From positions 1,240,001-1,304,000 of the forward strand of contig NZ_CP102294.1 in NCBI RefSeq assembly GCF_025144665.1: DNA of 64,000 nucleotides. Reading direction: 5' to 3'. The notes under the pieces were generated by a model, which saw only the letters and a program-made list of their open reading frames with translations, was not told the origin of the DNA and did not search any database. The DNA comes from Alistipes ihumii AP11 (GTDB lineage Bacteria > Bacteroidota > Bacteroidia > Bacteroidales > Rikenellaceae). Of this stretch, positions 1 through 64,000 are shown piece after piece. The translations under genes were made by a program, and so were the position numbers. How positions within the stretch are numbered: the stretch's first letter is position 1; every line of letters begins with the position of its first letter.

Positions 1-50
1 AACGCGCCCCATACCGGACGGGACGCCGCTCGGGAAACGAGCGAGGGAAA

Positions 51-281
51 CTATTTGGTCGTCTCGTCGGTCGGTTTGGTCGTCTCGTTCGACTTGGCCG
101 GCGTTTCGGCCGTGTAATCCTTGCTCACGGCGTCCTTGAACTCCTTGATACCCCGGCCCATGCCGCGCATCAGCTCGGGAATCTTCTTGCCGCCGAAAAG
201 CACCAGAATCAATGCGATAATGATAACCCACTGCCATCCGCCTATCATTCCCAACAAAATCAACAAAGGTAAGCTCGACAT
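51..281 (-). CDS. tatA: Twin-arginine translocase subunit TatA/TatE family
   Basis: A 76-residue protein with the TatA layout: a short N-terminus, one membrane helix (about residues 9-30), the hinge FGGKKIPEL, then an amphipathic helix (RGMGRGIKEFKDAV) and a polar, Thr/Lys-rich tail. TatA subunits polymerise in the inner membrane to form the channel that exports folded proteins carrying twin-arginine signals. No tatC or tatB is next to it; Bacteroidota often encode tatC elsewhere. A TAnnTTTG element about 90 bases upstream is a plausible own promoter. TatA and TatE cannot be told apart at this level. Confidence 0.93.
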   Translation of the reverse strand: MSSLPLLILLGMIGGWQWVIIIALILVLFGGKKIPELMRGMGRGIKEFKDAVSKDYTAETPAKSNETTKPTDETTK

Positions 282-910
282 AATTTATGATCGTTTAAGT
301 TTTCTACAACAATTCCGCACGAAGAGAGGAAATTCTCACCGCCTTATATCAAGGGACAATCTCCGTACTTTGCAAATATAACACAAAAAACGGGGTTTTG
401 TTGTACGGCCGGCCGAAATTTTACCCTCGACGGACGCAATCGCCTTGTCCACAAGCGAACGGTCCTGCCCTGAGAGCAACGAGAGCGAGCCTCGCCCCCG
501 GTACGGAGGTTCCGTCCTTTCCCCGACCGCCTCGGCAATCTGAGAGCAGGACATCGACCGAACGCGTTTCATCCGTGCCGACCTCGCGCCGGCGCTCCGG
601 AACCGGGATGCGACCGGACGGTCGAAGCGACGAGCGGTCTCCGACAGACCCGGACACGATAACCCGGTATGCGTACTCGCCGGAACCGGCCGGCCGCTCC
701 CGACTCCGCTATGAAAAGTACCGCTCCGACCGAATAGCCGAATGCCCTGCCCGAGCGCCGGCCTATCGCGACGGGCGTCCCGAGAAAGCATAAGGAATCC
801 GACGGCCGTTTCAACCGCGAGAGCCCCTGCTCCATGCAGGATTCGTTGCCGACACGGGATCGCCCGAATCCGCACCCGAAAGGATAAAGGTTCACCGGGG
901 CCGCCGCCGG
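282..910. other. Gene-free spacer
   Basis: Apart from the tatA promoter, nothing convincing is seen in these roughly 630 bases. Open frames exist on both strands, but their translations are Arg/Pro/Ser-rich, lack domains and look like chance frames in GC-rich DNA. Confidence 0.5.
373..380 (-). promoter_or_regulatory. Bacteroidota -7 element upstream of tatA
   Basis: On the minus strand this reads TATATTTG, an exact match to the Bacteroidota TAnnTTTG -7 element, about 90 bases before the tatA start. No convincing -33 TTTG is present. Confidence 0.5.
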
Positions 911-948
911 AAAACGAAGAGGACCCCGGCCGAATGGCCGGGGTCCTC
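911..948 (-). terminator. Intrinsic terminator after the rhamnosidase gene
   Basis: A perfect 13-bp stem (arms 919-931 and 936-948, loop GAAT), followed on the minus strand by TTCGTTTT. It lies 19 bases beyond the rhamnosidase stop and should end the pepD-lipid kinase-rhamnosidase transcript. Confidence 0.9.
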
Positions 949-966
949 CGTATCCGATGCGCCGCC

Positions 967-3741
967 CTACTCCGCAGCGAAGAAATCGTACTTGCCCGAA
1001 CCGATCTCGACGGTCACGAAGCCGTCGGCTTCCGTCACCGACTTGACGGCCGGATTCTCGGAGAGCGGCTTGCCGCCCTCGGTCACCTGCCCGGCCGACG
1101 AAGCCGGAATCCGGACGCTGGCCGTCGAGTTGGCGGGTATCTCCACTTTCCACGACAAGCCCTGCCCGTCGCGGCTCCAGCGGCTTGCGATCGGGCCGTA
1201 GGGAGACTCGGTCGCGGCATCCACCCAGTCGAGCCCGTCGGGGAAATAAGGCGCCATGACGACATGCTTGAATCCCGGAGCCGCCGGATCGGACTTGATG
1301 CCGGCCAGATTCTCGTAATACCAAGTGAGCAGATCGCCCAACAGCATCACATGGTTGCCGGAGTTCATCGCCGGATCGGCCGTGTCTCCGTTCCACAGCT
1401 CCCAGATCGTCGTCGCGCCCTTGTCGATCATGTAGCCCCAACTCGGATAGGTGCGGTTCGTCGCGATCGTATAGGCCAGATCGCCCGCTCCGTGCTGCGT
1501 CAGGCCGCGCATCAGGAACTGGATGCCGATCAGCCCCGTGCTGACATGGCTGTCGAATTCCCCTTTCGTCTTTTCGACGACGTTGGCGAACACTTTCTGC
1601 TCGAGCGAGTCGGGCACGAGGCCCTGCATCAGCGAAATGATGTTGGCCGTTACGGTATTGTTGGCATACTGGCCTGTCTCCGCGTTCAGGAACTGCTTGT
1701 TATAGGCGTCCTTGACCCGGGCGGCCAGGTCGAGATACTCGGCCGTATCGGCCTCGTGACCGCTCACGGCGGCGAAGCGGGCCATCATGTTCAGCAGGCG
1801 GTAATAGAAACTGGTGCCCAGCAGACGGCCGTCCGTCTTGCGGGCGGGGTCCTGAGAGTGGATCAGTTCCTGGCTTTCGGGCGGCATGCACCAGTCGCCG
1901 TAGACGTCGTTGATGACCAGCCCGTCCTTCATTTGTCGGTCGCGGATGTATTCGATCCACTTCTTCATCGAGGCGTAGTGGCGCTCGACGGGCCGCACGT
2001 CGCCGCGCTGGTTATAGAGCATGTCGGCCACGCAGAGATAGGCCGCCGGCCAAGTCACGTTGCCCGAATGCTGGTCGAAGGTCCAATGGGCCGGAGCCAC
2101 ATCGGGCACGCAGCCCGCGCTATCCTGCATCGCTTCGATGTCGCGCAGCCACTTCTCGTAGAGCAGCGTATTGCCGAACACGAAGCTTTCGCCGATACAG
2201 CCCGTAGCACGGTCGCCGAGCCAACCCATGCGCTCGTCTCGCTGAGGACAGTCGGTCGGCATGCTGCGGTAATTGCCGCGAATGCCCCAATAGGCATTCT
2301 TGAACACCTGATTGATCGTCGGATCGGAAGTCTCGAAACGGCCGATCGTTTTCATATCGTCGTAGACTACCTTGCCGACGAAGCTTTTCAGCTCGGGCTT
2401 GTATTTCAGGCCCGTGATCTCGACGAAGCGGAAGCCGTGGTAGGTGAAGCGAGGCTCCCACGAGAAGACGTCGTCTCCGGCCGGAATATAGACGTCGGTC
2501 ACTTTCGCTCCCCTCAGATTGTCCATATAGAGACTGCCGTCGGGCTTCAGCGTCTCGGCGAAGCGCAGACGGACCGGCTCGCCTTTCTCGCCCTTGAGCG
2601 TCACGTTCAGCCAACCCACCATATTCTGTCCCATATCGAGAATATAGGTCGAGTCGTTCAGCTGGCTGATCGCCACCGGATCGATCTCCTCCATCACCCG
2701 GATGTTCGGATTGCGCTGCGCATGCAGCGCTCCCTCGGGAGCTCCGACGGAACGGGCGTTCATCCAGGCCGAGTCGTCGTAACCGGCCTCGGACCATTTG
2801 CCGAGCTCCTTGCTCGCGTCGTACTCTTCGCCGTCGAACTCGTTGTTGGCAATGATCGGGCCGTCGGTCGTCAGGCGCCAGGTCGTGTCGGTCACCACCA
2901 CCTGCCGCTCGCCGTTCTCGTACTCGATCTCGAGCTGAGCCAGCAGCTTCGGAAAACCGAACTGCCTCAGCGAGCCGAGCAGTCCGGCCGACGGATCGCC
3001 CAGACGCATCGCGAAAAAGCGGCCGTTGCCGAGCGTCACGCCGATCGCGTTCTGCTTGTCCTTGACAAACTCGCTCACATCGAACGTATTATACGGGACG
3101 TTCGTGCTATAGTCGGTAGCCGTCGGAGCCAGCACGCTCTCGCCTACCCGCTTTCCGTTGATGTAGCACTCGTACAGGCCGAGCCCCGAAATATAGAGCC
3201 GTGCGTTCTTGACCTTGCCCTCGACGTCGAAAGGTTTGCGCAGATAGCGGGCCGCCAGCCGGCTGTCGCCCTCCATGCGGTCGGTCGCATTGAGCGCGCT
3301 GTCGATGCCGACCCAGCCGGCCTGCCAGTCCGAATCGTCGAGCAGGGCCATCGACCAGCGGGCCGGCTCGCTCCACGTTTCGTCGCCCGTATTGGTCGTC
3401 ACGTGCACTTTCCAGAAATAATCCTTGCGGGACTCGAGTTGCGGACCTCCGTACTCGACCCATACCGACTCCCCGGAAGGAACCTCGCCGCTATCCCAGA
3501 TCAGATTCTGTTCCTTTTTCAGATCGTTCTCGCTACCGGCCACGACGATCCGGTAGGAAGTCTGCGCTACGTCGCGCAGATCGCTGCGGAGCTGCCACCC
3601 GAAACGGGGAGTCCGCTCGTCCAGTCCCACCGGGTTTTCGAGCATCTCGACCGTCAGGTCGCCGACGGTCACCCGTTTGTCGTCGCAGCGGCAGAAAGCG
3701 AGCGCGGCGAGACACAGCATCAGCAAATGTAGTTTTTTCAT
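967..3741 (-). CDS. GH78 family alpha-L-rhamnosidase
   Basis: A 924-residue secreted glycoside hydrolase that should release terminal alpha-L-rhamnose from plant or bacterial glycans or glycosides. The order matches bacterial rhamnosidases: signal sequence (residues 1-18, with Cys17/Cys19 possible lipidation sites), N-terminal fibronectin-like and beta-sandwich domains (to about 430), an (alpha/alpha)6 barrel (about 440-800) and a C-terminal beta domain. The hallmark DCPQRDERMGWLGD at 497-510 carries the acidic residues of the acid side. WELW at about 780-783 holds the expected general base, Glu781. Its start is 19 bases after the lipid kinase stop, so it is probably last in the pepD operon. 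It has no SusCD partner or other glycosidase nearby. Confidence 0.93.
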   Translation of the reverse strand: MKKLHLLMLCLAALAFCRCDDKRVTVGDLTVEMLENPVGLDERTPRFGWQLRSDLRDVAQTSYRIVVAGSENDLKKEQNLIWDSGEVPSGESVWVEYGGPQLESRKDYFWKVHVTTNTGDETWSEPARWSMALLDDSDWQAGWVGIDSALNATDRMEGDSRLAARYLRKPFDVEGKVKNARLYISGLGLYECYINGKRVGESVLAPTATDYSTNVPYNTFDVSEFVKDKQNAIGVTLGNGRFFAMRLGDPSAGLLGSLRQFGFPKLLAQLEIEYENGERQVVVTDTTWRLTTDGPIIANNEFDGEEYDASKELGKWSEAGYDDSAWMNARSVGAPEGALHAQRNPNIRVMEEIDPVAISQLNDSTYILDMGQNMVGWLNVTLKGEKGEPVRLRFAETLKPDGSLYMDNLRGAKVTDVYIPAGDDVFSWEPRFTYHGFRFVEITGLKYKPELKSFVGKVVYDDMKTIGRFETSDPTINQVFKNAYWGIRGNYRSMPTDCPQRDERMGWLGDRATGCIGESFVFGNTLLYEKWLRDIEAMQDSAGCVPDVAPAHWTFDQHSGNVTWPAAYLCVADMLYNQRGDVRPVERHYASMKKWIEYIRDRQMKDGLVINDVYGDWCMPPESQELIHSQDPARKTDGRLLGTSFYYRLLNMMARFAAVSGHEADTAEYLDLAARVKDAYNKQFLNAETGQYANNTVTANIISLMQGLVPDSLEQKVFANVVEKTKGEFDSHVSTGLIGIQFLMRGLTQHGAGDLAYTIATNRTYPSWGYMIDKGATTIWELWNGDTADPAMNSGNHVMLLGDLLTWYYENLAGIKSDPAAPGFKHVVMAPYFPDGLDWVDAATESPYGPIASRWSRDGQGLSWKVEIPANSTASVRIPASSAGQVTEGGKPLSENPAVKSVTEADGFVTVEIGSGKYDFFAAE

Positions 3742-3760
3742 AAGTGTAATAATTTGAAGG

Positions 3761-4768
3761 TTAGTTGGTACTTGGTCTGTTGGTTTCCGGGGCGGGCGAG
3801 CCGGAGGAGGCTCCGGCCGACTCCGAGAGGAAGCGCTCGGCTACGACGACGCGCACGGCCCGGTCGATGATTTCGAACTCGAACGGAGAATAGCCCAGCG
3901 CCTCGCCGTCGACCTCGACGGCGATCTCGGGCGAGGACTCGATGCGAATGCGGCGTCCGCGATTGAGACTGGTTTTACGCAGTTTGTATATGCGTCCGTT
4001 GAACAGCACTTTGAAATGAAGGAGCACCGCCAGCCGGCTCATCTTACGGATCACCGTCAGGTCGAACAGACCGTCGTCGGCTACCGCCTCGGGCGTCTGA
4101 AGCATGCCGCCTCCGTTGTAGCGACCGATTCCGATCGTCGCGCTGTATACCAGATCGTTGACGACCAGCTCGTCGTCGACGTACACCTTGACGCCCGTCG
4201 AAGAATAACGCAGCACGGCTTTCAGCGTGCTCCACAGATAGAGCCACTTGCCTTTCTTGCCCTCCTCCTTGAGGTGATTGTACTTCCGGTTCACGAAAGC
4301 GTCGAAGCCGACGCCCGCCACATTGGCCATGTAGCGGCTCTGCTTGTAGCTGGCCTTGTAGTACGATATGACGCCCACGTCCTGAAGGAACGAGTGTCCG
4401 TCGGCGATCGCGCGGATCGCCTCCGAATACTTGCGCGGGATGCCGAACATCCGGATCCAGTCGTTGCCCGTTCCGACGGCGATCACGCTCAGCAACACAT
4501 CGGTCGTCGGAACGGTCTTCTGAATGAACAGCCCGTTGACGACCTCGTGGATCGTACCGTCGCCGCCGACTACGATAATCTTGCGGAAACCGTTGTTGAC
4601 GGCCTCGACGGCCAGTTCGATCGCATGGTACTTCCGCTCGGTAAATACATACTCGGGCACGATATGACGCTCGCGCAGCAGCCGGCTGATCAGCGGCCAG
4701 TCGGTCAGCCCCCGGCCGCTGCCGGCCACCGGGTTGACGATCGCGAACCATTTGTCGGCAATCTCCAT
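3761..4768 (-). CDS. Diacylglycerol/lipid kinase family protein (YegS/BmrU-like)
   Basis: A 335-residue cytosolic lipid kinase of the DAGK catalytic-domain superfamily, expected to phosphorylate diacylglycerol or a related lipid with ATP. The nucleotide-binding GGDGT motif is at residues 68-72 and GTGND at 99-103; the N-terminal FAIVNPVAGSGRG is also typical. The C-terminal half fits the beta-rich YegS fold, with VEVDGEALG near the end. It starts 6 bases after pepD stops and ends 19 bases before the rhamnosidase, so the three are probably co-transcribed. The exact lipid substrate cannot be read from the sequence. Confidence 0.9.
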   Translation of the reverse strand: MEIADKWFAIVNPVAGSGRGLTDWPLISRLLRERHIVPEYVFTERKYHAIELAVEAVNNGFRKIIVVGGDGTIHEVVNGLFIQKTVPTTDVLLSVIAVGTGNDWIRMFGIPRKYSEAIRAIADGHSFLQDVGVISYYKASYKQSRYMANVAGVGFDAFVNRKYNHLKEEGKKGKWLYLWSTLKAVLRYSSTGVKVYVDDELVVNDLVYSATIGIGRYNGGGMLQTPEAVADDGLFDLTVIRKMSRLAVLLHFKVLFNGRIYKLRKTSLNRGRRIRIESSPEIAVEVDGEALGYSPFEFEIIDRAVRVVVAERFLSESAGASSGSPAPETNRPSTN

Positions 4769-4774
4769 GAGTCT

Positions 4775-6235
4775 CTATTTTTCGGGCGCGCTGCGCAGCG
4801 TTTCGAGCAGATAGTTCCAAAAGCGCTCGACCGACGGAATGCTGACCTTCTCGTCGGGCGAGTGCGGATAACAGATCGTCGGGCCGAACGAGATCATGTC
4901 CAGATGCGGATAGTTCGTACGGATGATGCCGCACTCGAGCCCGGCGTGAATGGCCGTCACGGCCGGCCGGCGACCGAAAAGGCGTTCGTAGGACGCGACC
5001 ATCGCCGCCAGAATCGGGGAATCCATGTCGGGATTCCAGCCGTCGTAAGCCCCGCTCAGGACGACTTCGGCCCCGGCGAGCTCGAACACCGAGGCGATGC
5101 GCTCGCCCAAATCGCGCTTCTCGCTGCCGACCGAGCTGCGCAACAGGCACTGTACCGCGATCCGGCCGCCGGACGAGACGACGCGGGCCAGGTTCGTGGA
5201 CGTCTGCACGAGCCCCTTCATCGACGGGCTCATTCGCACGACGCCGTTCGGACATCCGTGCACGGCACGGATCAGCCGTCGCTGCGTATCCGTATCGATC
5301 AGCGAAGCGGGCAGGGCCGTTTCTTCGGCCGTCACGCTCACGCCTTCGTCGACGCTCCGGAGCTCCTCGCGCACGGTCCGTTCGAAATCGCGCACGGCCT
5401 CGCGGAACGCCCCGGCTTCGGCAGCCGGCACCGTCACGACGGCCCGGGCCTCGCGCGGGATCGCATTGCGCAGCCCGCCTCCGTCGACGCTCGACAGGCG
5501 CAGGCCGAATGCCTTCTCGGCCATTTTGAGCAAGCGGAACAGAACGAGGTTCGCATTGCCCCGCTCCAGCACGATCTCGATGCCGGAATGGCCGCCCTTA
5601 AGCCCCTTCACCTCGACGAGGAAAGCCGTCGAGGAAGCGGGTACGGATTCTTCTTCATAGGAAAAAGTCATCGACGCATCGAGCCCTCCGGCGCAGCCCA
5701 CGTACAGCTCGCCCTCGGTCTCCGAGTCGAGATTGACCAGTATGTCGCCCCGCAGCATTCCGCCTTTCAGACCGTTCGCGCCGACCATGCCGGTCTCCTC
5801 GGTGGCGGTGATCAGCGCCTCGATCGGACCGTGCTCGATATCGTCCGATTCCAGCACGGCCAGTATGGCGGCCATGCCCATGCCGTTGTCGGCGCCGAGC
5901 GTCGTACCGTCGGCCTTCACCCATTCGCCGTCGACATAAGCTTCGATCGGATCGCGGACGAAATCGAACGCCTTGTCGCCGTTCTTCTGCGGAACCATGT
6001 CCATATGCGCCTGCAGGACGATTCCCTTGCGGGACTCCATGCCCGGGGTCGCCGCCTTGCGCATGATCACGTTGCCCGCCGCGTCGGCCTCGGCCTCGAT
6101 GCCGTGCGTGTGCGCCTCGGCGAGCAGATACTCGCGAATCGCATCCTCGTGATGCGACGGACGCGGCACGCGGGTTATCTCGTAAAACTTCTCCCACACC
6201 CGGCGGGGCGAAAGCTCCTTCAGATTCTTTTCCAT
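4775..6235 (-). CDS. pepD: Aminoacyl-histidine dipeptidase (M20C, PepD-type)
   Basis: A 486-residue cytosolic metallodipeptidase, the usual length for the PepD/carnosinase-like M20C family, which cleaves Xaa-His and many other dipeptides. Visible metal-site motifs are AHMDM (His77, Asp79), LGADNG (Asp116) and ATEETGM (catalytic Glu146, metal-binding Glu147), with a C-terminal YPHSPDE supplying the last histidine. A lid/dimerisation domain occupies roughly 200-380. It is the first gene of a tight run with the lipid kinase and rhamnosidase genes. No exact TAnnTTTG promoter was found in the 296-base spacer upstream. Confidence 0.94.
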   Translation of the reverse strand: MEKNLKELSPRRVWEKFYEITRVPRPSHHEDAIREYLLAEAHTHGIEAEADAAGNVIMRKAATPGMESRKGIVLQAHMDMVPQKNGDKAFDFVRDPIEAYVDGEWVKADGTTLGADNGMGMAAILAVLESDDIEHGPIEALITATEETGMVGANGLKGGMLRGDILVNLDSETEGELYVGCAGGLDASMTFSYEEESVPASSTAFLVEVKGLKGGHSGIEIVLERGNANLVLFRLLKMAEKAFGLRLSSVDGGGLRNAIPREARAVVTVPAAEAGAFREAVRDFERTVREELRSVDEGVSVTAEETALPASLIDTDTQRRLIRAVHGCPNGVVRMSPSMKGLVQTSTNLARVVSSGGRIAVQCLLRSSVGSEKRDLGERIASVFELAGAEVVLSGAYDGWNPDMDSPILAAMVASYERLFGRRPAVTAIHAGLECGIIRTNYPHLDMISFGPTICYPHSPDEKVSIPSVERFWNYLLETLRSAPEK

Positions 6236-6531
6236 AATCGCTGTTTAAGATGGGCCCTCCCGTACTTCGCCGTGCCATTCCGGCCCGCATCTCCCCGGAC
6301 CGCCCGGACAAGCCGCTCGTCCGCTCCGACAGGACTTTCGCAGACCGGCACAGGAAAGCCGGAGAGTCGAAGCGGCGCAGAAAGCGTAGGCCCTGTATAT
6401 CAAAATCAAGTGAAATACCGCAAACGCCGGGCAGGGAAACGGTTCCGAGACTCGCTCCCGCAACCGGCGCTTTCGCGAGCGGATCCGAACGAACGGCAGG
6501 CAACCCCGCCGGCATGTCCGGCCGCTTCGGA
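6236..6531. other. Spacer between purC and pepD, with an inverted repeat
   Basis: No gene is seen. GATCCGAA at 6482-6489 is repeated inverted at 6526-6533, overlapping the purC stop; without a T-run it is not a standard terminator but may protect the 3' end of the purC message. Confidence 0.35.
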
Positions 6532-7485
6532 TCAATGCAGGCGCGCGAGCATATTGCGCACGTTGCTCTCGATGCGCGCAAGCACGTCGGGAGCCTCGTC
6601 TCTCACGAACCGTTCGCCGGTGATCTTCTCGTACAGCTCGATGTAGCGGTCGCTGACGCTATCGACGAACTCGTCGGTCATCTCGGGCACCTGCTGCCCG
6701 GGCTTGCCGCTGAAGCCGTGCTCCATCAGCCACTCGCGGACGAACTCCTTGGAAAGCTGACGCTGCGGCTCGCCTTTCGCGAAACGCTCCTCGTAGCCGT
6801 CGGCGTAGAAGTAACGCGAGCTGTCGGGCGTATGAATCTCGTCGATCAGGTAGATCTCGCCGTCGCGCTTGCCGAATTCGTACTTCGTATCGACGAGGAT
6901 CAGGCCCCGCTCGGCGGCCATTTTCGTTCCCCGGCCGAACAAGGCCAGCGCATAGCCTTCGAGCTTTTCGTAATCTTCTTTCGACACGAGACCCTGCGCG
7001 ACGATCTCCTCCTTGGAGATGTTCTGGTCGTGCGCGCCGATTTCGGCTTTGGTCGTCGGCGTGACGATCGGACGGTCGAAGCGCTGGTGCTCGCGCATGC
7101 CGTCGGGCAGGGGCACGCCGCAGATCGACCGGGCCCCCGCCTGATAATCGCGCCACGAGCTGCCGGTCAGATAGCCACGGACGATCATCTCGACCGGGAA
7201 CGACTCGCACCGGTAGCCGACGGTCACCATCGGGTCGGGAGAGGCGATCTTCCAGTTCGGACAGATGTCGGCCGTCGCATCGAGAAACTTCGACGCGATC
7301 TGGTTCAGCACCTGCCCCTTGAACGGAATACCTTTGGGAAGCACCACGTCGAACGCCGAAATGCGGTCGGAAACCACCATCGCCAGATAGCGGTCGTCGA
7401 TATTGTACACGTCGCGGACCTTGCCCTCGTACAGGCTTTTCTGGCCGTCGAAATGAAAATTTGTCTTGAGAATCGCTTTTGCCAT
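6532..7485 (-). CDS. purC: Phosphoribosylaminoimidazole-succinocarboxamide synthase (SAICAR synthetase)
   Basis: A 317-residue enzyme that joins CAIR and aspartate using ATP to make SAICAR in de novo purine synthesis. YEGKVRDVY near the N-terminus is the nucleotide-binding signature. [12 protein letters not shown] and [13 protein letters not shown] are family signatures, and [24 protein letters not shown] mark the C-terminal half. It is longer than E. coli PurC (237 residues) and close to the yeast ADE1 size, which is normal for Bacteroidota. Its start is 14 bases after the phoH stop, so it is probably the last gene of the outer-membrane protein-phoH-purC unit. The other window purine gene, purH, lies about 9 kb away. 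Confidence 0.97.
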
Positions 7486-7499
7486 TTTAATATTTAAGT

Positions 7500-8471
7500 T
7501 TACGGTTTTTCCTCGGTGCCGCCGCGCTTCTCGAAAGCCTCGACGATATGCTTGACCAGCCGATGGCGGATAATGTCCCGGTTGTCGAATCCGACGATCC
7601 CGATGCCGTCGATGCCGCGCAGCATGTCGATCACGGGCACCAGACCCGAATCTTCACGACGCGGCAGGTCGATCTGCGTCACGTCGCCCGTCACGATGAA
7701 GCGCGCGTTGCGCCCCATACGCGTAAGGAACATCTTGAGCTGCGAGACGGTCGTGTTCTGCGCTTCGTCCAGAATCACGAAGGCGTTGTCGAGCGTGCGG
7801 CCGCGCATGAACGCGAGCGGAGCGATCTGCACCGTCCCGTCCTCCATGAAGCGGCCGAGCTTCGCGGCGGGGATCATATCGTTCAGCGCGTCGTACAACG
7901 GCTGCAAATAAGGATCGAGTTTCTCCTTCATGTCGCCGGGCAGGAAGCCCAGCTTCTCGCCGGCCTCGACGGCCGGGCGCGTCAGAATAATACGCTTGAC
8001 CTCCCGGTTGCGCAGCGCGCGGACGGCCAGCGCGATGGCCGTATACGTCTTGCCCGAGCCGGCCGGCCCGACGGCGAAAAGCAGGTCGTTCCGCTCGGAG
8101 AGCCTCAGCAGCCGCTGCTGATTGACCGTCCGGGCCCGGACGACGAGACCGGCGTTGCCGTGCACGATCACATCCTGCGGTTCCGGCAGATCGCCGTCGC
8201 CCGTCGGCATGCCGCCGTCGTACACCTGATCGATCACCTGAGGCGAAACATGGCCGTAGCGGCCGTAATACTCGATCAGCTGCGACAGCTTGCGGTCGAA
8301 ACGCTCGATCTCGCCCGCCTCGCCGGTCACCTTGATCGACGAGCCCCGGGCGACCATTTTCAGTTTGGGGAACTTGCCGCCGATGCGGTCGATGTTCGAT
8401 CCGGCCACGCCGTACAGCTCGGCCGGATCGATTCCCTCGATGCGTATCACCTTTTCCGTCATGCGTTCCAT
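7500..8471 (-). CDS. phoH: PhoH family P-loop ATPase
   Basis: A 323-residue cytosolic ATPase of the PhoH/YbeZ family, linked in other bacteria to RNA metabolism and ribosome maturation. An N-terminal KH-like segment is followed by Walker A GPAGSGKT at 135-142 and a Walker B region ending [20 protein letters not shown] is another family signature. The start shown is the longest plausible one; a second ATG three codons in (8462) would also serve. It lies between an outer-membrane protein gene and purC with short gaps. YbeY, the usual partner, is not in the window. Confidence 0.93.
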
Positions 8472-8503
8472 CGATCGTTAAAGCTTCTTTCGCCAAACGG
8501 CCG

Positions 8504-9130
8504 TCAGAACAGATAACTGAGCGTGAACTGCCACTGATTCATGCCCAGTTTGCCCGACGAGGCAGGGTTCTCGCCCTTGACCACCGTCATGTCGGCCCGC
8601 TTGAACTGCCCCCCGTAGCGCACGTCGAACCCGATATGCCCGAGCTCGATGCCCGCGCCCAGCTGATAGGAGACCAAAGGCCGCGTAATGTCGGCGGTAA
8701 CGGCCATGGACGTTTTCTTGAGCTTGTTCTTCGTATCGTTCATCAGGTTGAATACCGGCCCGGCCATAACGCGCAGGAAAGCGATCTTCATACCCACCAT
8801 CACCGGCAGTTCCAGATTCTTCATCGACACCTTGGCCGAGGCGTCCCCTTCCAGATTCATCGTGAACCGGTGGGAGGTATACATCAGCTCCGGCTGAATA
8901 TACAGGATCGGCAAGTTGAACCGGGCCAGAAAGCCCAGCTGGTATCCGAAATCCTTATCGGCGTTCGCGATTCCCAGATCGGCGCCCGTCGACGGATTGA
9001 GCCCCTGCGTCTGCAGACCGGCGCGCACGCCGAAGACGATCGGCCCCTTGGCGGACAGGCTGCCGGCCGCGCAGCAGAACACGACGGCTGCCGCCGCCCA
9101 CGCTGTCCATCGTTTTGTTGTCATACCCAC
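8504..9130 (-). CDS. Outer-membrane beta-barrel protein (PorT/OMP_b-brl type)
   Basis: A 208-residue protein with a classic signal peptide (cleavage likely after LSA, about residue 27) and a mature part with alternating hydrophobic strands such as GVRAGLQTQG, YQLGFLARFNLP, LYIQPELMYTS and QWQFTLSYLF, ending in Phe like many barrel proteins. Length and pattern fit an eight-stranded barrel of the PorT/porin-like group common in Bacteroidota. The cargo or role is unknown. It is first in an apparent operon with phoH and purC, with a TAnnTTTG promoter about 30 bases upstream. Confidence 0.8.
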   Translation of the reverse strand: MGMTTKRWTAWAAAAVVFCCAAGSLSAKGPIVFGVRAGLQTQGLNPSTGADLGIANADKDFGYQLGFLARFNLPILYIQPELMYTSHRFTMNLEGDASAKVSMKNLELPVMVGMKIAFLRVMAGPVFNLMNDTKNKLKKTSMAVTADITRPLVSYQLGAGIELGHIGFDVRYGGQFKRADMTVVKGENPASSGKLGMNQWQFTLSYLF

Positions 9131-9158
9131 AATTCCCGTTACGTTTGATTTAACCTCT

Positions 9159-9166
9159 CAAAGATA
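9159..9166 (-). promoter_or_regulatory. Bacteroidota promoter for OMP-phoH-purC
   Basis: Minus-strand TATCTTTG, an exact TAnnTTTG match, 29 bases before the start codon. The -33 region is not clearly conserved. Confidence 0.6.
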
Positions 9167-9243
9167 CTAAAAAATATTCACCTGAACCGCCCGGCTGTTC
9201 CGCGAACGGCAAAAATCCCGCCGAGCAACGGTTTTTCCTTCGT

Positions 9244-10713
9244 TCAGAGCAGCGGGCTGAAGAGTCTCGACATCGCCTCATACATATTGTGCAGCAGGGG
9301 ACGGCTCTCCCAATACTCGCGCGTGACCAGACGGCTCCGCTCCAGATCGCGCAGGAAATCGGCCTCGAGGCTCTCGGTAATCGCACGGTCGTACAAAATG
9401 GCCGACACCTCGAAATTGTCCTCGAAGCTGCGGATGTCCATATTGGCCGTCCCGACCGAGGCGAACCGGCCGTCGATCATGATCAGCTTGGAATGGTTGA
9501 AGCCCTTGCGGTAAAGATAGACCTTCACGTTGGCCTCGATCAGTTCGCCGATGTATGAGCGCGAGGCCCAGTAGACGATCTTCGAGTCGGACCGGCTCGG
9601 AATCATGATCCGCACGTCGATGCCGCTCAGCGACGCGACCTTGACCGCCGTCAGGATCGCCTCGTTGGGCAGGAAATAGGGCGAGGATATGTAGATGTGA
9701 TGCTGAGCGTGGGAAATCGCCGAGAAAAAGGCCTGCATGATCGACGCCCAGTCCGAATCGGGCCCCGACGTGACGATCTGGATCATCGTCTCGTCCCGCA
9801 CATGCGTCTTGGGCAGATACTTGTCGTAATCGGCGAGCAGCTTCTTGGTGACGAAAAACCAGTCCGTAATGAAAACGATCTGAAGCATCCCGACGGCTTC
9901 GCCCTCGAGCCTCAGATGAGTGTCGCGCCACGGCCCGAGCTTCGTACCGGTAACGTAACGCTGCGCGATATTGATTCCTCCCGTAAAGCCTATCCTGCCG
10001 TCGACGACCAGAATCTTGCGGTGGTTGCGGTAGTTGACATGGCTCGTGAGCCAAGGGAAAACGACCGGCATGAAGCAGCGCACCTCGACGCCCGCCCGGC
10101 GCAACCGCCCGAGATACTTGCGCCCGAGCCCCCAGCTCCCTACGTCGTCGTAGATCAGCCGCACCTCGACGCCCTCGGCGGCCTTGGCGATCAGGATGTC
10201 GGCGATCTCGCGGCCCAGCTCGTCGTCCTCGATGATATAGTATTCCATATGGATCGACTCGCGGGCCTGCCGCAGCGCCCGGCGTATCTCGTCGAACGTC
10301 TCCGCCCCGTCGTTCAGCACCCGGACGCGGTTGTGCACGGTCAGCAACGCCTTGTTGCTGTTGAGCAGCAGCGTAATGGTATCGCGGTGATCGCTGATCT
10401 CGGACTTGTGCAGCAGCGACGGATGATTGATCTCGTATATCTGTTGCCGGCTCAGCGCATCGATCTGCTCCAGATCGTGCAGCTCCTTGCGGTTGAACAG
10501 TTTCTGCTTGCGGTGATTGCGGCCGAACACGATGTAGAAGACGAATCCCACGACCGGCAGCAGCGAGATCACGATGATCCACGACAGCGCCTTGACCGGC
10601 TCGCGCTTGTCGTGGATGATCACGGCGATCGTAACGATCACGAACAGAATATAGCCGACGCTCAGAAATGACTTCAGGTCGGCCCAGCCTATGGTCAGCA
10701 TCACCTCCTGCAT
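9244..10713 (-). CDS. cls: Cardiolipin synthase
   Basis: Inner-membrane phospholipase D-superfamily enzyme that condenses phosphatidylglycerol to cardiolipin. Two N-terminal membrane helices (about 16-34 and 42-64) precede two HKD motifs: His231/Lys233/Asp238 and His407/Lys409/Asp414, both intact. The frame is open back to an ATG at 10773, but a TATCTTTG promoter element at 10740-10747 lies inside that extension, so the start is taken at 10713 (489 residues); ATG 10701, with AGGAGG two bases before it, is a close alternative. It is transcribed alone and diverges from the greA unit. Confidence 0.93.
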   Translation of the reverse strand: MQEVMLTIGWADLKSFLSVGYILFVIVTIAVIIHDKREPVKALSWIIVISLLPVVGFVFYIVFGRNHRKQKLFNRKELHDLEQIDALSRQQIYEINHPSLLHKSEISDHRDTITLLLNSNKALLTVHNRVRVLNDGAETFDEIRRALRQARESIHMEYYIIEDDELGREIADILIAKAAEGVEVRLIYDDVGSWGLGRKYLGRLRRAGVEVRCFMPVVFPWLTSHVNYRNHRKILVVDGRIGFTGGINIAQRYVTGTKLGPWRDTHLRLEGEAVGMLQIVFITDWFFVTKKLLADYDKYLPKTHVRDETMIQIVTSGPDSDWASIMQAFFSAISHAQHHIYISSPYFLPNEAILTAVKVASLSGIDVRIMIPSRSDSKIVYWASRSYIGELIEANVKVYLYRKGFNHSKLIMIDGRFASVGTANMDIRSFEDNFEVSAILYDRAITESLEADFLRDLERSRLVTREYWESRPLLHNMYEAMSRLFSPLL

Positions 10714-10739
10714 ATCCGGATTCCGTATGGGGGAATACG

Positions 10740-10747
10740 CAAAGATA
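10740..10747 (-). promoter_or_regulatory. Bacteroidota -7 element for cls
   Basis: Minus-strand TATCTTTG, exact TAnnTTTG, 27 bases before the proposed start at 10713. It rules out the longest possible start for cls if used. Confidence 0.6.
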
Positions 10748-10950
10748 ATAAACCCGACGAAAAATTTGGCCATATTCCGTACTAAAAGTCAGAAGGTTCG
10801 CATTTCTCCGGCATTCGCAGAGCGGCCCACTCCGGAATCCGGAGCGCGACGGGAAAACAATCCGCTGATTGTCCGGAACAATCCGTCCGGCTCTCCGACG
10901 GCTCATCAAATCGGATGCCGGAATATTCCCGTCCGAAATCGACAGGAAAG

Positions 10951-10981
10951 TTGGAAATTCGGAAATGTTTGCTTACATTTG
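10951..10981 (+). promoter_or_regulatory. Promoter of the mini-protein-greA unit
   Basis: TTGG at 10951-10954, 19 bases, then TACATTTG at 10974-10981. This fits the Bacteroidota -33/-7 arrangement well and predicts transcription starting near 10988. Confidence 0.7.
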
Positions 10982-10997
10982 CCTTATCGAAAGAGTT

Positions 10998-11034
10998 CTG
11001 ACCCTCGCAAGGGGTCGGGATTTTTTCTTTTTTT
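10998..11034 (+). terminator. Terminator-like hairpin in the greA leader
   Basis: GACCC (11000-11004) pairs with GGGTC (11012-11016), extended by flanking pairs to about 8 bp, then a T-rich run at 11021-11034. It lies after the predicted transcription start and before the first start codon. No plus-strand gene upstream needs a terminator, so attenuation or a short leader RNA is possible. Confidence 0.55.
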
Positions 11035-11052
11035 ATACGATAAACCCCTGAC

Positions 11053-11241
11053 ATGAAACCGAAGACTCGATTTTACATATGCGTGACGTTCCTGCTGCTC
11101 TCGGTATTATGTCTCGGAGGCACGCTGGTAGTCTGCATGATCGACAGGCAGCCCAAGAACTATCTGACGGCGCTGATCTTTCTGGCCTGCTCGGTAACGT
11201 TCTTTCAGGTAATCCGCCAGATGATCGACCTGAGGGACTGA
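11053..11241 (+). CDS. Two-helix membrane mini-protein
   Basis: A 62-residue protein of unknown function. It has two hydrophobic segments, about residues 7-28 (ICVTFLLLSVLCLGGTLVVC) and 37-54 (YLTALIFLACSVTFFQVI), joined by a short polar loop DRQPKN, with a positive N-terminus and charged C-terminus. It lies behind a good promoter and 44 bases before greA, which supports real expression. No signature family was recognised. The alternative, that it is only an untranslated leader of greA, is less likely given the clean membrane pattern. Confidence 0.7.
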   Translation: MKPKTRFYICVTFLLLSVLCLGGTLVVCMIDRQPKNYLTALIFLACSVTFFQVIRQMIDLRD

Positions 11242-11285
11242 GCGGCCGAAGGAATTTTTCACGAAACATTTAATCTTATCACATT

Positions 11286-11762
11286 ATGGCATCGAACATT
11301 GTTTATCTGACCGAGGCGGGTCTGCAAAAACTCAAGGACGAACTGGATCACCTCCGTTCGGTAGAGCGTCCCGCCATCTCGGCAGCCATCGCCGAGGCGC
11401 GCGACAAGGGAGATTTGTCGGAGAACGCCGAGTACGACGCGGCCAAAGAGGCTCAGGGCATGCTGGAAATGCGCATCGCCAAGCTGGAAGACACGGTGGC
11501 CAATGCCCGCGTGATCGACGAGTCGCGCATCGACACGAACACCGTACAGATCCTGAACCGAGTAAAAATGAAAAATATGACGACCGGCAAGATCGTAGAA
11601 TATACGCTGGTCTCGGAAAACGAGGCCAACCTCAAGGAAGGCAAGCTGGCGATCGGCACCCCGATCGCGCAGGCGCTGCTCGGAAAGAAAAAGGGCGAAG
11701 AGGTGGACGTAAAGGTTCCCTCGGGCATGCTTCGCCTCGAAATCCTGGATATCTCGATCTGA
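11286..11762 (+). CDS. greA: Transcription elongation factor GreA
   Basis: A 158-residue cytosolic factor, the standard GreA length, which stimulates RNA cleavage by stalled RNA polymerase. The N-terminal coiled coil (about 1-75) includes LTEAGLQKLKDELDHLRS and the tip acidic pair region EARDKGDLSENAEYDAAKE. The C-terminal FKBP-like globular part ends GMLRLEILDISI. It follows the 62-residue membrane mini-protein within the same apparent unit. No clear intrinsic terminator follows. Confidence 0.97.
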   Translation: MASNIVYLTEAGLQKLKDELDHLRSVERPAISAAIAEARDKGDLSENAEYDAAKEAQGMLEMRIAKLEDTVANARVIDESRIDTNTVQILNRVKMKNMTTGKIVEYTLVSENEANLKEGKLAIGTPIAQALLGKKKGEEVDVKVPSGMLRLEILDISI

Positions 11763-12532
11763 CGAAAACCGGCGGCATACCGGAGAAAGCCGCTCCGATG
11801 AGCCCGATCAGCATGCGACCGGCCGAGTTTCGGCCGGTCGCGCCTGTTCGGGAATTTCCGAAACGGACGAAAGATAATTTCCCCGCGCTTCCCCTGACGA
11901 ACGAAAAGCGGAACTTTCCTGCGGTCGTGTCCCAAGCGGCTGATTCCGACGAGAGCCGAACGGAACGACGGACCGAAAGAGCGAGCATCCCTGCACGCAC
12001 GGCTCATCCCCGAACGGATTCCGGACAAGAGGTCTGCCGAACGCCCGGAAACGGCCGCTCCCGACAATCGCCGCAAAGACAGTCGACGAGAAACAGAGCG
12101 AAAGCAGCTAAGGACGGCGTCCGTCCCCGTTTTTCCGAGCAAAGCGAAGGAGCAGGAACGTATCTCTACGCACTCGCAAGATCCGGTCCTGCACATACAA
12201 AGCAGTCCGTCCGCAGGCAGGAAGCGAAATCCGGCATTCCGAACCGTAAGACCGGAACGACGAGTACCTTCCAATAGCGAATGAATTTCAATGGACGGAC
12301 AGCAACGAAGCGAGTCTCGCTTTTCCGCGAAACGCACGCTCCCGGCCCGAGCCATCCGGTACGGCAGACCGGAATCAACGGTCGGCCCCGGCACGATCCT
12401 CATCGGACCGAGCGACCGGCCGGAACGATCCCCGCAGAAAACGAACCGACGACGTAAGCCGATCCGGGGCATCACAGGCAGAACGCGTCCCGGACCATCC
12501 CGCTGCGCAATCGTCTCAAGCGGATCAACCGT
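11763..12532. other. Gene-free spacer
   Basis: About 770 bases between convergent greA and fba. Reading frames here are short or of low quality (Arg/Ser/Thr-rich, no domain), and no RNA gene signature was found. It may be decayed coding DNA, but no parent gene is recognisable. Confidence 0.5.
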
Positions 12533-12564
12533 ATAAAAAGAAAGAGCCGCCCGACGGCGACCCT
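12533..12564 (-). terminator. Intrinsic terminator after fba
   Basis: Minus strand: a 9-bp stem with two G-U pairs (arms 12556-12564 and 12543-12551), then TTTCTTTTTAT. It begins about 27 bases after the fba stop. Confidence 0.75.
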
Positions 12565-12590
12565 CTCCCCTTCCTATCGGAAATTACAGA

Positions 12591-13592
12591 TTAGCATTCC
12601 ATCTTACCGGCCGACCCCAACACGTTGATCAGCTTCTTTTTATAAAGCTCGCGCAGCCAGTCGCGAGCCGGACCGAGGTACTTGCGCGGGTCGAATTCGG
12701 CAGGCTTCGTAGCCATCACCTCGCGAACGGCAGCCGTCATGGCCAGGCGGCCGTCGGAGTCGATATTGATTTTGCAGACGGCCGACTTGGCAGCCTCGCG
12801 GAGCTGGTCCTCGGGAATGCCGATGGCATCCTTCAGCGCGCCGCCATACTTGTTGATGATGGCTACCAGATCCTGAGGCACCGACGACGAGCCGTGCAGC
12901 ACGATCGGGAATCCGGGGATCTTCTTCTCGATCTCCTTCAGGATATCGAAACGCAAGGGGGGCGGAACCAAAACGCCGTTCGCGTCGCGGGTGCACTGCT
13001 CGGGCGTGAACTTGTTGGCACCGTGCGAGGTGCCGATCGAGATGGCCAGCGAGTCGACGCCGGTGCGCGATACGAAGTCGATGACCTCCTCGGGCTGCGT
13101 ATAGGTATGATGTTCGGCCTTCACGTCATCCTCGATGCCGGCCAGCACGCCGAGCTCGCCTTCGACCGTCACGTCGAACTGATGAGCGTAGTCGACCACT
13201 TTCTTCGTCAACGCGATATTTTCCTCGTAGGGGAAGTGCGAGCCGTCGATCATCACCGACGAGAAGCCCATGTCGATGCACGATTTGCAAAGCTCGAACG
13301 AGTCGCCGTGATCGAGGTGCAGCACGATCTGCGGATGGGCGCAGCCCAGCTCCTTGGCGTACTCGACGGCCCCCTGAGCCATATAGCGCAGCAGCGTCTG
13401 ATTGGCGTACTTGCGCGCGCCGCTCGACACCTGCAGGATGACGGGCGACTTGGTCTCGACCGCAGCCTGAATGATGGCCTGCATCTGCTCCATGTTGTTG
13501 AAGTTGAACGCAGCGATCGCATACTGCCCTGCGATGGCCTTCTTGAACATCTCGCGGGTGTTCACCAGACCCAAATCCTTGTAGTTAACCAT
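12591..13592 (-). CDS. fba: Class II fructose-bisphosphate aldolase
   Basis: A 333-residue zinc-dependent aldolase that interconverts fructose 1,6-bisphosphate with dihydroxyacetone phosphate and glyceraldehyde 3-phosphate in glycolysis. LHLDHGDSF supplies the catalytic Asp94 and zinc ligand His95. VEGELGVLAG, AEHHTYTQPEEV and IGTSHGANKF are the other class II metal/substrate segments, and HGSSSVP is the phosphate-binding loop. It is monocistronic, between its own TAnnTTTG promoter and an intrinsic terminator. Confidence 0.97.
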   Translation of the reverse strand: MVNYKDLGLVNTREMFKKAIAGQYAIAAFNFNNMEQMQAIIQAAVETKSPVILQVSSGARKYANQTLLRYMAQGAVEYAKELGCAHPQIVLHLDHGDSFELCKSCIDMGFSSVMIDGSHFPYEENIALTKKVVDYAHQFDVTVEGELGVLAGIEDDVKAEHHTYTQPEEVIDFVSRTGVDSLAISIGTSHGANKFTPEQCTRDANGVLVPPPLRFDILKEIEKKIPGFPIVLHGSSSVPQDLVAIINKYGGALKDAIGIPEDQLREAAKSAVCKINIDSDGRLAMTAAVREVMATKPAEFDPRKYLGPARDWLRELYKKKLINVLGSAGKMEC

Positions 13593-13727
13593 AACTGATT
13601 CGTTTTATGTTAGTAAATGCGTAACTCGTCCTCTCGCGGCAACTTTCGCCCGACACCCGTCGCCGAAGCCCTTCCGAAGCCGTCCCGGGCTTTTCCGCCG
13701 ACAGGCGGCCGGATTTCCCTCGCGGCC

Positions 13728-13758
13728 CAAATTTAGCGAAATTTCGTCGCATTGCGAA
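13728..13758 (-). promoter_or_regulatory. Promoter of fba
   Basis: Minus-strand TAAATTTG at 13728-13735 (exact TAnnTTTG) with TTCG, one base from TTTG, 19 bases further upstream. It predicts a leader of about 130 bases. Confidence 0.6.
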
Positions 13759-14124
13759 GGGTTTCATAAAATTATTTAAAATTCATTTCGCCGCGAAACG
13801 ACGGCAAGCCGCGCCGAGCTCGGAGCGAACGGGGCTCGGTCATGTCCGATCCGTCATCCGTGCAAGGCTCCGTCTGCCGGTATCCGGGGCGGACAATCGC
13901 CCGGCCCGAGCAAAATCCGGAACGGTCTTTCCCGGTTCCGCTCCGATAGCGGAACGGACCGAACCGTCCGCCCTTCGATCGATCTCCCGGCCACAAAAGC
14001 GATAGCCGGAAATCCCCCGTCTTTCTACGGCGGACGACGATTACCCGCCCCCCCGACCATGCGAGCGTTCCAAACGCCAAACGACCGAAAACTCCGCCGT
14101 CCGGCTCCCTCGTCCGGCCTCGCC
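13759..14124. other. Gene-free spacer
   Basis: About 370 bases between the fba promoter and the pgi terminator. No gene, repeat or RNA signature was seen. Confidence 0.45.
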
Positions 14125-14168
14125 GTCAGAATATAAGAGAGGATGCCGGAACCGATCCGACATCCTCC
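14125..14168 (-). terminator. Intrinsic terminator after pgi
   Basis: Minus strand: GAGGATG/CATCCTC arms (14161-14167 and 14139-14145) extended by inner CGG/CCG pairs to 11 bp, then TCTTATATTCT. It lies about 45 bases after the pgi stop. Confidence 0.75.
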
Positions 14169-14211
14169 CATGCGTGTCATGCGCCGGACAAGACAGTCGG
14201 CGTCCCCCAAA

Positions 14212-15555
14212 CTACAACCGCTTGCGCAGCTCTTCGCCCTGCTCCTCGTAGCCAGGCTTGCCGAGCAACGCGAACATATTCTTCTTGTAGGCTTCCACGC
14301 CGGGCTGATCGAACGGATTGACCCCGAGCGCATAACCGCTCATGCCGCAGGCCTTCTCGAAGAAATAGAGCAACGCTCCCAGATAATACTCGTCGAGCTC
14401 GGGCAGCTCGATCCGGATATTGGGCACGCCCCCGTCGACATGGGCCAGCATCGTTCCCATCTCGGCCATGCGGTTCACCTCGCCGATGCGCTTGCCCGCC
14501 AGATAGTTCAGGCCGTCCAGATTGTCCGCATCGGACGCGATCTTCAGCGTATGCTTCGGATGACCGATGCTGACGATCGTTTCCATCAGCGTCCGCTCGC
14601 CCTGCTGAATGTACTGCCCCATCGAGTGCAGGTCGGCCGTCAGCGTCACGCTGGCCGGGAAAATTCCTTTGCCCTCCTTGCCTTCGCTCTCGCCGTAGAG
14701 CTGCTTCCACCACTCGGCCACATAAAGCAGCTTCGGATCGTAGCTGCCCAGAATCTCGATCTTGCAGCCCTTGCGATAGAGCGCCGTCCGCGCGGCAGCG
14801 TAAAGAGCCGACGGATTCCGCTCGAAGGGCACGTCCGTTCCGGTGGCCTTCTCCATATCCTGCGCGCCGCGGACCAACTCGCCGATCCGGACGCCGGCGG
14901 CGGCCAGCGGCAGCAGGCCGACGGGCGTCAGCACCGAATAGCGTCCGCCGACATTATCGGGAATCACGAACGTGGCATAGCCTTCTTGCGTCGCAAGTGT
15001 CCGCAGGGCTCCGCGCTTGGCGTCGGTCACGGCGACGATCCGCTTGGACGCCTCGGCCTTGCCGTAGCGCGACTCGATCTCCTCTTTGATCAGGCGGAAC
15101 GCGACGGCCGGCTCGGTCGTCGTGCCCGACTTGGAAATGACGATCGCAGCGATCCGATAGGGCTTCACGGCGGCCAAGAGCTCCGAGAGATAGTCCTCGC
15201 TCAGGTTCTGCCCCGCGAACAGCAGCAGCGGCCTGTCCTGCTTCTTGCGCAACAACTGGAAGGAGTCGTTCATCGCTTCGTACACGGCTTTCGTCCCGAG
15301 GTACGATCCCCCGATCCCGATCACGACGATCACATCGGCGAGCGATGCGAGCGAGCGGGCGCACGCCTCGACGGCTTCGAGCTCCTCGGAGCCGATCCGG
15401 CCCGGCAGGGAAACCCAGCCCAGAAAATCGCCGCCCTTGCCGCTGCCGTCGTACAGCATCCGGTTGGCCGCCTCGATCTCGCCTTTCAGCGCATCGACCT
15501 CGGCCTGCGAAGCGCGGCCGTAGATCTTGTCGATATTCACATTGATAATACCCAT
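14212..15555 (-). CDS. pgi: Glucose-6-phosphate isomerase
   Basis: A 447-residue cytosolic isomerase converting glucose 6-phosphate to fructose 6-phosphate. The length is that of the shorter Bacillus/Bacteroidota type rather than the 550-residue E. coli form. Signatures include [17 protein letters not shown] (sugar-phosphate loop), [17 protein letters not shown], and the C-terminal [18 protein letters not shown] containing the catalytic lysine region. It starts 19 bases after gpsA stops, so the two are likely one transcript. Confidence 0.97.
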
Positions 15556-15574
15556 GACAGTAAGTTATTTGGAT

Positions 15575-16582
15575 TCATATCAGTTTCCCGGTCAGAAGCT
15601 TCAGGCTGGCCGCCGGAGACTCTCCCTCGTAGAGGATGCCATAGACGGCCCGCGCGATCGGCATCTCGACGCCGTAGCGCTCGTTGATCCTCATCACGCA
15701 TTCGGCCGCGTAATACCCTTCGGCCACCATACTCATCTCCACGCGGGCCGCCTCGACCGAGTAGCCCTTGCCGATCATCAGCCCGAACCGGCGGTTGCGG
15801 CTGAACTGCGAATAGGAAGTGACGAGCAGGTCCCCGAGATAGGCCGATGCGAACGTATCGCGCTGCGCAGGATAGGTCTCGGCCATAAAGCGCGACATCT
15901 CCATCGCCGCGTTGCTGATCAGCACGGCGACGAAGTTGTCGCCGTAGCCCAGCCCGAGCGCGATGCCGACGGCCATCGCGTAGATGTTCTTGAGCACGGA
16001 CGCATATTCTATGCCGTAGATGTCGGTCGAATAGCTGACGCTGATATAGGGCGTTCCGATCTTCTCGCCGAGCGCTCGCGCGTTTTCGGGCTCCTTGCAT
16101 ACGGCCGTCAGATAGGAAAGCCGTTCGAGGGCTACCTCCTCGGCGTGACACGGCCCCGACACGATGCCGAGCTGGCAGAACGGCACGCCGTAGCGGCGGT
16201 TGACGTACTCGGCGACGGTCACCAGCTCGCCGGGCACGATCCCTTTGATGGCCGAAATCACGAACTTGTCCGAAAGCGGCTCGGCGAGCGGCTCGAGCGT
16301 CGTCTTCAGGTAGACCGACGGAACGGCCAGCACGATCACCTCGGCAGAGCGGACCGTCTCGTTCAGATCGTCGGAGGTCCTCAGACGACCGGTGTCGAAA
16401 TGCACGTCGCGCAGATAGCGCGGATTGGTCTCGTTGCGGCGAACGGACTCCAGCACCTCGCGGTTGCGGATGTACCAGCCTACGGATGTCTCGTTCTCGA
16501 GCAATATTTTGACCAGAGCGGTCGCCCAGCTGCCGTATCCGATCACGGCGCAGCGGGACTGCCTGTCGATTCTGAAAGCCAT
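15575..16582 (-). CDS. gpsA: NAD(P)H-dependent glycerol-3-phosphate dehydrogenase
   Basis: A 335-residue cytosolic enzyme that makes sn-glycerol 3-phosphate for phospholipids from dihydroxyacetone phosphate. The N-terminal Rossmann segment CAVIGYGSWATALVKIL, FVISAIKGI, GPCHAEEV and the C-terminal KNIYAMAVGIALGLGYGDN/NAAMEMSRF segments identify the GpsA family. The frame stays open upstream to a TTG at 16606, but this lies inside a TACATTTG promoter element, so ATG 16582 is chosen. It is first in a unit with pgi. Confidence 0.95.
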   Translation of the reverse strand: MAFRIDRQSRCAVIGYGSWATALVKILLENETSVGWYIRNREVLESVRRNETNPRYLRDVHFDTGRLRTSDDLNETVRSAEVIVLAVPSVYLKTTLEPLAEPLSDKFVISAIKGIVPGELVTVAEYVNRRYGVPFCQLGIVSGPCHAEEVALERLSYLTAVCKEPENARALGEKIGTPYISVSYSTDIYGIEYASVLKNIYAMAVGIALGLGYGDNFVAVLISNAAMEMSRFMAETYPAQRDTFASAYLGDLLVTSYSQFSRNRRFGLMIGKGYSVEAARVEMSMVAEGYYAAECVMRINERYGVEMPIARAVYGILYEGESPAASLKLLTGKLI

Positions 16583-16604
16583 GCCAAAAAGTTTCGCGTC
16601 CGGC

Positions 16605-16612
16605 AAATGTAC
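16605..16612 (-). promoter_or_regulatory. Promoter of gpsA-pgi
   Basis: Minus-strand TACATTTG (exact TAnnTTTG), 22 bases before the gpsA ATG. It fixes the start by excluding the longer TTG-initiated frame. Confidence 0.6.
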
Positions 16613-16770
16613 GAACTTATTCGCTAATTCCGTCGTCTGCCGACAGAAAGCAGACCGGAGGAAAGAACGCGCCTCCGCCCGGAAAGCCGATTTCCCGGAC
16701 GGAAACGCAACGCGCGGCGCGCTTTTCGCGTTATATTACGCAACGGAACGGACGCTTCCCGGCCGCGGGC

Positions 16771-16800
16771 TAAAAAAACTCCCGCCTCGCTGTCGGGAGT
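16771..16800 (-). terminator. Minus-strand terminator between divergent gpsA and purH
   Basis: Stem ACTCCCG/CGGGAGT (16794-16800 and 16778-16784, 9-base loop) followed on the minus strand by seven T. It has the full intrinsic terminator form, yet the gene after it on that strand (gpsA) has its own promoter and nothing before it is coded on that strand. It may stop antisense transcripts from purH. A T-run also follows on the plus strand after a 6-base gap. Confidence 0.75.
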
Positions 16801-16815
16801 CCGGCTCTTTTTTCC

Positions 16816-16823
16816 TATCTTTG
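16816..16823 (+). promoter_or_regulatory. Promoter of purH
   Basis: TATCTTTG, exact TAnnTTTG, 33 bases before the purH GTG start. No clear -33 element. Confidence 0.6.
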
Positions 16824-16855
16824 TCCGACTAACGAACAACAAAACTCAAACGATC

Positions 16856-18376
16856 GTGAAAAAGATAAAAAGCGCTCTCATTTCGGTTTACTACAAGGAC
16901 GGATTGGAACGGATCGTCAGAAAGCTCGCCGAGGACGGCGTTGCGATATACTCCACCGGAGGGACCCTCTCGTTCATCGAGTCGCTGGGTCTGAAGGCCA
17001 CCTCGGTCGAAAGCCTGACGGGCTATCCGTCGATCCTCGGCGGACGCGTCAAGACGCTCCACCCGAAAGTTTTCGGCGGCATCCTCGCCCGCCGCGACAA
17101 CCCGAAAGACTCCGAACAGGCGGCGCAGTACGAAATACCCGAGATCGACGCGGTGATCGTCGACCTCTATCCGTTCGAGCAGACCGTCGCTTCGGGCGCG
17201 CCCGAGCAGGACGTCATCGAGAAGATCGACATCGGAGGCATCTCGCTGATCCGCGCCGCAGCGAAAAATTTCAAGGACGTCGTGATCGTACCTTCGGTCG
17301 ACCAGTACGCCGAATTCTTCGAAATCATCGACGCGCAGCATAGCTCTACGACGCTCGAGCAGCGCCGCCGTTTCGCGGCTCATGCGTTCAACGTCAGCTC
17401 GCACTACGACACGGCCATCTTCAGTTATTTCAACCGTCAGGAGAAGATCGACTCGTTCAAGCTGAGTCTGACCCGGGGCACGACGCTGCGCTACGGTGAG
17501 AACCCGCATCAGGCCGCCACGTTCTACGGCGATCTGGACGGGCTGTTCGAGAAGCTCAACGGCAAGGAAATCTCGTACAACAACCTCCTCGACATCGACG
17601 CGGCCGTGGGTCTGATCGGCGAGTTCACGGAGCCCACGTTCGTCATCATGAAGCACAACAACGCCTGCGGCGTCGCCAGCAGGCCGACCGTACTGGAAGC
17701 ATGGAAGGACGCCTTGGCGGGCGATCCGGTCTCGGCTTTCGGCGGCGTGCTGATCACCAACCGCGAGGTGGACGCCGCAACGGCCGACGAGATCAACAAG
17801 CTGTTCTTCGAGGTGATTCTCGCACCCTCTTACAGCGAGGCGGCGCTCGAGACGCTCCGCAGCAAGAAAAACCGCATCATCCTGCGCCTCAAGCAGACGG
17901 AGCGCGCCCCGCAACTGTTCCGCTCGCTGCTGAACGGCGTCGCCGTACAGGACCGCGACGCGAAGGTGGGCGGCGTAGACGGAGAGCCGCACTACGCGAC
18001 CGAGAAGCACGCTTCGGCCGAGCAGACGGCGGACCTGATTTTCGCGAACAAGATCGTCAAGCACTCGAAAAGCAACGCGATCGTACTGGCCAAGAACGGC
18101 ATGTTGCTTTCGAGCGGCATCGGACAAACCTCGCGCGTGGACGCGCTCAAGCAGGCGATCGCCAAGGCCAAGGGCTTCGGGTTCGACCTGAAGGGAGCCG
18201 TCATGGCCTCGGACGCCTACTTCCCGTTCGGCGACTGCGTCGAGATCGCCCATAAGGAGGGCGTCGACGCGGTGATCCAGCCGGGCGGTTCGGTCCGCGA
18301 CCACGAGAGCATCGACTACTGCAACGCCCATGGCATGGCGATGCTGTTCACCGGGCTCCGCCATTTCAAGCACTGA
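16856..18376 (+). CDS. purH: Bifunctional AICAR formyltransferase/IMP cyclohydrolase
   Basis: A 506-residue enzyme catalysing the last two steps of IMP synthesis. The N-terminal cyclohydrolase domain (about 1-195) shows IYSTGGTLSFIE and LGGRVKTLHPKVFGG, with Lys66. The C-terminal formyltransferase domain shows LRYGENPHQAA, FVIMKHNNACGVA with the catalytic Lys-His, and ASDAYFPFGDC. Translation starts at a GTG directly after the short leader; the next residues KKIKSALISVYYKDG are the family start. mreB follows 77 bases later with no good terminator between, so read-through into the mre genes is possible. Confidence 0.97.
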   Translation: MKKIKSALISVYYKDGLERIVRKLAEDGVAIYSTGGTLSFIESLGLKATSVESLTGYPSILGGRVKTLHPKVFGGILARRDNPKDSEQAAQYEIPEIDAVIVDLYPFEQTVASGAPEQDVIEKIDIGGISLIRAAAKNFKDVVIVPSVDQYAEFFEIIDAQHSSTTLEQRRRFAAHAFNVSSHYDTAIFSYFNRQEKIDSFKLSLTRGTTLRYGENPHQAATFYGDLDGLFEKLNGKEISYNNLLDIDAAVGLIGEFTEPTFVIMKHNNACGVASRPTVLEAWKDALAGDPVSAFGGVLITNREVDAATADEINKLFFEVILAPSYSEAALETLRSKKNRIILRLKQTERAPQLFRSLLNGVAVQDRDAKVGGVDGEPHYATEKHASAEQTADLIFANKIVKHSKSNAIVLAKNGMLLSSGIGQTSRVDALKQAIAKAKGFGFDLKGAVMASDAYFPFGDCVEIAHKEGVDAVIQPGGSVRDHESIDYCNAHGMAMLFTGLRHFKH

Positions 18377-18453
18377 CGGGGCGAGCCGCTCCGGCCGTCC
18401 GCAGGGCGGCTCCGCCGCGTTTTCCCAATAAATACGAACAAACACTAAGCGAC

Positions 18454-19473
18454 ATGGGTTTATTCTCTCTGACACAGGAGTTGGCCATCGACCTCGGCAC
18501 AGCCAACACGATCATAATCAACAACGGCAAGATCGTCGTCGACGAGCCGTCGATCGTCGCGCTCGACCAGCATACCGGCAAGCCGATGGCCATCGGCAAG
18601 AAAGCCCGCCAGATGCACGGCAAGACGCATCAGAACATCAAGACGATCCGCCCGCTGAAGGACGGCGTGATCGCCGACTTCAACGCGGCCGAAATCATGC
18701 TGCGCGGACTGATCAAGATGGTCAAGACCAACGGGCGGCTGTTCAGCCCGTCGCTGAAGATGGTCATCTGCATCCCCTCCGGCTCGACGAACGTCGAAAT
18801 CCGCGCCGTGCGCGACTCGGCCGAGCACGCCGGAGGCCGAGAAGTATACATGATCTACGAGCCGATGGCCGCCGCGCTCGGAGCGGGGCTCGACGTCGAG
18901 GCTCCGGAAGGCAACATGGTCGTCGACATCGGAGGCGGTACGACCGAAATCGCCTGTATCTCGCTCGGAGGGATCGTCTGCAGCGAGAGCATCAACGTCG
19001 CGGGCGACGTGTTCACCGAGGATATCCAGACCTACATCCGCCAGCAGCACAACATGCGCATCGGCGAGCGTACAGCCGAGGATATCAAGATCGCCGTCGG
19101 CGCCGCGCTGCCCGAACTGGTCGAGGAGCCCGAGGACTTCGTCGTGACGGGCCCGAACATCCTCACCTCGCTGCCGTCGGTGCTGACCGTCTCGTACAAC
19201 GAGATCGCCTACGCGCTCGAGAAGTCGCTCGTCAAGATCGACGCGGCGATCATGAAGGTGCTCGAGATGGTCCCGCCCGAGCTGTACGCCGACATCGCCC
19301 GCAACGGCATCTATCTGGCCGGAGGCGGCGCGCTGCTCAAGGGGCTCGACCGCCGTCTGTCGGAAAAGACCAACATTCCGTTCCACATCGCCGAAGACCC
19401 GCTGCGGGCCGTCGCGCGCGGAACGGGCATCGCGCTGAAAAATATCGGCCGCTTCTCGTTCCTGATGAGATAG
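18454..19473 (+). CDS. mreB: Rod shape-determining protein MreB
   Basis: A 339-residue bacterial actin that forms membrane-bound filaments guiding lateral cell-wall synthesis. The phosphate-1 loop AIDLGTANT (about 11-19), phosphate-2 region MVVDIGGGTTEIA and adenosine segment IYLAGGGALLKGLD are intact. An N-terminal MGLFSLTQE fits the usual membrane-associating start. It heads mreB-mreC-mreD-mrdA-rodA, all on the plus strand, the standard elongasome gene order. Confidence 0.98.
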   Translation: MGLFSLTQELAIDLGTANTIIINNGKIVVDEPSIVALDQHTGKPMAIGKKARQMHGKTHQNIKTIRPLKDGVIADFNAAEIMLRGLIKMVKTNGRLFSPSLKMVICIPSGSTNVEIRAVRDSAEHAGGREVYMIYEPMAAALGAGLDVEAPEGNMVVDIGGGTTEIACISLGGIVCSESINVAGDVFTEDIQTYIRQQHNMRIGERTAEDIKIAVGAALPELVEEPEDFVVTGPNILTSLPSVLTVSYNEIAYALEKSLVKIDAAIMKVLEMVPPELYADIARNGIYLAGGGALLKGLDRRLSEKTNIPFHIAEDPLRAVARGTGIALKNIGRFSFLMR

Positions 19474-19495
19474 ACGGCCGTCCGAGAAACATGGA

Positions 19496-20353
19496 ATGAT
19501 CAAGTTCTTCCTGTTCATAAAAAAGATTCACTTCGTTCTCGCGTTCGTCGTGCTCGAGGCGTTCGCGCTGCACTACTACGCCAACAGCACGAGCTACACG
19601 AAAGCCAAGCTGATCACCGCCTCCAACTACGTGGTGGGCGGCATTTACTCTCAACTGTCGGGCATCGGCAGCTATTTCCGCCTCAAAAGGGAAAACGCCG
19701 CGCTGAACGCCGAACTGGCCGCACTGCGCAACCGGCTCGACGGACTGCTTCCGTCCACGGCGCGCGATTCCGTGCTGAGCCCCGCCGACTCCGCCGCGCT
19801 GACGGATACGGCCGGGAGACGGAAATACGAATACTATCCGGCGAAGGTCGTCAACAACTCGATCACGCGGCAGGAAAACTACATCACGATCGACCGGGGC
19901 GCCGACGACGGCATGCGGCCCGACATGGCGCTCGTCGCCGAAGGTGGGATCGCAGGATATATCGTAGGATGCTCCGACCGTTTCTCGGTCTGCCTGTCGG
20001 TGCTGAACCGCAATTTCAGGACCAGCGGAAAGATCAAGGGCGGCGACTATTTCGGCTCGGTCTATTGGGACGGAACGAGCTACCGGCATCTGACGCTTTC
20101 GGAAATTCCGAAATATGCGCAGATTCATGCGGGCGACACGATCGTCACGACGGCCCACTCGTCGATTTTCCCGCCCGATCTGACGATCGGCACGGTCGAG
20201 AGTTTCGAGCTGAACAATGCGACCTACTACGACGTGAAAGTGAGGCTGCACACCGACATCGCGGCGCTGAACAACGTATTGGCCGTGCGTTATATCGACG
20301 CCGACGAGCGCGGAGCTTTGGAGCAGAGCGTCGTCGCGCCGGAGGCCGAATAG
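19496..20353 (+). CDS. mreC: Rod shape-determining protein MreC
   Basis: A 285-residue bitopic membrane protein that links MreB, MreD and PBP2/RodA. One N-terminal membrane helix (about 10-30, HFVLAFVVLEAFALHYY) is followed by a short coiled coil (FRLKRENAALNAELAALRNRLDG, about 61-83) and the beta-rich periplasmic part with YITIDRGADDGMRPDMALVAEGGIAG, characteristic of MreC. The C-terminus is acidic. It lies 22 bases after mreB; an unusual 325-base gap separates it from mreD. Confidence 0.96.
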   Translation: MIKFFLFIKKIHFVLAFVVLEAFALHYYANSTSYTKAKLITASNYVVGGIYSQLSGIGSYFRLKRENAALNAELAALRNRLDGLLPSTARDSVLSPADSAALTDTAGRRKYEYYPAKVVNNSITRQENYITIDRGADDGMRPDMALVAEGGIAGYIVGCSDRFSVCLSVLNRNFRTSGKIKGGDYFGSVYWDGTSYRHLTLSEIPKYAQIHAGDTIVTTAHSSIFPPDLTIGTVESFELNNATYYDVKVRLHTDIAALNNVLAVRYIDADERGALEQSVVAPEAE

Positions 20354-20678
20354 GAACGAACGAAAGCCGTTCCGTTCCCCTCTCCGTTCGCTCACTCTGG
20401 CAAGCGGCTTTCCCGGAAGCAACAAGCCCGGGGCGGGGAAAAGATACCGGGAAGCGTCGCGGCGGAACCTCGCCCGACCGCAACGGGCCGGAATGCAAGG
20501 GTGTCTTCCGGACGAGAAAACGACGGCGGGAAACAGACGCAAAGCCGAAACCGGCAAGCGGGCAAACATACACCGGCCTCAAGCGGTCCCGAGTCTCGCG
20601 TCATCGAGCGTCGGGAAAAACACGGAAGCCGGACGAACCGGCGCGCAAGCGCAACTTTTATAAAAACGCAACGAAGCC
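20354..20678. other. Spacer within the mre cluster
   Basis: These 325 bases split mreC from mreD. No gene, exact TAnnTTTG promoter or terminator is seen. The length is odd for an operon whose other gaps are 22 bases, 3 bases or overlaps. Confidence 0.4.
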
Positions 20679-21194
20679 ATGCACCGCACGCTGCAATACG
20701 CGATTCTTTTCATCGTAATGGTGATCCTGCAGATCTTCCTGTTCAGCCGGATCGGTATCAGCGTGTACGTCCATCCGCTGGTCTGCATCGCGTTCATCGT
20801 CCTGCTGCCGATGGAGATCGCTCCGTTGGCGCTGCTCGGACTGGGGCTGCTGCTGGGCGTCACGTTGGACTTTTTCATGGCCACGGCGGGCATCCATACG
20901 GTCGCGGCGCTGTTGGCCGCTTTCTGCCGCCCGGCACTGCTGAACGTGCTCGTAGGTAAAGACGAAGTCAAGGACGGGGGCGTGCCGAACGTCAACCGGA
21001 TCGGCGCCAAGAAGTTCGTCCGCTACGCATCGGCGATGATCCTCATCCACAGCACGGCCTTTTTCCTGTTGGAGGCCCTCTCGTGGAGCTTCTTCTACCG
21101 GACGGCGCTTCGCATCGCGCTGAGTTCGGCCGTCACGCTTCCGCTGGTCTATTTCTGCCAGAAGCTTTTTTCGGTCAACCGTCAAAAGATCTGA
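20679..21194 (+). CDS. mreD: Rod shape-determining protein MreD
   Basis: A 171-residue integral membrane protein, almost wholly hydrophobic with five to six helices (for example TLQYAILFIVMVILQIFLF, PLVCIAFIVLLPMEIAPLALLGLGLLLGVTLDFF). MreD genes diverge in sequence, so position carries weight: it sits between mreC and the PBP2 gene, and the LLGLGLLLGVTLDFF segment with a following small helix is typical. mrdA starts 3 bases after its stop. Confidence 0.9.
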   Translation: MHRTLQYAILFIVMVILQIFLFSRIGISVYVHPLVCIAFIVLLPMEIAPLALLGLGLLLGVTLDFFMATAGIHTVAALLAAFCRPALLNVLVGKDEVKDGGVPNVNRIGAKKFVRYASAMILIHSTAFFLLEALSWSFFYRTALRIALSSAVTLPLVYFCQKLFSVNRQKI

Positions 21195-21197
21195 GCC

Positions 21198-23024
21198 GTG
21201 GACAGTCTCAAGCGAGTCAAGACACTACAAATCAGCGTTGTCGCAGTAGCGATCGTGCTTCTGCTGAGGCTTTTCTACATTCAGGTCATCGACGACAGTT
21301 ACAAATCGAACGCGGCGAACAACGTGCTGCGCTACACGGTGCAATATCCGCCGCGAGGCGAAGTGTACGACCGCAACGGCCGCTTTCTGGTGCAGAGCAA
21401 GGAAGCCTACGATCTGATGGCCATCCCGCGCGAGATCAGACCGTTCGACACAGCGGCGATGAGCCGCATACTGGGCGTCAGCGTCGAACAGATCCGCAAG
21501 GAGCTCCGTAAAGCGAGCAACTTCTCGCGCCGGAGAGCCTCGGTCATTTTCAAACAGCTACCCAAGGAGGTCAAGCTGCGCTTCGAGGAGCACGGCTTTC
21601 CGGGTTTCTTCACCGTCTACCGCACAGTGCGCTCCTACCCGACCAAAATGGCAGGCAACCTGTTGGGCTACGTGGGCGAGGTCAACGACCGCATCCTCGA
21701 GCGCAACCCGTACTACCGCAGCGGCGACTACATCGGCATGAGCGGTATCGAGCAGGCTTACGAAGAAGTGCTTCGCGGAGAAAAGGGCGTCAAGATCGAA
21801 ATGGTCGACGTACACGGTATCCCCAAAGGCTCCTATGCGAACGGCATTTACGACACGCTGCCCTCGCCGGGCGTCGCGATCACCTGCACGATCGACGGCC
21901 GATTGCAGGCGTTCGCCGAGGAGCTGATGCAGGGCAAGGTAGGCAGCGTCGTCGCGATCGAGCCCGCTACGGGAGAAATACTGGTTATGGCCAGCAGCCC
22001 CACTTACGATCCCGACGAACTGGTCGGACGCGAGCGGGGAAACAACTACATGAAGCTGCTCGACGACCCGCGCCGGCCGCTGTTCAACCGGGCCGTCATG
22101 TCGTCCTATCCGCCCGGTTCGACGTTCAAGGTCGTGCAGGGCCTGATCGGATTGCAGGAAGGCGTGCTCGTCCCCGAGCAGACTTATCCGTGTCACGGCG
22201 GATACCCGTACGGCCGAGGCATGGCATGCCATGAGCACTACTCTCCGCTCGACCTGGAGGGAGCGATCCAAAACTCGTGCAACGCTTATTTCTGCTACGT
22301 GTTCCGCAACGTCATCGAAAACAAGAAATACGGCGACATAGACGAAGGGTTCGACCTGTGGGCGGACTACGTCCGCAGCTTCGGATACGGCCGCAAGCTC
22401 GGCTCGGACTTCACGGGCGAGCTGAACGGCAACGTGCCCGAAGCGGCTTTTTATGACAAAGCCTACCGGGGAAGGTGGAACGGACTGACCGTCATCTCGC
22501 TGTCGATCGGACAGGGCGAACTGGGCTGCACGCCGCTTCAGATGGCCAACATGGTGGCCACCGTGGCCAACCGGGGCCATTACCGTATTCCGCACGTCGT
22601 CAAGCGCATCCACGACCGGGATTCGATCGACGCGCGTTTCTACGAGGACCATTACACGAAAGTCGACGCGCGCCACTTCGACCCGATCGTCGAGGGCATG
22701 TACAAGGCCGTCAACGAAGGCGGCACGGGGCGCATCGCGATGGTGCCGGGCCTCGACATCTGCGGCAAGACCGGAACGGCGCAGAACCCGCACGGAGCGG
22801 ATCACAGCACCTTTTTCTGCTTCGCGCCCCGCAACGACCCGAAAATCGCCGTCTCGGTCTATGTCGAGAACGGCCGCTTCGGCGCGACGATCGCCGCGCC
22901 GATCGCCAGCCTGCTCACGGAACTCTATCTGACCGACACGATCACGCGGCCGGCGCTGGTCGATTACGTCAAGAACATGCAGATCGCCTATCCTTACTAT
23001 GAGAAGCAGCGAAAGGGAAAATAG
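21198..23024 (+). CDS. mrdA: Penicillin-binding protein 2 (elongasome transpeptidase)
   Basis: A 608-residue class B penicillin-binding protein, anchored by one N-terminal helix (about 10-29), that cross-links peptidoglycan during elongation. A dimerisation/pedestal domain (about 50-230) leads to the transpeptidase domain with the three active-site motifs S308-T-F-K311, S360-C-N362 and K524-T-G526. The GTG start follows mreD by 3 bases. Its end overlaps the rodA start by 26 bases, which suggests coupled translation of transpeptidase and its RodA glycosyltransferase partner. Confidence 0.97.
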   Translation: MDSLKRVKTLQISVVAVAIVLLLRLFYIQVIDDSYKSNAANNVLRYTVQYPPRGEVYDRNGRFLVQSKEAYDLMAIPREIRPFDTAAMSRILGVSVEQIRKELRKASNFSRRRASVIFKQLPKEVKLRFEEHGFPGFFTVYRTVRSYPTKMAGNLLGYVGEVNDRILERNPYYRSGDYIGMSGIEQAYEEVLRGEKGVKIEMVDVHGIPKGSYANGIYDTLPSPGVAITCTIDGRLQAFAEELMQGKVGSVVAIEPATGEILVMASSPTYDPDELVGRERGNNYMKLLDDPRRPLFNRAVMSSYPPGSTFKVVQGLIGLQEGVLVPEQTYPCHGGYPYGRGMACHEHYSPLDLEGAIQNSCNAYFCYVFRNVIENKKYGDIDEGFDLWADYVRSFGYGRKLGSDFTGELNGNVPEAAFYDKAYRGRWNGLTVISLSIGQGELGCTPLQMANMVATVANRGHYRIPHVVKRIHDRDSIDARFYEDHYTKVDARHFDPIVEGMYKAVNEGGTGRIAMVPGLDICGKTGTAQNPHGADHSTFFCFAPRNDPKIAVSVYVENGRFGATIAAPIASLLTELYLTDTITRPALVDYVKNMQIAYPYYEKQRKGK

Positions 23025-24435
23025 CCTCGCGCTCGGGCGCGTCGATTGGGTGACCGTCGCGGTATACGCGGCGCTCGTGCTGATGGGCTGGCTCAACATA
23101 TACGCCGCCGTCTACGACGATGCGCACGCGAGCATATTCGACATCGGCCAGCGCTACGGCATGCAGATGGTATGGATCGGCATCTCGGCCTTCATCGCCC
23201 TGTCGATCCTGCTGATCGACGACAAGTATTACCATGTGCTGGCTTACCCGCTCTACTGGCTGTCATTGCTGCTGCTGATCGGCGTACTGTTTTTCGGCAA
23301 AGAGGTCCACGGGGCCAAGTCGTGGATCGAGATCGGCCCGGTGGCGCTCCAGCCGACCGAGTTCGTCAAGTTCACGACGGCGCTGGCGCTGGCGCGATAC
23401 ATGAGTTCCTACACGTTCGACATACACCGGTTCGGGGATCTGCTCCGCGTAGGGGCTATCCTCGGACTGCCGGTCGCGATCGTCATGCTGCAAAACGACA
23501 CCGGATCGGCCCTCGTGTACGGCTCGTTCCTATTCATGCTTTTCCGGGAGGGATTCAACGGTTGGGTCTACGTCGCGCTGTTCCTGGTCATCTCCCTGTT
23601 CGTGCTGTCGTTCCTGCTCGAGCCCACGATGCTGCTGATCGTGCTGATTCTGGTCTGTGTCGCGGGCGAAGCGGCAACCAACGGACTGTGGCGCAGCAAG
23701 GCGATCTATCTGGCGGGACTCGCCCTCGGAGCGATCCTGATTTATGCCGGAGCTTCGCTGGCGGGAGTTCCGATCGGCTGGTACGCGGCCATCCTGTCGG
23801 CCGTCGTGCTGTCCTCCGCGGCCGTCGCCGTCTACGCCTACCGATACAAGATACGCAATACGCTGACTTTCGTACTGCTGTTTTTCGGTTCGCTCGTCTT
23901 TACCCGCACGATCGACTACGTGTTCCATAACGTGATGCAGATTCACCAGCAGAAGCGCATTCTCGACTTGCTGGGTCTCGAGTCGGACCTCAAGCACTGG
24001 GGATACAACGTGAATCAGTCGAAAATAGCTATAGGCTCGGGCGGCTTCAGCGGCAAGGGCTTTCTGGAGGGGACGCAGACTAAGTTCAATTTCGTGCCCG
24101 AGCAGAGCACCGACTTCATCTTCTGCACCGTCGGCGAGGAATGGGGCTTTCTGGGCAGCCTGACCGTCGTCGTGCTGTTCGCGATCCTGATCCTGCGTCT
24201 GATCCGCATGGGCGAGCGCCAGATGGAACCGTTCGGAAGGATCTACTGCTATTGCGTAGCGTCGATCTTCCTGTTCCACGTCGCGGTCAACATCGGCATG
24301 ACGATCGGGATCATGCCGGTGATCGGCATACCTCTGCCTTTCTTCAGCTACGGCGGCTCGTCGCTGATCGCGTTCACGGTCCTGCTGTTCGTAGCCGTCC
24401 GCCTCGACGCGGCGAAGCGGGAGCTGTCGATATGA
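22999..24435 (+). CDS. rodA: Rod shape-determining protein RodA (SEDS glycosyltransferase)
   Basis: A 478-residue polytopic membrane protein of the SEDS family, the peptidoglycan polymerase that works with PBP2. Signatures: GAKSWIEIGPVALQPTEFVKF, LQNDTGSALVYG, and the C-terminal GFLEGTQTKFNFVPEQSTDFIF/VGEEWGFLG with GIPLPFFSYGGSS. About 100 residues longer than E. coli RodA because of extra hydrophobic sequence in the middle, as usual in Bacteroidota. It overlaps mrdA by 26 bases and shares ATGA with the following NTPase frame. Confidence 0.97.
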   Translation: MRSSERENSLALGRVDWVTVAVYAALVLMGWLNIYAAVYDDAHASIFDIGQRYGMQMVWIGISAFIALSILLIDDKYYHVLAYPLYWLSLLLLIGVLFFGKEVHGAKSWIEIGPVALQPTEFVKFTTALALARYMSSYTFDIHRFGDLLRVGAILGLPVAIVMLQNDTGSALVYGSFLFMLFREGFNGWVYVALFLVISLFVLSFLLEPTMLLIVLILVCVAGEAATNGLWRSKAIYLAGLALGAILIYAGASLAGVPIGWYAAILSAVVLSSAAVAVYAYRYKIRNTLTFVLLFFGSLVFTRTIDYVFHNVMQIHQQKRILDLLGLESDLKHWGYNVNQSKIAIGSGGFSGKGFLEGTQTKFNFVPEQSTDFIFCTVGEEWGFLGSLTVVVLFAILILRLIRMGERQMEPFGRIYCYCVASIFLFHVAVNIGMTIGIMPVIGIPLPFFSYGGSSLIAFTVLLFVAVRLDAAKRELSI

Positions 24436-24997
24436 TTCACGAACACCGCAACACCCGTATGCGAAACCGAAATCTTTACGTCCTCACGGGAGGGCCCGGA
24501 GGAGGCAAGTCGACCGTGCTCGACATATTGGACGGAATGGGATACCATACGGTCCGCGAAGCGGGCAGGAAAATCATCCGCAGTCAGGCCGAAACCGGCG
24601 GGAATGCCGTTCCGTGGGCCGACACGGCCCGGTATGCCCGCCTGATGTCGCTCCAATCCCGAAAAAGCACGCGGACCTCGGCGAACCCTGCTTTTTCGAC
24701 CGGGGGATAGTCGACGTTTGGGGCTATTGCCGGCTGATCGGACTGCCGGTATTTCGGGAACTGAAAAACGCGGCCGAGAAGTGTCTATACAACGAAAGGG
24801 TTTTCCTCTTCCCCTTTTGGGAAGAAATCTATGTCAACGACTCCGAAAGGAAACAGAGCCCGGACGAAGCCCGAGAGACCTGCCGAATTCTGAAGGACAC
24901 CTATGAGAGGCTCGGCTACCGCACCATAACTGTACCTTTCCTGCCGCCCGGCGAACGGGCCCGATGGATGATCGACCGTATCGGAAAGACTCCGTAA
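24432..24997 (+). pseudogene. AAA_28-type P-loop NTPase, frameshifted
   Basis: The first frame starts at ATG 24432, overlapping the rodA stop by four bases, and encodes YVLTGGPGGGKSTVLDIL (Walker A) and EAGRKII, then runs off after 92 codons. The rest of the protein (KKHADLGEPCFFDRG, FPFWEEIYVNDSERK, RILKDTYERLGYRTITVP) continues in the -1 frame to 24997. Adding one A to the five-A run at 24662-24666 restores a single 188-residue protein with the AAA_28 ATPase layout. It is thus a real gene broken by a one-base deletion, or a sequencing error. The family's substrate is not established. Confidence 0.8.
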
Positions 24998-25103
24998 ACG
25001 AACGGTTTTCCGTCCGGACGCGGCACGAGGCTTTTTTCGATCTTTCGCTCGCGACCGTATACGCCCGTTTTTCTGAAGACGACCGTTCTTTTTTCACCTG
25101 CAC

Positions 25104-25119
25104 TATTTTTGTACCTTTG
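25104..25119 (+). promoter_or_regulatory. Tandem -7 elements upstream of the calcium ATPase
   Basis: Two adjoining exact TAnnTTTG matches, TATTTTTG (25104-25111) and TACCTTTG (25112-25119), with a T-rich -33 region. The leader to the ATG at 25256 would be about 130 bases. Confidence 0.6.
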
Positions 25120-25255
25120 CCCGGGTGCGGAAACGAAGGAAAACGGAGCTGAAATCCGTATGCCGTCCGCTCCGAATCGAACAGCTTCGGTCATAAGACC
25201 GGTCCGCACACACGGCCCGGGCCAAGCTATCGCATCATTTAAACGTAAAACAGTC

Positions 25256-27817
25256 ATGTCAAACCACCCGAAAGGGCTCACCGGAGCCGAAGTCGAGCAG
25301 AGCCGGCAACGGTACGGAGCCAACGTGCTGACCCCTCCCAAACGCAAGTCGCTGTGGAGGCTCTTTTTCGAGAAGTTCAACGATCCGGTGATCCGCATCC
25401 TGCTGGTCGCCGCCCTGCTTTCGCTCGGCATAGGATTCATCCACAACGAGTTCGCCGAGGCGATCGGCATCTTCTGCGCAATCTTCCTCGCCACGGGCGT
25501 CGCCTTCTGGTTCGAGTACGACGCGATGAAAAAATTCGACGTGCTGAACAGCACCAACGACGACACGCCGGTCAAGGTCGTCCGCGACGGCCACGTGACC
25601 GAAATACCCAAGCGCGACGTCGTAGTCGGCGACACGGTGATCCTGCAAAGCGGCGAGGAAGTACCAGCCGACGGACGACTGACGGAAGCCGTCTCGCTGA
25701 AGATCAACGAGTCGACGCTGACCGGCGAACCGCAGATCGACAAGACGACCGACCCGGCCCACTTCGATCCCGAGGCTACCTATCCGTCGGATCATGCGAT
25801 GCGCGGCACGACGGTAATCGAAGGACACGGCACGATGACGGTCACGGCCGTCGGCAACGCGACCGAGTTCGGCCACGTAGCCGAACAGGCCACGGTCGAA
25901 AGCGAGGAGCAAACCCCGCTGAACCTGCAATTGCAGAAGTTGTCGAAACTGATCGGACGGGTAGGTATCTCGCTGGCGATCGTTACGTTCGTCGCGCTGC
26001 TCGTAAAGGGCATGATCATCGGCGATCTGCTCCGCTCCGATTGGCTGACGATCGCCACCGAGGTATTGCAGTACTTCATGGTAGCCGTCACGCTGATCGT
26101 CGTGGCCGTACCCGAAGGCCTTCCGATGAGCGTCACGCTGTCGCTGGCCGTCAACATGCGCCGGATGCTGCGCACGAACAACCTGGTGCGCAAAATGCAC
26201 GCGAGCGAGACGATGGGAGCTATCACGGTCATCTGCACGGACAAGACCGGCACGCTGACGCGCAACCAGATGCGCGTCTTCGAAACGAAGCTCTACGGCG
26301 ATACGCCCGACGCGATCGTCGACGAGGGCATCGCGGCCAACTCGACGGCTTTTCTGGACGCCGACGCCCGCGTGATCGGCAACCCGACTGAGGGAGCCCT
26401 GCTGCTCTGGCTGCGCGACCGGGGCGTCGACTACGCCCCGCTGCGCGATGCGGCCCGGGTCGTCGACCAGCTCACGTTCACGACCGAGCGCAAATTCATG
26501 GCCACGCTCGTCGAATCGCCGACCGAAGGGCGCGTGCTGTATGTGAAAGGAGCGCCGGAGATCGTACTCGACCGGTGCAGCGGCTTCGGCGACAAAGAGG
26601 AAGTCGTACGACAACTGACGGCTTATCAGAACATGGCCATGCGAACGCTGGGGCTTGCCTATCGCAAAACCGAGGCCGATACTTGCGAGCAGGCGCTCTC
26701 CGAAGGCCCGCTGACCTTCATCGGCATCGCGGCCATTTCGGACCCGGTACGCGACGACGTGCCGGCAGCCGTCGGCGAATGCCTCGACGCGGGTATAGCC
26801 GTGAAGATCGTCACGGGCGACACGCCGGCCACGGCCAAGGAAATCGGACGGCAGATCGGCCTGTGGACGGCCGAGGACACCGACTACAATCATCTGACCG
26901 GCACCGAATTCGCCGCCATGAGCGACGAAGAGCTGCTCGGTCGCGTACAGGCGCTCAAGATCATGTCGCGCGCCCGGCCGCTCGACAAGCAGCGGCTTGT
27001 CCGCCTGCTTCAGCAGCGGGGCGAGGTCGTGGCCGTGACGGGCGACGGGACGAACGACGCTCCGGCGCTGAATTTCGCACAGGTCGGCCTGTCCATGGGC
27101 TCGGGCACGTCGGTTGCGAAGGAGGCGAGCGACATCACGCTGATGGACGACTCGTTCAGCAGCATCGCGACGGCCGTCATGTGGGGCCGCTCGCTGTACA
27201 AGAACATTCAGCGCTTCGTCCTGTTCCAGCTGACGATCAACTTCGTCGCAATCGTCATCGTGCTGCTCGGATCGATCTTCGGCAGCCAGCTGCCGCTGAC
27301 CGTCACGCAGATGCTGTGGGTCAACCTGATCATGGACACGTTCGCCGCGCTGGCGCTGGCTTCGCTGCCGCCGAGCCGCAGCGTCATGCGCGAAAAGCCG
27401 CGCAAGAACAGCGATTTCATCATCACGCGACCGATGATACGCTCCATTGTGGGCGTGGGCATCGTATTCGTCGCCGCGCTTCTGGGCATGCTCGCCTGGT
27501 TCGGGCAAGGCATTACGCCGTACGAGCTCTCGGTATTCTTCACCGTCTTCGTCATGCTGCAATTTTGGAACATGTTCAACGCCAAAGGCTTCGGGAGCCG
27601 ATCGACCGTATGCACCCATATGAAGGGATGCTCGGCCTTCTACGGAGTGTTGCTGCTGATCCTCGTCGGACAGATCGCGATCGTCACTTGGGGCGGCGAA
27701 GTATTCCGCACGGTTCCGATTACGCTGCGCGACTGGGCGATCATCGTCGGGGGAACCTCGCTCGTCATGTGGGCCGGCGAGCTGTCGCGCTGGATCAAGC
27801 GCCGACAACGCGCCTGA
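25256..27817 (+). CDS. Calcium-translocating P-type ATPase, PMCA type
   Basis: An 853-residue P2-type cation pump expected to export Ca2+ with ATP hydrolysis. In order: N-terminal cation-ATPase region, actuator with TLTGEP, PEGLPMSVTLSLA in helix M4, phosphorylation motif DKTGT with Asp329, nucleotide-binding KGAPE, and hinge TGDGTNDAPAL, then the C-terminal membrane helices. The frame is open to 25109, but that start lies inside the promoter, so ATG 25256 (SNHPKGLTGAEVEQS) is chosen. It is transcribed alone and followed by a strong terminator. The exact cation is inferred from the family. Confidence 0.94.
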   Translation: MSNHPKGLTGAEVEQSRQRYGANVLTPPKRKSLWRLFFEKFNDPVIRILLVAALLSLGIGFIHNEFAEAIGIFCAIFLATGVAFWFEYDAMKKFDVLNSTNDDTPVKVVRDGHVTEIPKRDVVVGDTVILQSGEEVPADGRLTEAVSLKINESTLTGEPQIDKTTDPAHFDPEATYPSDHAMRGTTVIEGHGTMTVTAVGNATEFGHVAEQATVESEEQTPLNLQLQKLSKLIGRVGISLAIVTFVALLVKGMIIGDLLRSDWLTIATEVLQYFMVAVTLIVVAVPEGLPMSVTLSLAVNMRRMLRTNNLVRKMHASETMGAITVICTDKTGTLTRNQMRVFETKLYGDTPDAIVDEGIAANSTAFLDADARVIGNPTEGALLLWLRDRGVDYAPLRDAARVVDQLTFTTERKFMATLVESPTEGRVLYVKGAPEIVLDRCSGFGDKEEVVRQLTAYQNMAMRTLGLAYRKTEADTCEQALSEGPLTFIGIAAISDPVRDDVPAAVGECLDAGIAVKIVTGDTPATAKEIGRQIGLWTAEDTDYNHLTGTEFAAMSDEELLGRVQALKIMSRARPLDKQRLVRLLQQRGEVVAVTGDGTNDAPALNFAQVGLSMGSGTSVAKEASDITLMDDSFSSIATAVMWGRSLYKNIQRFVLFQLTINFVAIVIVLLGSIFGSQLPLTVTQMLWVNLIMDTFAALALASLPPSRSVMREKPRKNSDFIITRPMIRSIVGVGIVFVAALLGMLAWFGQGITPYELSVFFTVFVMLQFWNMFNAKGFGSRSTVCTHMKGCSAFYGVLLLILVGQIAIVTWGGEVFRTVPITLRDWAIIVGGTSLVMWAGELSRWIKRRQRA

Positions 27818-27839
27818 TCCCGAGGGGCGCCGTCCTTTC

Positions 27840-27893
27840 CCGGCCCTCCGATCGTCGCCCGCATGCCGGTCCGATCGGAGGGCCGGCGCTTTT
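27840..27893 (+). terminator. Intrinsic terminator after the calcium ATPase
   Basis: A stem of about 14 bp (CGGCCCTCCGATCG at 27841-27854 against 27872-27885) with a 17-base loop, then CGCTTTTCC. It lies about 25 bases after the stop codon. Confidence 0.75.
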
Positions 27894-28096
27894 CCCGCAA
27901 AGCGGTACGCCGGCATTCAAGGAAAGAGACGGCGACACATCGGCCGACCATTTTGTCCATGTTTCTAATCCATGAAAAGCGCCGGAAACGAGCGAAAAAA
28001 CGGGACAAAATCATGAAACGTATTGATAAGACAACCGACCGAAAGGTTTTACTGCAAATAATCTCTGTCAATATATTCCGATGAACATTTTTTTAC
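27894..28096. other. AT-richer non-coding stretch
   Basis: About 200 bases with no supported gene between the calcium ATPase terminator and the orphan promoter at 28097. Composition shifts to AT here relative to neighbouring genes. Confidence 0.4.
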
Positions 28097-28104
28097 TATA
28101 TTTG
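28097..28104 (+). promoter_or_regulatory. Orphan Bacteroidota -7 element
   Basis: TATATTTG (exact TAnnTTTG) on the plus strand with no supported plus-strand gene downstream; the next gene is convergent. The -33 region is not conserved. It may drive the candidate small RNA that follows. Confidence 0.45.
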
Positions 28105-28110
28105 TTTCAG

Positions 28111-28200
28111 AAGAATGTTATTTACCTGACAATAAGGTAGGAATACGGGCATTTATTTCCGGGAACCGCTTCTCTCGGTGCGAAGCGATAACGGTTTTTG
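28111..28200 (+). ncRNA. Candidate small RNA
   Basis: Predicted to begin just after the orphan promoter. It holds a 5-bp hairpin (TACCT 28123-28127 with AGGTA 28135-28139), then a second hairpin CGCTTC/GAAGCG (28167-28172 with 28182-28187) followed by T5 at 28195-28199, resembling an intrinsic terminator. It matches no known RNA family that I recognise. An open frame from TTG 28198 (or ATG 28213) to 28467 could instead be a short gene, but its second half is Arg/Pro-rich and unconvincing. Confidence 0.35.
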
Positions 28201-28436
28201 TCCGTTACCGGCATGGGCCTGTCGATTATGATCGCCGTTTATTTCAACAGGAATAAACAGGGACAAGAATCGGGGTCCATGTCTTCTTTATCTGTCCGCA
28301 TTTCAGAAGGGGGAATACAAGGCATATGGTCCTCCAAAAAGACATTCTCTCCGGAAAAACGACCCGGCGCGGAACGCCGTCGCCCGAAAGCGGGCCCTGC
28401 CCGGAAACGGAGGATTCCGCCATACGTCCTATCCCG

Positions 28437-29717
28437 TCAGGGCCGGATATTGGCCGCCTTGCGATAGGCCGAAATAGCGACCTTCTCGTTAAAGTGAGCC
28501 GTGATGACGTTCGTATAAGCTTGAATCCACGATATCTGGGAAGAGATCACATCGAGGACGGCCAACTGTCCTTCATTGTAGCTGAACGTATTGAGCGACA
28601 GGTTTTCGCCGGCGACGTCCAGGTTGGCCTGCGCGATCTCGATCTGAATAGCCGCCTCGGTGATGTTGGTCCATGCCGACGAGATAGCCAGCGTCAGGTC
28701 GTCGACCTTCTGTCGCTCGGCATACTGGGCCGAGCGGAAAGCGGCCTGCGACACCGCCACCGCCCGACGACGCTCCCCCCAATGGAAAATCGGGACGCTC
28801 AGCCGGAGAAAGGTCAGCCCGTCCACCTCGGTCTCTCCATTGAAATTAGGCGACAGGCTGTTCCAGACGCCCTGCACGCCGGCCGACAGACGGGGCATGA
28901 AGCGAGCCGAAGCCAGCTTGACGCCGTAGCGCTCGTATTCGATCCGGCGCGAGGCGATCAGGTAGTCGGGATGCTCTCCGAGCGCCCTCTCCAGATCGAC
29001 CGGCTGGGGCAGCGGGCTCGGCTCCGTGATCGAATCGGCGATGCGCCGGGGCATGTCCGGCTCGACGCCCGACAGAACGTTGAAGTTCTGCAATGCCACC
29101 CGGTAGAGATTCTCGACCTGAATCCGGTAGAACTCGGCGCTTCGGAGCCGCGTCCGGATCATCAGCAGATCGTTCTTGGCCACATACCCGTCCTCGAAGC
29201 GCGTGCGAATCACATCGTACATCGTCCGGACGATCTGCTCATAGCGGACCGTGGCCTCTAACAACGCGGCGTTCGACGCCAGATTCCAGTAGTTGTACTC
29301 GGCCAGATAGGTCACGTCCAGTTCCGTGAGCTGCTGTTCGAGGGTCGCCATATCGTATCCGACCAATGCCTGCCGGTAACCGTTACGAACGCTTCCCCCG
29401 CCGTATATCTGCTGGACGACGGCGGGCTGCAGGCTGAACGAATAGGGCCTCAACAGCTTTTCCTGCCCGTCCTGCGTACCGTAACGGTTCTTGAAATGGA
29501 TCGAGAAGTCGCCGTCGGCGCTCAGCTGCGGCAGAAAACCCGTATGCAGACCGCGTGCGGACTGGTAGGCCGCTTCCGCGTTCTCGGCCGCCTGTTTCAG
29601 CCGGTAACTGTACTCGAGCACCTGACGCCGGTAATCCTGAAGCGTTACGGTAGTCTGCGCACGCAGGCACGGCCCGATGCAGCAAGTCGCCGTCAAAAGC
29701 ATGACAAAAGTTTTCAT
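28437..29717 (-). CDS. TolC family outer-membrane efflux channel
   Basis: A 426-residue outer-membrane factor with a cleavable signal (about 1-20) and two long alpha-helical hairpin repeats typical of the OEP/TolC family (QAAENAEAAYQSARGLHTGFLPQLSADGDF and, in the second repeat, ISSAWTNITEAAIQIEIAQANLDVAGENLSLNTFSYNEGQ; each shown only in part). The exit duct of a tripartite pump. It starts 12 bases after the pump gene and is the last gene of the adaptor-pump-channel operon. Confidence 0.93.
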   Translation of the reverse strand: MKTFVMLLTATCCIGPCLRAQTTVTLQDYRRQVLEYSYRLKQAAENAEAAYQSARGLHTGFLPQLSADGDFSIHFKNRYGTQDGQEKLLRPYSFSLQPAVVQQIYGGGSVRNGYRQALVGYDMATLEQQLTELDVTYLAEYNYWNLASNAALLEATVRYEQIVRTMYDVIRTRFEDGYVAKNDLLMIRTRLRSAEFYRIQVENLYRVALQNFNVLSGVEPDMPRRIADSITEPSPLPQPVDLERALGEHPDYLIASRRIEYERYGVKLASARFMPRLSAGVQGVWNSLSPNFNGETEVDGLTFLRLSVPIFHWGERRRAVAVSQAAFRSAQYAERQKVDDLTLAISSAWTNITEAAIQIEIAQANLDVAGENLSLNTFSYNEGQLAVLDVISSQISWIQAYTNVITAHFNEKVAISAYRKAANIRP

Positions 29718-29729
29718 GATTTCATTCGT

Positions 29730-32700
29730 TTAGGAATCGACGGTATCCGGACCGGACACCTGCAGTCCGGCCGCTCTCGGGGACCGTATGCGGAAGAATA
29801 TGCAGTAAGCGACCGGCAGGACGAGAATCGTAAGCAGCGATGCGACGAGCAGCCCGCCCATGATCGTTGCCGCCATGCCGCCGAACATCGAGTCGAACAG
29901 CAACGGCAGCATGCCCAGAATCGTCGTCCCGGAAGCCATCAGCACGGGAACGATTCTCGACCGCGTGGCCGACACGACCGCCTCGTAAGGCGACTTCCCC
30001 CCTGCCGACTCGCCTCCGATCCGGTCGACGAGCACGATCGCATTCTTGACATTCATGCCCACCAGTCCGAGCAGCCCGAGCATCGCGAAAAAGTCGAACT
30101 GCTTGCCGGTAACCCAAAGGCCGAGCACGACCCCGATGAATATCAGAGGCACCATCAGCAGAATGACGACCGGCTTCTTGTAGGACCGGAACAGCAGCAG
30201 CAGCGTCGCAAAGATCAGCAGCAGCGTGAGCGGCATACCCTCGGCCAAGGCGGCGTTCGAGTCCTCCTGACTCTGCTGCTCTCCGAAAACCTTCATCGTA
30301 TAGCCCTCGGGCAGCCGGACTTCAGACTCGATTCGGGAAAAGACCTCCGCGAAAGCCCGTTTCGTATTGGCCCCCCGAACCGGGTCGCACTGCGCCATCA
30401 TGACCCTCTCGCGATTGTAGCGCTTCACGACCCCGTACCGGTAATCGAAATCGAAGCGCTCGGTCACCTGCTCCAGCGGATACACCTTGCCGCTCGGCGA
30501 GTAGATCGGGATCGAGCGCAGATTGTCCAGACTGAAGTCGGTCAGATTCTCGTCGACGAGCAGAATCGGCATGAGACGATCCTTGTAGCGGAACTCCCCG
30601 AGCCGGTACCCGCTCGTGGCGATGTTCATCTGCTGAGCCATCGCCGAGCGGGTAATGCCCAGCCGGGGCCCCTTCTCCTGCGAGTAGACGGGAGTCCATA
30701 TAGGAACCGCGTTTCCCCAGCTGTTGCGAATATCCCCCACTTCGGGAATCGAGGCCATGATACGCTGCGCCTGCTCGGTCAGCTCGGCCAGCGTATCGAT
30801 GTCGGGACCGATGAAGCCGATCTCGATAGCCGCCTCGACGGCAGGCGAGAGTTTGAACAGCGACGAGCGGACGAGCAGATCGGGACAATTCTCCCGGACA
30901 TAACGGTCGAACCGCTGCTCGACGGCGGCCGTCGAGTCCTTGCTCGACAGTTCGACCAGCACGTTCGCGAAATTCGGCTTCGGTCCGAACGACGGACTGG
31001 CCAAATAGTAGCGGGGAGGCGAGCTGCCCATCGTAACCGAGACGGTCCGGACCGAGGGCTGGTCGCGGAGCCACCGATCGAGCCGGGCCGTCTGACGCTC
31101 CATGTCGCGGATATTATAGCCGTCGGGCAGAAAGCAGTCGGCGCGGAAATAGGGCTTGTCGAGGTTGGGAAAAAAGTTCTGGGGCATGACGCTCATCGCG
31201 TACAACGCGCCGGCGAACAGCGCCAGCACGACGGCCGCCACCGCATAGCGCCAACGGATCAACGCTCCGAGCAGACGGTCGAAGCGGCGGTAGAATCTCC
31301 CGGCATACGGGTCGCGCGGAACGGCTCCCGAGCGGTCCCGGAGGATGTAGCTACCGAACAGCGGCGTCTGCGACAGCGCGAGCACCCAGCTCAGTGTCAG
31401 CGAGATGGCGAGCACGACGAACAGCGGCTTGACGATCTCGGCCACGGCCGACGGCGCCAGATAGAGCGGCAGGAACGAAAAGACGGCGATCAGCGTCGCG
31501 CCGAACAGGCCCCATTGGGGCACGGTCGCCCCCCCGATCAGGGCCCGATCTCTCGGTACGCCGCGCAACATCGCGTTCTGCGCGTTGTCCGTCACGACGA
31601 TCGCATTATCGACGAGCATGCCCATCGCAATGATGAACCCGGCCAGCGAAGTCCGGTTCAGCCCGACATCCAGCCCTTGCATGATCAGCAGCGTGCCTCC
31701 GATAGTGAAAAGCAGCGAGCTGCCGATCAGCAGGCCGGCGCGGAATCCCATGATCGCCATGATCAGCAGGATCACGATCGCGACCGACTCAAGCAGGTTC
31801 ATGACGAACGCGCGGTTCGCCTCGGCGGCGATCCGGTTTTCGGGATAGAGCGTCTGAAGCGCGATGCCGAGCGGCATCATCGGCGTGATCGTCGCCAGCT
31901 TCCGCTCGATCAGCCTGCCCGTGCGCACGACATCCTTCTCCGGATCGGTCGAAATGCCGATGCCTATAGCCCGCTGCCCGTTCACGCGCATCAGCGTCGA
32001 GGGAGGCTCCGCGTAGCCCGTCTCGACCCGGGCGATGTCGCCCAAGCGGACCTGAAGTCCTTGGGAGGAGGTCAGCAGCTGGTTCCGGATGTCGTCGAGA
32101 CTCTTATAGGTTCCCGTTTCGATGATCCGTATCTGCATGTCGCCGGCCAGCTTCTCGCTGCTTCCGACCAGCGCGTTCTGCGAGCCGAGAATCCGGATGA
32201 TCTCGTCGGGCGCGATGAACAGGCTGGCGAGCGCCGCCATGCTGACCCGGACGTTCACCACGTCCTGCTGCTCGCCGAAAAGCGTCACTTTCTGCACGCC
32301 GTCGACCGGCACCAGCTCGGTCTTGATCCGCTGCGCCCAGTCGCGCATCTCCTCGTACGTGAAACCCGGATCGGCCGACAGACCGTAGTAGATGCCGAAC
32401 ACGTCGCCGTAATCGTCCCCGACCGAGATCGGCGAGGCCCCCTCGGGCAAGACGGCCTGCACGGTGAGAATCTTCCGCCGAAGCTCGTCCCACATCTGCG
32501 GCATTTCGTCGGCCGGAGTCGAGGGCAACAGCTCGATCATGATTTTCGACATGCCGTAGAACGACTCGGAGGTGATTTTATAGACCCGGCGCATCGACTG
32601 AATCTCGCGCTCGATCGGTTCGGTAATCAACTGCTCGACCTCCTCGGGCGTAGCGCCGGGATAGCGGGTAACGATCGACGCGCTCTTGATCACGAACGGC

Positions 32701-32819
32701 GCGTCTTCCTTCTTTCCGAGATGGCCGAACGCGACGAGACCGCCGATGAAAAGCACGGCCAGAAAGAACCAGATCACCTTCGGATTGTCGAGCGAGTATC
32801 GCGGCAGATTCATCTTCAT
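29730..32819 (-). CDS. RND efflux transporter permease subunit (AcrB/HAE1-like)
   Basis: A 1029-residue inner-membrane pump with two repeats of six helices and two large periplasmic loops, the AcrB architecture. The N-terminus MNLPRYSLDNPKVIWFFLAVL and SIVTRYPGATPEEVEQLITEPIE are family hallmarks. In helix 4, GMLVDNAIVVTDN has a single Asp where AcrB has a DD pair, as in several non-AcrB RND branches. The C-terminal half ends GMLPLLFDSMFGGMAATIMGGLL. It starts directly after the adaptor stop. Substrate (drug, bile acid, lipid or metal) cannot be told. Confidence 0.94.
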   Translation of the reverse strand: MKMNLPRYSLDNPKVIWFFLAVLFIGGLVAFGHLGKKEDAPFVIKSASIVTRYPGATPEEVEQLITEPIEREIQSMRRVYKITSESFYGMSKIMIELLPSTPADEMPQMWDELRRKILTVQAVLPEGASPISVGDDYGDVFGIYYGLSADPGFTYEEMRDWAQRIKTELVPVDGVQKVTLFGEQQDVVNVRVSMAALASLFIAPDEIIRILGSQNALVGSSEKLAGDMQIRIIETGTYKSLDDIRNQLLTSSQGLQVRLGDIARVETGYAEPPSTLMRVNGQRAIGIGISTDPEKDVVRTGRLIERKLATITPMMPLGIALQTLYPENRIAAEANRAFVMNLLESVAIVILLIMAIMGFRAGLLIGSSLLFTIGGTLLIMQGLDVGLNRTSLAGFIIAMGMLVDNAIVVTDNAQNAMLRGVPRDRALIGGATVPQWGLFGATLIAVFSFLPLYLAPSAVAEIVKPLFVVLAISLTLSWVLALSQTPLFGSYILRDRSGAVPRDPYAGRFYRRFDRLLGALIRWRYAVAAVVLALFAGALYAMSVMPQNFFPNLDKPYFRADCFLPDGYNIRDMERQTARLDRWLRDQPSVRTVSVTMGSSPPRYYLASPSFGPKPNFANVLVELSSKDSTAAVEQRFDRYVRENCPDLLVRSSLFKLSPAVEAAIEIGFIGPDIDTLAELTEQAQRIMASIPEVGDIRNSWGNAVPIWTPVYSQEKGPRLGITRSAMAQQMNIATSGYRLGEFRYKDRLMPILLVDENLTDFSLDNLRSIPIYSPSGKVYPLEQVTERFDFDYRYGVVKRYNRERVMMAQCDPVRGANTKRAFAEVFSRIESEVRLPEGYTMKVFGEQQSQEDSNAALAEGMPLTLLLIFATLLLLFRSYKKPVVILLMVPLIFIGVVLGLWVTGKQFDFFAMLGLLGLVGMNVKNAIVLVDRIGGESAGGKSPYEAVVSATRSRIVPVLMASGTTILGMLPLLFDSMFGGMAATIMGGLLVASLLTILVLPVAYCIFFRIRSPRAAGLQVSGPDTVDS

Positions 32820-32820
32820 C

Positions 32821-33864
32821 TTATTTCAGGATTTTGACTCGCTCGCCCTGCTCGATCCGGTAGACGCCCGCCGTCACGACCGTCTCTCCGGGGACGAGCC
32901 CCCGAGTCACCATGACCATGTCGCTGCCGTACAGATCACCGAGAGTCACCTCGCGCAACTCCGCCTCGGCGCGGTCGCTTACCACCCAGACATACTCCTT
33001 GCCGTCCCGGTCGAACACGGCCGTCAGCGGAACGCCGGTCATGTCGCGCCGGTCCGGGATGTCCACCCTCAGGTTGACCGTGCAGGCCATGCCGGGCGCG
33101 ATGTCGTACTTCCCGACGTTCTGCCCGTCGAGCGTCAGCGCGACGGTAATGCCGGCAGCCTGCGTCGAGCTCTGGACATACTCTTTGAGGAGGGCATCGA
33201 ATACGACGTTCGGATAGTTGTCGAACCGGACGGTAAACGCGAGGCCGGACAGTTTGAGGGTTTGCAGTCCGCTTTCGGGCATCGTGAACTTGACCGAACG
33301 CGTCTGCGGATTGACAAGCCGGACAACCGGCTCGCCCGCCTGAACCCGCTGGTAGTTGTCGGCATAGACTTTCTCGACGGCACCCGAGAACGGCGCGACC
33401 AGCTTCGTGTCGGCCAGAATGCTTTTCGAGTTGTCGTAAGCCGTGCGCGCCCGGACGTAGGCGGCTTCGGCCGTCTCGTAGTCCTGACGCGAAATCGCCT
33501 GCCGTTCGATCAGCCGCTTGTTGCGCTCGAGCTGCGACTGGGCCGTCAGATAGGTAGCCTTGTCGGCCTCCATTTGCAGCATGTACTCGCGGGGATTGAT
33601 CTCGGCGATGACGGTGCCTTTCTTGACGCTCTGGCCTTCCGAAACGTTCATTTTGACGATCTGGCCCGGCTCCCGGAAAGCCAGGTTCGAAATGTCGTCG
33701 GCCGTCGACATGCCAGCGAAATTCTTGTTTATGGCGCCGAGCGATTCGGTCGTGAAAGTCTTGATGGGTCTGGCTGCCGCGCCCGGCGCCTGCCTCGGCG
33801 CCGGATCCCCGCAGCCGCACATCGCGGCGGCTCCGGCAAGGAGCAACAGAAATCTGTATCTCAT
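32821..33864 (-). CDS. RND efflux periplasmic adaptor subunit
   Basis: A 347-residue membrane-fusion protein, lipid-anchored in the periplasm by an N-terminal signal with a Cys-rich end (AAAMCGCGDP). It has the half-lipoyl region around VSEGQSVKKGTVIAEINPRE, an alpha-helical hairpin (LQMEADKATYLTAQSQLERNKRL, shown in part), then the second lipoyl half FSGAVEKVYADNYQRVQAGEPVV and a beta-barrel, ending VVTAGVYRIEQGERVKI. It connects the pump to the TolC-like channel and is first in the operon. No local TetR or two-component regulator is present. Confidence 0.93.
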   Translation of the reverse strand: MRYRFLLLLAGAAAMCGCGDPAPRQAPGAAARPIKTFTTESLGAINKNFAGMSTADDISNLAFREPGQIVKMNVSEGQSVKKGTVIAEINPREYMLQMEADKATYLTAQSQLERNKRLIERQAISRQDYETAEAAYVRARTAYDNSKSILADTKLVAPFSGAVEKVYADNYQRVQAGEPVVRLVNPQTRSVKFTMPESGLQTLKLSGLAFTVRFDNYPNVVFDALLKEYVQSSTQAAGITVALTLDGQNVGKYDIAPGMACTVNLRVDIPDRRDMTGVPLTAVFDRDGKEYVWVVSDRAEAELREVTLGDLYGSDMVMVTRGLVPGETVVTAGVYRIEQGERVKILK

Positions 33865-34231
33865 AGCGGAAAACCTCGTTCTTTGACAGCCTGATTATAA
33901 GCCAAAATCATGCCACACGAGACCGCAGGTCCTACCGGGAACGACAATGCCGGGCCCGATTCCCCCTGCCAGAAACGCAAGGCGGCGAAACGCCGACGGA
34001 ATACCTCAAAAAAAGAAAAGCGTTAAAAGCGATTGTAACGGGAAAGACATGCAGACGACGAATTCGGATAGGCCAAAGCCACGAAAACCGAACCGTCCGC
34101 CAAGCCGCACGCAGCGACGATTCTATTCCTCCGGTCGACTCGGAGGCAGGAAATCGGAACAGGATGGCCGGAAACTCAGACGGGAACCATGCCGGTTTGC
34201 CGGCGTAGCCATATGCAGGAGTCAACGGATG
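33865..34231. other. Spacer upstream of the efflux operon
   Basis: About 370 bases. The nearest promoter-like match for the efflux operon is TGATTTTG on the minus strand (about 33904-33911), one base off TAnnTTTG. No gene seen. Confidence 0.35.
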
Positions 34232-35476
34232 TCACCGCTTTCTTCTGTGCGCCGTAAATACGACGTATGCCAACGCCAGCGCAACCAGCAGCGTTCCCAG
34301 CAGCCAGGCCCGGCCGTTCTCCGCACCGCGCTCGACGACCGCCTCAAGCACGGTCCGGTCGCCGTACAGGCTGTCGAAGCGGGGTATGTCGCGGCAATTC
34401 CATTTCCCCAGAACGATCCCCTCCTTGAGCAGCACCAAGCCGGTCCGGGCCCGGATCATCGTCTTAAGCGTCGTAGGGTCGATATTATAGACGGGGACGC
34501 CCCGTTCGCCGAGCGCGATCAGGCCCCCTTCCGGCAAGGGCGAGGTCGTGACGCATACGGCCGGATAGCCGTGATGCGCCGCATACCGGACGACTTCCTC
34601 CATGCGCTCGCGGCAACCGTCCCTCAACCCGTCCTCGGTCCGCGTCATAACGATCAGAAAGACTTCGCGAGGCGAGGCGAGCAGAGCCGTCGCATGGTCG
34701 CCGTCCGAATCGAAAACGGAAAAATCGGCGATGGCGGGACGACGGGACGGCATTCGTTCCTCGATCCGGGTATCGACGTATTCCCAGCGCAGCGTATCGT
34801 ACCACGAGGTATCCTGCAACGCGAATTCGCGCAGTTCTCCGCTCAGGCGGTCCCTGTAAACCAACGTCGTCGTCACGTCCCCTCCGGCAGAAGCCAACTG
34901 GGCGGGAATGTTCGCGCCGACCTTGAACGGCAGAAAATCGACGAGGGGAAGATGGCGCATCGAATAGATCCCTATGCCCGACGAAAAAAGCAGAAAGAAG
35001 AAAACCATGCTGTTTTCCACGATCGAGCGCTGCCGGTCGTGACCGTGACGCTCATGGCGAACGCCCCGCCAAAGCAGCAACGCGAAAGCCGACAAGAGAA
35101 CATTCTTGTAGAACGTCTGCCAGTTGGTCAGCTTCACCGCATCGCCGAAGCAACCGCAGTCCGCGACCGGATTCCACAGCGCGAGAACGAGCGTCAGCAC
35201 CGTGAAGAAGCCCATAAAGAGCAAAGCCAGCCGCGCCGCGCCGCGCTCCCTGACCCTGAAAAGCAGGCAGAGACCGATGGTCATCTCCGTAGCCGAAAGC
35301 AGAATCGACAGCGCGAACTGAGCTCCGACGAGCCAGTCCATGGAAAAGGCCCTAAGGTACTCGCCGAGCTTGATCGCCGTTCCCCACGGATCGACGCCCT
35401 TGACGAATCCCGAAAAAATGAACACCAGAGCGACGATCCACCGCGACAGGGCCGGCCAAAGGGCATGCTTTTTCAT
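34232..35476 (-). CDS. DoxX-like membrane protein of the BT_3928 type
   Basis: A 414-residue membrane protein. The N-terminal four-helix DoxX/MauE-like module (about 8-145) carries FIFSGFVKGVDPWGTAIKL and the Cys motif VADCGCFGDAVKLTNWQTFYKN, which is conserved in this group and suggests a redox role. A periplasmic segment starting SMRHLPLVDFLPFKVGANIP and a second domain (about 190-385) follow, then one C-terminal helix (VALALAYVVFTAH). Such fusions are widespread in Bacteroidota but biochemically uncharacterised to my knowledge. Transcribed alone from a good promoter. Confidence 0.85.
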   Translation of the reverse strand: MKKHALWPALSRWIVALVFIFSGFVKGVDPWGTAIKLGEYLRAFSMDWLVGAQFALSILLSATEMTIGLCLLFRVRERGAARLALLFMGFFTVLTLVLALWNPVADCGCFGDAVKLTNWQTFYKNVLLSAFALLLWRGVRHERHGHDRQRSIVENSMVFFFLLFSSGIGIYSMRHLPLVDFLPFKVGANIPAQLASAGGDVTTTLVYRDRLSGELREFALQDTSWYDTLRWEYVDTRIEERMPSRRPAIADFSVFDSDGDHATALLASPREVFLIVMTRTEDGLRDGCRERMEEVVRYAAHHGYPAVCVTTSPLPEGGLIALGERGVPVYNIDPTTLKTMIRARTGLVLLKEGIVLGKWNCRDIPRFDSLYGDRTVLEAVVERGAENGRAWLLGTLLVALALAYVVFTAHRRKR

Positions 35477-35502
35477 ATCGTATTCTCTTTCAGTCGTTCA
35501 TG

Positions 35503-35533
35503 CAAATGTATGCAATTTATTCGAAGAATGAAA
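35503..35533 (-). promoter_or_regulatory. Promoter of the DoxX-like gene
   Basis: Minus strand TTTC (35530-35533), 19 bases, TACATTTG (35503-35510), 27 bases before the start codon. Close to the full -33/-7 consensus. Confidence 0.7.
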
Positions 35534-36277
35534 CATGCCCTTTCCTTCGCCCGCCGGCGCAGCCGCATCCGTATCTTCGCGTATCGGTCCCTGTCGAAAG
35601 AATTCGGGACCGAACGAACGAGAGCCCCGAAGAATAGTGAGACGCGCAGAAGACCGACCGGCTCACGCAGTCGCAACGGTCGCGTACCGTATGCCGCCGC
35701 AGAAGACCGCTCACACGCCGAGCGTATGGTCACGCAGGAAAACTTTGCTTAAAATTCCGCCCGACAAAGTTTATAAGGCGAAGTCCCGCATCACCGACAA
35801 CCGAGCATCCCGGCGCGTAGTCCATGCGACGGCAGCCATTCACGGACGGTACGCGAGGCGGGCAGATCGCTCCGAACGGCTTACCGACGACCGGAGATTT
35901 TCTCGCGATGGAACCGCCTCGGTCGCAAGAGTGAACTCCGGCGTTCCTCGCATAACGGGACACGGCAGAAAAGCGCTGTCCGGAACCGGCCGATCGTCGG
36001 GCCGCCCGAAAGATACCGCCCGACAAAAAGCGCCGCAGCATATTTGCAGGAAACGGTGCGGAACTCCCGGACTCGCCGTGCCCAAAGATTCTCCCTACAC
36101 GGCAGGCGACAGCCGATTATCGGACAGAATCCTCCTCGCGACAAAAATCGGAACCGGGTAAAAAATTAAACACGCATGCGGTAAGAACCGGACAAGACAT
36201 GCGAAACGACCCGCCGCAGAGCGACGGTGCTCCCACCGCGCGCCGGCGACACGCGAGGCCGACTTCTGCGTCTCGGG
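35534..36277. other. Long gene-free spacer
   Basis: About 740 bases between thymidylate kinase and the DoxX-like promoter. Frames on both strands give Arg/Ser-rich, domain-free translations. No RNA hallmarks (tmRNA, RNase P, SRP) were found. Confidence 0.5.
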
Positions 36278-36979
36278 CTATCGTTTCCCTTCGGGTAATG
36301 GGAGCATCCGATCCACCTGCCGGGCGATCCGCTCGAAAATCGAATCGGGATCGAGCATCGAGCCGTCGGGAGCCGAACAGTCGATTACCCGGAACCGGTC
36401 GTCGAGCGCTTCCTGCTCGAGATAGACCTCCCGGACGCGCTGTTGCAGGATGAGCGAGGACTCGTGAATATCCCTCTTGCCCTGCAAATACTCGCGGTCG
36501 TCGCCCTCGCGGACCTCCTCGAGCTTCCTTTTGGTAAAGCCGAACGGCACGTCGAGAAACAGGGACAGATCAGGAACGGGAATCGCATGATGACAGTATT
36601 CCAGATCGACGATCCAGTCGCGCAGTTTCCGCCGGGCCTGCGGATCGGCGACCTTGGCGCACTGGTAGGCCACGTTGGAATAGACATACCGGTCCAGTAT
36701 TACGCTTTTTCCCTCCGCCAGCCAGCCCCGGATCGCCGCAGCCGCATCGGCCCGGTCGCCGGCGTACAGCAGCGCCACGATATAGGGATCGACCCGGTCG
36801 ACTCCGCCGAGCTCGCCCCGCAGGAAGCGGGCGATCAACTCTCCGTACACGGGCGCGTCGAAACGCGGGAAGTGAAGGTATTCGTACCCGATGCCCCGCG
36901 CGGCGAGCATTTGTTGCAAACGGTGAATCTGGGTGGACTTTCCGGCCCCGTCGAGGCCTTCCAAAACAAGCAAGGGCAT
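36278..36979 (-). CDS. tmk: Thymidylate kinase
   Basis: A 233-residue cytosolic kinase converting dTMP to dTDP. The P-loop LEGLDGAGKST is at residues 6-16, followed by the DR-type motif VILDRYVYSNVAYQCAK and a thymidylate-binding core; DLSLFLDVPF and a lid region with KRDIHE follow. It is slightly longer than E. coli Tmk (213 residues). It follows sufS on the same strand after a 230-base gap with no clear promoter, so co-transcription with suf is possible but unproven. Confidence 0.93.
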   Translation of the reverse strand: MPLLVLEGLDGAGKSTQIHRLQQMLAARGIGYEYLHFPRFDAPVYGELIARFLRGELGGVDRVDPYIVALLYAGDRADAAAAIRGWLAEGKSVILDRYVYSNVAYQCAKVADPQARRKLRDWIVDLEYCHHAIPVPDLSLFLDVPFGFTKRKLEEVREGDDREYLQGKRDIHESSLILQQRVREVYLEQEALDDRFRVIDCSAPDGSMLDPDSIFERIARQVDRMLPLPEGKR

Positions 36980-37209
36980 TTCTTCCGTATTTCAAATCGA
37001 GTTATCCGGGCAGGGTGTAGGCCGTCGCCCGTCGTTTTCAGCTTTCTTCCTTCGTTTTCAGCTTCCTGTGCGGGGCCGCCGCAAGCGCTCGTCGCCAAGC
37101 GGGACGGTCATATCCATTCGAGCACAACGAACGGTTCTCATAACGACTCGCGCTATCCGGAGCGCGCTCTTCCCCGCCGGCCGGAACGAAGCGGACGACG
37201 GGCCCCGCC

Positions 37210-38433
37210 TCAGGAGCGCAGCATGCGTGCCGCCCGCTTCAGGCCCTCGGCAAGCATATCGATCTCGCCGAAGGTATTGTACATGGCCAGCGACGCTCGC
37301 ACCATCGACGTGATGCCGTAATGGGCCATCACCGGCTCGGCGCAGTGCGTGCCGGTCCGCACGGCGATTCCCAGCTTGTCGAGGATCATCCCGACATCGT
37401 ACGGATGCGTCCCGTCGATCGTAAACGACAGGATACTGCACTTGTCGGGCTGCGAGCCGTAGATACGCAGACCCTCCACGGCCGAGAGCTTCTCGGTCGC
37501 ATAGGCCGTCAACCCGCTCTCGTAACGAGCCGCAGCCTCGCGGTCCACGCCTTCCACGTAGCGGATCGCCTCGCCGAGCCCGATCGCGCCGATGTAGTTG
37601 GCCGTGCCGGCCTCGAACTTGAGCGGAAGCTCGGCATAGGTCGTTCCGGCGAAAGAGACCGTCGCCACCATGTCGCCCCCGCCCATGAACGGAGGCATCC
37701 GTTCCAGCCACCGTTCCTTACCGTACAGCACGCCGATCCCCGTCGGACCGTAAAGCTTGTGACCGGAAAAGGCATAGAAGTCGCAATCGAGCGCCGTCAC
37801 GTCGACTCCGCCGTGCACGATCCCCTGACAACCGTCGACGAGTACCGGCACGCCCTTGCGGTGCGCCGCATCGACGACCGCGCGCAGGTCGGGCCGCGTC
37901 CCGAGCACGTTCGACGCTTGCGTAACGCATACGATGCGCGTGCGGGAATCGATCAGTTCGTCGAGCCGGCCGGTTTCGAGCGCTCCGGCATCGTCGAACG
38001 GAAGCACTCTCAGCTCCGCCCCCTTGCGCTCGCAGAGCATCTGCCACGGAACGATGTTCGAATGGTGCTCCATCTCGGTCGTAATCACGTTATCGCCCTC
38101 CCGGACGAAACGCCCGCCGAAGCTGTACGCGACCAGATTGATCGAGGCGGTCGCCCCCGACGTGAAGACGATCTCGCGCGTCGAGCCGGCGCCTATGAAC
38201 CGGCGGACGGCCTCGCGTGCGGCCTCGTACTCGTCGGTGCAGGTCTCGCTCATGTAGTGCAGTCCCCGGTGCACGTTGGCATTCATCCGGCGATGCAGCC
38301 AGTCGACCTTGTCGATCACCGCGCGCGGCTTCTGAGCCGTCGCCCCGCTATCGAGGTACGCCAACGGACGGCCGTAGACCTCGCAGGAAAGGACCGGAAA
38401 GTCGGCCCGTATTTTCTCTACGTCGAAAGCCAT
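37210..38433 (-). CDS. sufS: SufS cysteine desulfurase
   Basis: A 407-residue PLP enzyme that takes sulfur from cysteine for Fe-S cluster assembly. SGHKLYGPTGIG holds the PLP-binding Lys226 and RTGTHCAEP holds the active Cys364, the same numbering as E. coli SufS. The frame is open further upstream, but ATG 38433 (MAFDVEKIRADFP) matches the family start and overlaps the sufD stop by one base (TGATG), indicating coupled translation. No sufE or sufU gene is adjacent. Confidence 0.97.
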   Translation of the reverse strand: MAFDVEKIRADFPVLSCEVYGRPLAYLDSGATAQKPRAVIDKVDWLHRRMNANVHRGLHYMSETCTDEYEAAREAVRRFIGAGSTREIVFTSGATASINLVAYSFGGRFVREGDNVITTEMEHHSNIVPWQMLCERKGAELRVLPFDDAGALETGRLDELIDSRTRIVCVTQASNVLGTRPDLRAVVDAAHRKGVPVLVDGCQGIVHGGVDVTALDCDFYAFSGHKLYGPTGIGVLYGKERWLERMPPFMGGGDMVATVSFAGTTYAELPLKFEAGTANYIGAIGLGEAIRYVEGVDREAAARYESGLTAYATEKLSAVEGLRIYGSQPDKCSILSFTIDGTHPYDVGMILDKLGIAVRTGTHCAEPVMAHYGITSMVRASLAMYNTFGEIDMLAEGLKRAARMLRS

Positions 38434-39737
38434 CACATACGGTCTATTTTGGCGGCGGCCAATTCCTCGATCGTTCCGGTCAGTCCCTCGACAGGAATTT
38501 TCTCGATCACCTGATTGGCGAAGCCGAACATTTGCAGACGGCGCGCATCGCGGTCGGACAGGCCCCGCTGCCGCATATAGTAAAGGGCTTCGGCGCTCAG
38601 CCGGCCGACCGTCGCCCCATGGCTGCACTTGACGTTATCGGCATAAATTTCGAGCTGAGGCTTCGAATAGACATGCGCCGCATCGCCGAGCAGCAGATTG
38701 TTGTTCTGCTGGTAAGCCTGCGTCCGCTGGGCGTCCTGCGCCACGTAAATGCGGCCGCCGAACACGCCCGTGCCGCCGTCCGCCGCAATGGCCTTGACCA
38801 GCTCGTAGCTCGTGCAGTCGGCCGCTGCGTGCTCCAAGCTCGTATTGAAATCGATATGTTCGCCCGCCCCGCAGAGCATCAGCGCGTTGGTATGGTTCTC
38901 GGCCCCGCTGCCGAGCAGGCGGACCTGCTGATTGCTCCGCACGAGCCGGCCGTCGAGAGCGACCGAAAGCGTGTGCAGTCGGCTCGACTCCCATTGTTCG
39001 ACAAAGCTGCTCGACACGAGCGTCGAGCGATCGCCGAGTCTCAGCAGCTCGACCAACTCGACACGGGCGCCGCTGCCGACGAACAGCTCGCGGACCTGGC
39101 AGTCGAGCGCCGCTCCGTCGCCTTCCGAACGGTCGTCGATCACGAGCTGGGCCTCGCTATCCCGCTCGAATACGAACAGACTTCGGGCAAAGCAGCGCAA
39201 AGCCTCGTCCTCGCTGTAATGAGCGAACGTGACCAGCAACGGACGGGCGACCCGAACGCCGCGCGGCACATAAACGAATGCTCCGTCCTGCGCGAACACG
39301 GTATTGAGAGCCGACAACGCATCGCCGTGCTCCCCGCTCAGCCGGTTGTAATAGCGGCCGATCAAATCGGGATAGCGAACGGCCGCCGCCGCCAACGATC
39401 CGTACAAGACCCCTTCGGGCGTCTCGGTCAGCGGCTCGGCTCCCGAATGAAAACCGTTCATAAAGCCTGCGCGCCCTCCTTCGAGGTCGAGATGCCGAAC
39501 GGAAGCCGACGCATAGGAAGGCGTGAAATACGACTCGTACTCCGCACCGAACGCTTCCCTCAGCCCGGTATAGTGATAGCGGTCGCCGCCGGCCGAGCCG
39601 CGCGCGGGAACTCCCGTCAGGTTGAACGCCACCAGCGCGTCGGCCCGAGGCGCGTTCAACACGGGCGCGCTCTCGGAGATGATGTCGGCGTTCGACCAGT
39701 ACAGATCGCCCAGCCTTTTTTCCAACGAACCGTCCAT
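38433..39737 (-). CDS. sufD: Fe-S cluster assembly protein SufD
   Basis: A 434-residue scaffold partner of SufB and SufC. The beta-helical core contains YVPRGVRVARPLLV, the C-terminal family hallmark KCSHGATVGRLSAEALYYMRQRGL, and FANQVIEKIPVE. It lies between sufC (5-base gap) and sufS (one-base overlap). It is shorter than SufB and lacks the long SufB N-terminal stretch, which separates the two paralogues. Confidence 0.96.
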   Translation of the reverse strand: MDGSLEKRLGDLYWSNADIISESAPVLNAPRADALVAFNLTGVPARGSAGGDRYHYTGLREAFGAEYESYFTPSYASASVRHLDLEGGRAGFMNGFHSGAEPLTETPEGVLYGSLAAAAVRYPDLIGRYYNRLSGEHGDALSALNTVFAQDGAFVYVPRGVRVARPLLVTFAHYSEDEALRCFARSLFVFERDSEAQLVIDDRSEGDGAALDCQVRELFVGSGARVELVELLRLGDRSTLVSSSFVEQWESSRLHTLSVALDGRLVRSNQQVRLLGSGAENHTNALMLCGAGEHIDFNTSLEHAAADCTSYELVKAIAADGGTGVFGGRIYVAQDAQRTQAYQQNNNLLLGDAAHVYSKPQLEIYADNVKCSHGATVGRLSAEALYYMRQRGLSDRDARRLQMFGFANQVIEKIPVEGLTGTIEELAAAKIDRM

Positions 39738-39742
39738 CGCGC

Positions 39743-40492
39743 CTACTTATATTGGTTAATCAGCCAGTCGTAGCCCTGATCCTCGAGTTTCAGGGCCAGT
39801 TCCTTGCCGGCCGAGTGAATGATCCGTCCGTCGTAAAGCACATGAACGACATCGGGCACGATATAATCCAGCAGGCGCTGGTAGTGCGTGATGACGATCG
39901 TCGCGTTATCGGGACGCTTGAGCTTGGCCACGCCGGTGGCCACGATCCGCAGCGCATCGATATCGAGGCCGCTGTCGGTCTCGTCGAGCACGGCGAGCTT
40001 CGGCTCGAGCATCGCCATCTGGAAAATCTCGTTCTTCTTTTTCTCGCCGCCCGAGAACCCTTCGTTCACGGCCCGGCCAGTCAGCTTGCTGTCGAGTTCG
40101 ACGACGGCGGCCCGCTCGCGCATCATCCGCAGGAATTCGGCCGACGTAAGCGGCTCGAGCCCCTGATACTTGCGCTTCTCGTTAACGGCGTACTTCATGA
40201 AGTTGGCCATGCTGACGCCGGGAATCTCGACCGGATACTGAAAGCCGAGGAACAGCCCGGCGCGGGCCCTCTCCTCGACCGGCATGCCGAGCAGATCGCG
40301 CCCCTCGAAAAGAACCTCGCCCTCGGTCACCTCGAAGCGCTCGTTGCCCGCCAGCACCGAGGCCAGCGTGCTCTTGCCCGAGCCGTTCGGCCCCATGATC
40401 GCATGGACCTCGCCGGCACGAACCGTCAGATCGATTCCCTTCAATATCTCCTTGCCGTCGACAGCGGCATGCAGATTTTTCACTTCCAACAT
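39743..40492 (-). CDS. sufC: Fe-S cluster assembly ATPase SufC
   Basis: A 249-residue ABC-type ATPase of the SufBCD scaffold. Walker A GPNGSGKST is at 34-42, the SufC-type signature FSGGEKKKNEIFQM follows, and Walker B LAVLDETDSGLDIDAL is intact. It has no membrane segments, as expected. About 200 bases separate it from sufB upstream, with no promoter match, so it should be in the same transcript as sufB. Confidence 0.97.
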   Translation of the reverse strand: MLEVKNLHAAVDGKEILKGIDLTVRAGEVHAIMGPNGSGKSTLASVLAGNERFEVTEGEVLFEGRDLLGMPVEERARAGLFLGFQYPVEIPGVSMANFMKYAVNEKRKYQGLEPLTSAEFLRMMRERAAVVELDSKLTGRAVNEGFSGGEKKKNEIFQMAMLEPKLAVLDETDSGLDIDALRIVATGVAKLKRPDNATIVITHYQRLLDYIVPDVVHVLYDGRIIHSAGKELALKLEDQGYDWLINQYK

Positions 40493-40694
40493 AGCATCTA
40501 TCTCATGCGGCCTGCACGACCTGCGCTTGCGCGTAAGCCGGAGGCCCGTTAATTCTCTTCCCGAGCGACGAATACGCCCTGTCGTCCCGCCCGTCCATAC
40601 CGCGAAATCCGGTAAATTTCCCCGGTCGGAACGCTATTTTTCACACAACTCCGCACGACTGCGGACCCGACGGCCCGGCTCCATGCGCGAGGCC

Positions 40695-42140
40695 CTACCC
40701 GACGCTACCTTCCAGACTGATCGACAACAGCTTCTGAGCCTCGACGGCAAATTCCATCGGCAGCTTGTTGAGCACCTCCTTCGCATAGCCGTTGACGATC
40801 AGCCCGACGGCATCCTCGGTCGAAAGCCCTCGCTGATTGCAATAAAAGAGCTGATCCTCCCCGATCTTCGACGTGGTCGCCTCGTGCTCGACAACGGCCG
40901 AGCGGTTGCCCACCTCGATATAGGGAAACGTGTGCGCCCCGCACCGGTCGCCGATAAGCAGCGAGTCGCACTGCGAGTAGTTGCGCGCCCCCTCGGCCTT
41001 CGGCGACACCTTGACCAGTCCCCGGTAGCTGTTCTGGCTGACGCCGGCCGAAATACCCTTGCTGACGATCCGGCTGCGCGTATCGCGGCCCAGATGAATC
41101 ATCTTCGTCCCCGTATCGGCCTGCTGATGGTTATTCGTCACGGCTACCGAATAGAACTCCCCGACCGAGCGGTCGCCCGCGAGAATACAGCTCGGATACT
41201 TCCACGTCAGCGCCGAACCGGTCTCGATCTGCGTCCACGACAGCCGCGCGTTCTCGCCCCGGCAGATTCCCCGCTTGGTGACGAAGTTGTAGATCCCCCC
41301 GTTGCCGTCCTTATCGCCCGGATACCAGTTCTGAACGGTCGAGTATTTCACCTCGGCATCCTTCATCACGACGATCTCGACGACGGCGGCATGCAGCTGG
41401 TTCTCGTCGCGCATCGGAGCCGTGCACCCCTCCATGTAGCTGACATAGGCGCCTTCGTCGGCAACGATCAGCGTACGCTCGAACTGGCCCGTCCCGGCCG
41501 CATTGATCCGGAAATAAGTGCTCAGCTCCATCGGGCAGTGCACCCCCTTGGGAATATAGCAAAACGACCCGTCCGAGAAAACGGCCGCGTTCAGCGCCGC
41601 GAAAAAGTTATCGGTATAGGGTACTACGCTGCCCATGTATCGGCGCACTAGATCGGGGTGCTCCCTCAGCGCCTCGGAGAACGAGCAGAAAACGATCCCC
41701 TTCTCGGCCAGCGTATCGCGAAACGTGGTCTTCACCGAAACGGAGTCCATGACCGCATCGACGGCCACGCCTGAAAGCAGCATCTGCTCCTCGAGCGGCA
41801 CGCCGAGCTTGTCGAACGTCGCCTTCAGCTCCGGATCGACCTCGTCCATGCTCGCCAGCCGAGGCTTCTTTTTCGGAGCGGCATAGTAGCTGATGTCCTG
41901 AAAGTCGATCTCCGGAAGATCCAGATGCGGCCAACGCGGCATGGTAAGCGTCAGCCAGTGACGGTAAGCCTTCAGACGATAGTCGGTCATCCACCCGGGC
42001 TCGCCCTTGATCCGCGAGATCCGCCGGACGACCTCCTCGCTGAGCCCCTTGGGAAACGTCTCCGTATCGATGTCGGTCACGAAGCCGTACTTGTACTCGC
42101 CGCTCGTGACCTCGTCCAGTATGTCGTCTTTTCTCTCCAT
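40695..42140 (-). CDS. sufB: Fe-S cluster assembly protein SufB
   Basis: A 481-residue scaffold on which new Fe-S clusters are built. Family segments: [20 protein letters not shown] at the N-terminus, [38 protein letters not shown], and the C-terminal [22 protein letters not shown]. The first gene of sufBCDS, driven by one of the best promoter matches in the window. No IscR/SufR-like regulator is encoded nearby. Confidence 0.97.
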
Positions 42141-42223
42141 GTGCGAAACCTGCGGTTACGATACCGAAAACCCGGCGGTACGATCCTCCGGTCCGGACAA
42201 GCGGGATTCGGCCGCATTACCCG

Positions 42224-42255
42224 CAAAGGTAATCTTTCGCCGTCTATACTGCAAA
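42224..42255 (-). promoter_or_regulatory. Promoter of sufBCDS
   Basis: Minus strand TTTG (42252-42255), 20 bases, TACCTTTG (42224-42231). A full match to both Bacteroidota elements, about 85 bases before the sufB start and directly after the gyrA-side terminator. Confidence 0.8.
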
Positions 42256-42263
42256 ATTTTGTC

Positions 42264-42296
42264 CAAAATAAAAAGGACCGTCCATGGGACGGTCCT
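42264..42296 (-). terminator. Intrinsic terminator after gyrA-TPR
   Basis: Minus strand: AGGACCGTCC/GGACGGTCCT, 10 bp with a 3-base loop (42287-42296 and 42274-42283), then TTTTATTTTGG. It lies about 20 bases after the TPR gene stop and insulates it from the suf promoter. Confidence 0.92.
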
Positions 42297-42317
42297 TCGG
42301 TCCTGTCGGCAGACAGG

Positions 42318-43625
42318 TTATTGCTGCATGCTCTTGAACAATTCGTTGTACTTGTTGAAATTGTCCATCATCTCGGGAGACTCGTCGCGCAGGCGGAAAT
42401 AAAGGCTCTTGAGCAGCTCGACGGTAATGGGCTCCTCGGGATTGATCGAGTGCGCCTTTTCGAGAGGCGCGAGCGCCTTGGCATATTCCGCGTTCAGCTT
42501 CGCCATCTCGGCATCGCGCTCCTCGCGGCTCGTAAAGGACTTGCCGTTGAACTCGGTCGTCATGTTGTCGGCGCTGCGGACCACCATCAAGGCATAGTTG
42601 AAATTCGCGTTGAAGTCGTCCGGAGTCAGTCCTACCGCCTTGCCGAAAGCCTCCAGCGCTTTCTGGTTATCGCCCAGCTTGTCGTACACGCGACCCAGGC
42701 CGGACCACAGCTCCGGATTGTTCGGATCGTTCTCGATACCCTTCTGCACGTAAGGAATGATATCGTGAGGATCCTCGCCCGTTTCCGCGTACAGGCTGAT
42801 CAGCATTTCGAGTATCTGCGAGTTCTTGGGATATTTGGTCACGCCGGCCAGCAGAATCTGCTTGGCCTCGTCCATTTTCTTCTGTCCGTAGTAGCTGTGG
42901 AACAGATAATAGTAGGCGTCGCCCTCGCTCTCATAGCCGTTGTCGATCGCCTCCTTGAGGTATTTCTCGCCCAGATCGAATTTCTTACCCAGCGTATAGA
43001 TATAACCGGCATAATAGCAACTGGCCGTATCCATCCGGTTGAGCGTCGGGTGACGCTGCAGATCGAAAGCGGCGGCAAAAGCCTCGGCGGTGGGAATGAA
43101 CTGGCGCAGCTCGAAGAAGTTCGAGGCATCCTGCTTATAACCGTCCACTACCTTGCCCAGACCCTCGGCGACCTTCTCGGCCGTGCTGTTATCCAGCTCA
43201 TAGGCCTTGTTGTAGGCAGCGGCAGCTTTCGCCAGCGCGTCCTCTACGACGACTTTCTTGACGGACCAGAACGAAACGACGCCGTTTTCCAGATAAACAT
43301 CGAAATCGGGATACGACCATTTGGAATAGGTAACTCCGTTGATCGTCTCCACACCTCTCTCGGGCTTCGGGAAGACGAGCTCGGTCGTCATGCTGTCCAA
43401 ACCTACGTACAGACCGTTGGTCAAGCCCGTCGCAGCATTCTCGTAAACTTTTCCCAACTCGAGCCACGTAGCGGCCTTGGCTCCTTTCTTCGCATCCTTG
43501 CTGTCGGCCTCCAGCTTGGCAAGCTTCTTCATAAGGGCCTCCTCGTTGAATCGGGTCTCCTGAGCGTTTACGGAACCGGAGAACGCGAACAGCGCAAGGG
43601 TTAATGACAATAACAGACGTTTCAT
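42318..43625 (-). CDS. Secreted tetratricopeptide-repeat protein
   Basis: A 435-residue protein with a signal peptide (cleavage near NAQE, about residue 22) and at least three TPR units in the C-terminal half, e.g. ELWSGLGRVYDKLGDNQKA and a preceding YYYLFHSYYGQKKMDEAKQIL. The N-terminal part is rich in Lys/Ala helices. It is probably periplasmic or outer-membrane-associated and a protein-protein adaptor; no specific role is known to me. It starts 20 bases after gyrA stops, so it is likely co-transcribed with gyrA. Confidence 0.85.
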   Translation of the reverse strand: MKRLLLSLTLALFAFSGSVNAQETRFNEEALMKKLAKLEADSKDAKKGAKAATWLELGKVYENAATGLTNGLYVGLDSMTTELVFPKPERGVETINGVTYSKWSYPDFDVYLENGVVSFWSVKKVVVEDALAKAAAAYNKAYELDNSTAEKVAEGLGKVVDGYKQDASNFFELRQFIPTAEAFAAAFDLQRHPTLNRMDTASCYYAGYIYTLGKKFDLGEKYLKEAIDNGYESEGDAYYYLFHSYYGQKKMDEAKQILLAGVTKYPKNSQILEMLISLYAETGEDPHDIIPYVQKGIENDPNNPELWSGLGRVYDKLGDNQKALEAFGKAVGLTPDDFNANFNYALMVVRSADNMTTEFNGKSFTSREERDAEMAKLNAEYAKALAPLEKAHSINPEEPITVELLKSLYFRLRDESPEMMDNFNKYNELFKSMQQ

Positions 43626-43645
43626 AATTCAATGATTTTAAGGTA

Positions 43646-46189
<2,544 letters not shown>

Positions 46190-46337
46190 AATTCAACTTT
46201 TGTCATCCGTGCGGACCGTCCCGCGGAAATTCTTTCCGAAGAGACGGGAAAGACCGCTTTATCAGCATTTCGGTCGTTTCCCGGTAAAACGAGCCGCTCC
46301 AAACGGTCCGCTAATTTACTCTTTTTTTGGCTAACCG

Positions 46338-46345
46338 CAAAATTA
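46338..46345 (-). promoter_or_regulatory. -7 element upstream of gyrA
   Basis: Minus-strand TAATTTTG (exact TAnnTTTG), about 150 bases before the gyrA start; -33 element unclear. The rest of the 316-base divergent spacer (46190-46505) shows no gene. Confidence 0.5.
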
Positions 46346-46475
46346 CCCCCTGAAAACGCGTTTTAACGCCATTTTGCGCGATCCGCTTCCGGCACAAGCC
46401 GGGACAAAACGGGAAACAGTCCTTTATTCGGCTGAAAAACGGCCGAAAAACGAATGGTCCGAAGGAAAAATTCGC

Positions 46476-46483
46476 TAACTTTA
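46476..46483 (+). promoter_or_regulatory. Near-consensus -7 element of the endonuclease-fold gene
   Basis: TAACTTTA, one base from TAnnTTTG, 22 bases before the start codon at 46506. Confidence 0.4.
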
Positions 46484-46505
46484 TCGGACAAGCTCCGCTC
46501 CCGCG

Positions 46506-47480
46506 ATGAAATATTTCCTATTGATATGGATGCTCTGCCCGCTCGCTTGGTTGCATGCCGCCGGTCCCGGCATCCGCATCGCGTGCTACAATGCCGAGTC
46601 GCTGCACGACACGATCCCCGACCGGCTGATCGACGACGGCGACTACACGCCGCGAGGCGCCCGGCAATGGAACGGCGAGCGCTACCGGCTCAAAATCGGA
46701 CACATCGCCCGGGTGATCGACGAACTGGACGCCGACCTGCTGTTGCTGACCGAAATCGAGAACGAGAGCGTCCTCAGGGACCTGATGCTCGCAACTTCCT
46801 CCGACTACAACTACATTCACCGGCACACGTCCGATAGGCGCGGTATGGACATCGCGCTGCTGTACCGCGGAAGTCTGTTTTTCCCCGGGCGCGTCCGTCA
46901 GATCGCCGGGCCGGGACTTCCCCGCGAGCTGCTCGTCGTCGACGGACTGCTCGACGGAGAACCGCTGACGCTGATCGGCGCCCACCTGCCCTCGCAACTG
47001 AACCGCGCTTCGTATCGGCTTCGGGCGCTCGGAACGCTCCGGAAAGCCGTCGATTCGATCTTGCGCCGCGATCCCGACCGCAAATTGCTGGTAATGGGCG
47101 ACATGAACTGCACGCCCCAATCGGCGGAGGCCGTCCGGGAACTGGGCATACGCGATCCGGCCGACACCGTCCGAGAGGGAACGTACAGACGCGTTCCGCT
47201 CTACACCCCGCTGCTCGGGCCGAGCCGCCGAGGCTTCGGCAGCTACGCCTACCGCGACAGGCGCTTCCTATACGACTGGATCGCGGCAAGTCCGGCCGCG
47301 ACGCGCGGTCCCGGACTGCGGCTAAGTCACGGCGGAGTCTTCGTGCGCGACTGGATGCTTCATTCCTCCGGCCCGTTCAAAGGGTATCCGCTGCGCACTT
47401 TTCGCTCGCGCGAATACCTCGGCGGCTACAGCGACCATCTGCCCGTATACGTCGAGCTGGAAGCATCGGAACCGGAATAA
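46506..47480 (+). CDS. Endonuclease/exonuclease/phosphatase family protein, secreted
   Basis: A 324-residue protein with a short signal peptide (about 1-19, LLIWMLCPLAWLHAA) and a full EEP fold: RIACYNAESLHD (metal-binding Asn), LLLLTEIENESV (Glu), LLVMGDMNCTPQSAEA (Asp, Asn) and YSDHLPVYVEL (Asp-His). Substrate may be nucleic acid, or a phosphorylated small molecule or lipid head group; the family cannot be resolved by sequence alone. It faces gyrA divergently and precedes ppdK, which has its own promoter. Confidence 0.88.
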   Translation: MKYFLLIWMLCPLAWLHAAGPGIRIACYNAESLHDTIPDRLIDDGDYTPRGARQWNGERYRLKIGHIARVIDELDADLLLLTEIENESVLRDLMLATSSDYNYIHRHTSDRRGMDIALLYRGSLFFPGRVRQIAGPGLPRELLVVDGLLDGEPLTLIGAHLPSQLNRASYRLRALGTLRKAVDSILRRDPDRKLLVMGDMNCTPQSAEAVRELGIRDPADTVREGTYRRVPLYTPLLGPSRRGFGSYAYRDRRFLYDWIAASPAATRGPGLRLSHGGVFVRDWMLHSSGPFKGYPLRTFRSREYLGGYSDHLPVYVELEASEPE

Positions 47481-47512
47481 GGCGGAGGCCGGAAGACAAC
47501 GTGCGGAGCCCC

Positions 47513-47543
47513 TTGCATGTTCTAAAAAAAAAACGTACTTTTG
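47513..47543 (+). promoter_or_regulatory. Promoter of ppdK
   Basis: CTTG (47513-47516), 19 bases, TACTTTTG (47536-47543). A strong match to the -33/-7 pair, about 95 bases before the ATG at 47637. Confidence 0.75.
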
Positions 47544-47636
47544 TGGACTTTCAAACGACCCGTAAAGAATTTAGTAAGAGAACATTGGTTGTTAAAAATA
47601 TTTATTAATCACACATCATTCTTAATTCAGGAAAAG

Positions 47637-50375
47637 ATGCCAAACGTTAAAAGAGTCTATACCTTCGGCAACAAGCAGGCGGAAGGTAACGGAAAGATGA
47701 GGGAGCTGCTCGGCGGAAAGGGAGCCAACCTCGCGGAAATGAACCTGGTGGGAATACCTGTTCCTCCGGGATTTACGATCACCACCGAAGTCTGCACCGA
47801 ATATTATCAGCACGGCAAGGAAGAGATCATCAAGATGATCAAGCCCGAGGTCGAGGCCGCCATGAAAGGCGTCGAGAAGAACATGGGCATGGAGTTTGGC
47901 AGCAGCAGCAACCCGCTTCTTCTGTCGGTCCGCTCGGGAGCCCGCGCGTCGATGCCGGGCATGATGGACACGATCCTGAACCTCGGACTGAACGACGAGG
48001 CCGTCGAAGGATTGGCCAAGAAAACCGGCAACGCGCGCTTCGCATGGGACTCGTACCGCCGTTTCGTGCAGATGTACGGGGACGTCGTGCTGGACATGAA
48101 GCCGCAGAGCAAGGAGGACGTCGATCCGTTCGAGGAGATCATCGACGCGATCAAGGAAGAGAAGAAAGTCAAGAACGATACCGAACTGACGACCGACGAC
48201 CTGAAGGAACTGGTCATACGCTTCAAGGCCGCGATCAAGAAAAACACGGGCAAGGACTTCCCGACCAATCCGTGGGAACAGCTCTGGGGCGCTATCTGCG
48301 CCGTATTCAGCAGCTGGATGAACGAGCGCGCCATCCTGTACCGCAAGCTGAACAACATCCCCGCCGAATGGGGAACGGCCGTGAACGTACAGGCGATGGT
48401 GTTCGGTAACATGGGCGAGACGTCGGCTACGGGCGTGGCCTTCACGCGCGACGCCGCTACGGGCGAAGACATTTTCAACGGCGAATACCTCGTCAACGCT
48501 CAGGGAGAAGACGTGGTAGCCGGTATCCGCACGCCGCAGGAAATCACCATCGAGGGCTCGCGCCGCTGGGCCGAACTGCAAGGCATTTCCGAGAGCGAAC
48601 GGGCGCTCAAGTACCCGTCGCTCGAAGAGGTGATGCCTGCCGCCTACAAGGAGCTGAACGAAATCCAGCAGCATCTCGAAGATTACTTCAAGGATATGCA
48701 GGACCTCGAGTTCACGATCCAGAACGGCAAGCTGTGGATGCTCCAGACGCGTAACGGCAAGCGTACCGGCGCCGCAATGGTCCGCATCGCGATGGAGATG
48801 CTCCGTCAGGGCGTGATCGACGCTCCGACCGCCGTACTGCGCGTAGAGCCCGAGAAGCTCGACGAGCTGCTGCACCCGGTATTCGACAAGAACGCGATCA
48901 AAAAGGCCAACATCATCGCCAAGGGTCTGCCCGCTTCCCCGGGAGCCGCTACGGGCCAGATCGTCTTTTTCGCCGACGAGGCCGAAAAATGGGCCGCCGA
49001 GGGCAAGCAGACGATCCTCGTCCGCATCGAAACCTCGCCCGAAGACCTCAAGGGCATGAACTCGGCCAACGGTATCCTGACCGCGCGCGGAGGCATGACC
49101 TCGCACGCAGCCGTCGTAGCCCGCGGCATGGGCAAATGCTGCGTATCGGGCGCCGGCGACCTGCAGATCGACTACAAGGCCCGCACGATCGCCGTAGGCA
49201 ACAAGACCTACAAGGAAGGCGACTGGATTTCGCTCGACGGCTCGACGGGCATCATCTACGAGGGCAAGGTGGCTACGAAGGACGCCGAAGTGAGCGGCGA
49301 CTTCGCCAAGCTGATGGAACTGACCGACGAGTACGCACACTTGAAGGTCCGCGCTAACGCCGACACGCCGCGCGACGCGAAAACGGCCTTCCGTTTCGGA
49401 GCGCAGGGTATCGGGCTGTGCCGTACCGAGCACATGTTCTTCGAAGGCGACCGCATCAAGGCCGTCCGCGAGATGATCCTCGCCGACGACGAGGCCGGAC
49501 GCCGCAAGGCGCTCGCCAAGCTGCTCCCGATCCAGCGGGGCGACTTCGAGGGCCTGTTCGAAGCGATGAACGGCCTGCCCGTGACGGTTCGCCTGCTCGA
49601 TCCGCCCTTGCACGAGTTCGTGCCCCACTTCGAGAAGGAACAGAAAGAGCTGGCCGCCGACCTGAACGTTCCCTATGAAACGATCAAGAACAAGGTCGAA
49701 TCGCTGGCCGAGGCGAACCCGATGCTCGGTCATCGCGGCTGCCGTCTGGGAATCACCTATCCCGAGATCACCGAGATGCAGGCTCGCGCCATTCTCGAGG
49801 CTGCGCTGAATACGCGCAAGAACAAGGGCATCGACGTGCACGTCGAAATCATGGTGCCGCTCGTGGGCAACGTGAAGGAACTCCGCAACCAGAAAGAAGT
49901 CATCAAGAACACCGCCGAGGCCGTATTCGCCGAACGCAACGACCGGATCGACTACATGATCGGCACGATGATCGAAATCCCGCGCGCAGCCGTCACGGCC
50001 AACGAGATCGCCGAAGAGGCCGAATTCTTCTCGTTCGGTACGAACGACCTGACGCAGATGACGCTCGGCTTCTCGCGCGACGACGTAGCCAAGTTCCTGC
50101 CCGTCTATCTCGAAAAGGGCATCCTGAAACACGACCCGTTCCAGGTACTCGATCAGGACGGCGTGGGTCAGCTCGTGCGCGAGGCCGTATTCAAGGGCCG
50201 CGGTGTAAAGCCCGAACTCAAGTGCGGCATCTGCGGCGAGCACGGCGGCGAACCGAGCTCGGTCGAGTTCTGCCACTATGCCGGACTGAACTACGTCTCC
50301 TGCTCTCCGTTCCGCGTGCCTATCGCGCGTCTTGCAGCGGCGCATGCGGTGCTGAAACAAGGCGGGGAGAAGTAA
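47637..50375 (+). CDS. ppdK: Pyruvate, phosphate dikinase
   Basis: A 912-residue enzyme that interconverts phosphoenolpyruvate, AMP and PPi with pyruvate, ATP and Pi; in anaerobic Bacteroidota it works in PPi-linked glycolysis or gluconeogenesis. N-terminal ATP-grasp domain (GGKGANLAEM, then SVRSGARASMPGMMDT), central swivelling domain with the phosphohistidine GGMTSHAA (His490), and C-terminal PEP/pyruvate barrel with GLCRTEHMF and CGICGEHGG. The frame is open to 47541, but that lies within the promoter; ATG 47637 (PNVKRVYTFGNKQAEG) follows an A/G-rich stretch and matches the family start. Confidence 0.97.
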   Translation: MPNVKRVYTFGNKQAEGNGKMRELLGGKGANLAEMNLVGIPVPPGFTITTEVCTEYYQHGKEEIIKMIKPEVEAAMKGVEKNMGMEFGSSSNPLLLSVRSGARASMPGMMDTILNLGLNDEAVEGLAKKTGNARFAWDSYRRFVQMYGDVVLDMKPQSKEDVDPFEEIIDAIKEEKKVKNDTELTTDDLKELVIRFKAAIKKNTGKDFPTNPWEQLWGAICAVFSSWMNERAILYRKLNNIPAEWGTAVNVQAMVFGNMGETSATGVAFTRDAATGEDIFNGEYLVNAQGEDVVAGIRTPQEITIEGSRRWAELQGISESERALKYPSLEEVMPAAYKELNEIQQHLEDYFKDMQDLEFTIQNGKLWMLQTRNGKRTGAAMVRIAMEMLRQGVIDAPTAVLRVEPEKLDELLHPVFDKNAIKKANIIAKGLPASPGAATGQIVFFADEAEKWAAEGKQTILVRIETSPEDLKGMNSANGILTARGGMTSHAAVVARGMGKCCVSGAGDLQIDYKARTIAVGNKTYKEGDWISLDGSTGIIYEGKVATKDAEVSGDFAKLMELTDEYAHLKVRANADTPRDAKTAFRFGAQGIGLCRTEHMFFEGDRIKAVREMILADDEAGRRKALAKLLPIQRGDFEGLFEAMNGLPVTVRLLDPPLHEFVPHFEKEQKELAADLNVPYETIKNKVESLAEANPMLGHRGCRLGITYPEITEMQARAILEAALNTRKNKGIDVHVEIMVPLVGNVKELRNQKEVIKNTAEAVFAERNDRIDYMIGTMIEIPRAAVTANEIAEEAEFFSFGTNDLTQMTLGFSRDDVAKFLPVYLEKGILKHDPFQVLDQDGVGQLVREAVFKGRGVKPELKCGICGEHGGEPSSVEFCHYAGLNYVSCSPFRVPIARLAAAHAVLKQGGEK

Positions 50376-50401
50376 GAAACGACTTCATGCCAGACAGAAG
50401 A

Positions 50402-50432
50402 AAGGGCGGCCCGACCGGGCCGCCCTTATTCA
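50402..50432 (+). terminator. Terminator after ppdK
   Basis: An 11-bp perfect stem (AAGGGCGGCCC 50402-50412, loop GACC, partner 50417-50427) followed by ATTCAATT. Strong stem but weak T-run; can act in both directions. Confidence 0.7.
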
Positions 50433-50565
50433 ATTCATGAAAGCGAAATAAGCGAGCGCCCGACATCGTACCGTCCGTATTTGCATCGCGGAGGGAGATA
50501 GGTTCAGACCGGAATCGCATAGGCAGAGCCTAAACATACGGGCCGACAACCGTTCCATTCTCCGC

Positions 50566-50694
50566 TTATTGCCATCGCCAGTTCTCATGATCCGGCTCAA
50601 TGTACCAATTTCCCTCGATCGGTTCGCATAGCGTGGTATCGCAGAACGTCCTGCGGTAGATTTCGTTCAAGTCGCCCTGCTCTGCGATACGTAC
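50566..50694 (-). other. Reading-frame tail beyond an amber codon
   Basis: Directly after the TAG at 50695-50697, the same minus-strand frame stays open for 42 codons to a TAA at 50566. It reads as plausible protein (for example NEIYRRTFCDTTLCEP, GNWYIEPDHENWRWQ) with third positions about two-thirds G/C. It is most simply the original C-terminus of the lipoprotein. Confidence 0.5.
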
Positions 50695-51171
50695 CTACGG
50701 ACAATTTCTCAAGCCGGGGTCGCAAACAAAACATTTGGCCGTTCCCGAAACGGAAAGTCCATGAGAGTAATGCACCATAGTCAGGCTAAGTTCGACCGAG
50801 TCCTCCCCGCACTCCCGCCTATAAAAGCGGACGAGCTCGCAGCCTGTCACCGCCAGCAAAGAATCGAGCAGCGCCCGGTCCGGAGGGAACAACCCGTGCA
50901 AATACGAGGAATCCTCCCCGTAAAGCCCCTGAAGTCCGCAGGACAGGCCCTCGGCGGCTGCAAGTTCCCGTATAAATATGGAATCGAACTCGGACGGCGG
51001 ATAGTAATGGCTGCCTTCCGTTTTCTCCGAAATGATTTCATACACATGGTTGAACGCTGCCTCGTGCGTGCGGAACAACCGTATCATTTCCCCGTCCGAC
51101 GGAGGCACGGAAGTTCCGCAGCCCGCGGCAAACAGACTCGCCAGAAGCAAGACCATCGCAAGAGTTCTCAT
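50695..51171 (-). CDS. Small lipoprotein, probably truncated by an amber codon
   Basis: A 158-residue predicted lipoprotein with a signal and lipobox ending AAGC (Cys18). The mature part is hydrophilic, with Cys pairs (CGLQG, CELVRFYRREC, CFVCDPGLRNC) suggesting disulfides in the periplasm. No known domain was recognised. It ends at TAG 50695, but the frame continues for 42 sensible codons (50566-50694), giving 200 residues if the stop is read as an amino acid. Nonsense mutation, sequencing error or read-through are all possible. No promoter match was found upstream. Confidence 0.6.
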   Translation of the reverse strand: MRTLAMVLLLASLFAAGCGTSVPPSDGEMIRLFRTHEAAFNHVYEIISEKTEGSHYYPPSEFDSIFIRELAAAEGLSCGLQGLYGEDSSYLHGLFPPDRALLDSLLAVTGCELVRFYRRECGEDSVELSLTMVHYSHGLSVSGTAKCFVCDPGLRNCP

Positions 51172-51803
51172 ATACGACTAAAAATCGACGTTTACCGGAT
51201 CTTTCGCGGATTTCGGCATATTCTGAGAAACAGAAACCCGAAAAAGATGACGGACAACACAACCGGCAGACATGCTCCGGGCGCGTCATCGATCGTTCGG
51301 ACGCCCCGCTCGCAAACCCGCCTATTCTATTAGTGCCATTCCGTGCGCATTGCGAAGATTCAGCGGCCGACTCGCTTTCAGGAAGCTAAGCCATCTTATC
51401 CGTATGATGTCCGCTCGTTCCCAATGAGCAGAATGCCCCCGATCGGGATAACGTATCGAACTATCGGTATTGATCGGCGGCTTCAAATTTCCGCCCACAC
51501 AACTTCCAAGTCAAGCATTCTAAAAGAAGATTCAACGGAAGAATTCAAGGGCCGGCCTTCCATCAAACCCATAGCCTTATAATGCCGATAAACAACGGTC
51601 GCCATCTTTCGGGAAAGACGCATCTGCACCTTATGTACACGTTTCGGTTCACAATCCGTTCAAACAGGACAAGTTCAGGCGATATTGAAACGCACCGTTC
51701 GCTACGCTCGTTCCGGACGCGAAATCCGATGCCGCCTTTATGCGGAAAGCGGCTTCGGACAATGCATATTCGTCGGCCGGTCGAACGGGAAATGTCCTAA
51801 CGG
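51172..51803. other. AT-richer gap with a 40-codon minus-strand frame
   Basis: About 630 bases without a recognised gene. One frame, minus strand 51605 to 51483, encodes 40 residues (MATVVYRHYKAMGLMEG ... LDLEVVWAEI) that look protein-like and could be the remains of a larger gene. Other frames are low quality. Confidence 0.35.
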
Positions 51804-52727
51804 TTACCTCCTATCGGACAAACCGTTCTTTTCCAGAAAAGCGAGTATGGCTTTTTGCATGTCCTCCCCGTTTTCGAGAAACGGCATATGTCCGACGTCG
51901 CTTCCCCACAGAATCATATTCGGGAAACGCACTTTCCGGTAATGTCGCGGGCCGACGCTCCAGTCGGTCTTACCGTAAAAAAACAGGACGGGTATCTCAA
52001 CCCCGGCCGTGGCCGGACGGTAGTCCCGGAAATATTCCGGAAACGACCGGAACTCGCCGCTGAAATCGTTATTGAAATCGGGAATTTCCTGAAACGACCG
52101 GTTCATCTCCGCATCGCTTTCCGGCGAAGCATAAAATATCTTCCATCGCAGTTCCTTCTCCTCGAGCTTGCCGGCGGCTATCGCTAATTTTTCCATATCG
52201 GAAAGGGAATCGTTTTTCAGGAACGCGCACCGGCTTTTCCCCAGCAGTTCCCTCGTTCTGTGAAACCAGCCGTTTTCAAAGCTATCCTCGATACATAGCG
52301 TACAGTTCAGCATGATCATTCCTTCGATCGCATCGGGAACTCGCTCCACATACCCCATTTGCAGGATTCCCCCGAACGAGTGCCCCAGCGTAAGCCATCG
52401 GTCGATATGCAGGACGCTGCGCACCTGCTCAAAGTCTTCGACCATTCTTTCCATCGAGTAGTCCCCGTCGGCCGGACCGGTCGAACGTCCGGTTCCCCTC
52501 TGGTCCAGATAGACCATCGTAAAATGTCGTTCAAGAAAATCGCCGGAGAACTTTTCGAGCCAATAGGAACCCGATCCGGGCCCTCCGTGAACATAAAGCA
52601 AGTACGGTCCCTGCCCCTTCACTTTCACATAAAGCCGGACGCTGTCGGTCGTCGTAACGGTCATTTCCTTCCCCTGAAGCCGTACATATCCGATCAAAGC
52701 GACAAACAACCATAAAATGCTTTTCAT
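51804..52727 (-). CDS. Alpha/beta hydrolase (proline iminopeptidase-like)
   Basis: A 307-residue hydrolase with a hydrophobic N-terminal segment (about 4-17) that suggests export or membrane anchoring. The oxyanion motif HGGPGSGSYW (about 48-57), YLDQRGTGRS and nucleophile elbow GHSFGG (Ser117) are those of the S33 proline-iminopeptidase group; FFYGKTDWSVGP and GHMPFLEN supply the Asp and His. Substrate is uncertain: peptide, ester or lactone. It has two TAnnTTTG elements upstream and is transcribed alone. Codons are more AT-ending than in neighbouring housekeeping genes. Confidence 0.85.
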   Translation of the reverse strand: MKSILWLFVALIGYVRLQGKEMTVTTTDSVRLYVKVKGQGPYLLYVHGGPGSGSYWLEKFSGDFLERHFTMVYLDQRGTGRSTGPADGDYSMERMVEDFEQVRSVLHIDRWLTLGHSFGGILQMGYVERVPDAIEGMIMLNCTLCIEDSFENGWFHRTRELLGKSRCAFLKNDSLSDMEKLAIAAGKLEEKELRWKIFYASPESDAEMNRSFQEIPDFNNDFSGEFRSFPEYFRDYRPATAGVEIPVLFFYGKTDWSVGPRHYRKVRFPNMILWGSDVGHMPFLENGEDMQKAILAFLEKNGLSDRR

Positions 52728-52744
52728 CTGTCAAGCCGTTTTAA

Positions 52745-52761
52745 CAAAAATAGCAAAATTA
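52745..52761 (-). promoter_or_regulatory. Tandem -7 elements of the alpha/beta hydrolase
   Basis: Minus-strand TAATTTTG (52754-52761) and TATTTTTG (52745-52752), both exact TAnnTTTG, 18-35 bases before the start codon. The remaining spacer to 53040 shows no gene. Confidence 0.5.
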
Positions 52762-53040
52762 TTTCCGTTTTCAGGAAGGTCCGTACCTCGCGTTCCGCCT
52801 CGCCGCCGAATGCTCTCATAAGACGCCATCTAATCTTTCTTTGAGATAAACGTATCGCTGCACCGTTTATCGTCCGAACGAAAAACCTATTCCCGTACAG
52901 GACAGAAACTCCGCCGCAAAGCGATAAGAGGAAAAGCTCCTTCTTTTACAGAATCGGACCCGGCGCGGATATCGCATGCCTATACCGGCGGCTTACGCAT
53001 ATTAAAAACGGCTTTTCTGTTCCGGCCGTAAGTTATTCAT

Positions 53041-53074
53041 AAAAACGGAGGGACGGCCTGCGGCCGTCCCTCCG
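53041..53074 (-). terminator. Intrinsic terminator after the SusCD locus
   Basis: A perfect 13-bp stem (CGGAGGGACGGCC 53046-53058 with 53062-53074, 3-base loop) followed on the minus strand by five T. It ends the SusC-SusD-metallohydrolase-DUF4302 transcript. Confidence 0.92.
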
Positions 53075-53097
53075 TATCTCAACGATATTCAGATTGT

Positions 53098-54549
53098 CTA
53101 TCTGTCAACCTCCGGATAGCCCACGATGACCAACGAAGGATTCGATTTGCATTCCCAATAGATCAACGGAATCTTCTCGCCGGACGTAGAGCTCAACGTA
53201 CCGAACCAGTCCATTTCGAAAGTCTGGCCTGCCAGTGCATCGAGCAATTCCTTGCCGGCGCCGGCTTCCAAGAAAGTCGTGTTAAAGCCGTTGGCGTCGA
53301 ACGGGCAGGTATAGTTACCCAACCTCAGTACGCCCGGCTCGGGCATGGCCATGTCGAAGTTGTAGCTGGCGCCGTACAAGTCATCGTTAGGAAGAAAGAA
53401 TAACGGCATCAGCTCCATGTACATGCTTCCGTCCGATTTCTGACGGAAATACAGGTTCACCTGAGCCAGCTCCAGCCCGAAATCCATCAGTTGATCGGCA
53501 TAGAGGGCGAGATATTGCCCCATCAACGGATAGTTCTGATAAATCACGTCCACCCAACTGATCGGAATACCGGTCATGTTATACTCCCGATTGTACTCGG
53601 GACCGATCCACACCGACAGAGGAATCGGAGAATAAGTGGCACTGAGAAGCGGAGTCGTCGAGCCGTCGGCCAGTACGACTTCGTATTTCGAGGTTCTGGA
53701 ATTCCAGTTCAAACGGGTAACGACCACCTGATCGGCCACCTCGATCGGTTCGGGCAGAATGATGTTCTGATCGAAATCGACATAAGAGTCCGTCACGTCG
53801 GAATGGACCAGCGATTTCCCGTCGGCGGCCTCGTAGGAAGTACTCATCGAGCGCAGATTGAAATTGAACAGCACAGGCCCGTACTTCTGGGTTTCGATGT
53901 AGGAATAATTCTGGGCAGCGATGAATCTCGACAGCGCTTCGATCGACCTCACCATACCCGCCTGACTGGCGGCCCGTTCTTCCTCTGCGGTCGCTTTGAC
54001 CAGCGTCGCATTAGCGCGGTGCGTGCGGCCGCGCAGCGTGAAAACGCTGTCCTCATACGAGGCGATCTCGTACTCGAAGTCGGTCTGGAGCCCCTGATTG
54101 CCCGACCCGTGGCTGACACTGTCGTCCGGATCGCAGAGCACGGCCAGATAGCTGTACGTGTCGAATATCAGCGTAGGACGCTGCAACGCCTTCAGACGGA
54201 AGGAAGAGGTTCCCGGAACCGCCGTCCCCCCGTTCACTCCGCTGTAATCGTAATTCATATTGTCGGTGATCATCGTGACCCGATTTCCTTTCAGGTCGTT
54301 CATCACCTCGCCATTGTTGACGTAAAACTTCATCCAGAAGCGATAGATACCCTCGCTGGTGGAAATGTTGGCCATCCAACCGTGCTCGGCCGACGTCAGT
54401 TCGTTCTGATAGGCGGTCAGCGTCGCGTTCAGCCGTTCATCGACATTGCCCATGTAATCGTCGTCGTAATCCCTTTTACAGGAGAGTACGGTCAGGGCAA
54501 TCAATACCGGAATCAGCAGATATATAATTCTTTTCATATTTGATCTCAT
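53098..54549 (-). CDS. DUF4302 family lipoprotein
   Basis: A 483-residue predicted surface or periplasmic lipoprotein (lipobox LTVLSC, Cys24; ATG 54537 four codons in is an equally good start). N-terminal RLNATLTAYQNELTSAEHGW and the FYVNNGEV/RVTMITDN segments match the DUF4302 pattern; the protein is rich in beta-strand and Asp/Tyr/Ser. Function unknown. Members of this family are typically found beside SusC/SusD and the HExxH lipoprotein, as here, so a role in binding or processing the imported substrate is inferred. Last gene of the operon. Confidence 0.85.
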   Translation of the reverse strand: MRSNMKRIIYLLIPVLIALTVLSCKRDYDDDYMGNVDERLNATLTAYQNELTSAEHGWMANISTSEGIYRFWMKFYVNNGEVMNDLKGNRVTMITDNMNYDYSGVNGGTAVPGTSSFRLKALQRPTLIFDTYSYLAVLCDPDDSVSHGSGNQGLQTDFEYEIASYEDSVFTLRGRTHRANATLVKATAEEERAASQAGMVRSIEALSRFIAAQNYSYIETQKYGPVLFNFNLRSMSTSYEAADGKSLVHSDVTDSYVDFDQNIILPEPIEVADQVVVTRLNWNSRTSKYEVVLADGSTTPLLSATYSPIPLSVWIGPEYNREYNMTGIPISWVDVIYQNYPLMGQYLALYADQLMDFGLELAQVNLYFRQKSDGSMYMELMPLFFLPNDDLYGASYNFDMAMPEPGVLRLGNYTCPFDANGFNTTFLEAGAGKELLDALAGQTFEMDWFGTLSSTSGEKIPLIYWECKSNPSLVIVGYPEVDR

Positions 54550-54572
54550 TTAAATTGTCCATAAGGTTCCGA

Positions 54573-55514
54573 TTAGTCGAGTTGCTGCTCGATCGCCTCC
54601 TGCACGTAAGTAACGATACCCTTGCCCTCGGCGTCGTCATAGAACTTGATACCCCAGACGTTTTTCATATAGTCGACGACGATCGCTTCTTTCCGGGTGA
54701 AAGCGTCGTAGGCCGTTTCGTTGACCAATTTGCCGTTCTGGAAGCAGGTCTTCTGCACCATATCGTCATACCACTCCCGGCCGTACACCATGATGACCGA
54801 GATCATTTCGACGAAGTCCTCGTCCTTGCCCGACATGGCATAAGGCGTAATGAAGCCCAAAGACTGAGCCTCGGCGTATTCGACGTCGGTCCAACCCGTC
54901 GGATTGTACTTGCCGGCGCTGATCGACTCGTACGTCTTGTCGAACATCGTCGTCTGATGCAGGATATGGGCGAACTCGTGCTCGATCGTATGCAGGAACT
55001 GACGGATGCAGTTGGCGCCCTCGGGCGACGTTTCCTGCTCCGGATCGGAAATATCCGTGCTACGATCGAAATTATTGACGTTCAGCAGCAGAATCTTCAG
55101 ACCGCCTTCGGCCTGACCTAGCTTGATCGCGCCGAACTGGTACTCGCCGCTACCGCCCAGCACGACCTGTTTGGGCGTCATCTTCTTCAGAAACACATCG
55201 CCCACGGCCCGCTCGTAGGGCTCGAACCAAACGTCCCGGATCGCCGTCATGAAAGTCACGACGGAATCCTCCTCGACCGGAACGATCGGGCGAAGCCACG
55301 ACGACTGCACCTGCGACGCGTCCCAACGATAGATCACTTCAATATTGTACGGAGCCGTAAAATTGTCGTACAGCCACTCGTCGATTTCGTTGGGAATGTA
55401 TTCTTCGCCGCCCAAGCCCGGAATCCTCATGGAAGTATCCAGCTTCTCCTCCTCGCAGGAGACGGACATCAGACCGACGGCCATCAGCAACAATGCTATT
55501 CTCATATTTTTCAT
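54573..55514 (-). CDS. Import-associated zinc metallohydrolase lipoprotein
   Basis: A 313-residue lipoprotein (Cys20) of the SusCD-associated HExxH group (TIGR04549-like). The zinc motif HEFAH is at 179-183, with EDFVEMIS about 60 residues later as candidate for the third, glutamate, ligand as in gluzincins. Likely anchored to the outer membrane and acting on the substrate of the adjacent SusC/SusD porter; peptide bonds are the natural guess but no substrate is established. ATG 55514 is preferred to upstream ATGs, the longest of which overlaps susD. 23-25-base gaps on both sides support one operon. Confidence 0.88.
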   Translation of the reverse strand: MKNMRIALLLMAVGLMSVSCEEEKLDTSMRIPGLGGEEYIPNEIDEWLYDNFTAPYNIEVIYRWDASQVQSSWLRPIVPVEEDSVVTFMTAIRDVWFEPYERAVGDVFLKKMTPKQVVLGGSGEYQFGAIKLGQAEGGLKILLLNVNNFDRSTDISDPEQETSPEGANCIRQFLHTIEHEFAHILHQTTMFDKTYESISAGKYNPTGWTDVEYAEAQSLGFITPYAMSGKDEDFVEMISVIMVYGREWYDDMVQKTCFQNGKLVNETAYDAFTRKEAIVVDYMKNVWGIKFYDDAEGKGIVTYVQEAIEQQLD

Positions 55515-55539
55515 AAAACGATCTGTTTTCATTGATTGT

Positions 55540-57246
55540 TTAATACCATGCACCTACGTTGCTCCACGGATTCTGCTCGACTCCCGAAAGCGACACGACC
55601 TGAGGCAACTGAATCACCCGACGGTCGTCCTCCGGAGTCAGCTCGCTGCGCTGCCCGTCGGCTGTCGCATGATAAACAGGAATGAACCAGCGCAGAATAT
55701 CGAAATGACGGATGCCTTCGCGCAGGAATTCCAGCTTCCGGGCATCCAGGATGGCGAGTATCAACGCCTTCTGGAAACGCAGCTCGTCGCCGGTAGCAGT
55801 GAACTTGGACGCATTGTAACGGCTGTTGATGAAATGGTCCTCATTGGCCAGGTCCGCACTGTAATGCGAAAGCAGCAGATCCTTGTAGAGGACATGCTTT
55901 CCGTATACGTACTCCGTCGCATCGGCACGAAGGGCCGTCCAGATATTCAGGTCGTTCAGCGCATCCTGATAGCGGCCCGTCAGAGCGAACGCCTCGGCAC
56001 GGGCCAGAAGCACCTCCTCGCGGCGAAGCAGCGGAATCTTCGCATACGGAAGCCCTGTCTGAGCCTGCACGTTATCCATCTTGAAGTCCTCGTAGAACTT
56101 GGGGATAATGAACGTATCGTCGCCCGAATAGCTGAAAGCGGGCTGATTCAGATAGACTCCCGTCGGCGAGCCGTACAGCATCTCGATCATCGTCGCCCGG
56201 TTGACGCCGTGACGCGCGTAAGCCGTACCCGCGGTTCCGCGCACGATAACGGTCACGCATTCGGAAATCAGCAGATTGCCCGGCGCGCTGGTCCCAGAGA
56301 AGCCCATCCGCATGCCGTCGGCAGAGCCCGTAGCGGCAATCGTATTCCAGTCGTTCATATTGTTCAGGCAATACATGTTGGCCGCATCGTCCTCGGCTAC
56401 GTAAAGCACGGGAGTCCCGTCGTCATTCTTGACCGGCTCTCCGTCCTCGGTCATTTCGTTCAGCTTCGAGGCCGTAGGCAGTCCGAGCGCATTAGCATAG
56501 GCGATCACCGCCCCGTAGTCGCCCGTATAAAGCGCCATACGGGCCCCGAACGCGTTGGCCGCATCCAGAGTAAAGTGATATTTGGGCTGAGCGTAGTCGG
56601 CGCTCCCGCCGATATCCCGGATGGCCTGATTGAAATCGTTCTTGATTTTCTCCAGCGTGCCGGCCACCGTGCCACGGTCGTAATACTTGATCACGACGTC
56701 CTCGGGCTCGGTCACGTACGGAACGCCCGGATTCATATTGGTGTTCACGTCCGCGAACTTCGAGTCGAACATGTTGGCATACATCGTCAGCAGCGTGAAA
56801 TGATTGTATGCCCGGGTCATCAGGGCTTCGGCGCGCTGCTTGCCTGCGTTCGCCTGTTCGGAGGTAGGAAGCGTCTCGATAGCCGCCAGCGCATGGTTGG
56901 CCGCCGAAATGGCCTCGTAAACGGACGTCCAGTATTGCTCGTAGGTATCGTTGCTCGATTCCGAACGGGTGTACTCGTCCCACATGAAACCGCTGACGAC
57001 GAAATCGAAAGAAGAAGAAGGCTGCGAGCCGTCGAGCGTTGCGCCCATGTCGACGATATAGTCGCAACGCGGATCGAGCAGCGACATGTTCGTCCGATTG
57101 GGATAGGCCGAGACGAGCAGGGCGCTCACCTTGTCCAGGTTGTCGATCGACGCGCGGTTGTCCGGCTCCTTGTCGAGGAAACTGTTGCAACCGGCGACGA
57201 GCCCTCCCAGACCCAAAATCGAAGCGAGTTTGAAAATCCTTTTCAT
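55540..57246 (-). CDS. SusD/RagB family substrate-binding lipoprotein
   Basis: A 568-residue outer-membrane lipoprotein (lipobox VAGC, Cys20) that caps the SusC porter and captures ligand. The N-terminal CNSFLDKEPDNRASIDNLDKV is typical, followed by TPR-like helices (SAANHALAAIETLP, AEALMTRAYNHFTLLTMYAN), and the C-terminal EFLREGIRHFDILRW that defines the family. It follows susC by 43 bases. Confidence 0.95.
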   Translation of the reverse strand: MKRIFKLASILGLGGLVAGCNSFLDKEPDNRASIDNLDKVSALLVSAYPNRTNMSLLDPRCDYIVDMGATLDGSQPSSSFDFVVSGFMWDEYTRSESSNDTYEQYWTSVYEAISAANHALAAIETLPTSEQANAGKQRAEALMTRAYNHFTLLTMYANMFDSKFADVNTNMNPGVPYVTEPEDVVIKYYDRGTVAGTLEKIKNDFNQAIRDIGGSADYAQPKYHFTLDAANAFGARMALYTGDYGAVIAYANALGLPTASKLNEMTEDGEPVKNDDGTPVLYVAEDDAANMYCLNNMNDWNTIAATGSADGMRMGFSGTSAPGNLLISECVTVIVRGTAGTAYARHGVNRATMIEMLYGSPTGVYLNQPAFSYSGDDTFIIPKFYEDFKMDNVQAQTGLPYAKIPLLRREEVLLARAEAFALTGRYQDALNDLNIWTALRADATEYVYGKHVLYKDLLLSHYSADLANEDHFINSRYNASKFTATGDELRFQKALILAILDARKLEFLREGIRHFDILRWFIPVYHATADGQRSELTPEDDRRVIQLPQVVSLSGVEQNPWSNVGAWY

Positions 57247-57289
57247 ATATGGTTCTTTTTTTATTCTATATTAATAATTCCATTCGAGA

Positions 57290-60200
57290 TCAGAACCCGA
57301 GATCGAGCGAGAATACGACCTGAGGCTGAATAGGCATGGCCACGCCGCCGGAGTTGTAGAACTCGGGGTCCTGACCGTGCAGCTTCTTGTCGGAGTAAAG
57401 CAGCCAAAGGTCTTTGCCCGTCACGCGGATCGAGGCGCTCTTGAAGAAATGGCTTTTGCGGATCCAGCTCGACGGCACGTCATAGGCGAACGAGATGGAC
57501 TTCAGGCGGATGAAATCGCCCTTGGCCACCCGGACGTCCGAGTAGTTGTAGTTGTTATACGGATAGGCGTTGCCCAGTTCCATCGACGCGGTCAGCAGGT
57601 CGGCAATCGACGGAACATTCGTCTTCAACTCGTCTCCAGATTTCACCCACCGGTTCTTGAAGTCGTTCGGAAGGGCGTTGATGTCGCTGTACGTATCGCG
57701 GAAAACCGGGTCGAGACGAACCACGTTGCCTGCGGCGAAGCTGAAGAACAGGTTCATCGACAGGTTCTTCCACCGGACCGTGGTATTCAGACCGCCGGTG
57801 TACTTCGGATCGACCGTACCCTCGTACTTCAGGAAGTCGGTTTCAGTACCTTGCATGTAAACGTCGGTCGTCAGATTGCCGTCCTGGTCGTAGAACATCG
57901 GGATACCGCTGTCGGGATCGAGCCCGGCGAACGGAATCGAGAAGAGGCTGTGCACCGGATAGCCGTTCTTGTTGCCGCCCTCCTGACGTACCATATCCCA
58001 GACCTGAGGTTCGTTCTTCGCGTTCTTGATCTCGTTGTGCGAATAACCGAAAGTCAGGTTGGCCGTCCAGCTCCAGTCCTTGGTCCGGATGATCGTACCG
58101 CCCAACGTCACGTCGAAGCCGTAAGCGCTCAGGTCGCAATAGTTGGCGTATTTCCACATGTTGCCGCCGATACCCGACACCTTGATCAGGTTGATCAGGT
58201 CGAAACTCTGACGGTTATAGTAGTCCAAGCTGAAATTCAGCCGACCGTCGAACATCGTCAGGTCGTAGCCGACGTTGAACTGATAGTTCTTCTCCCACGT
58301 CAGGTCCTTGTTCTCGAGCTCCTCGATCACCATGCCGTTCTCGGTATTTCCCGGGCGGTACACCTCGTTGTAGCGATACACGACGCTCGAGTTGGTCGCC
58401 AGACCCGTATTGGCCGACAGACCGTAGCTCAGGCGCAGGCCCATCACGTCCACCTTCTCGGCATTCTCCATGAACTTCTCGTTAGCGATGTTCCAGCGGG
58501 CTCCCAGGTTCCACGTAGGCAACCAGCGGGCCGAGCTCGAACTTCCCAGGCCGTTGTTTCCGTCGTAACGGAACGTAGCCGAAACCGAATAGCGACGGTC
58601 GTAGGTATAGTCGGCATTCGCATAAAAGGCGGCCTGACGGTCGTATGTCTGCGTCATACTATAATAAGGGAACTGACGAGCGATCAGCATCTCGAACAGC
58701 TTCGGATCGATCGCTACCACTCCGCCGTAATCGTACTGATAGCCGTAACCGCTGTTCGAGTTGAAGTGGCGGTCGGCGAACTTGGCCTGCACGCCGCCCA
58801 GCACATTGAGCTCCTGCGTCCGGACGCCGTTGTCGAACACCTTGTTGTACGAAAGCGAGTTACGCACGTCATAGGCCCTCATCGACATTTCGTCGCGGTT
58901 GTAGAAACCGCCGTAGGGCAACACGACCACCGGCTCGGCCGACGGATCGTTCGGGTCGCGGTACAGGTAGGGATTCATTTCGCGGATCGTCGAGTTGCCG
59001 GCGGCCCGATAGGCATTGGCCGCATTGGACTTCTCGTGCACCCGGTGTTCGGTATCGGTCTTCACGTAACGCAAAGCTCCGATAAAGCTATACTTCAACC
59101 CCTTGATGATTTGATAGTTCAGCTCGCCCTGCAACCTCAGGTCGGCTACGTCGATGTGGATGCGGTTGTACTTCAGCTCGTCGAAGATATTGAACGGAGC
59201 GTAGTTCAGTGTCGTGTACTCCAGGTTGCCGTTCTCGTCGTAAGGACGCAGCGCGCGGCTCGTGTTGAGCGCATAACTGAACGGGTTGATATCGAAATCG
59301 CGGTTGTACTCGCCGGTCACGACGTCGGTCTGACGGCCGAACGTACCGGGAGTATCCTGACTGCGGTACATTCCGTTGACGGCGAAGGCGGTCGAAACCT
59401 TCTTGCTGATCGTGTAGTCGTTGCGGAACGACATCGTGTAGCGGTCCACCTTATCGTTGGCCACCGTCCAGCCCGCATCGTTCATGAAGCCTACCGAAGC
59501 ATAGGTCTTCGACTTCTCCGTACCGGCCGAGATGCTGACGCTGTGGTTCTGGATCAGCGAATTGCGGAACAGCAGGTCGAACCAGTCCGTATTGGCGAAA
59601 GCATATTTATAAAGGAATGCCTCGCGGGCGTTTTTCGTATTTTCCAAACCGAACTGACCTTTCGATTCATCATAAGAATGGATCAAATTCCACATGATGC
59701 CGTACATACCGGACGAAGACTGATTGACGATCTGCGAGGTGAGCAACCCCTTGCGTTCCATTTCGGCATTGACGGACATCTGGTCGAACGAGTTCATGAT
59801 ATTGTACTGATCGTACGAGGGCTTCGTGCGGATCGTGAAGTCGCCGTGGTAGCGGACGATCGGCTCGCCGAGCTGCGTACTCTTGCCCCGCTTGGTCGTG
59901 ATGACGATCACGCCGTTCATCGCGCGGGCGCCGTACATGGCCGTAGCGGCGGCATCCTTCAGAATGTCGAACGTCTCGATGTCCTCGGCATTGATACCGG
60001 CCACCGAAGAGCCCAGCAACGTCGTCGGGTCGCCGCTCGAGAGCTGGTCGTTCGACACGTTCACCATATCCTCCAGCACCACACCGTCGACGACCCACAG
60101 CGGCTTGTTGTCGCCGGTGATCGACGCGACGCCGCGAATACGCACCTTGGGCGCGGCACCGAACGTACCCGACACGTTCTGCACCGATACGCCGGCCGCC

Positions 60201-60637
60201 TTGCCTTCCAGCATACGGCTGATGTCCGACGTACCGGCCACGTTCAGGTCGGACGCGTTCAGCTTGACCGACGAACCGGTAAAGGTCTGCTTCTTGAGGT
60301 TCTGATAACCGGTGACGACGACCTCGTCGATATCTACGGATGAGCTCTTTAACGCTATGTCGATTTTCGTGCGATTGCCCACGACGACCTCCTGCGGGTC
60401 GTAGCCGACGAAGCTGAACGTCAGCGTAGCGTTCTGCGTCCCTTTCGGAATGGGAATCGTATATGCGCCTTTCGCATCGGTCGTGACGCCGACCGCCGTT
60501 CCCTTCACGGCAACGGTAGCATAGCCTATGGGCGCCCCGTTCCCCGCGTCGGTCACGATACCGCTAATCTTAGTCTGGGCCCAAAGGGCACAGAAGCTAA
60601 AACTAAAAACGATTAATAACAGTAAAGATTTTTTCAT
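57290..60637 (-). CDS. SusC/RagA family TonB-linked outer-membrane protein
   Basis: An 1115-residue TonB-dependent porter. Signal peptide (1-20), a carboxypeptidase-regulatory-like beta-sandwich (ISGIVTDAGNGAPIGYATV onward, to about 105), the plug (QTFTGSSVKLNASDL, LEGKAAGVSVQNVSG, ILKDAAATAMYGARAMNGVIVITTKRGK) and a 22-strand barrel ending VFSLDLGF. Imports the locus's ligand with SusD; no glycosidase, sulfatase or regulator sits nearby, and the HExxH partner suggests peptide or glycopeptide cargo. First gene of the operon. Confidence 0.96.
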   Translation of the reverse strand: MKKSLLLLIVFSFSFCALWAQTKISGIVTDAGNGAPIGYATVAVKGTAVGVTTDAKGAYTIPIPKGTQNATLTFSFVGYDPQEVVVGNRTKIDIALKSSSVDIDEVVVTGYQNLKKQTFTGSSVKLNASDLNVAGTSDISRMLEGKAAGVSVQNVSGTFGAAPKVRIRGVASITGDNKPLWVVDGVVLEDMVNVSNDQLSSGDPTTLLGSSVAGINAEDIETFDILKDAAATAMYGARAMNGVIVITTKRGKSTQLGEPIVRYHGDFTIRTKPSYDQYNIMNSFDQMSVNAEMERKGLLTSQIVNQSSSGMYGIMWNLIHSYDESKGQFGLENTKNAREAFLYKYAFANTDWFDLLFRNSLIQNHSVSISAGTEKSKTYASVGFMNDAGWTVANDKVDRYTMSFRNDYTISKKVSTAFAVNGMYRSQDTPGTFGRQTDVVTGEYNRDFDINPFSYALNTSRALRPYDENGNLEYTTLNYAPFNIFDELKYNRIHIDVADLRLQGELNYQIIKGLKYSFIGALRYVKTDTEHRVHEKSNAANAYRAAGNSTIREMNPYLYRDPNDPSAEPVVVLPYGGFYNRDEMSMRAYDVRNSLSYNKVFDNGVRTQELNVLGGVQAKFADRHFNSNSGYGYQYDYGGVVAIDPKLFEMLIARQFPYYSMTQTYDRQAAFYANADYTYDRRYSVSATFRYDGNNGLGSSSSARWLPTWNLGARWNIANEKFMENAEKVDVMGLRLSYGLSANTGLATNSSVVYRYNEVYRPGNTENGMVIEELENKDLTWEKNYQFNVGYDLTMFDGRLNFSLDYYNRQSFDLINLIKVSGIGGNMWKYANYCDLSAYGFDVTLGGTIIRTKDWSWTANLTFGYSHNEIKNAKNEPQVWDMVRQEGGNKNGYPVHSLFSIPFAGLDPDSGIPMFYDQDGNLTTDVYMQGTETDFLKYEGTVDPKYTGGLNTTVRWKNLSMNLFFSFAAGNVVRLDPVFRDTYSDINALPNDFKNRWVKSGDELKTNVPSIADLLTASMELGNAYPYNNYNYSDVRVAKGDFIRLKSISFAYDVPSSWIRKSHFFKSASIRVTGKDLWLLYSDKKLHGQDPEFYNSGGVAMPIQPQVVFSLDLGF

Positions 60638-61177
60638 AAATTAATTGTTTAGAACCAATAGTATTTTCCTTCCATTTTTTACCTCAATCTCCCTCCCAGA
60701 ATAACCTCCCCTCTTCTGTTACCGCCTTTTTCCGGCACGGATATCCCGGCAGCAAGTCCTGCCAGGATTATAATTCCGTCCGAAAAACTCCGCCGATCAT
60801 TACGATTCGACAGCAACAACGCCCACATCGCAGAACATTTATCACATTCCGAGACGTTTTCCTAACAAATTATCAATCAACATATTCTGCGATCCTGCGC
60901 AAGGTAACAATAATTTACGGAATTGTTAATTTTTTATCCGAAAAAATATTCCAGGATACGGTTATTCGTCCGATTCTTAGCTCTTTTTATCCGCAAAAAA
61001 ACGACACAAGGTATTCCAAGGAAGGGGGTATCCCCCGAATTATCCATTTTTCAAAAACATAAGCCCTGAAAAGTCAAGGGGGTATCTAAAAATTTCGACG
61101 CAGACCGACAGACAAGCGCCGCACATCCCTGCTACGGCATATCGCCGAACCCGGAAACATCGAACAGTCCCAAGCGG
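60638..61177. other. AT-rich regulatory spacer upstream of SusC
   Basis: About 540 bases, the most AT-rich stretch in the window, with no gene. No exact TAnnTTTG was found for susC (TACTATTG, one base off, is near its start). It carries the repeated AAGGGGGTATC boxes listed separately. Confidence 0.5.
61022..61086. repeat. Direct repeat AAGGGGGTATC with palindrome
   Basis: AAGGGGGTATC occurs at 61022-61032 and 61076-61086, 54 bases apart start to start. The first copy is part of the palindrome GGGGGTATCCCCC (61024-61036). It lies between rimM and susC and may be a protein-binding site. Confidence 0.6.
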
Positions 61178-61708
61178 TCAATCGTTCAGATCGATCAGCC
61201 CGTCGGGCAGGTCGAAACGGATCACTCCGTTTTCCAGATCGGTCTCCACGATAAACTCGTCGACGGCCGGCACATAGATTTCCCGGCCGTCGATCCGGAG
61301 CAGAAACAGCGGATTCTCGCCGTCGATGAACTCTTCGATGACTCCGCCGTACGCATCGCCGACCGAAGCCTCGAGTCCTACGAGGTCCTCCAGATAGACG
61401 AGCCCGTCGCCGGGCGGTTCCTCGCCGTCCGCCAATCGTCCGCCGCATAGGAAAAGCTCCCGGCCGATCAGCTCGGCCGTGCGGCGCTCGCTGTAAAAAT
61501 CGGCGAAGACGACCAGCGCTCCGTTGCGCCCGCGACGCTCGAAACGGTCGCAAAAAAGAGGGACCGCCAGTCGGTCGATCTCGACGAACAGCGGCTCCCT
61601 CAAATCAAAATCGTCGGGAAACGTATCGAAAAGGCTTACCAGCAACTCCCCTTCCGAGCCGAAAGACTTCGACACGCGGGCGACGGCTACGCTGGCATTT
61701 CCCGACAT
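61178..61708 (-). CDS. rimM: Ribosome maturation factor RimM
   Basis: A 176-residue 16S rRNA processing factor that binds S19 and helps mature the 30S head. The N-terminal domain begins VARVSKSFGSEGELLVSLF, followed by PLFVEIDRLAVPL, and the PRC-barrel half shows DLVGLEASVGDAYGGV and EIYVPAVDEFIVETD. It follows rpsP by 14 bases, the usual pairing of S16 with RimM. trmD, normally next, is absent. Confidence 0.92.
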   Translation of the reverse strand: MSGNASVAVARVSKSFGSEGELLVSLFDTFPDDFDLREPLFVEIDRLAVPLFCDRFERRGRNGALVVFADFYSERRTAELIGRELFLCGGRLADGEEPPGDGLVYLEDLVGLEASVGDAYGGVIEEFIDGENPLFLLRIDGREIYVPAVDEFIVETDLENGVIRFDLPDGLIDLND

Positions 61709-61722
61709 GGCCTCGGGTCGGA

Positions 61723-62283
61723 CTAAGCCTCGGCGGCGGGCTCCTCCGCAGCAGGGGCCTCCTCCTGCGAAGCGGCTTCCTCGGCAGCAGCCTCGGCCTC
61801 GGCGGCGGCCTGCGCGGCAGCGGCTTCGGCCCGCTTGGCCTCGAGAGCCTTCTCCTTAGCCTCCTTCACTTTCTTCTCTTCCTCCAAACGGGCCTTAACG
61901 GCAGCGGCCTTGTCGCTCGAAAGCTTCGACTCCTTGGCGGAAATCTTGCCGGCCTTCTGCTCGAGCCACTGGGCGAACTTCGCTTCGGCGGCTTCCTGCG
62001 TGAAAGCGCCCTTGCTTACCCCGCCGAGCAGGTGTTTCTTCATCAGCACCCCTTTATAGGAAAGGATGGCCCGACAGGTGTCGGTAGGTTGAGCGCCTTT
62101 CTGCAACCAGTCCAGGGCTTTCTCGAAGTCCAGGTTGATTGTGGCAGGATTGGTGTTCGGGTTATACGACCCGATGTTCTCGATGAACTTACCATCTCGT
62201 GGCGCCCTGCTGTCTGCAACGACGATATGGTAGAAAGGATAGCCCTTCTTACCGCGACGTGCTAATCTGATTTTTACAGGCAT
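61723..62283 (-). CDS. rpsP: 30S ribosomal protein S16 with extended C-terminus
   Basis: A 186-residue S16. The conserved fold occupies about 1-85 ([25 protein letters not shown], then [18 protein letters not shown]). After it comes a Lys-rich segment and a long Ala/Glu-rich, probably helical tail, about twice the E. coli length of 82 residues. Such extensions are known in Bacteroidota S16. The frame is open far upstream, but ATG 62283 is the family start and lies after the promoter. Confidence 0.96.
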
Positions 62284-62333
62284 TTTGAAAAAATTTAAAG
62301 TTATACACAACCTACAATAGCGTAAGCAGGGTG

Positions 62334-62364
62334 CAAAAATAGTTCTTTTTGGCGATTTAACAAA
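62334..62364 (-). promoter_or_regulatory. Promoter of rpsP-rimM
   Basis: Minus strand TTTG (62361-62364), 19 bases, TATTTTTG (62334-62341). A full match to both Bacteroidota elements, about 50 bases before the rpsP start. Confidence 0.82.
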
Positions 62365-62564
62365 GCGCGGATCGTCTTTTTTCTTCTCGGACAGACGTTT
62401 CGCGTTCGAACGGGCCGTCGGCCCTGCCTGAATCGACGGAACATTCCCTGCCTCAGAAGGGAGGCCGCCCCGGCTTCGTCCCGTCGAGCGGCCGACGCCC
62501 GTCTTTGACGGCAAGTTGTTGATAACTGGCGGACCGGAACGACCCTCCGAAAGCCCCGAACGAC

Positions 62565-62572
62565 TACTTTTG
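62565..62572 (+). promoter_or_regulatory. -7 element of the formate/nitrite-type channel
   Basis: TACTTTTG, exact TAnnTTTG, 48 bases before the ATG at 62621. -33 not clear. Confidence 0.55.
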
Positions 62573-62620
62573 CATGACGGGCATCGGGCCCGGCACATAT
62601 ATACCAATCGCCACCCAATC

Positions 62621-63418
62621 ATGAAGGAAACCTTGTCTTCTGCCGAAACACTGGCCGCCGCCGAACAGGCCGCCCTGACCAAAACGAAGCTCGGAACGCG
62701 CAAAACGCTCGTACTGGCCGCGCTAGCCGGAGCCTACATCGCCATAGGCGGCACGCTGTCGCTGCTCGTCGGCTACGGCTTCGCACAAGCGGCCGCCGGC
62801 AATCCGGGTTTACAAAAGCTGCTCTCGGGCGCCATGTTTCCGCTCGGGCTGATTCTGGTCGTTCTGGCCGGAGCGGAGCTGTTCACGGGCAACAACGCCG
62901 TCCTGATTCCGGGAGCGCTCGGCCGCCGGTATCCGTGGAAAGCCGTCGCACGCAACTGGGCGCTCGTCTATCTCGGCAATTTCGCCGGCGCGCTGCTGTT
63001 CGCCTACTTTTTCGTCTACCTGACCGGAGTCGCGGCCTCGGAGCCGTGGAACGAAGCGATCCGGAACATCGCTCTGGCCAAAGTATCCATGCCGTGGCAC
63101 GTCGTACTGCTGAAAGGCATCGGCGCAAACTGGCTCGTATGTCTGGCCGTGTGGCTCGGCATGTGCTCGCGCGGCGCGGCCGGCAAGATTCTCGGCCTGT
63201 GGTTTCCCGTCATGTGCTTCGTCGCGATCGGCTACGAACACAGCATCGCCAACATGTTCTTCATTCCGCTGGGCATGATGCAGGGGGCCGAAGTCGGCTG
63301 GGGCGAGTTCATCGGGAGGAACCTGATTCCGGCCACGCTCGGCAACGTCGCGGGAGGAGCCGTCTTCGTCGGAGGGCTTTACTGGTACGTCTACGGAACG
63401 GGAAAGGCGAAGGAGTAG
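62621..63418 (+). CDS. Formate/nitrite transporter (FNT) family channel
   Basis: A 265-residue six-helix membrane channel of the FocA/NirC family for small anions such as formate or nitrite. Helix signatures: [60 protein letters not shown] and [16 protein letters not shown]. Start ATG 62621 follows the promoter; the open frame extends further upstream without support. No formate dehydrogenase, pyruvate formate-lyase or nitrite reductase gene is nearby, so the anion is not indicated. Confidence 0.93.
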
Positions 63419-63565
63419 CCAGCCCCGAAATTTCCAAAGACCCGCACGCAGACCTGCAGTCGGAACAAGACGAGCGGAGAAGACAGCGCCGAACGCCCCC
63501 CTGCCGCCCGCACCGGGAAGAAGATTCCGCCCCTGCCCGCACGAACTCTCCCCGGGCGTAAAGCA

Positions 63566-63599
63566 AGAGCGCCGCACCCGCTACCGGGCACGGCGCTCT
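63566..63599 (-). terminator. Terminator after the lytic transglycosylase gene
   Basis: A stem of about 15 bp with two wobbles (AGAGCGCCG 63566-63574 with 63591-63599, extended inward), then TTGCTTTA on the minus strand. Weak T-run. It lies just after the transglycosylase stop. Confidence 0.6.
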
Positions 63600-63621
63600 C
63601 CATATCCACAGCCGGACACTC

Positions 63622-64000
63622 TTATCGTCCGACACTCGAACAATAAGTTTTGTAACGATCGATCACGCCGTCGACGAAGGCCAGCGTCTGGCGCCCTACG
63701 AACCGCCCGTGACGGACGATCTCGTCCTCGGCATAGGCCGGATCGGACTTCAGCGTCAGGTAATGCGAGACGTCGGTCCACGAGTCGGGGTCGCCCCCGT
63801 ACTTCCGGGCGAGATTCCGGGCGTCGATCACGTGACCGATTCCGCCGTTATAGCATGCCAGTACGATCCGAAGACGGTCCATCTCCGAAGCGGAAGGGCC
63901 GAAGTCGAGCGATTTCTCGATCTTGCCGAGCACCTTGGCCGCCAGCAGGATATTGCTGGCAGGGTCCATCACGCTGCCCTTGAAGCCGAGCTGACGGGCG
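63622..64000 (-). CDS. Lytic transglycosylase (SLT domain, MltF-like), partial
   Basis: The 3' part of a gene whose 5' end lies beyond base 64000. The visible 125 residues carry the SLT fold: GFKGSVMDPASNILLAAKVL (lysozyme-like), LRIVLACYNGGIGHVIDARNLA with the AYNxG-type motif as CYNGG, and the C-terminal substrate groove ending GRQTLAFVDGVIDRYKTYC. Lytic transglycosylases cleave peptidoglycan to 1,6-anhydromuramic products. The N-terminal solute-binding domain expected of MltF is not in view, so MltF is a guess within the family. Confidence 0.8.
   Translation of the reverse strand, partial: ARQLGFKGSVMDPASNILLAAKVLGKIEKSLDFGPSASEMDRLRIVLACYNGGIGHVIDARNLARKYGGDPDSWTDVSHYLTLKSDPAYAEDEIVRHGRFVGRQTLAFVDGVIDRYKTYCSSVGR

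Follow-up and report, generated by a model that had tools for sequence, protein, structure and literature searches.

A conserved SusC-SusD-Mx1-DUF4302 module in Alistipes ihumii proposed as a surface protease-porter

We propose that a four-gene module in the 64,000-nt stretch of DNA analysed here (the window) encodes a surface protease-porter, a single outer-membrane import unit whose cargo in this organism would be protein-derived, and we give this reading a probability of about 0.5. Directly observed are the identity and order of the genes, the conserved residues of the metal site, the lipoprotein signals and the linkage of the genes in many genomes. In the proposed mechanism, the metallopeptidase-like lipoprotein Mx1 and the DUF4302 lipoprotein would be flipped to the cell surface and seated on the SusC/SusD (SusCD) pair. 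There, Mx1 would act as an active zinc endopeptidase and cleave an extracellular protein, peptide or glycopeptide; DUF4302, for which the model shows two barrel-like domains, would dock the protease or hold the ligand; and SusD would close on the product, which SusC would pull inward with TonB. The usual reading of Sus-like systems is sugar import, and the conserved form with a surface zinc peptidase and DUF4302 lets one test clearly whether a large SusCD class imports protein-derived cargo.

Gene content and setting of the module

The module lies on the minus strand, from 60637 to 53098, in the order SusC-SusD-Mx1-DUF4302 (Table 1). The intergenic gaps calculated from the ORF coordinates are 43, 7 and 23 nt, the second of them taking the ATG at 55532 as the start of Mx1, which is ambiguous (GTG 55553, ATG 55532 or ATG 55514). 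An earlier note on this DNA had described an operon of SusC, SusD, an HExxH lipoprotein and DUF4302; the genes were located as claimed, with family matches far above cut-off. Of the range given for it (53098-61086), the coding part holds for 53098-60637, and 60638-61086 is upstream DNA. The AT-rich upstream region and the strong terminator of that description were also recovered, the former with 43% GC against 59% for the whole window, and the latter as the longest stem in a hairpin scan that returned 10 terminator-like sites against 9.6 expected by chance, the runner-up having 10 pairs. Past DUF4302 and this terminator comes an unrelated alpha/beta hydrolase.

Table 1. Coordinates of the module and its flanking elements in the window
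Feature	Positions	Strand	Details
SusC/RagA-type TonB-dependent outer-membrane channel	57290..60637	(-)	1115 aa; TIGR04056, Plug and CarbopepD_reg_2 matches
SusD-type lipoprotein, lid of the channel	55540..57246	(-)	568 aa; PF14322, PF07980
Zinc metallo-endopeptidase-like lipoprotein (Peptidase_Mx1, TIGR04549, MEROPS M93)	54573..55553	(-)	PF15890, TIGR04549; conserved residues; model
DUF4302 lipoprotein	53098..54549	(-)	483 aa; PF14135; model
Intrinsic-terminator-like hairpin closing the operon	53045..53075	(-)	14-pair stem, 11 G-C
Intergenic DNA upstream of SusC, AT-richer; presumed promoter region	60638..61177	(-)	43% GC

The adjacent SusC (TIGR04056, E 4.7e-186) and SusD (PF14322, 7.8e-28; PF07980, 4.4e-09) family genes identify the pair as a SusC/SusD importer; SusC gave no Pfam hit for the N-terminal signalling (STN) domain. 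The peptide importer RagAB of Porphyromonas gingivalis has the same SusC/SusD architecture, but the window SusC is much nearer to the solved chains 8ypu_C (the closest, 351 bits) and 8ypt (350 bits) than to RagA (190 bits). With a profile built from 13 module SusDs, the closest solved chain was 8ypt_A (E 4.6e-40).

The Mx1 and DUF4302 families are each present in single copy in the genome. Profile matches revealed no CAZyme among the four module genes or three annotated neighbours, and, in agreement with the earlier note, no regulator or glycosidase gene was found adjoining the module; BACON and sigma/FecR genes are absent beside it. No Rfam family, RNA element or tRNA was found in the window. 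Its upstream region has no 10-mer in common with that of the nearest relative, L194, and a promoter footprint was rejected after comparison of seven relatives, the lone shared 10-mer being one match in L031, whose stretch begins inside the locus. Five congeners were compared: in L287, L288 and L290 a different gene set comes after rimM, and in L285 and L289 the ORF caller lost rimM, so that no clean empty site was obtained.

The Mx1 and DUF4302 lipoproteins

The window Mx1 matched PF15890 (2.6e-75) and TIGR04549 (1.4e-75), the match spanning most of the model, and, numbered from 55514, it has a lipobox Cys20, the HExxH residues H179, E180 and H183, D233, and E236 as third ligand, features that place it in the Peptidase_Mx1/TIGR04549/M93 family. 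A downstream Glu is also a ligand in M34 peptidases. Of 132 Mx1 proteins, a set that at least two loci entered under two names each (L027/L194 and L092/L212), 131 retain HExxH together with the third ligand, so that loss of these residues in close homologues, which the earlier note named as counter-evidence, is not what this set shows. In 14 additional proteins, HExxH was present in all and the third-ligand pattern in 12, being missed in L262 and L263. The motif was lost in the Mx1 of L120, which has HQFAK instead, so that catalysis may not always be needed. No published peptidase activity of any Mx1 was found in the literature examined.

The structural comparison suggested for the metallohydrolase was carried out with a predicted model (pLDDT 88.7). 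Its best match was 4l7a (Z 27.1, rmsd 3.0, 245 residues, 29% identity), the MEROPS M93 protein BACCAC_01431 of Bacteroides caccae, with which Mx1 shares its fold and for which the table seen in PMC3890501 (this and the other PMC sources cited were available as excerpts) names no substrate. M34-type endopeptidase domains came next (Z about 9.6, rmsd 4.9, 189 aligned), and the Pro-Pro endopeptidases PPEP-1 and PPEP-2 gave Z 6.6 and 6.4 (rmsd 4.0 and 148 aligned for the Z 6.6 match), scores that, under that of the M93 structure, lie at the level at which common arrangements occur. The PPEPs and the M34 lethal-factor catalytic domain may share the HExxH zincin fold of the window Mx1, with 12-15% identity; the window protein, encoded in a genome of commensal type, stands alone as a lipoprotein and has no delivery part.

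The window DUF4302 matched PF14135 (9e-32, 111.3 bits against a cut-off of 27) over residues 32-283 only, and an acidic stretch, KRDYDDD, comes after its lipobox Cys24. Of 146 Mx1 proteins, 141 carry a lipobox-type Cys, as do 147 of 151 DUF4302 proteins, commonly with K at +3 and D/E at +4/+5, as counted without a control set, a pattern that matches a published surface export signal (PMC5080379, excerpt).

DUF4302 is the piece that would explain the remainder of the module. No solved relative came from the sequence search and no solved structure was found. The model (pLDDT 85.6) predicts two barrel-like domains, the first of which carries a strongly conserved patch. Its residues 42-186 aligned with ToxS (8u2f; Z 9.1, rmsd 3.6, 112 aligned) and residues 308-481 with ToxR/ToxS (8alo; Z 7.4, rmsd 4.2, 119 aligned); these lipocalin/ToxS matches of the model, for which a calycin/lipocalin-like fold may be considered, are taken as a lead only. 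An internal duplication was rejected, the barrel-like domains having no sequence similarity (hhalign E 0.015, 22 columns), and the Foldseek matches to a sliding clamp and other proteins (best E 3.6e-05) were considered meaningless because of their TM-scores of 0.11-0.13.

Conservation and neighbours in related loci

An Mx1 gene was called in 76 of the 80 named loci fetched, and 72 of these 76 have the complete module in the same order; the four loci without a called Mx1 gene fall outside this count. From 59 further stretches, 55 Mx1 genes were called (four stretches had none and are outside the counts); DUF4302 directly follows 53 of them, and 49 have all four genes in order. Moreover, in 247 genomes of the window's order, DUF4302 was directly 3' of Mx1 for 21 of 21 DUF4302 genes, one of the 25 Mx1 rows being excluded as the second segment of the same gene. 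Genes were called with a greedy longest-ORF script, in which real genes are lost to antisense ORFs in GC-rich loci, such as L028. The conserved order makes a chance association very unlikely, and, as many relatives carry the four genes in this order, it is very likely, judging from sequence comparison, that they act as a single unit. The claim that HExxH lipoproteins and DUF4302 travel with SusCD agrees with these counts. Many carriers belong to Chitinophaga and Dyadobacter, which are mostly soil or plant bacteria, and in a midpoint-rooted tree of SusC, SusD and Mx1 the window falls in a clade of 8 loci.

The most frequent families in 69 neighbour proteins, among the best 25 of 54 families matched, were BACON (16) and subtilase S8 (6), and no glycoside hydrolase appeared among those 25, in line with the glycosidase-free reading of the earlier note; this absence seems to belong to the module rather than to the window's genome. 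The proteins scanned were 66 of 73 listed downstream proteins plus three added (one from L120 and two upstream in L186). Seven were left out (two from L112, one from L119, three from L124 and one from L216), and a separate scan of the two from L112 and one from L124 gave DUF34, zinc ribbon and WYL. S8 subtilases are located beside the module in at least four loci; in the window's clade, a subtilase adjoins it in L116 only, in a scan that left out the neighbours of L030 and L200. Directly upstream, 34 of the 76 loci have FecR-type genes and 32 have ECF sigma genes, their family being identified from one representative per cluster. The Bacteroides thetaiotaomicron locus presumably has GH92 neighbours; a GH92 neighbour in the related Bacteroidales locus L108 was rejected, as the 747-aa neighbour is an aconitase.

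Cargo and competing explanations

The homologues described in the literature point to two different cargoes, serotransferrin iron and the core 1 of mucin O-glycans. Since the same four genes correspond to icsC-F of the iron capture system (ICS) reported for Capnocytophaga and, by published labels, to BT3958-61 of B. thetaiotaomicron, cargo seems to differ between lineages.

The BT3958-BT3961 locus (PUL71) consists of SusC, SusD, the putative protease BT3960 and the DUF4302 protein BT3961, as in the window, a likeness that comes from published labels, not sequence. It suggests a mucin or host-glycoprotein system, in which Mx1 would cut O-glycosylated peptide and SusCD would import glycan or glycopeptide, an explanation that we regard as rather unlikely for the window. 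BACON proteins, the commonest neighbours among the best 25 families, are often taken as mucin or carbohydrate binders, and the upstream FecR/ECF sigma arrangement resembles host-glycan locus control in Bacteroides, but the window has neither beside its module, and the same module occurs in carriers from soil-type genera. BT_3958/59 is reported as a mucin O-glycan locus raised by core 1 disaccharide, at the level of expression only (PMC5238430; table in PMC13088901), although BT3960 is equated with Mx1 by gene position and the name 'calpain-like protease'. Together with induction by galactooligosaccharides (PMC5238430), this response suits a glycan cargo and goes against the protease-porter.

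The claim that substrates are not established for these lipoproteins overlooks the ICS of Capnocytophaga canimorsus (Manfredi 2015, via PMC5429918 and PMC4447898), in which this metallohydrolase is icsE. In the Riemerella anatipestifer homologue (B739_0098-0103), SusC, RagB, the zinc metallohydrolase and the next gene are equated with icsC, icsD, icsE and icsF, and the icsC-H homologues increase about 8- to 14-fold (log2 3.06 to 3.81) under iron limitation; the C. canimorsus locus is reported to draw on serotransferrin (PMC5429918, excerpt). Use of the four proteins to take iron, or a fragment that carries it, from an iron protein of the host would agree with the window's SusC, SusD and TIGR04549-named metallohydrolase in icsC-D-E order, DUF4302 being icsF by position, but expression of the B. 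thetaiotaomicron locus falls rather than rises when iron is depleted (PMC10434189), and the soil or plant carriers would not meet transferrin. No icsG/icsH-like genes follow DUF4302 in the window, where the terminator and the unrelated hydrolase are found, and filing it as an ICS was rejected. The expected icsC-H layout was seen in locus L250, presumably from a C. ochracea genome, where the four genes are followed by a lipoprotein of 206 aa and a barrel-like protein of 205 aa; a search without positive control gave no relatives of these two proteins in the called genes of 153 loci, the window ORFs or the genome of the window. In the midpoint-rooted tree, L250, presumed to be Capnocytophaga-like, groups with Flavobacteriaceae-type loci and L120, apart from the window's clade. 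Because of this branching and the lack of icsG/icsH-like genes, iron is kept as a rival, an unlikely one and behind mucin, and not as the answer.

An ordinary polysaccharide utilization locus, with enzymes elsewhere in the genome and Mx1 acting on self or housekeeping targets, is improbable: SusCD pairs without local enzymes exist and the galactooligosaccharide response would fit, but DUF4302 was never found without Mx1 in the genomes of the order, and the lack of CAZymes in the module and of glycoside hydrolases among the best-matched neighbour families led us to reject the plain form.

More tentatively, and at less than even odds, SusC-SusD-Mx1-DUF4302 may constitute a widespread importer class of its own, a surface protease-porter in which one SusCD subfamily would receive protein-derived or protein-bound cargo from a fixed M93 endopeptidase and a two-barrel DUF4302 receptor. 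The iron system acting on transferrin and the locus linked to mucin would then be two specialised descendants, and the window a minimal form. The conserved four-gene form joins in one family three loci that had been described separately: Capnocytophaga/Riemerella iron capture, BT3958-61 and the minimal form of the window.

As for the protease-porter itself, ICS homologues serve iron (PMC5429918), the L120 Mx1 is without the motif and, among the neighbours scanned in the window's clade, a subtilase was seen for L116 only, observations that weigh against it. It is favoured by the conserved order and linkage, the retained HExxH and Glu236, the fold matches to M34-type domains and PPEPs, the lipoprotein signals and the S8/BACON neighbours, and BT_3960, the B. 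thetaiotaomicron Mx1 by position, is reported as highly enriched in outer membrane vesicles (PMC6222051, excerpt).

The four-gene locus and its distribution

The genes for SusC, SusD, a HExxH lipoprotein (Mx1; Peptidase_Mx1, TIGR04549, MEROPS M93) and a DUF4302 lipoprotein constitute a real, conserved import module. All four, named in an earlier note made from the sequence alone, were found in the window with strong family matches, as were the AT-rich upstream region (a rimM-SusC gap of 540 bases with 43% GC) and the terminator. The lack of a local regulator was also borne out, in that neither a sigma nor a FecR gene adjoins SusC, although many relatives differ. In this SusC, Pfam showed no STN signalling domain. 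Mx1 and DUF4302 are each present in one copy in the genome, a single contig of 2,780,015 bases.

Features of the module and its surroundings in the window
Feature	Coordinates	Strand	Remark
rimM, upstream of SusC	61708-61178	minus	
SusC	60637-57290	minus	strong family match
SusD	57246-55540	minus	strong family match
HExxH lipoprotein (Mx1)	start 55553/55532/55514, end 54573	minus	strong family match
DUF4302 lipoprotein	54549-53098	minus	strong family match
Hairpin 3' of the DUF4302 gene	53075-53045	minus	14 pairs, T-rich tail
Alpha/beta hydrolase, downstream past terminator	52727-51804	minus	

A gene for a DUF4948 protein is also found downstream, past the terminator. The alpha/beta hydrolase shows a weak proline iminopeptidase resemblance (TIGR01250, 6.6e-23, 81.7 bits, below the cut-off of 167.65), and within the genus has a close relative (78%) only in genome G254, at a different chromosomal place. 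A 158-aa ORF (11286-11762) lies about 49 kb from rimM in the window versus about 5 kb for its homologue in two congeneric loci (L287, L288), so the intervening stretch was rearranged or inserted.

Conservation of the neighbours, which the earlier note had proposed to check, exceeds what chance would give. The scan of named genomes yielded 80 loci, the best 80 of 311 confirmed and therefore biased to closer relatives; the ORF caller detected Mx1 in 76, and 72 of these carry SusC-SusD-Mx1-DUF4302 in the same order and strand, the remaining four being cut by a contig end or having one gene uncalled. In 59 further stretches, 55 Mx1 genes were called; DUF4302 follows immediately in 53, and the full order is present in 49. 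In an even sample of 247 Bacteroidales genomes, all 21 DUF4302 genes (13 genomes) immediately follow an Mx1 gene, and Mx1 without DUF4302 appeared only as three weak partial matches (E about 1e-5), so the pair is obligate within this sample. The complete module is accessory; Mx1 is present in 33 of 200 Rikenellaceae genomes and, among nine Alistipes genomes examined, only in that of the window, six of the other eight being at least 93% complete. The closest relatives by Mx1 among the best 80 of 311 loci are uncultured Rikenellaceae and Alistipes. One 2.2 Mb Bacteroidales genome (G087) harbors five copies of the pair (L114, L118, L123, L124, L125).

The Mx1 and DUF4302 lipoproteins

A metal site lost among close homologues had been named beforehand as a refuting outcome, and 132 Mx1 proteins did not bear it out: H179 and the third ligand, E236 (numbered from the ATG at 55514), are invariant, and the full HExxH (H179, E180, H183) is kept in 131, as also in 14/14 additional proteins of one Flavobacteriaceae-type family. 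The sole exception (L120:9743-10744, genome G059) reads HQFAK, is possibly a pseudo-enzyme version, and lies in one run with the genes for DUF4302, a product of 222 aa, DUF4856, an fn3 protein and a product of 308 aa. The AlphaFold2 model of the window Mx1 (pLDDT 88.7) matched best the fold of 4l7a (Z 27.1), the B. caccae type protein of MEROPS M93, as the family is named in a table of PMC3890501, followed by M34-type catalytic domains (Z about 9.6) and PPEP-1/2 (Z 6.6 and 6.4). A second solved relative, 9urd, is annotated by family name only.

Sequence searches, including one with a profile of 64 members, turned up no solved relative of DUF4302. Its model (pLDDT 85.6) has two domains, a variable C-terminal one and an N-terminal one holding almost all conserved residues, which include P125, F129-D130-T131-Y132, D140-P141, G153, D157 and E159; the conserved P308 falls outside the latter. 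No sequence similarity between both domains was detected on comparison, and their resemblance to lipocalin-like barrels (ToxS, Z 9.1; ToxR/ToxS, Z 7.4) is at the margin of meaning. The model suggests that DUF4302 could combine a conserved docking face with a variable binding domain. In the literature searched by family names and accessions, no report of DUF4302 function or of tested Mx1 activity was found.

By a lenient test, a lipobox-type Cys is present in 151/153 SusD, 141/146 Mx1 and 147/151 DUF4302 proteins. Counted with no control set alongside, K occupies +3 in 60/141 Mx1 and 74/147 DUF4302 proteins, and D or E occupies +4 in 84/141 and 82/147, a composition that would fit the surface export signal X-K-(D/E)2-X described in PMC5080379, where that of B. 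fragilis is acidic and without the lysine. In the window, Mx1 reads CEEEKLD and DUF4302 reads CKRDYDDD.

Putative cargo and known counterparts

We consider it about an even chance (around 0.5) that the module is a surface protease-porter for protein-derived cargo. A mucin glycopeptide is a doubtful candidate. BT3958-61 of B. thetaiotaomicron, which by published labels has the same arrangement as the window module, is tied to mucin core 1 by its expression, according to PMC5238430 and PMC13088901. In the data taken from PMC10434189, iron depletion lowers BT3958-59 and BT3961 2.6- to 3.6-fold.

Iron as the cargo is unlikely. A locus which we take to be from Capnocytophaga ochracea (L250) contains SusC-SusD-Mx1-DUF4302 plus two small genes, for which a search without positive control gave no match in the window's genome. 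This layout is fitting for icsC to icsH of the C. canimorsus iron capture system, which, according to PMC5429918, has seven genes and uses serotransferrin; there, icsC to icsH equal Riemerella B739_0103 to B739_0098, all six up in iron limitation, and B739_0101 (icsE) goes by the name of substrate import-associated zinc metallohydrolase. In a midpoint-rooted tree of SusC+SusD+Mx1 (132 units), the window and seven other loci form one clade with support 1.0, its nearest being L194 (same contig as L027), and L250 stands apart, some deeper supports being 0.32 or 0. 

The window SusC is closest to solved chains PDB 8ypu/8ypt (351 and 350 bits), versus 190 bits for RagA; since 8ypu/8ypt is also the top match for SusC of L250 and L027, a single SusCD subfamily appears to serve the module. 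Import of a plain polysaccharide is improbable.

Neighbouring genes in relatives

With one protein identified per cluster, a FecR-type gene lies directly 5' of SusC in 34/76 named loci and an ECF sigma-type gene before it in 32/76 (best 80 of 311). Where a gene of 300-430 aa immediately precedes SusC (35 loci), the median SusC length is 1224 aa, versus 1127 aa in 39 others.

Downstream extras vary by lineage and include T9SS-tailed proteins. Among the 25 of 54 matched families listed for 69 scanned neighbours are BACON proteins (16/69) and S8 subtilases (6/69); subtilase genes were individually seen adjoining the module in L116, L186, L201 and L220. In 15 loci of Chitinophaga and related genera, the gene after DUF4302 encodes at least 2,620 aa and is truncated where the stretch ends; the product of the only one scanned (L045:12278-20863) combines IgGFc-binding and beta-helix domains with Ig and PKD domains. 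In L031, L199 and L211 the module is followed, without a change of strand, by a second SusC/SusD pair, which comes after a BACON-cluster gene in L199 and belongs to an apparent tandem second module in L211.
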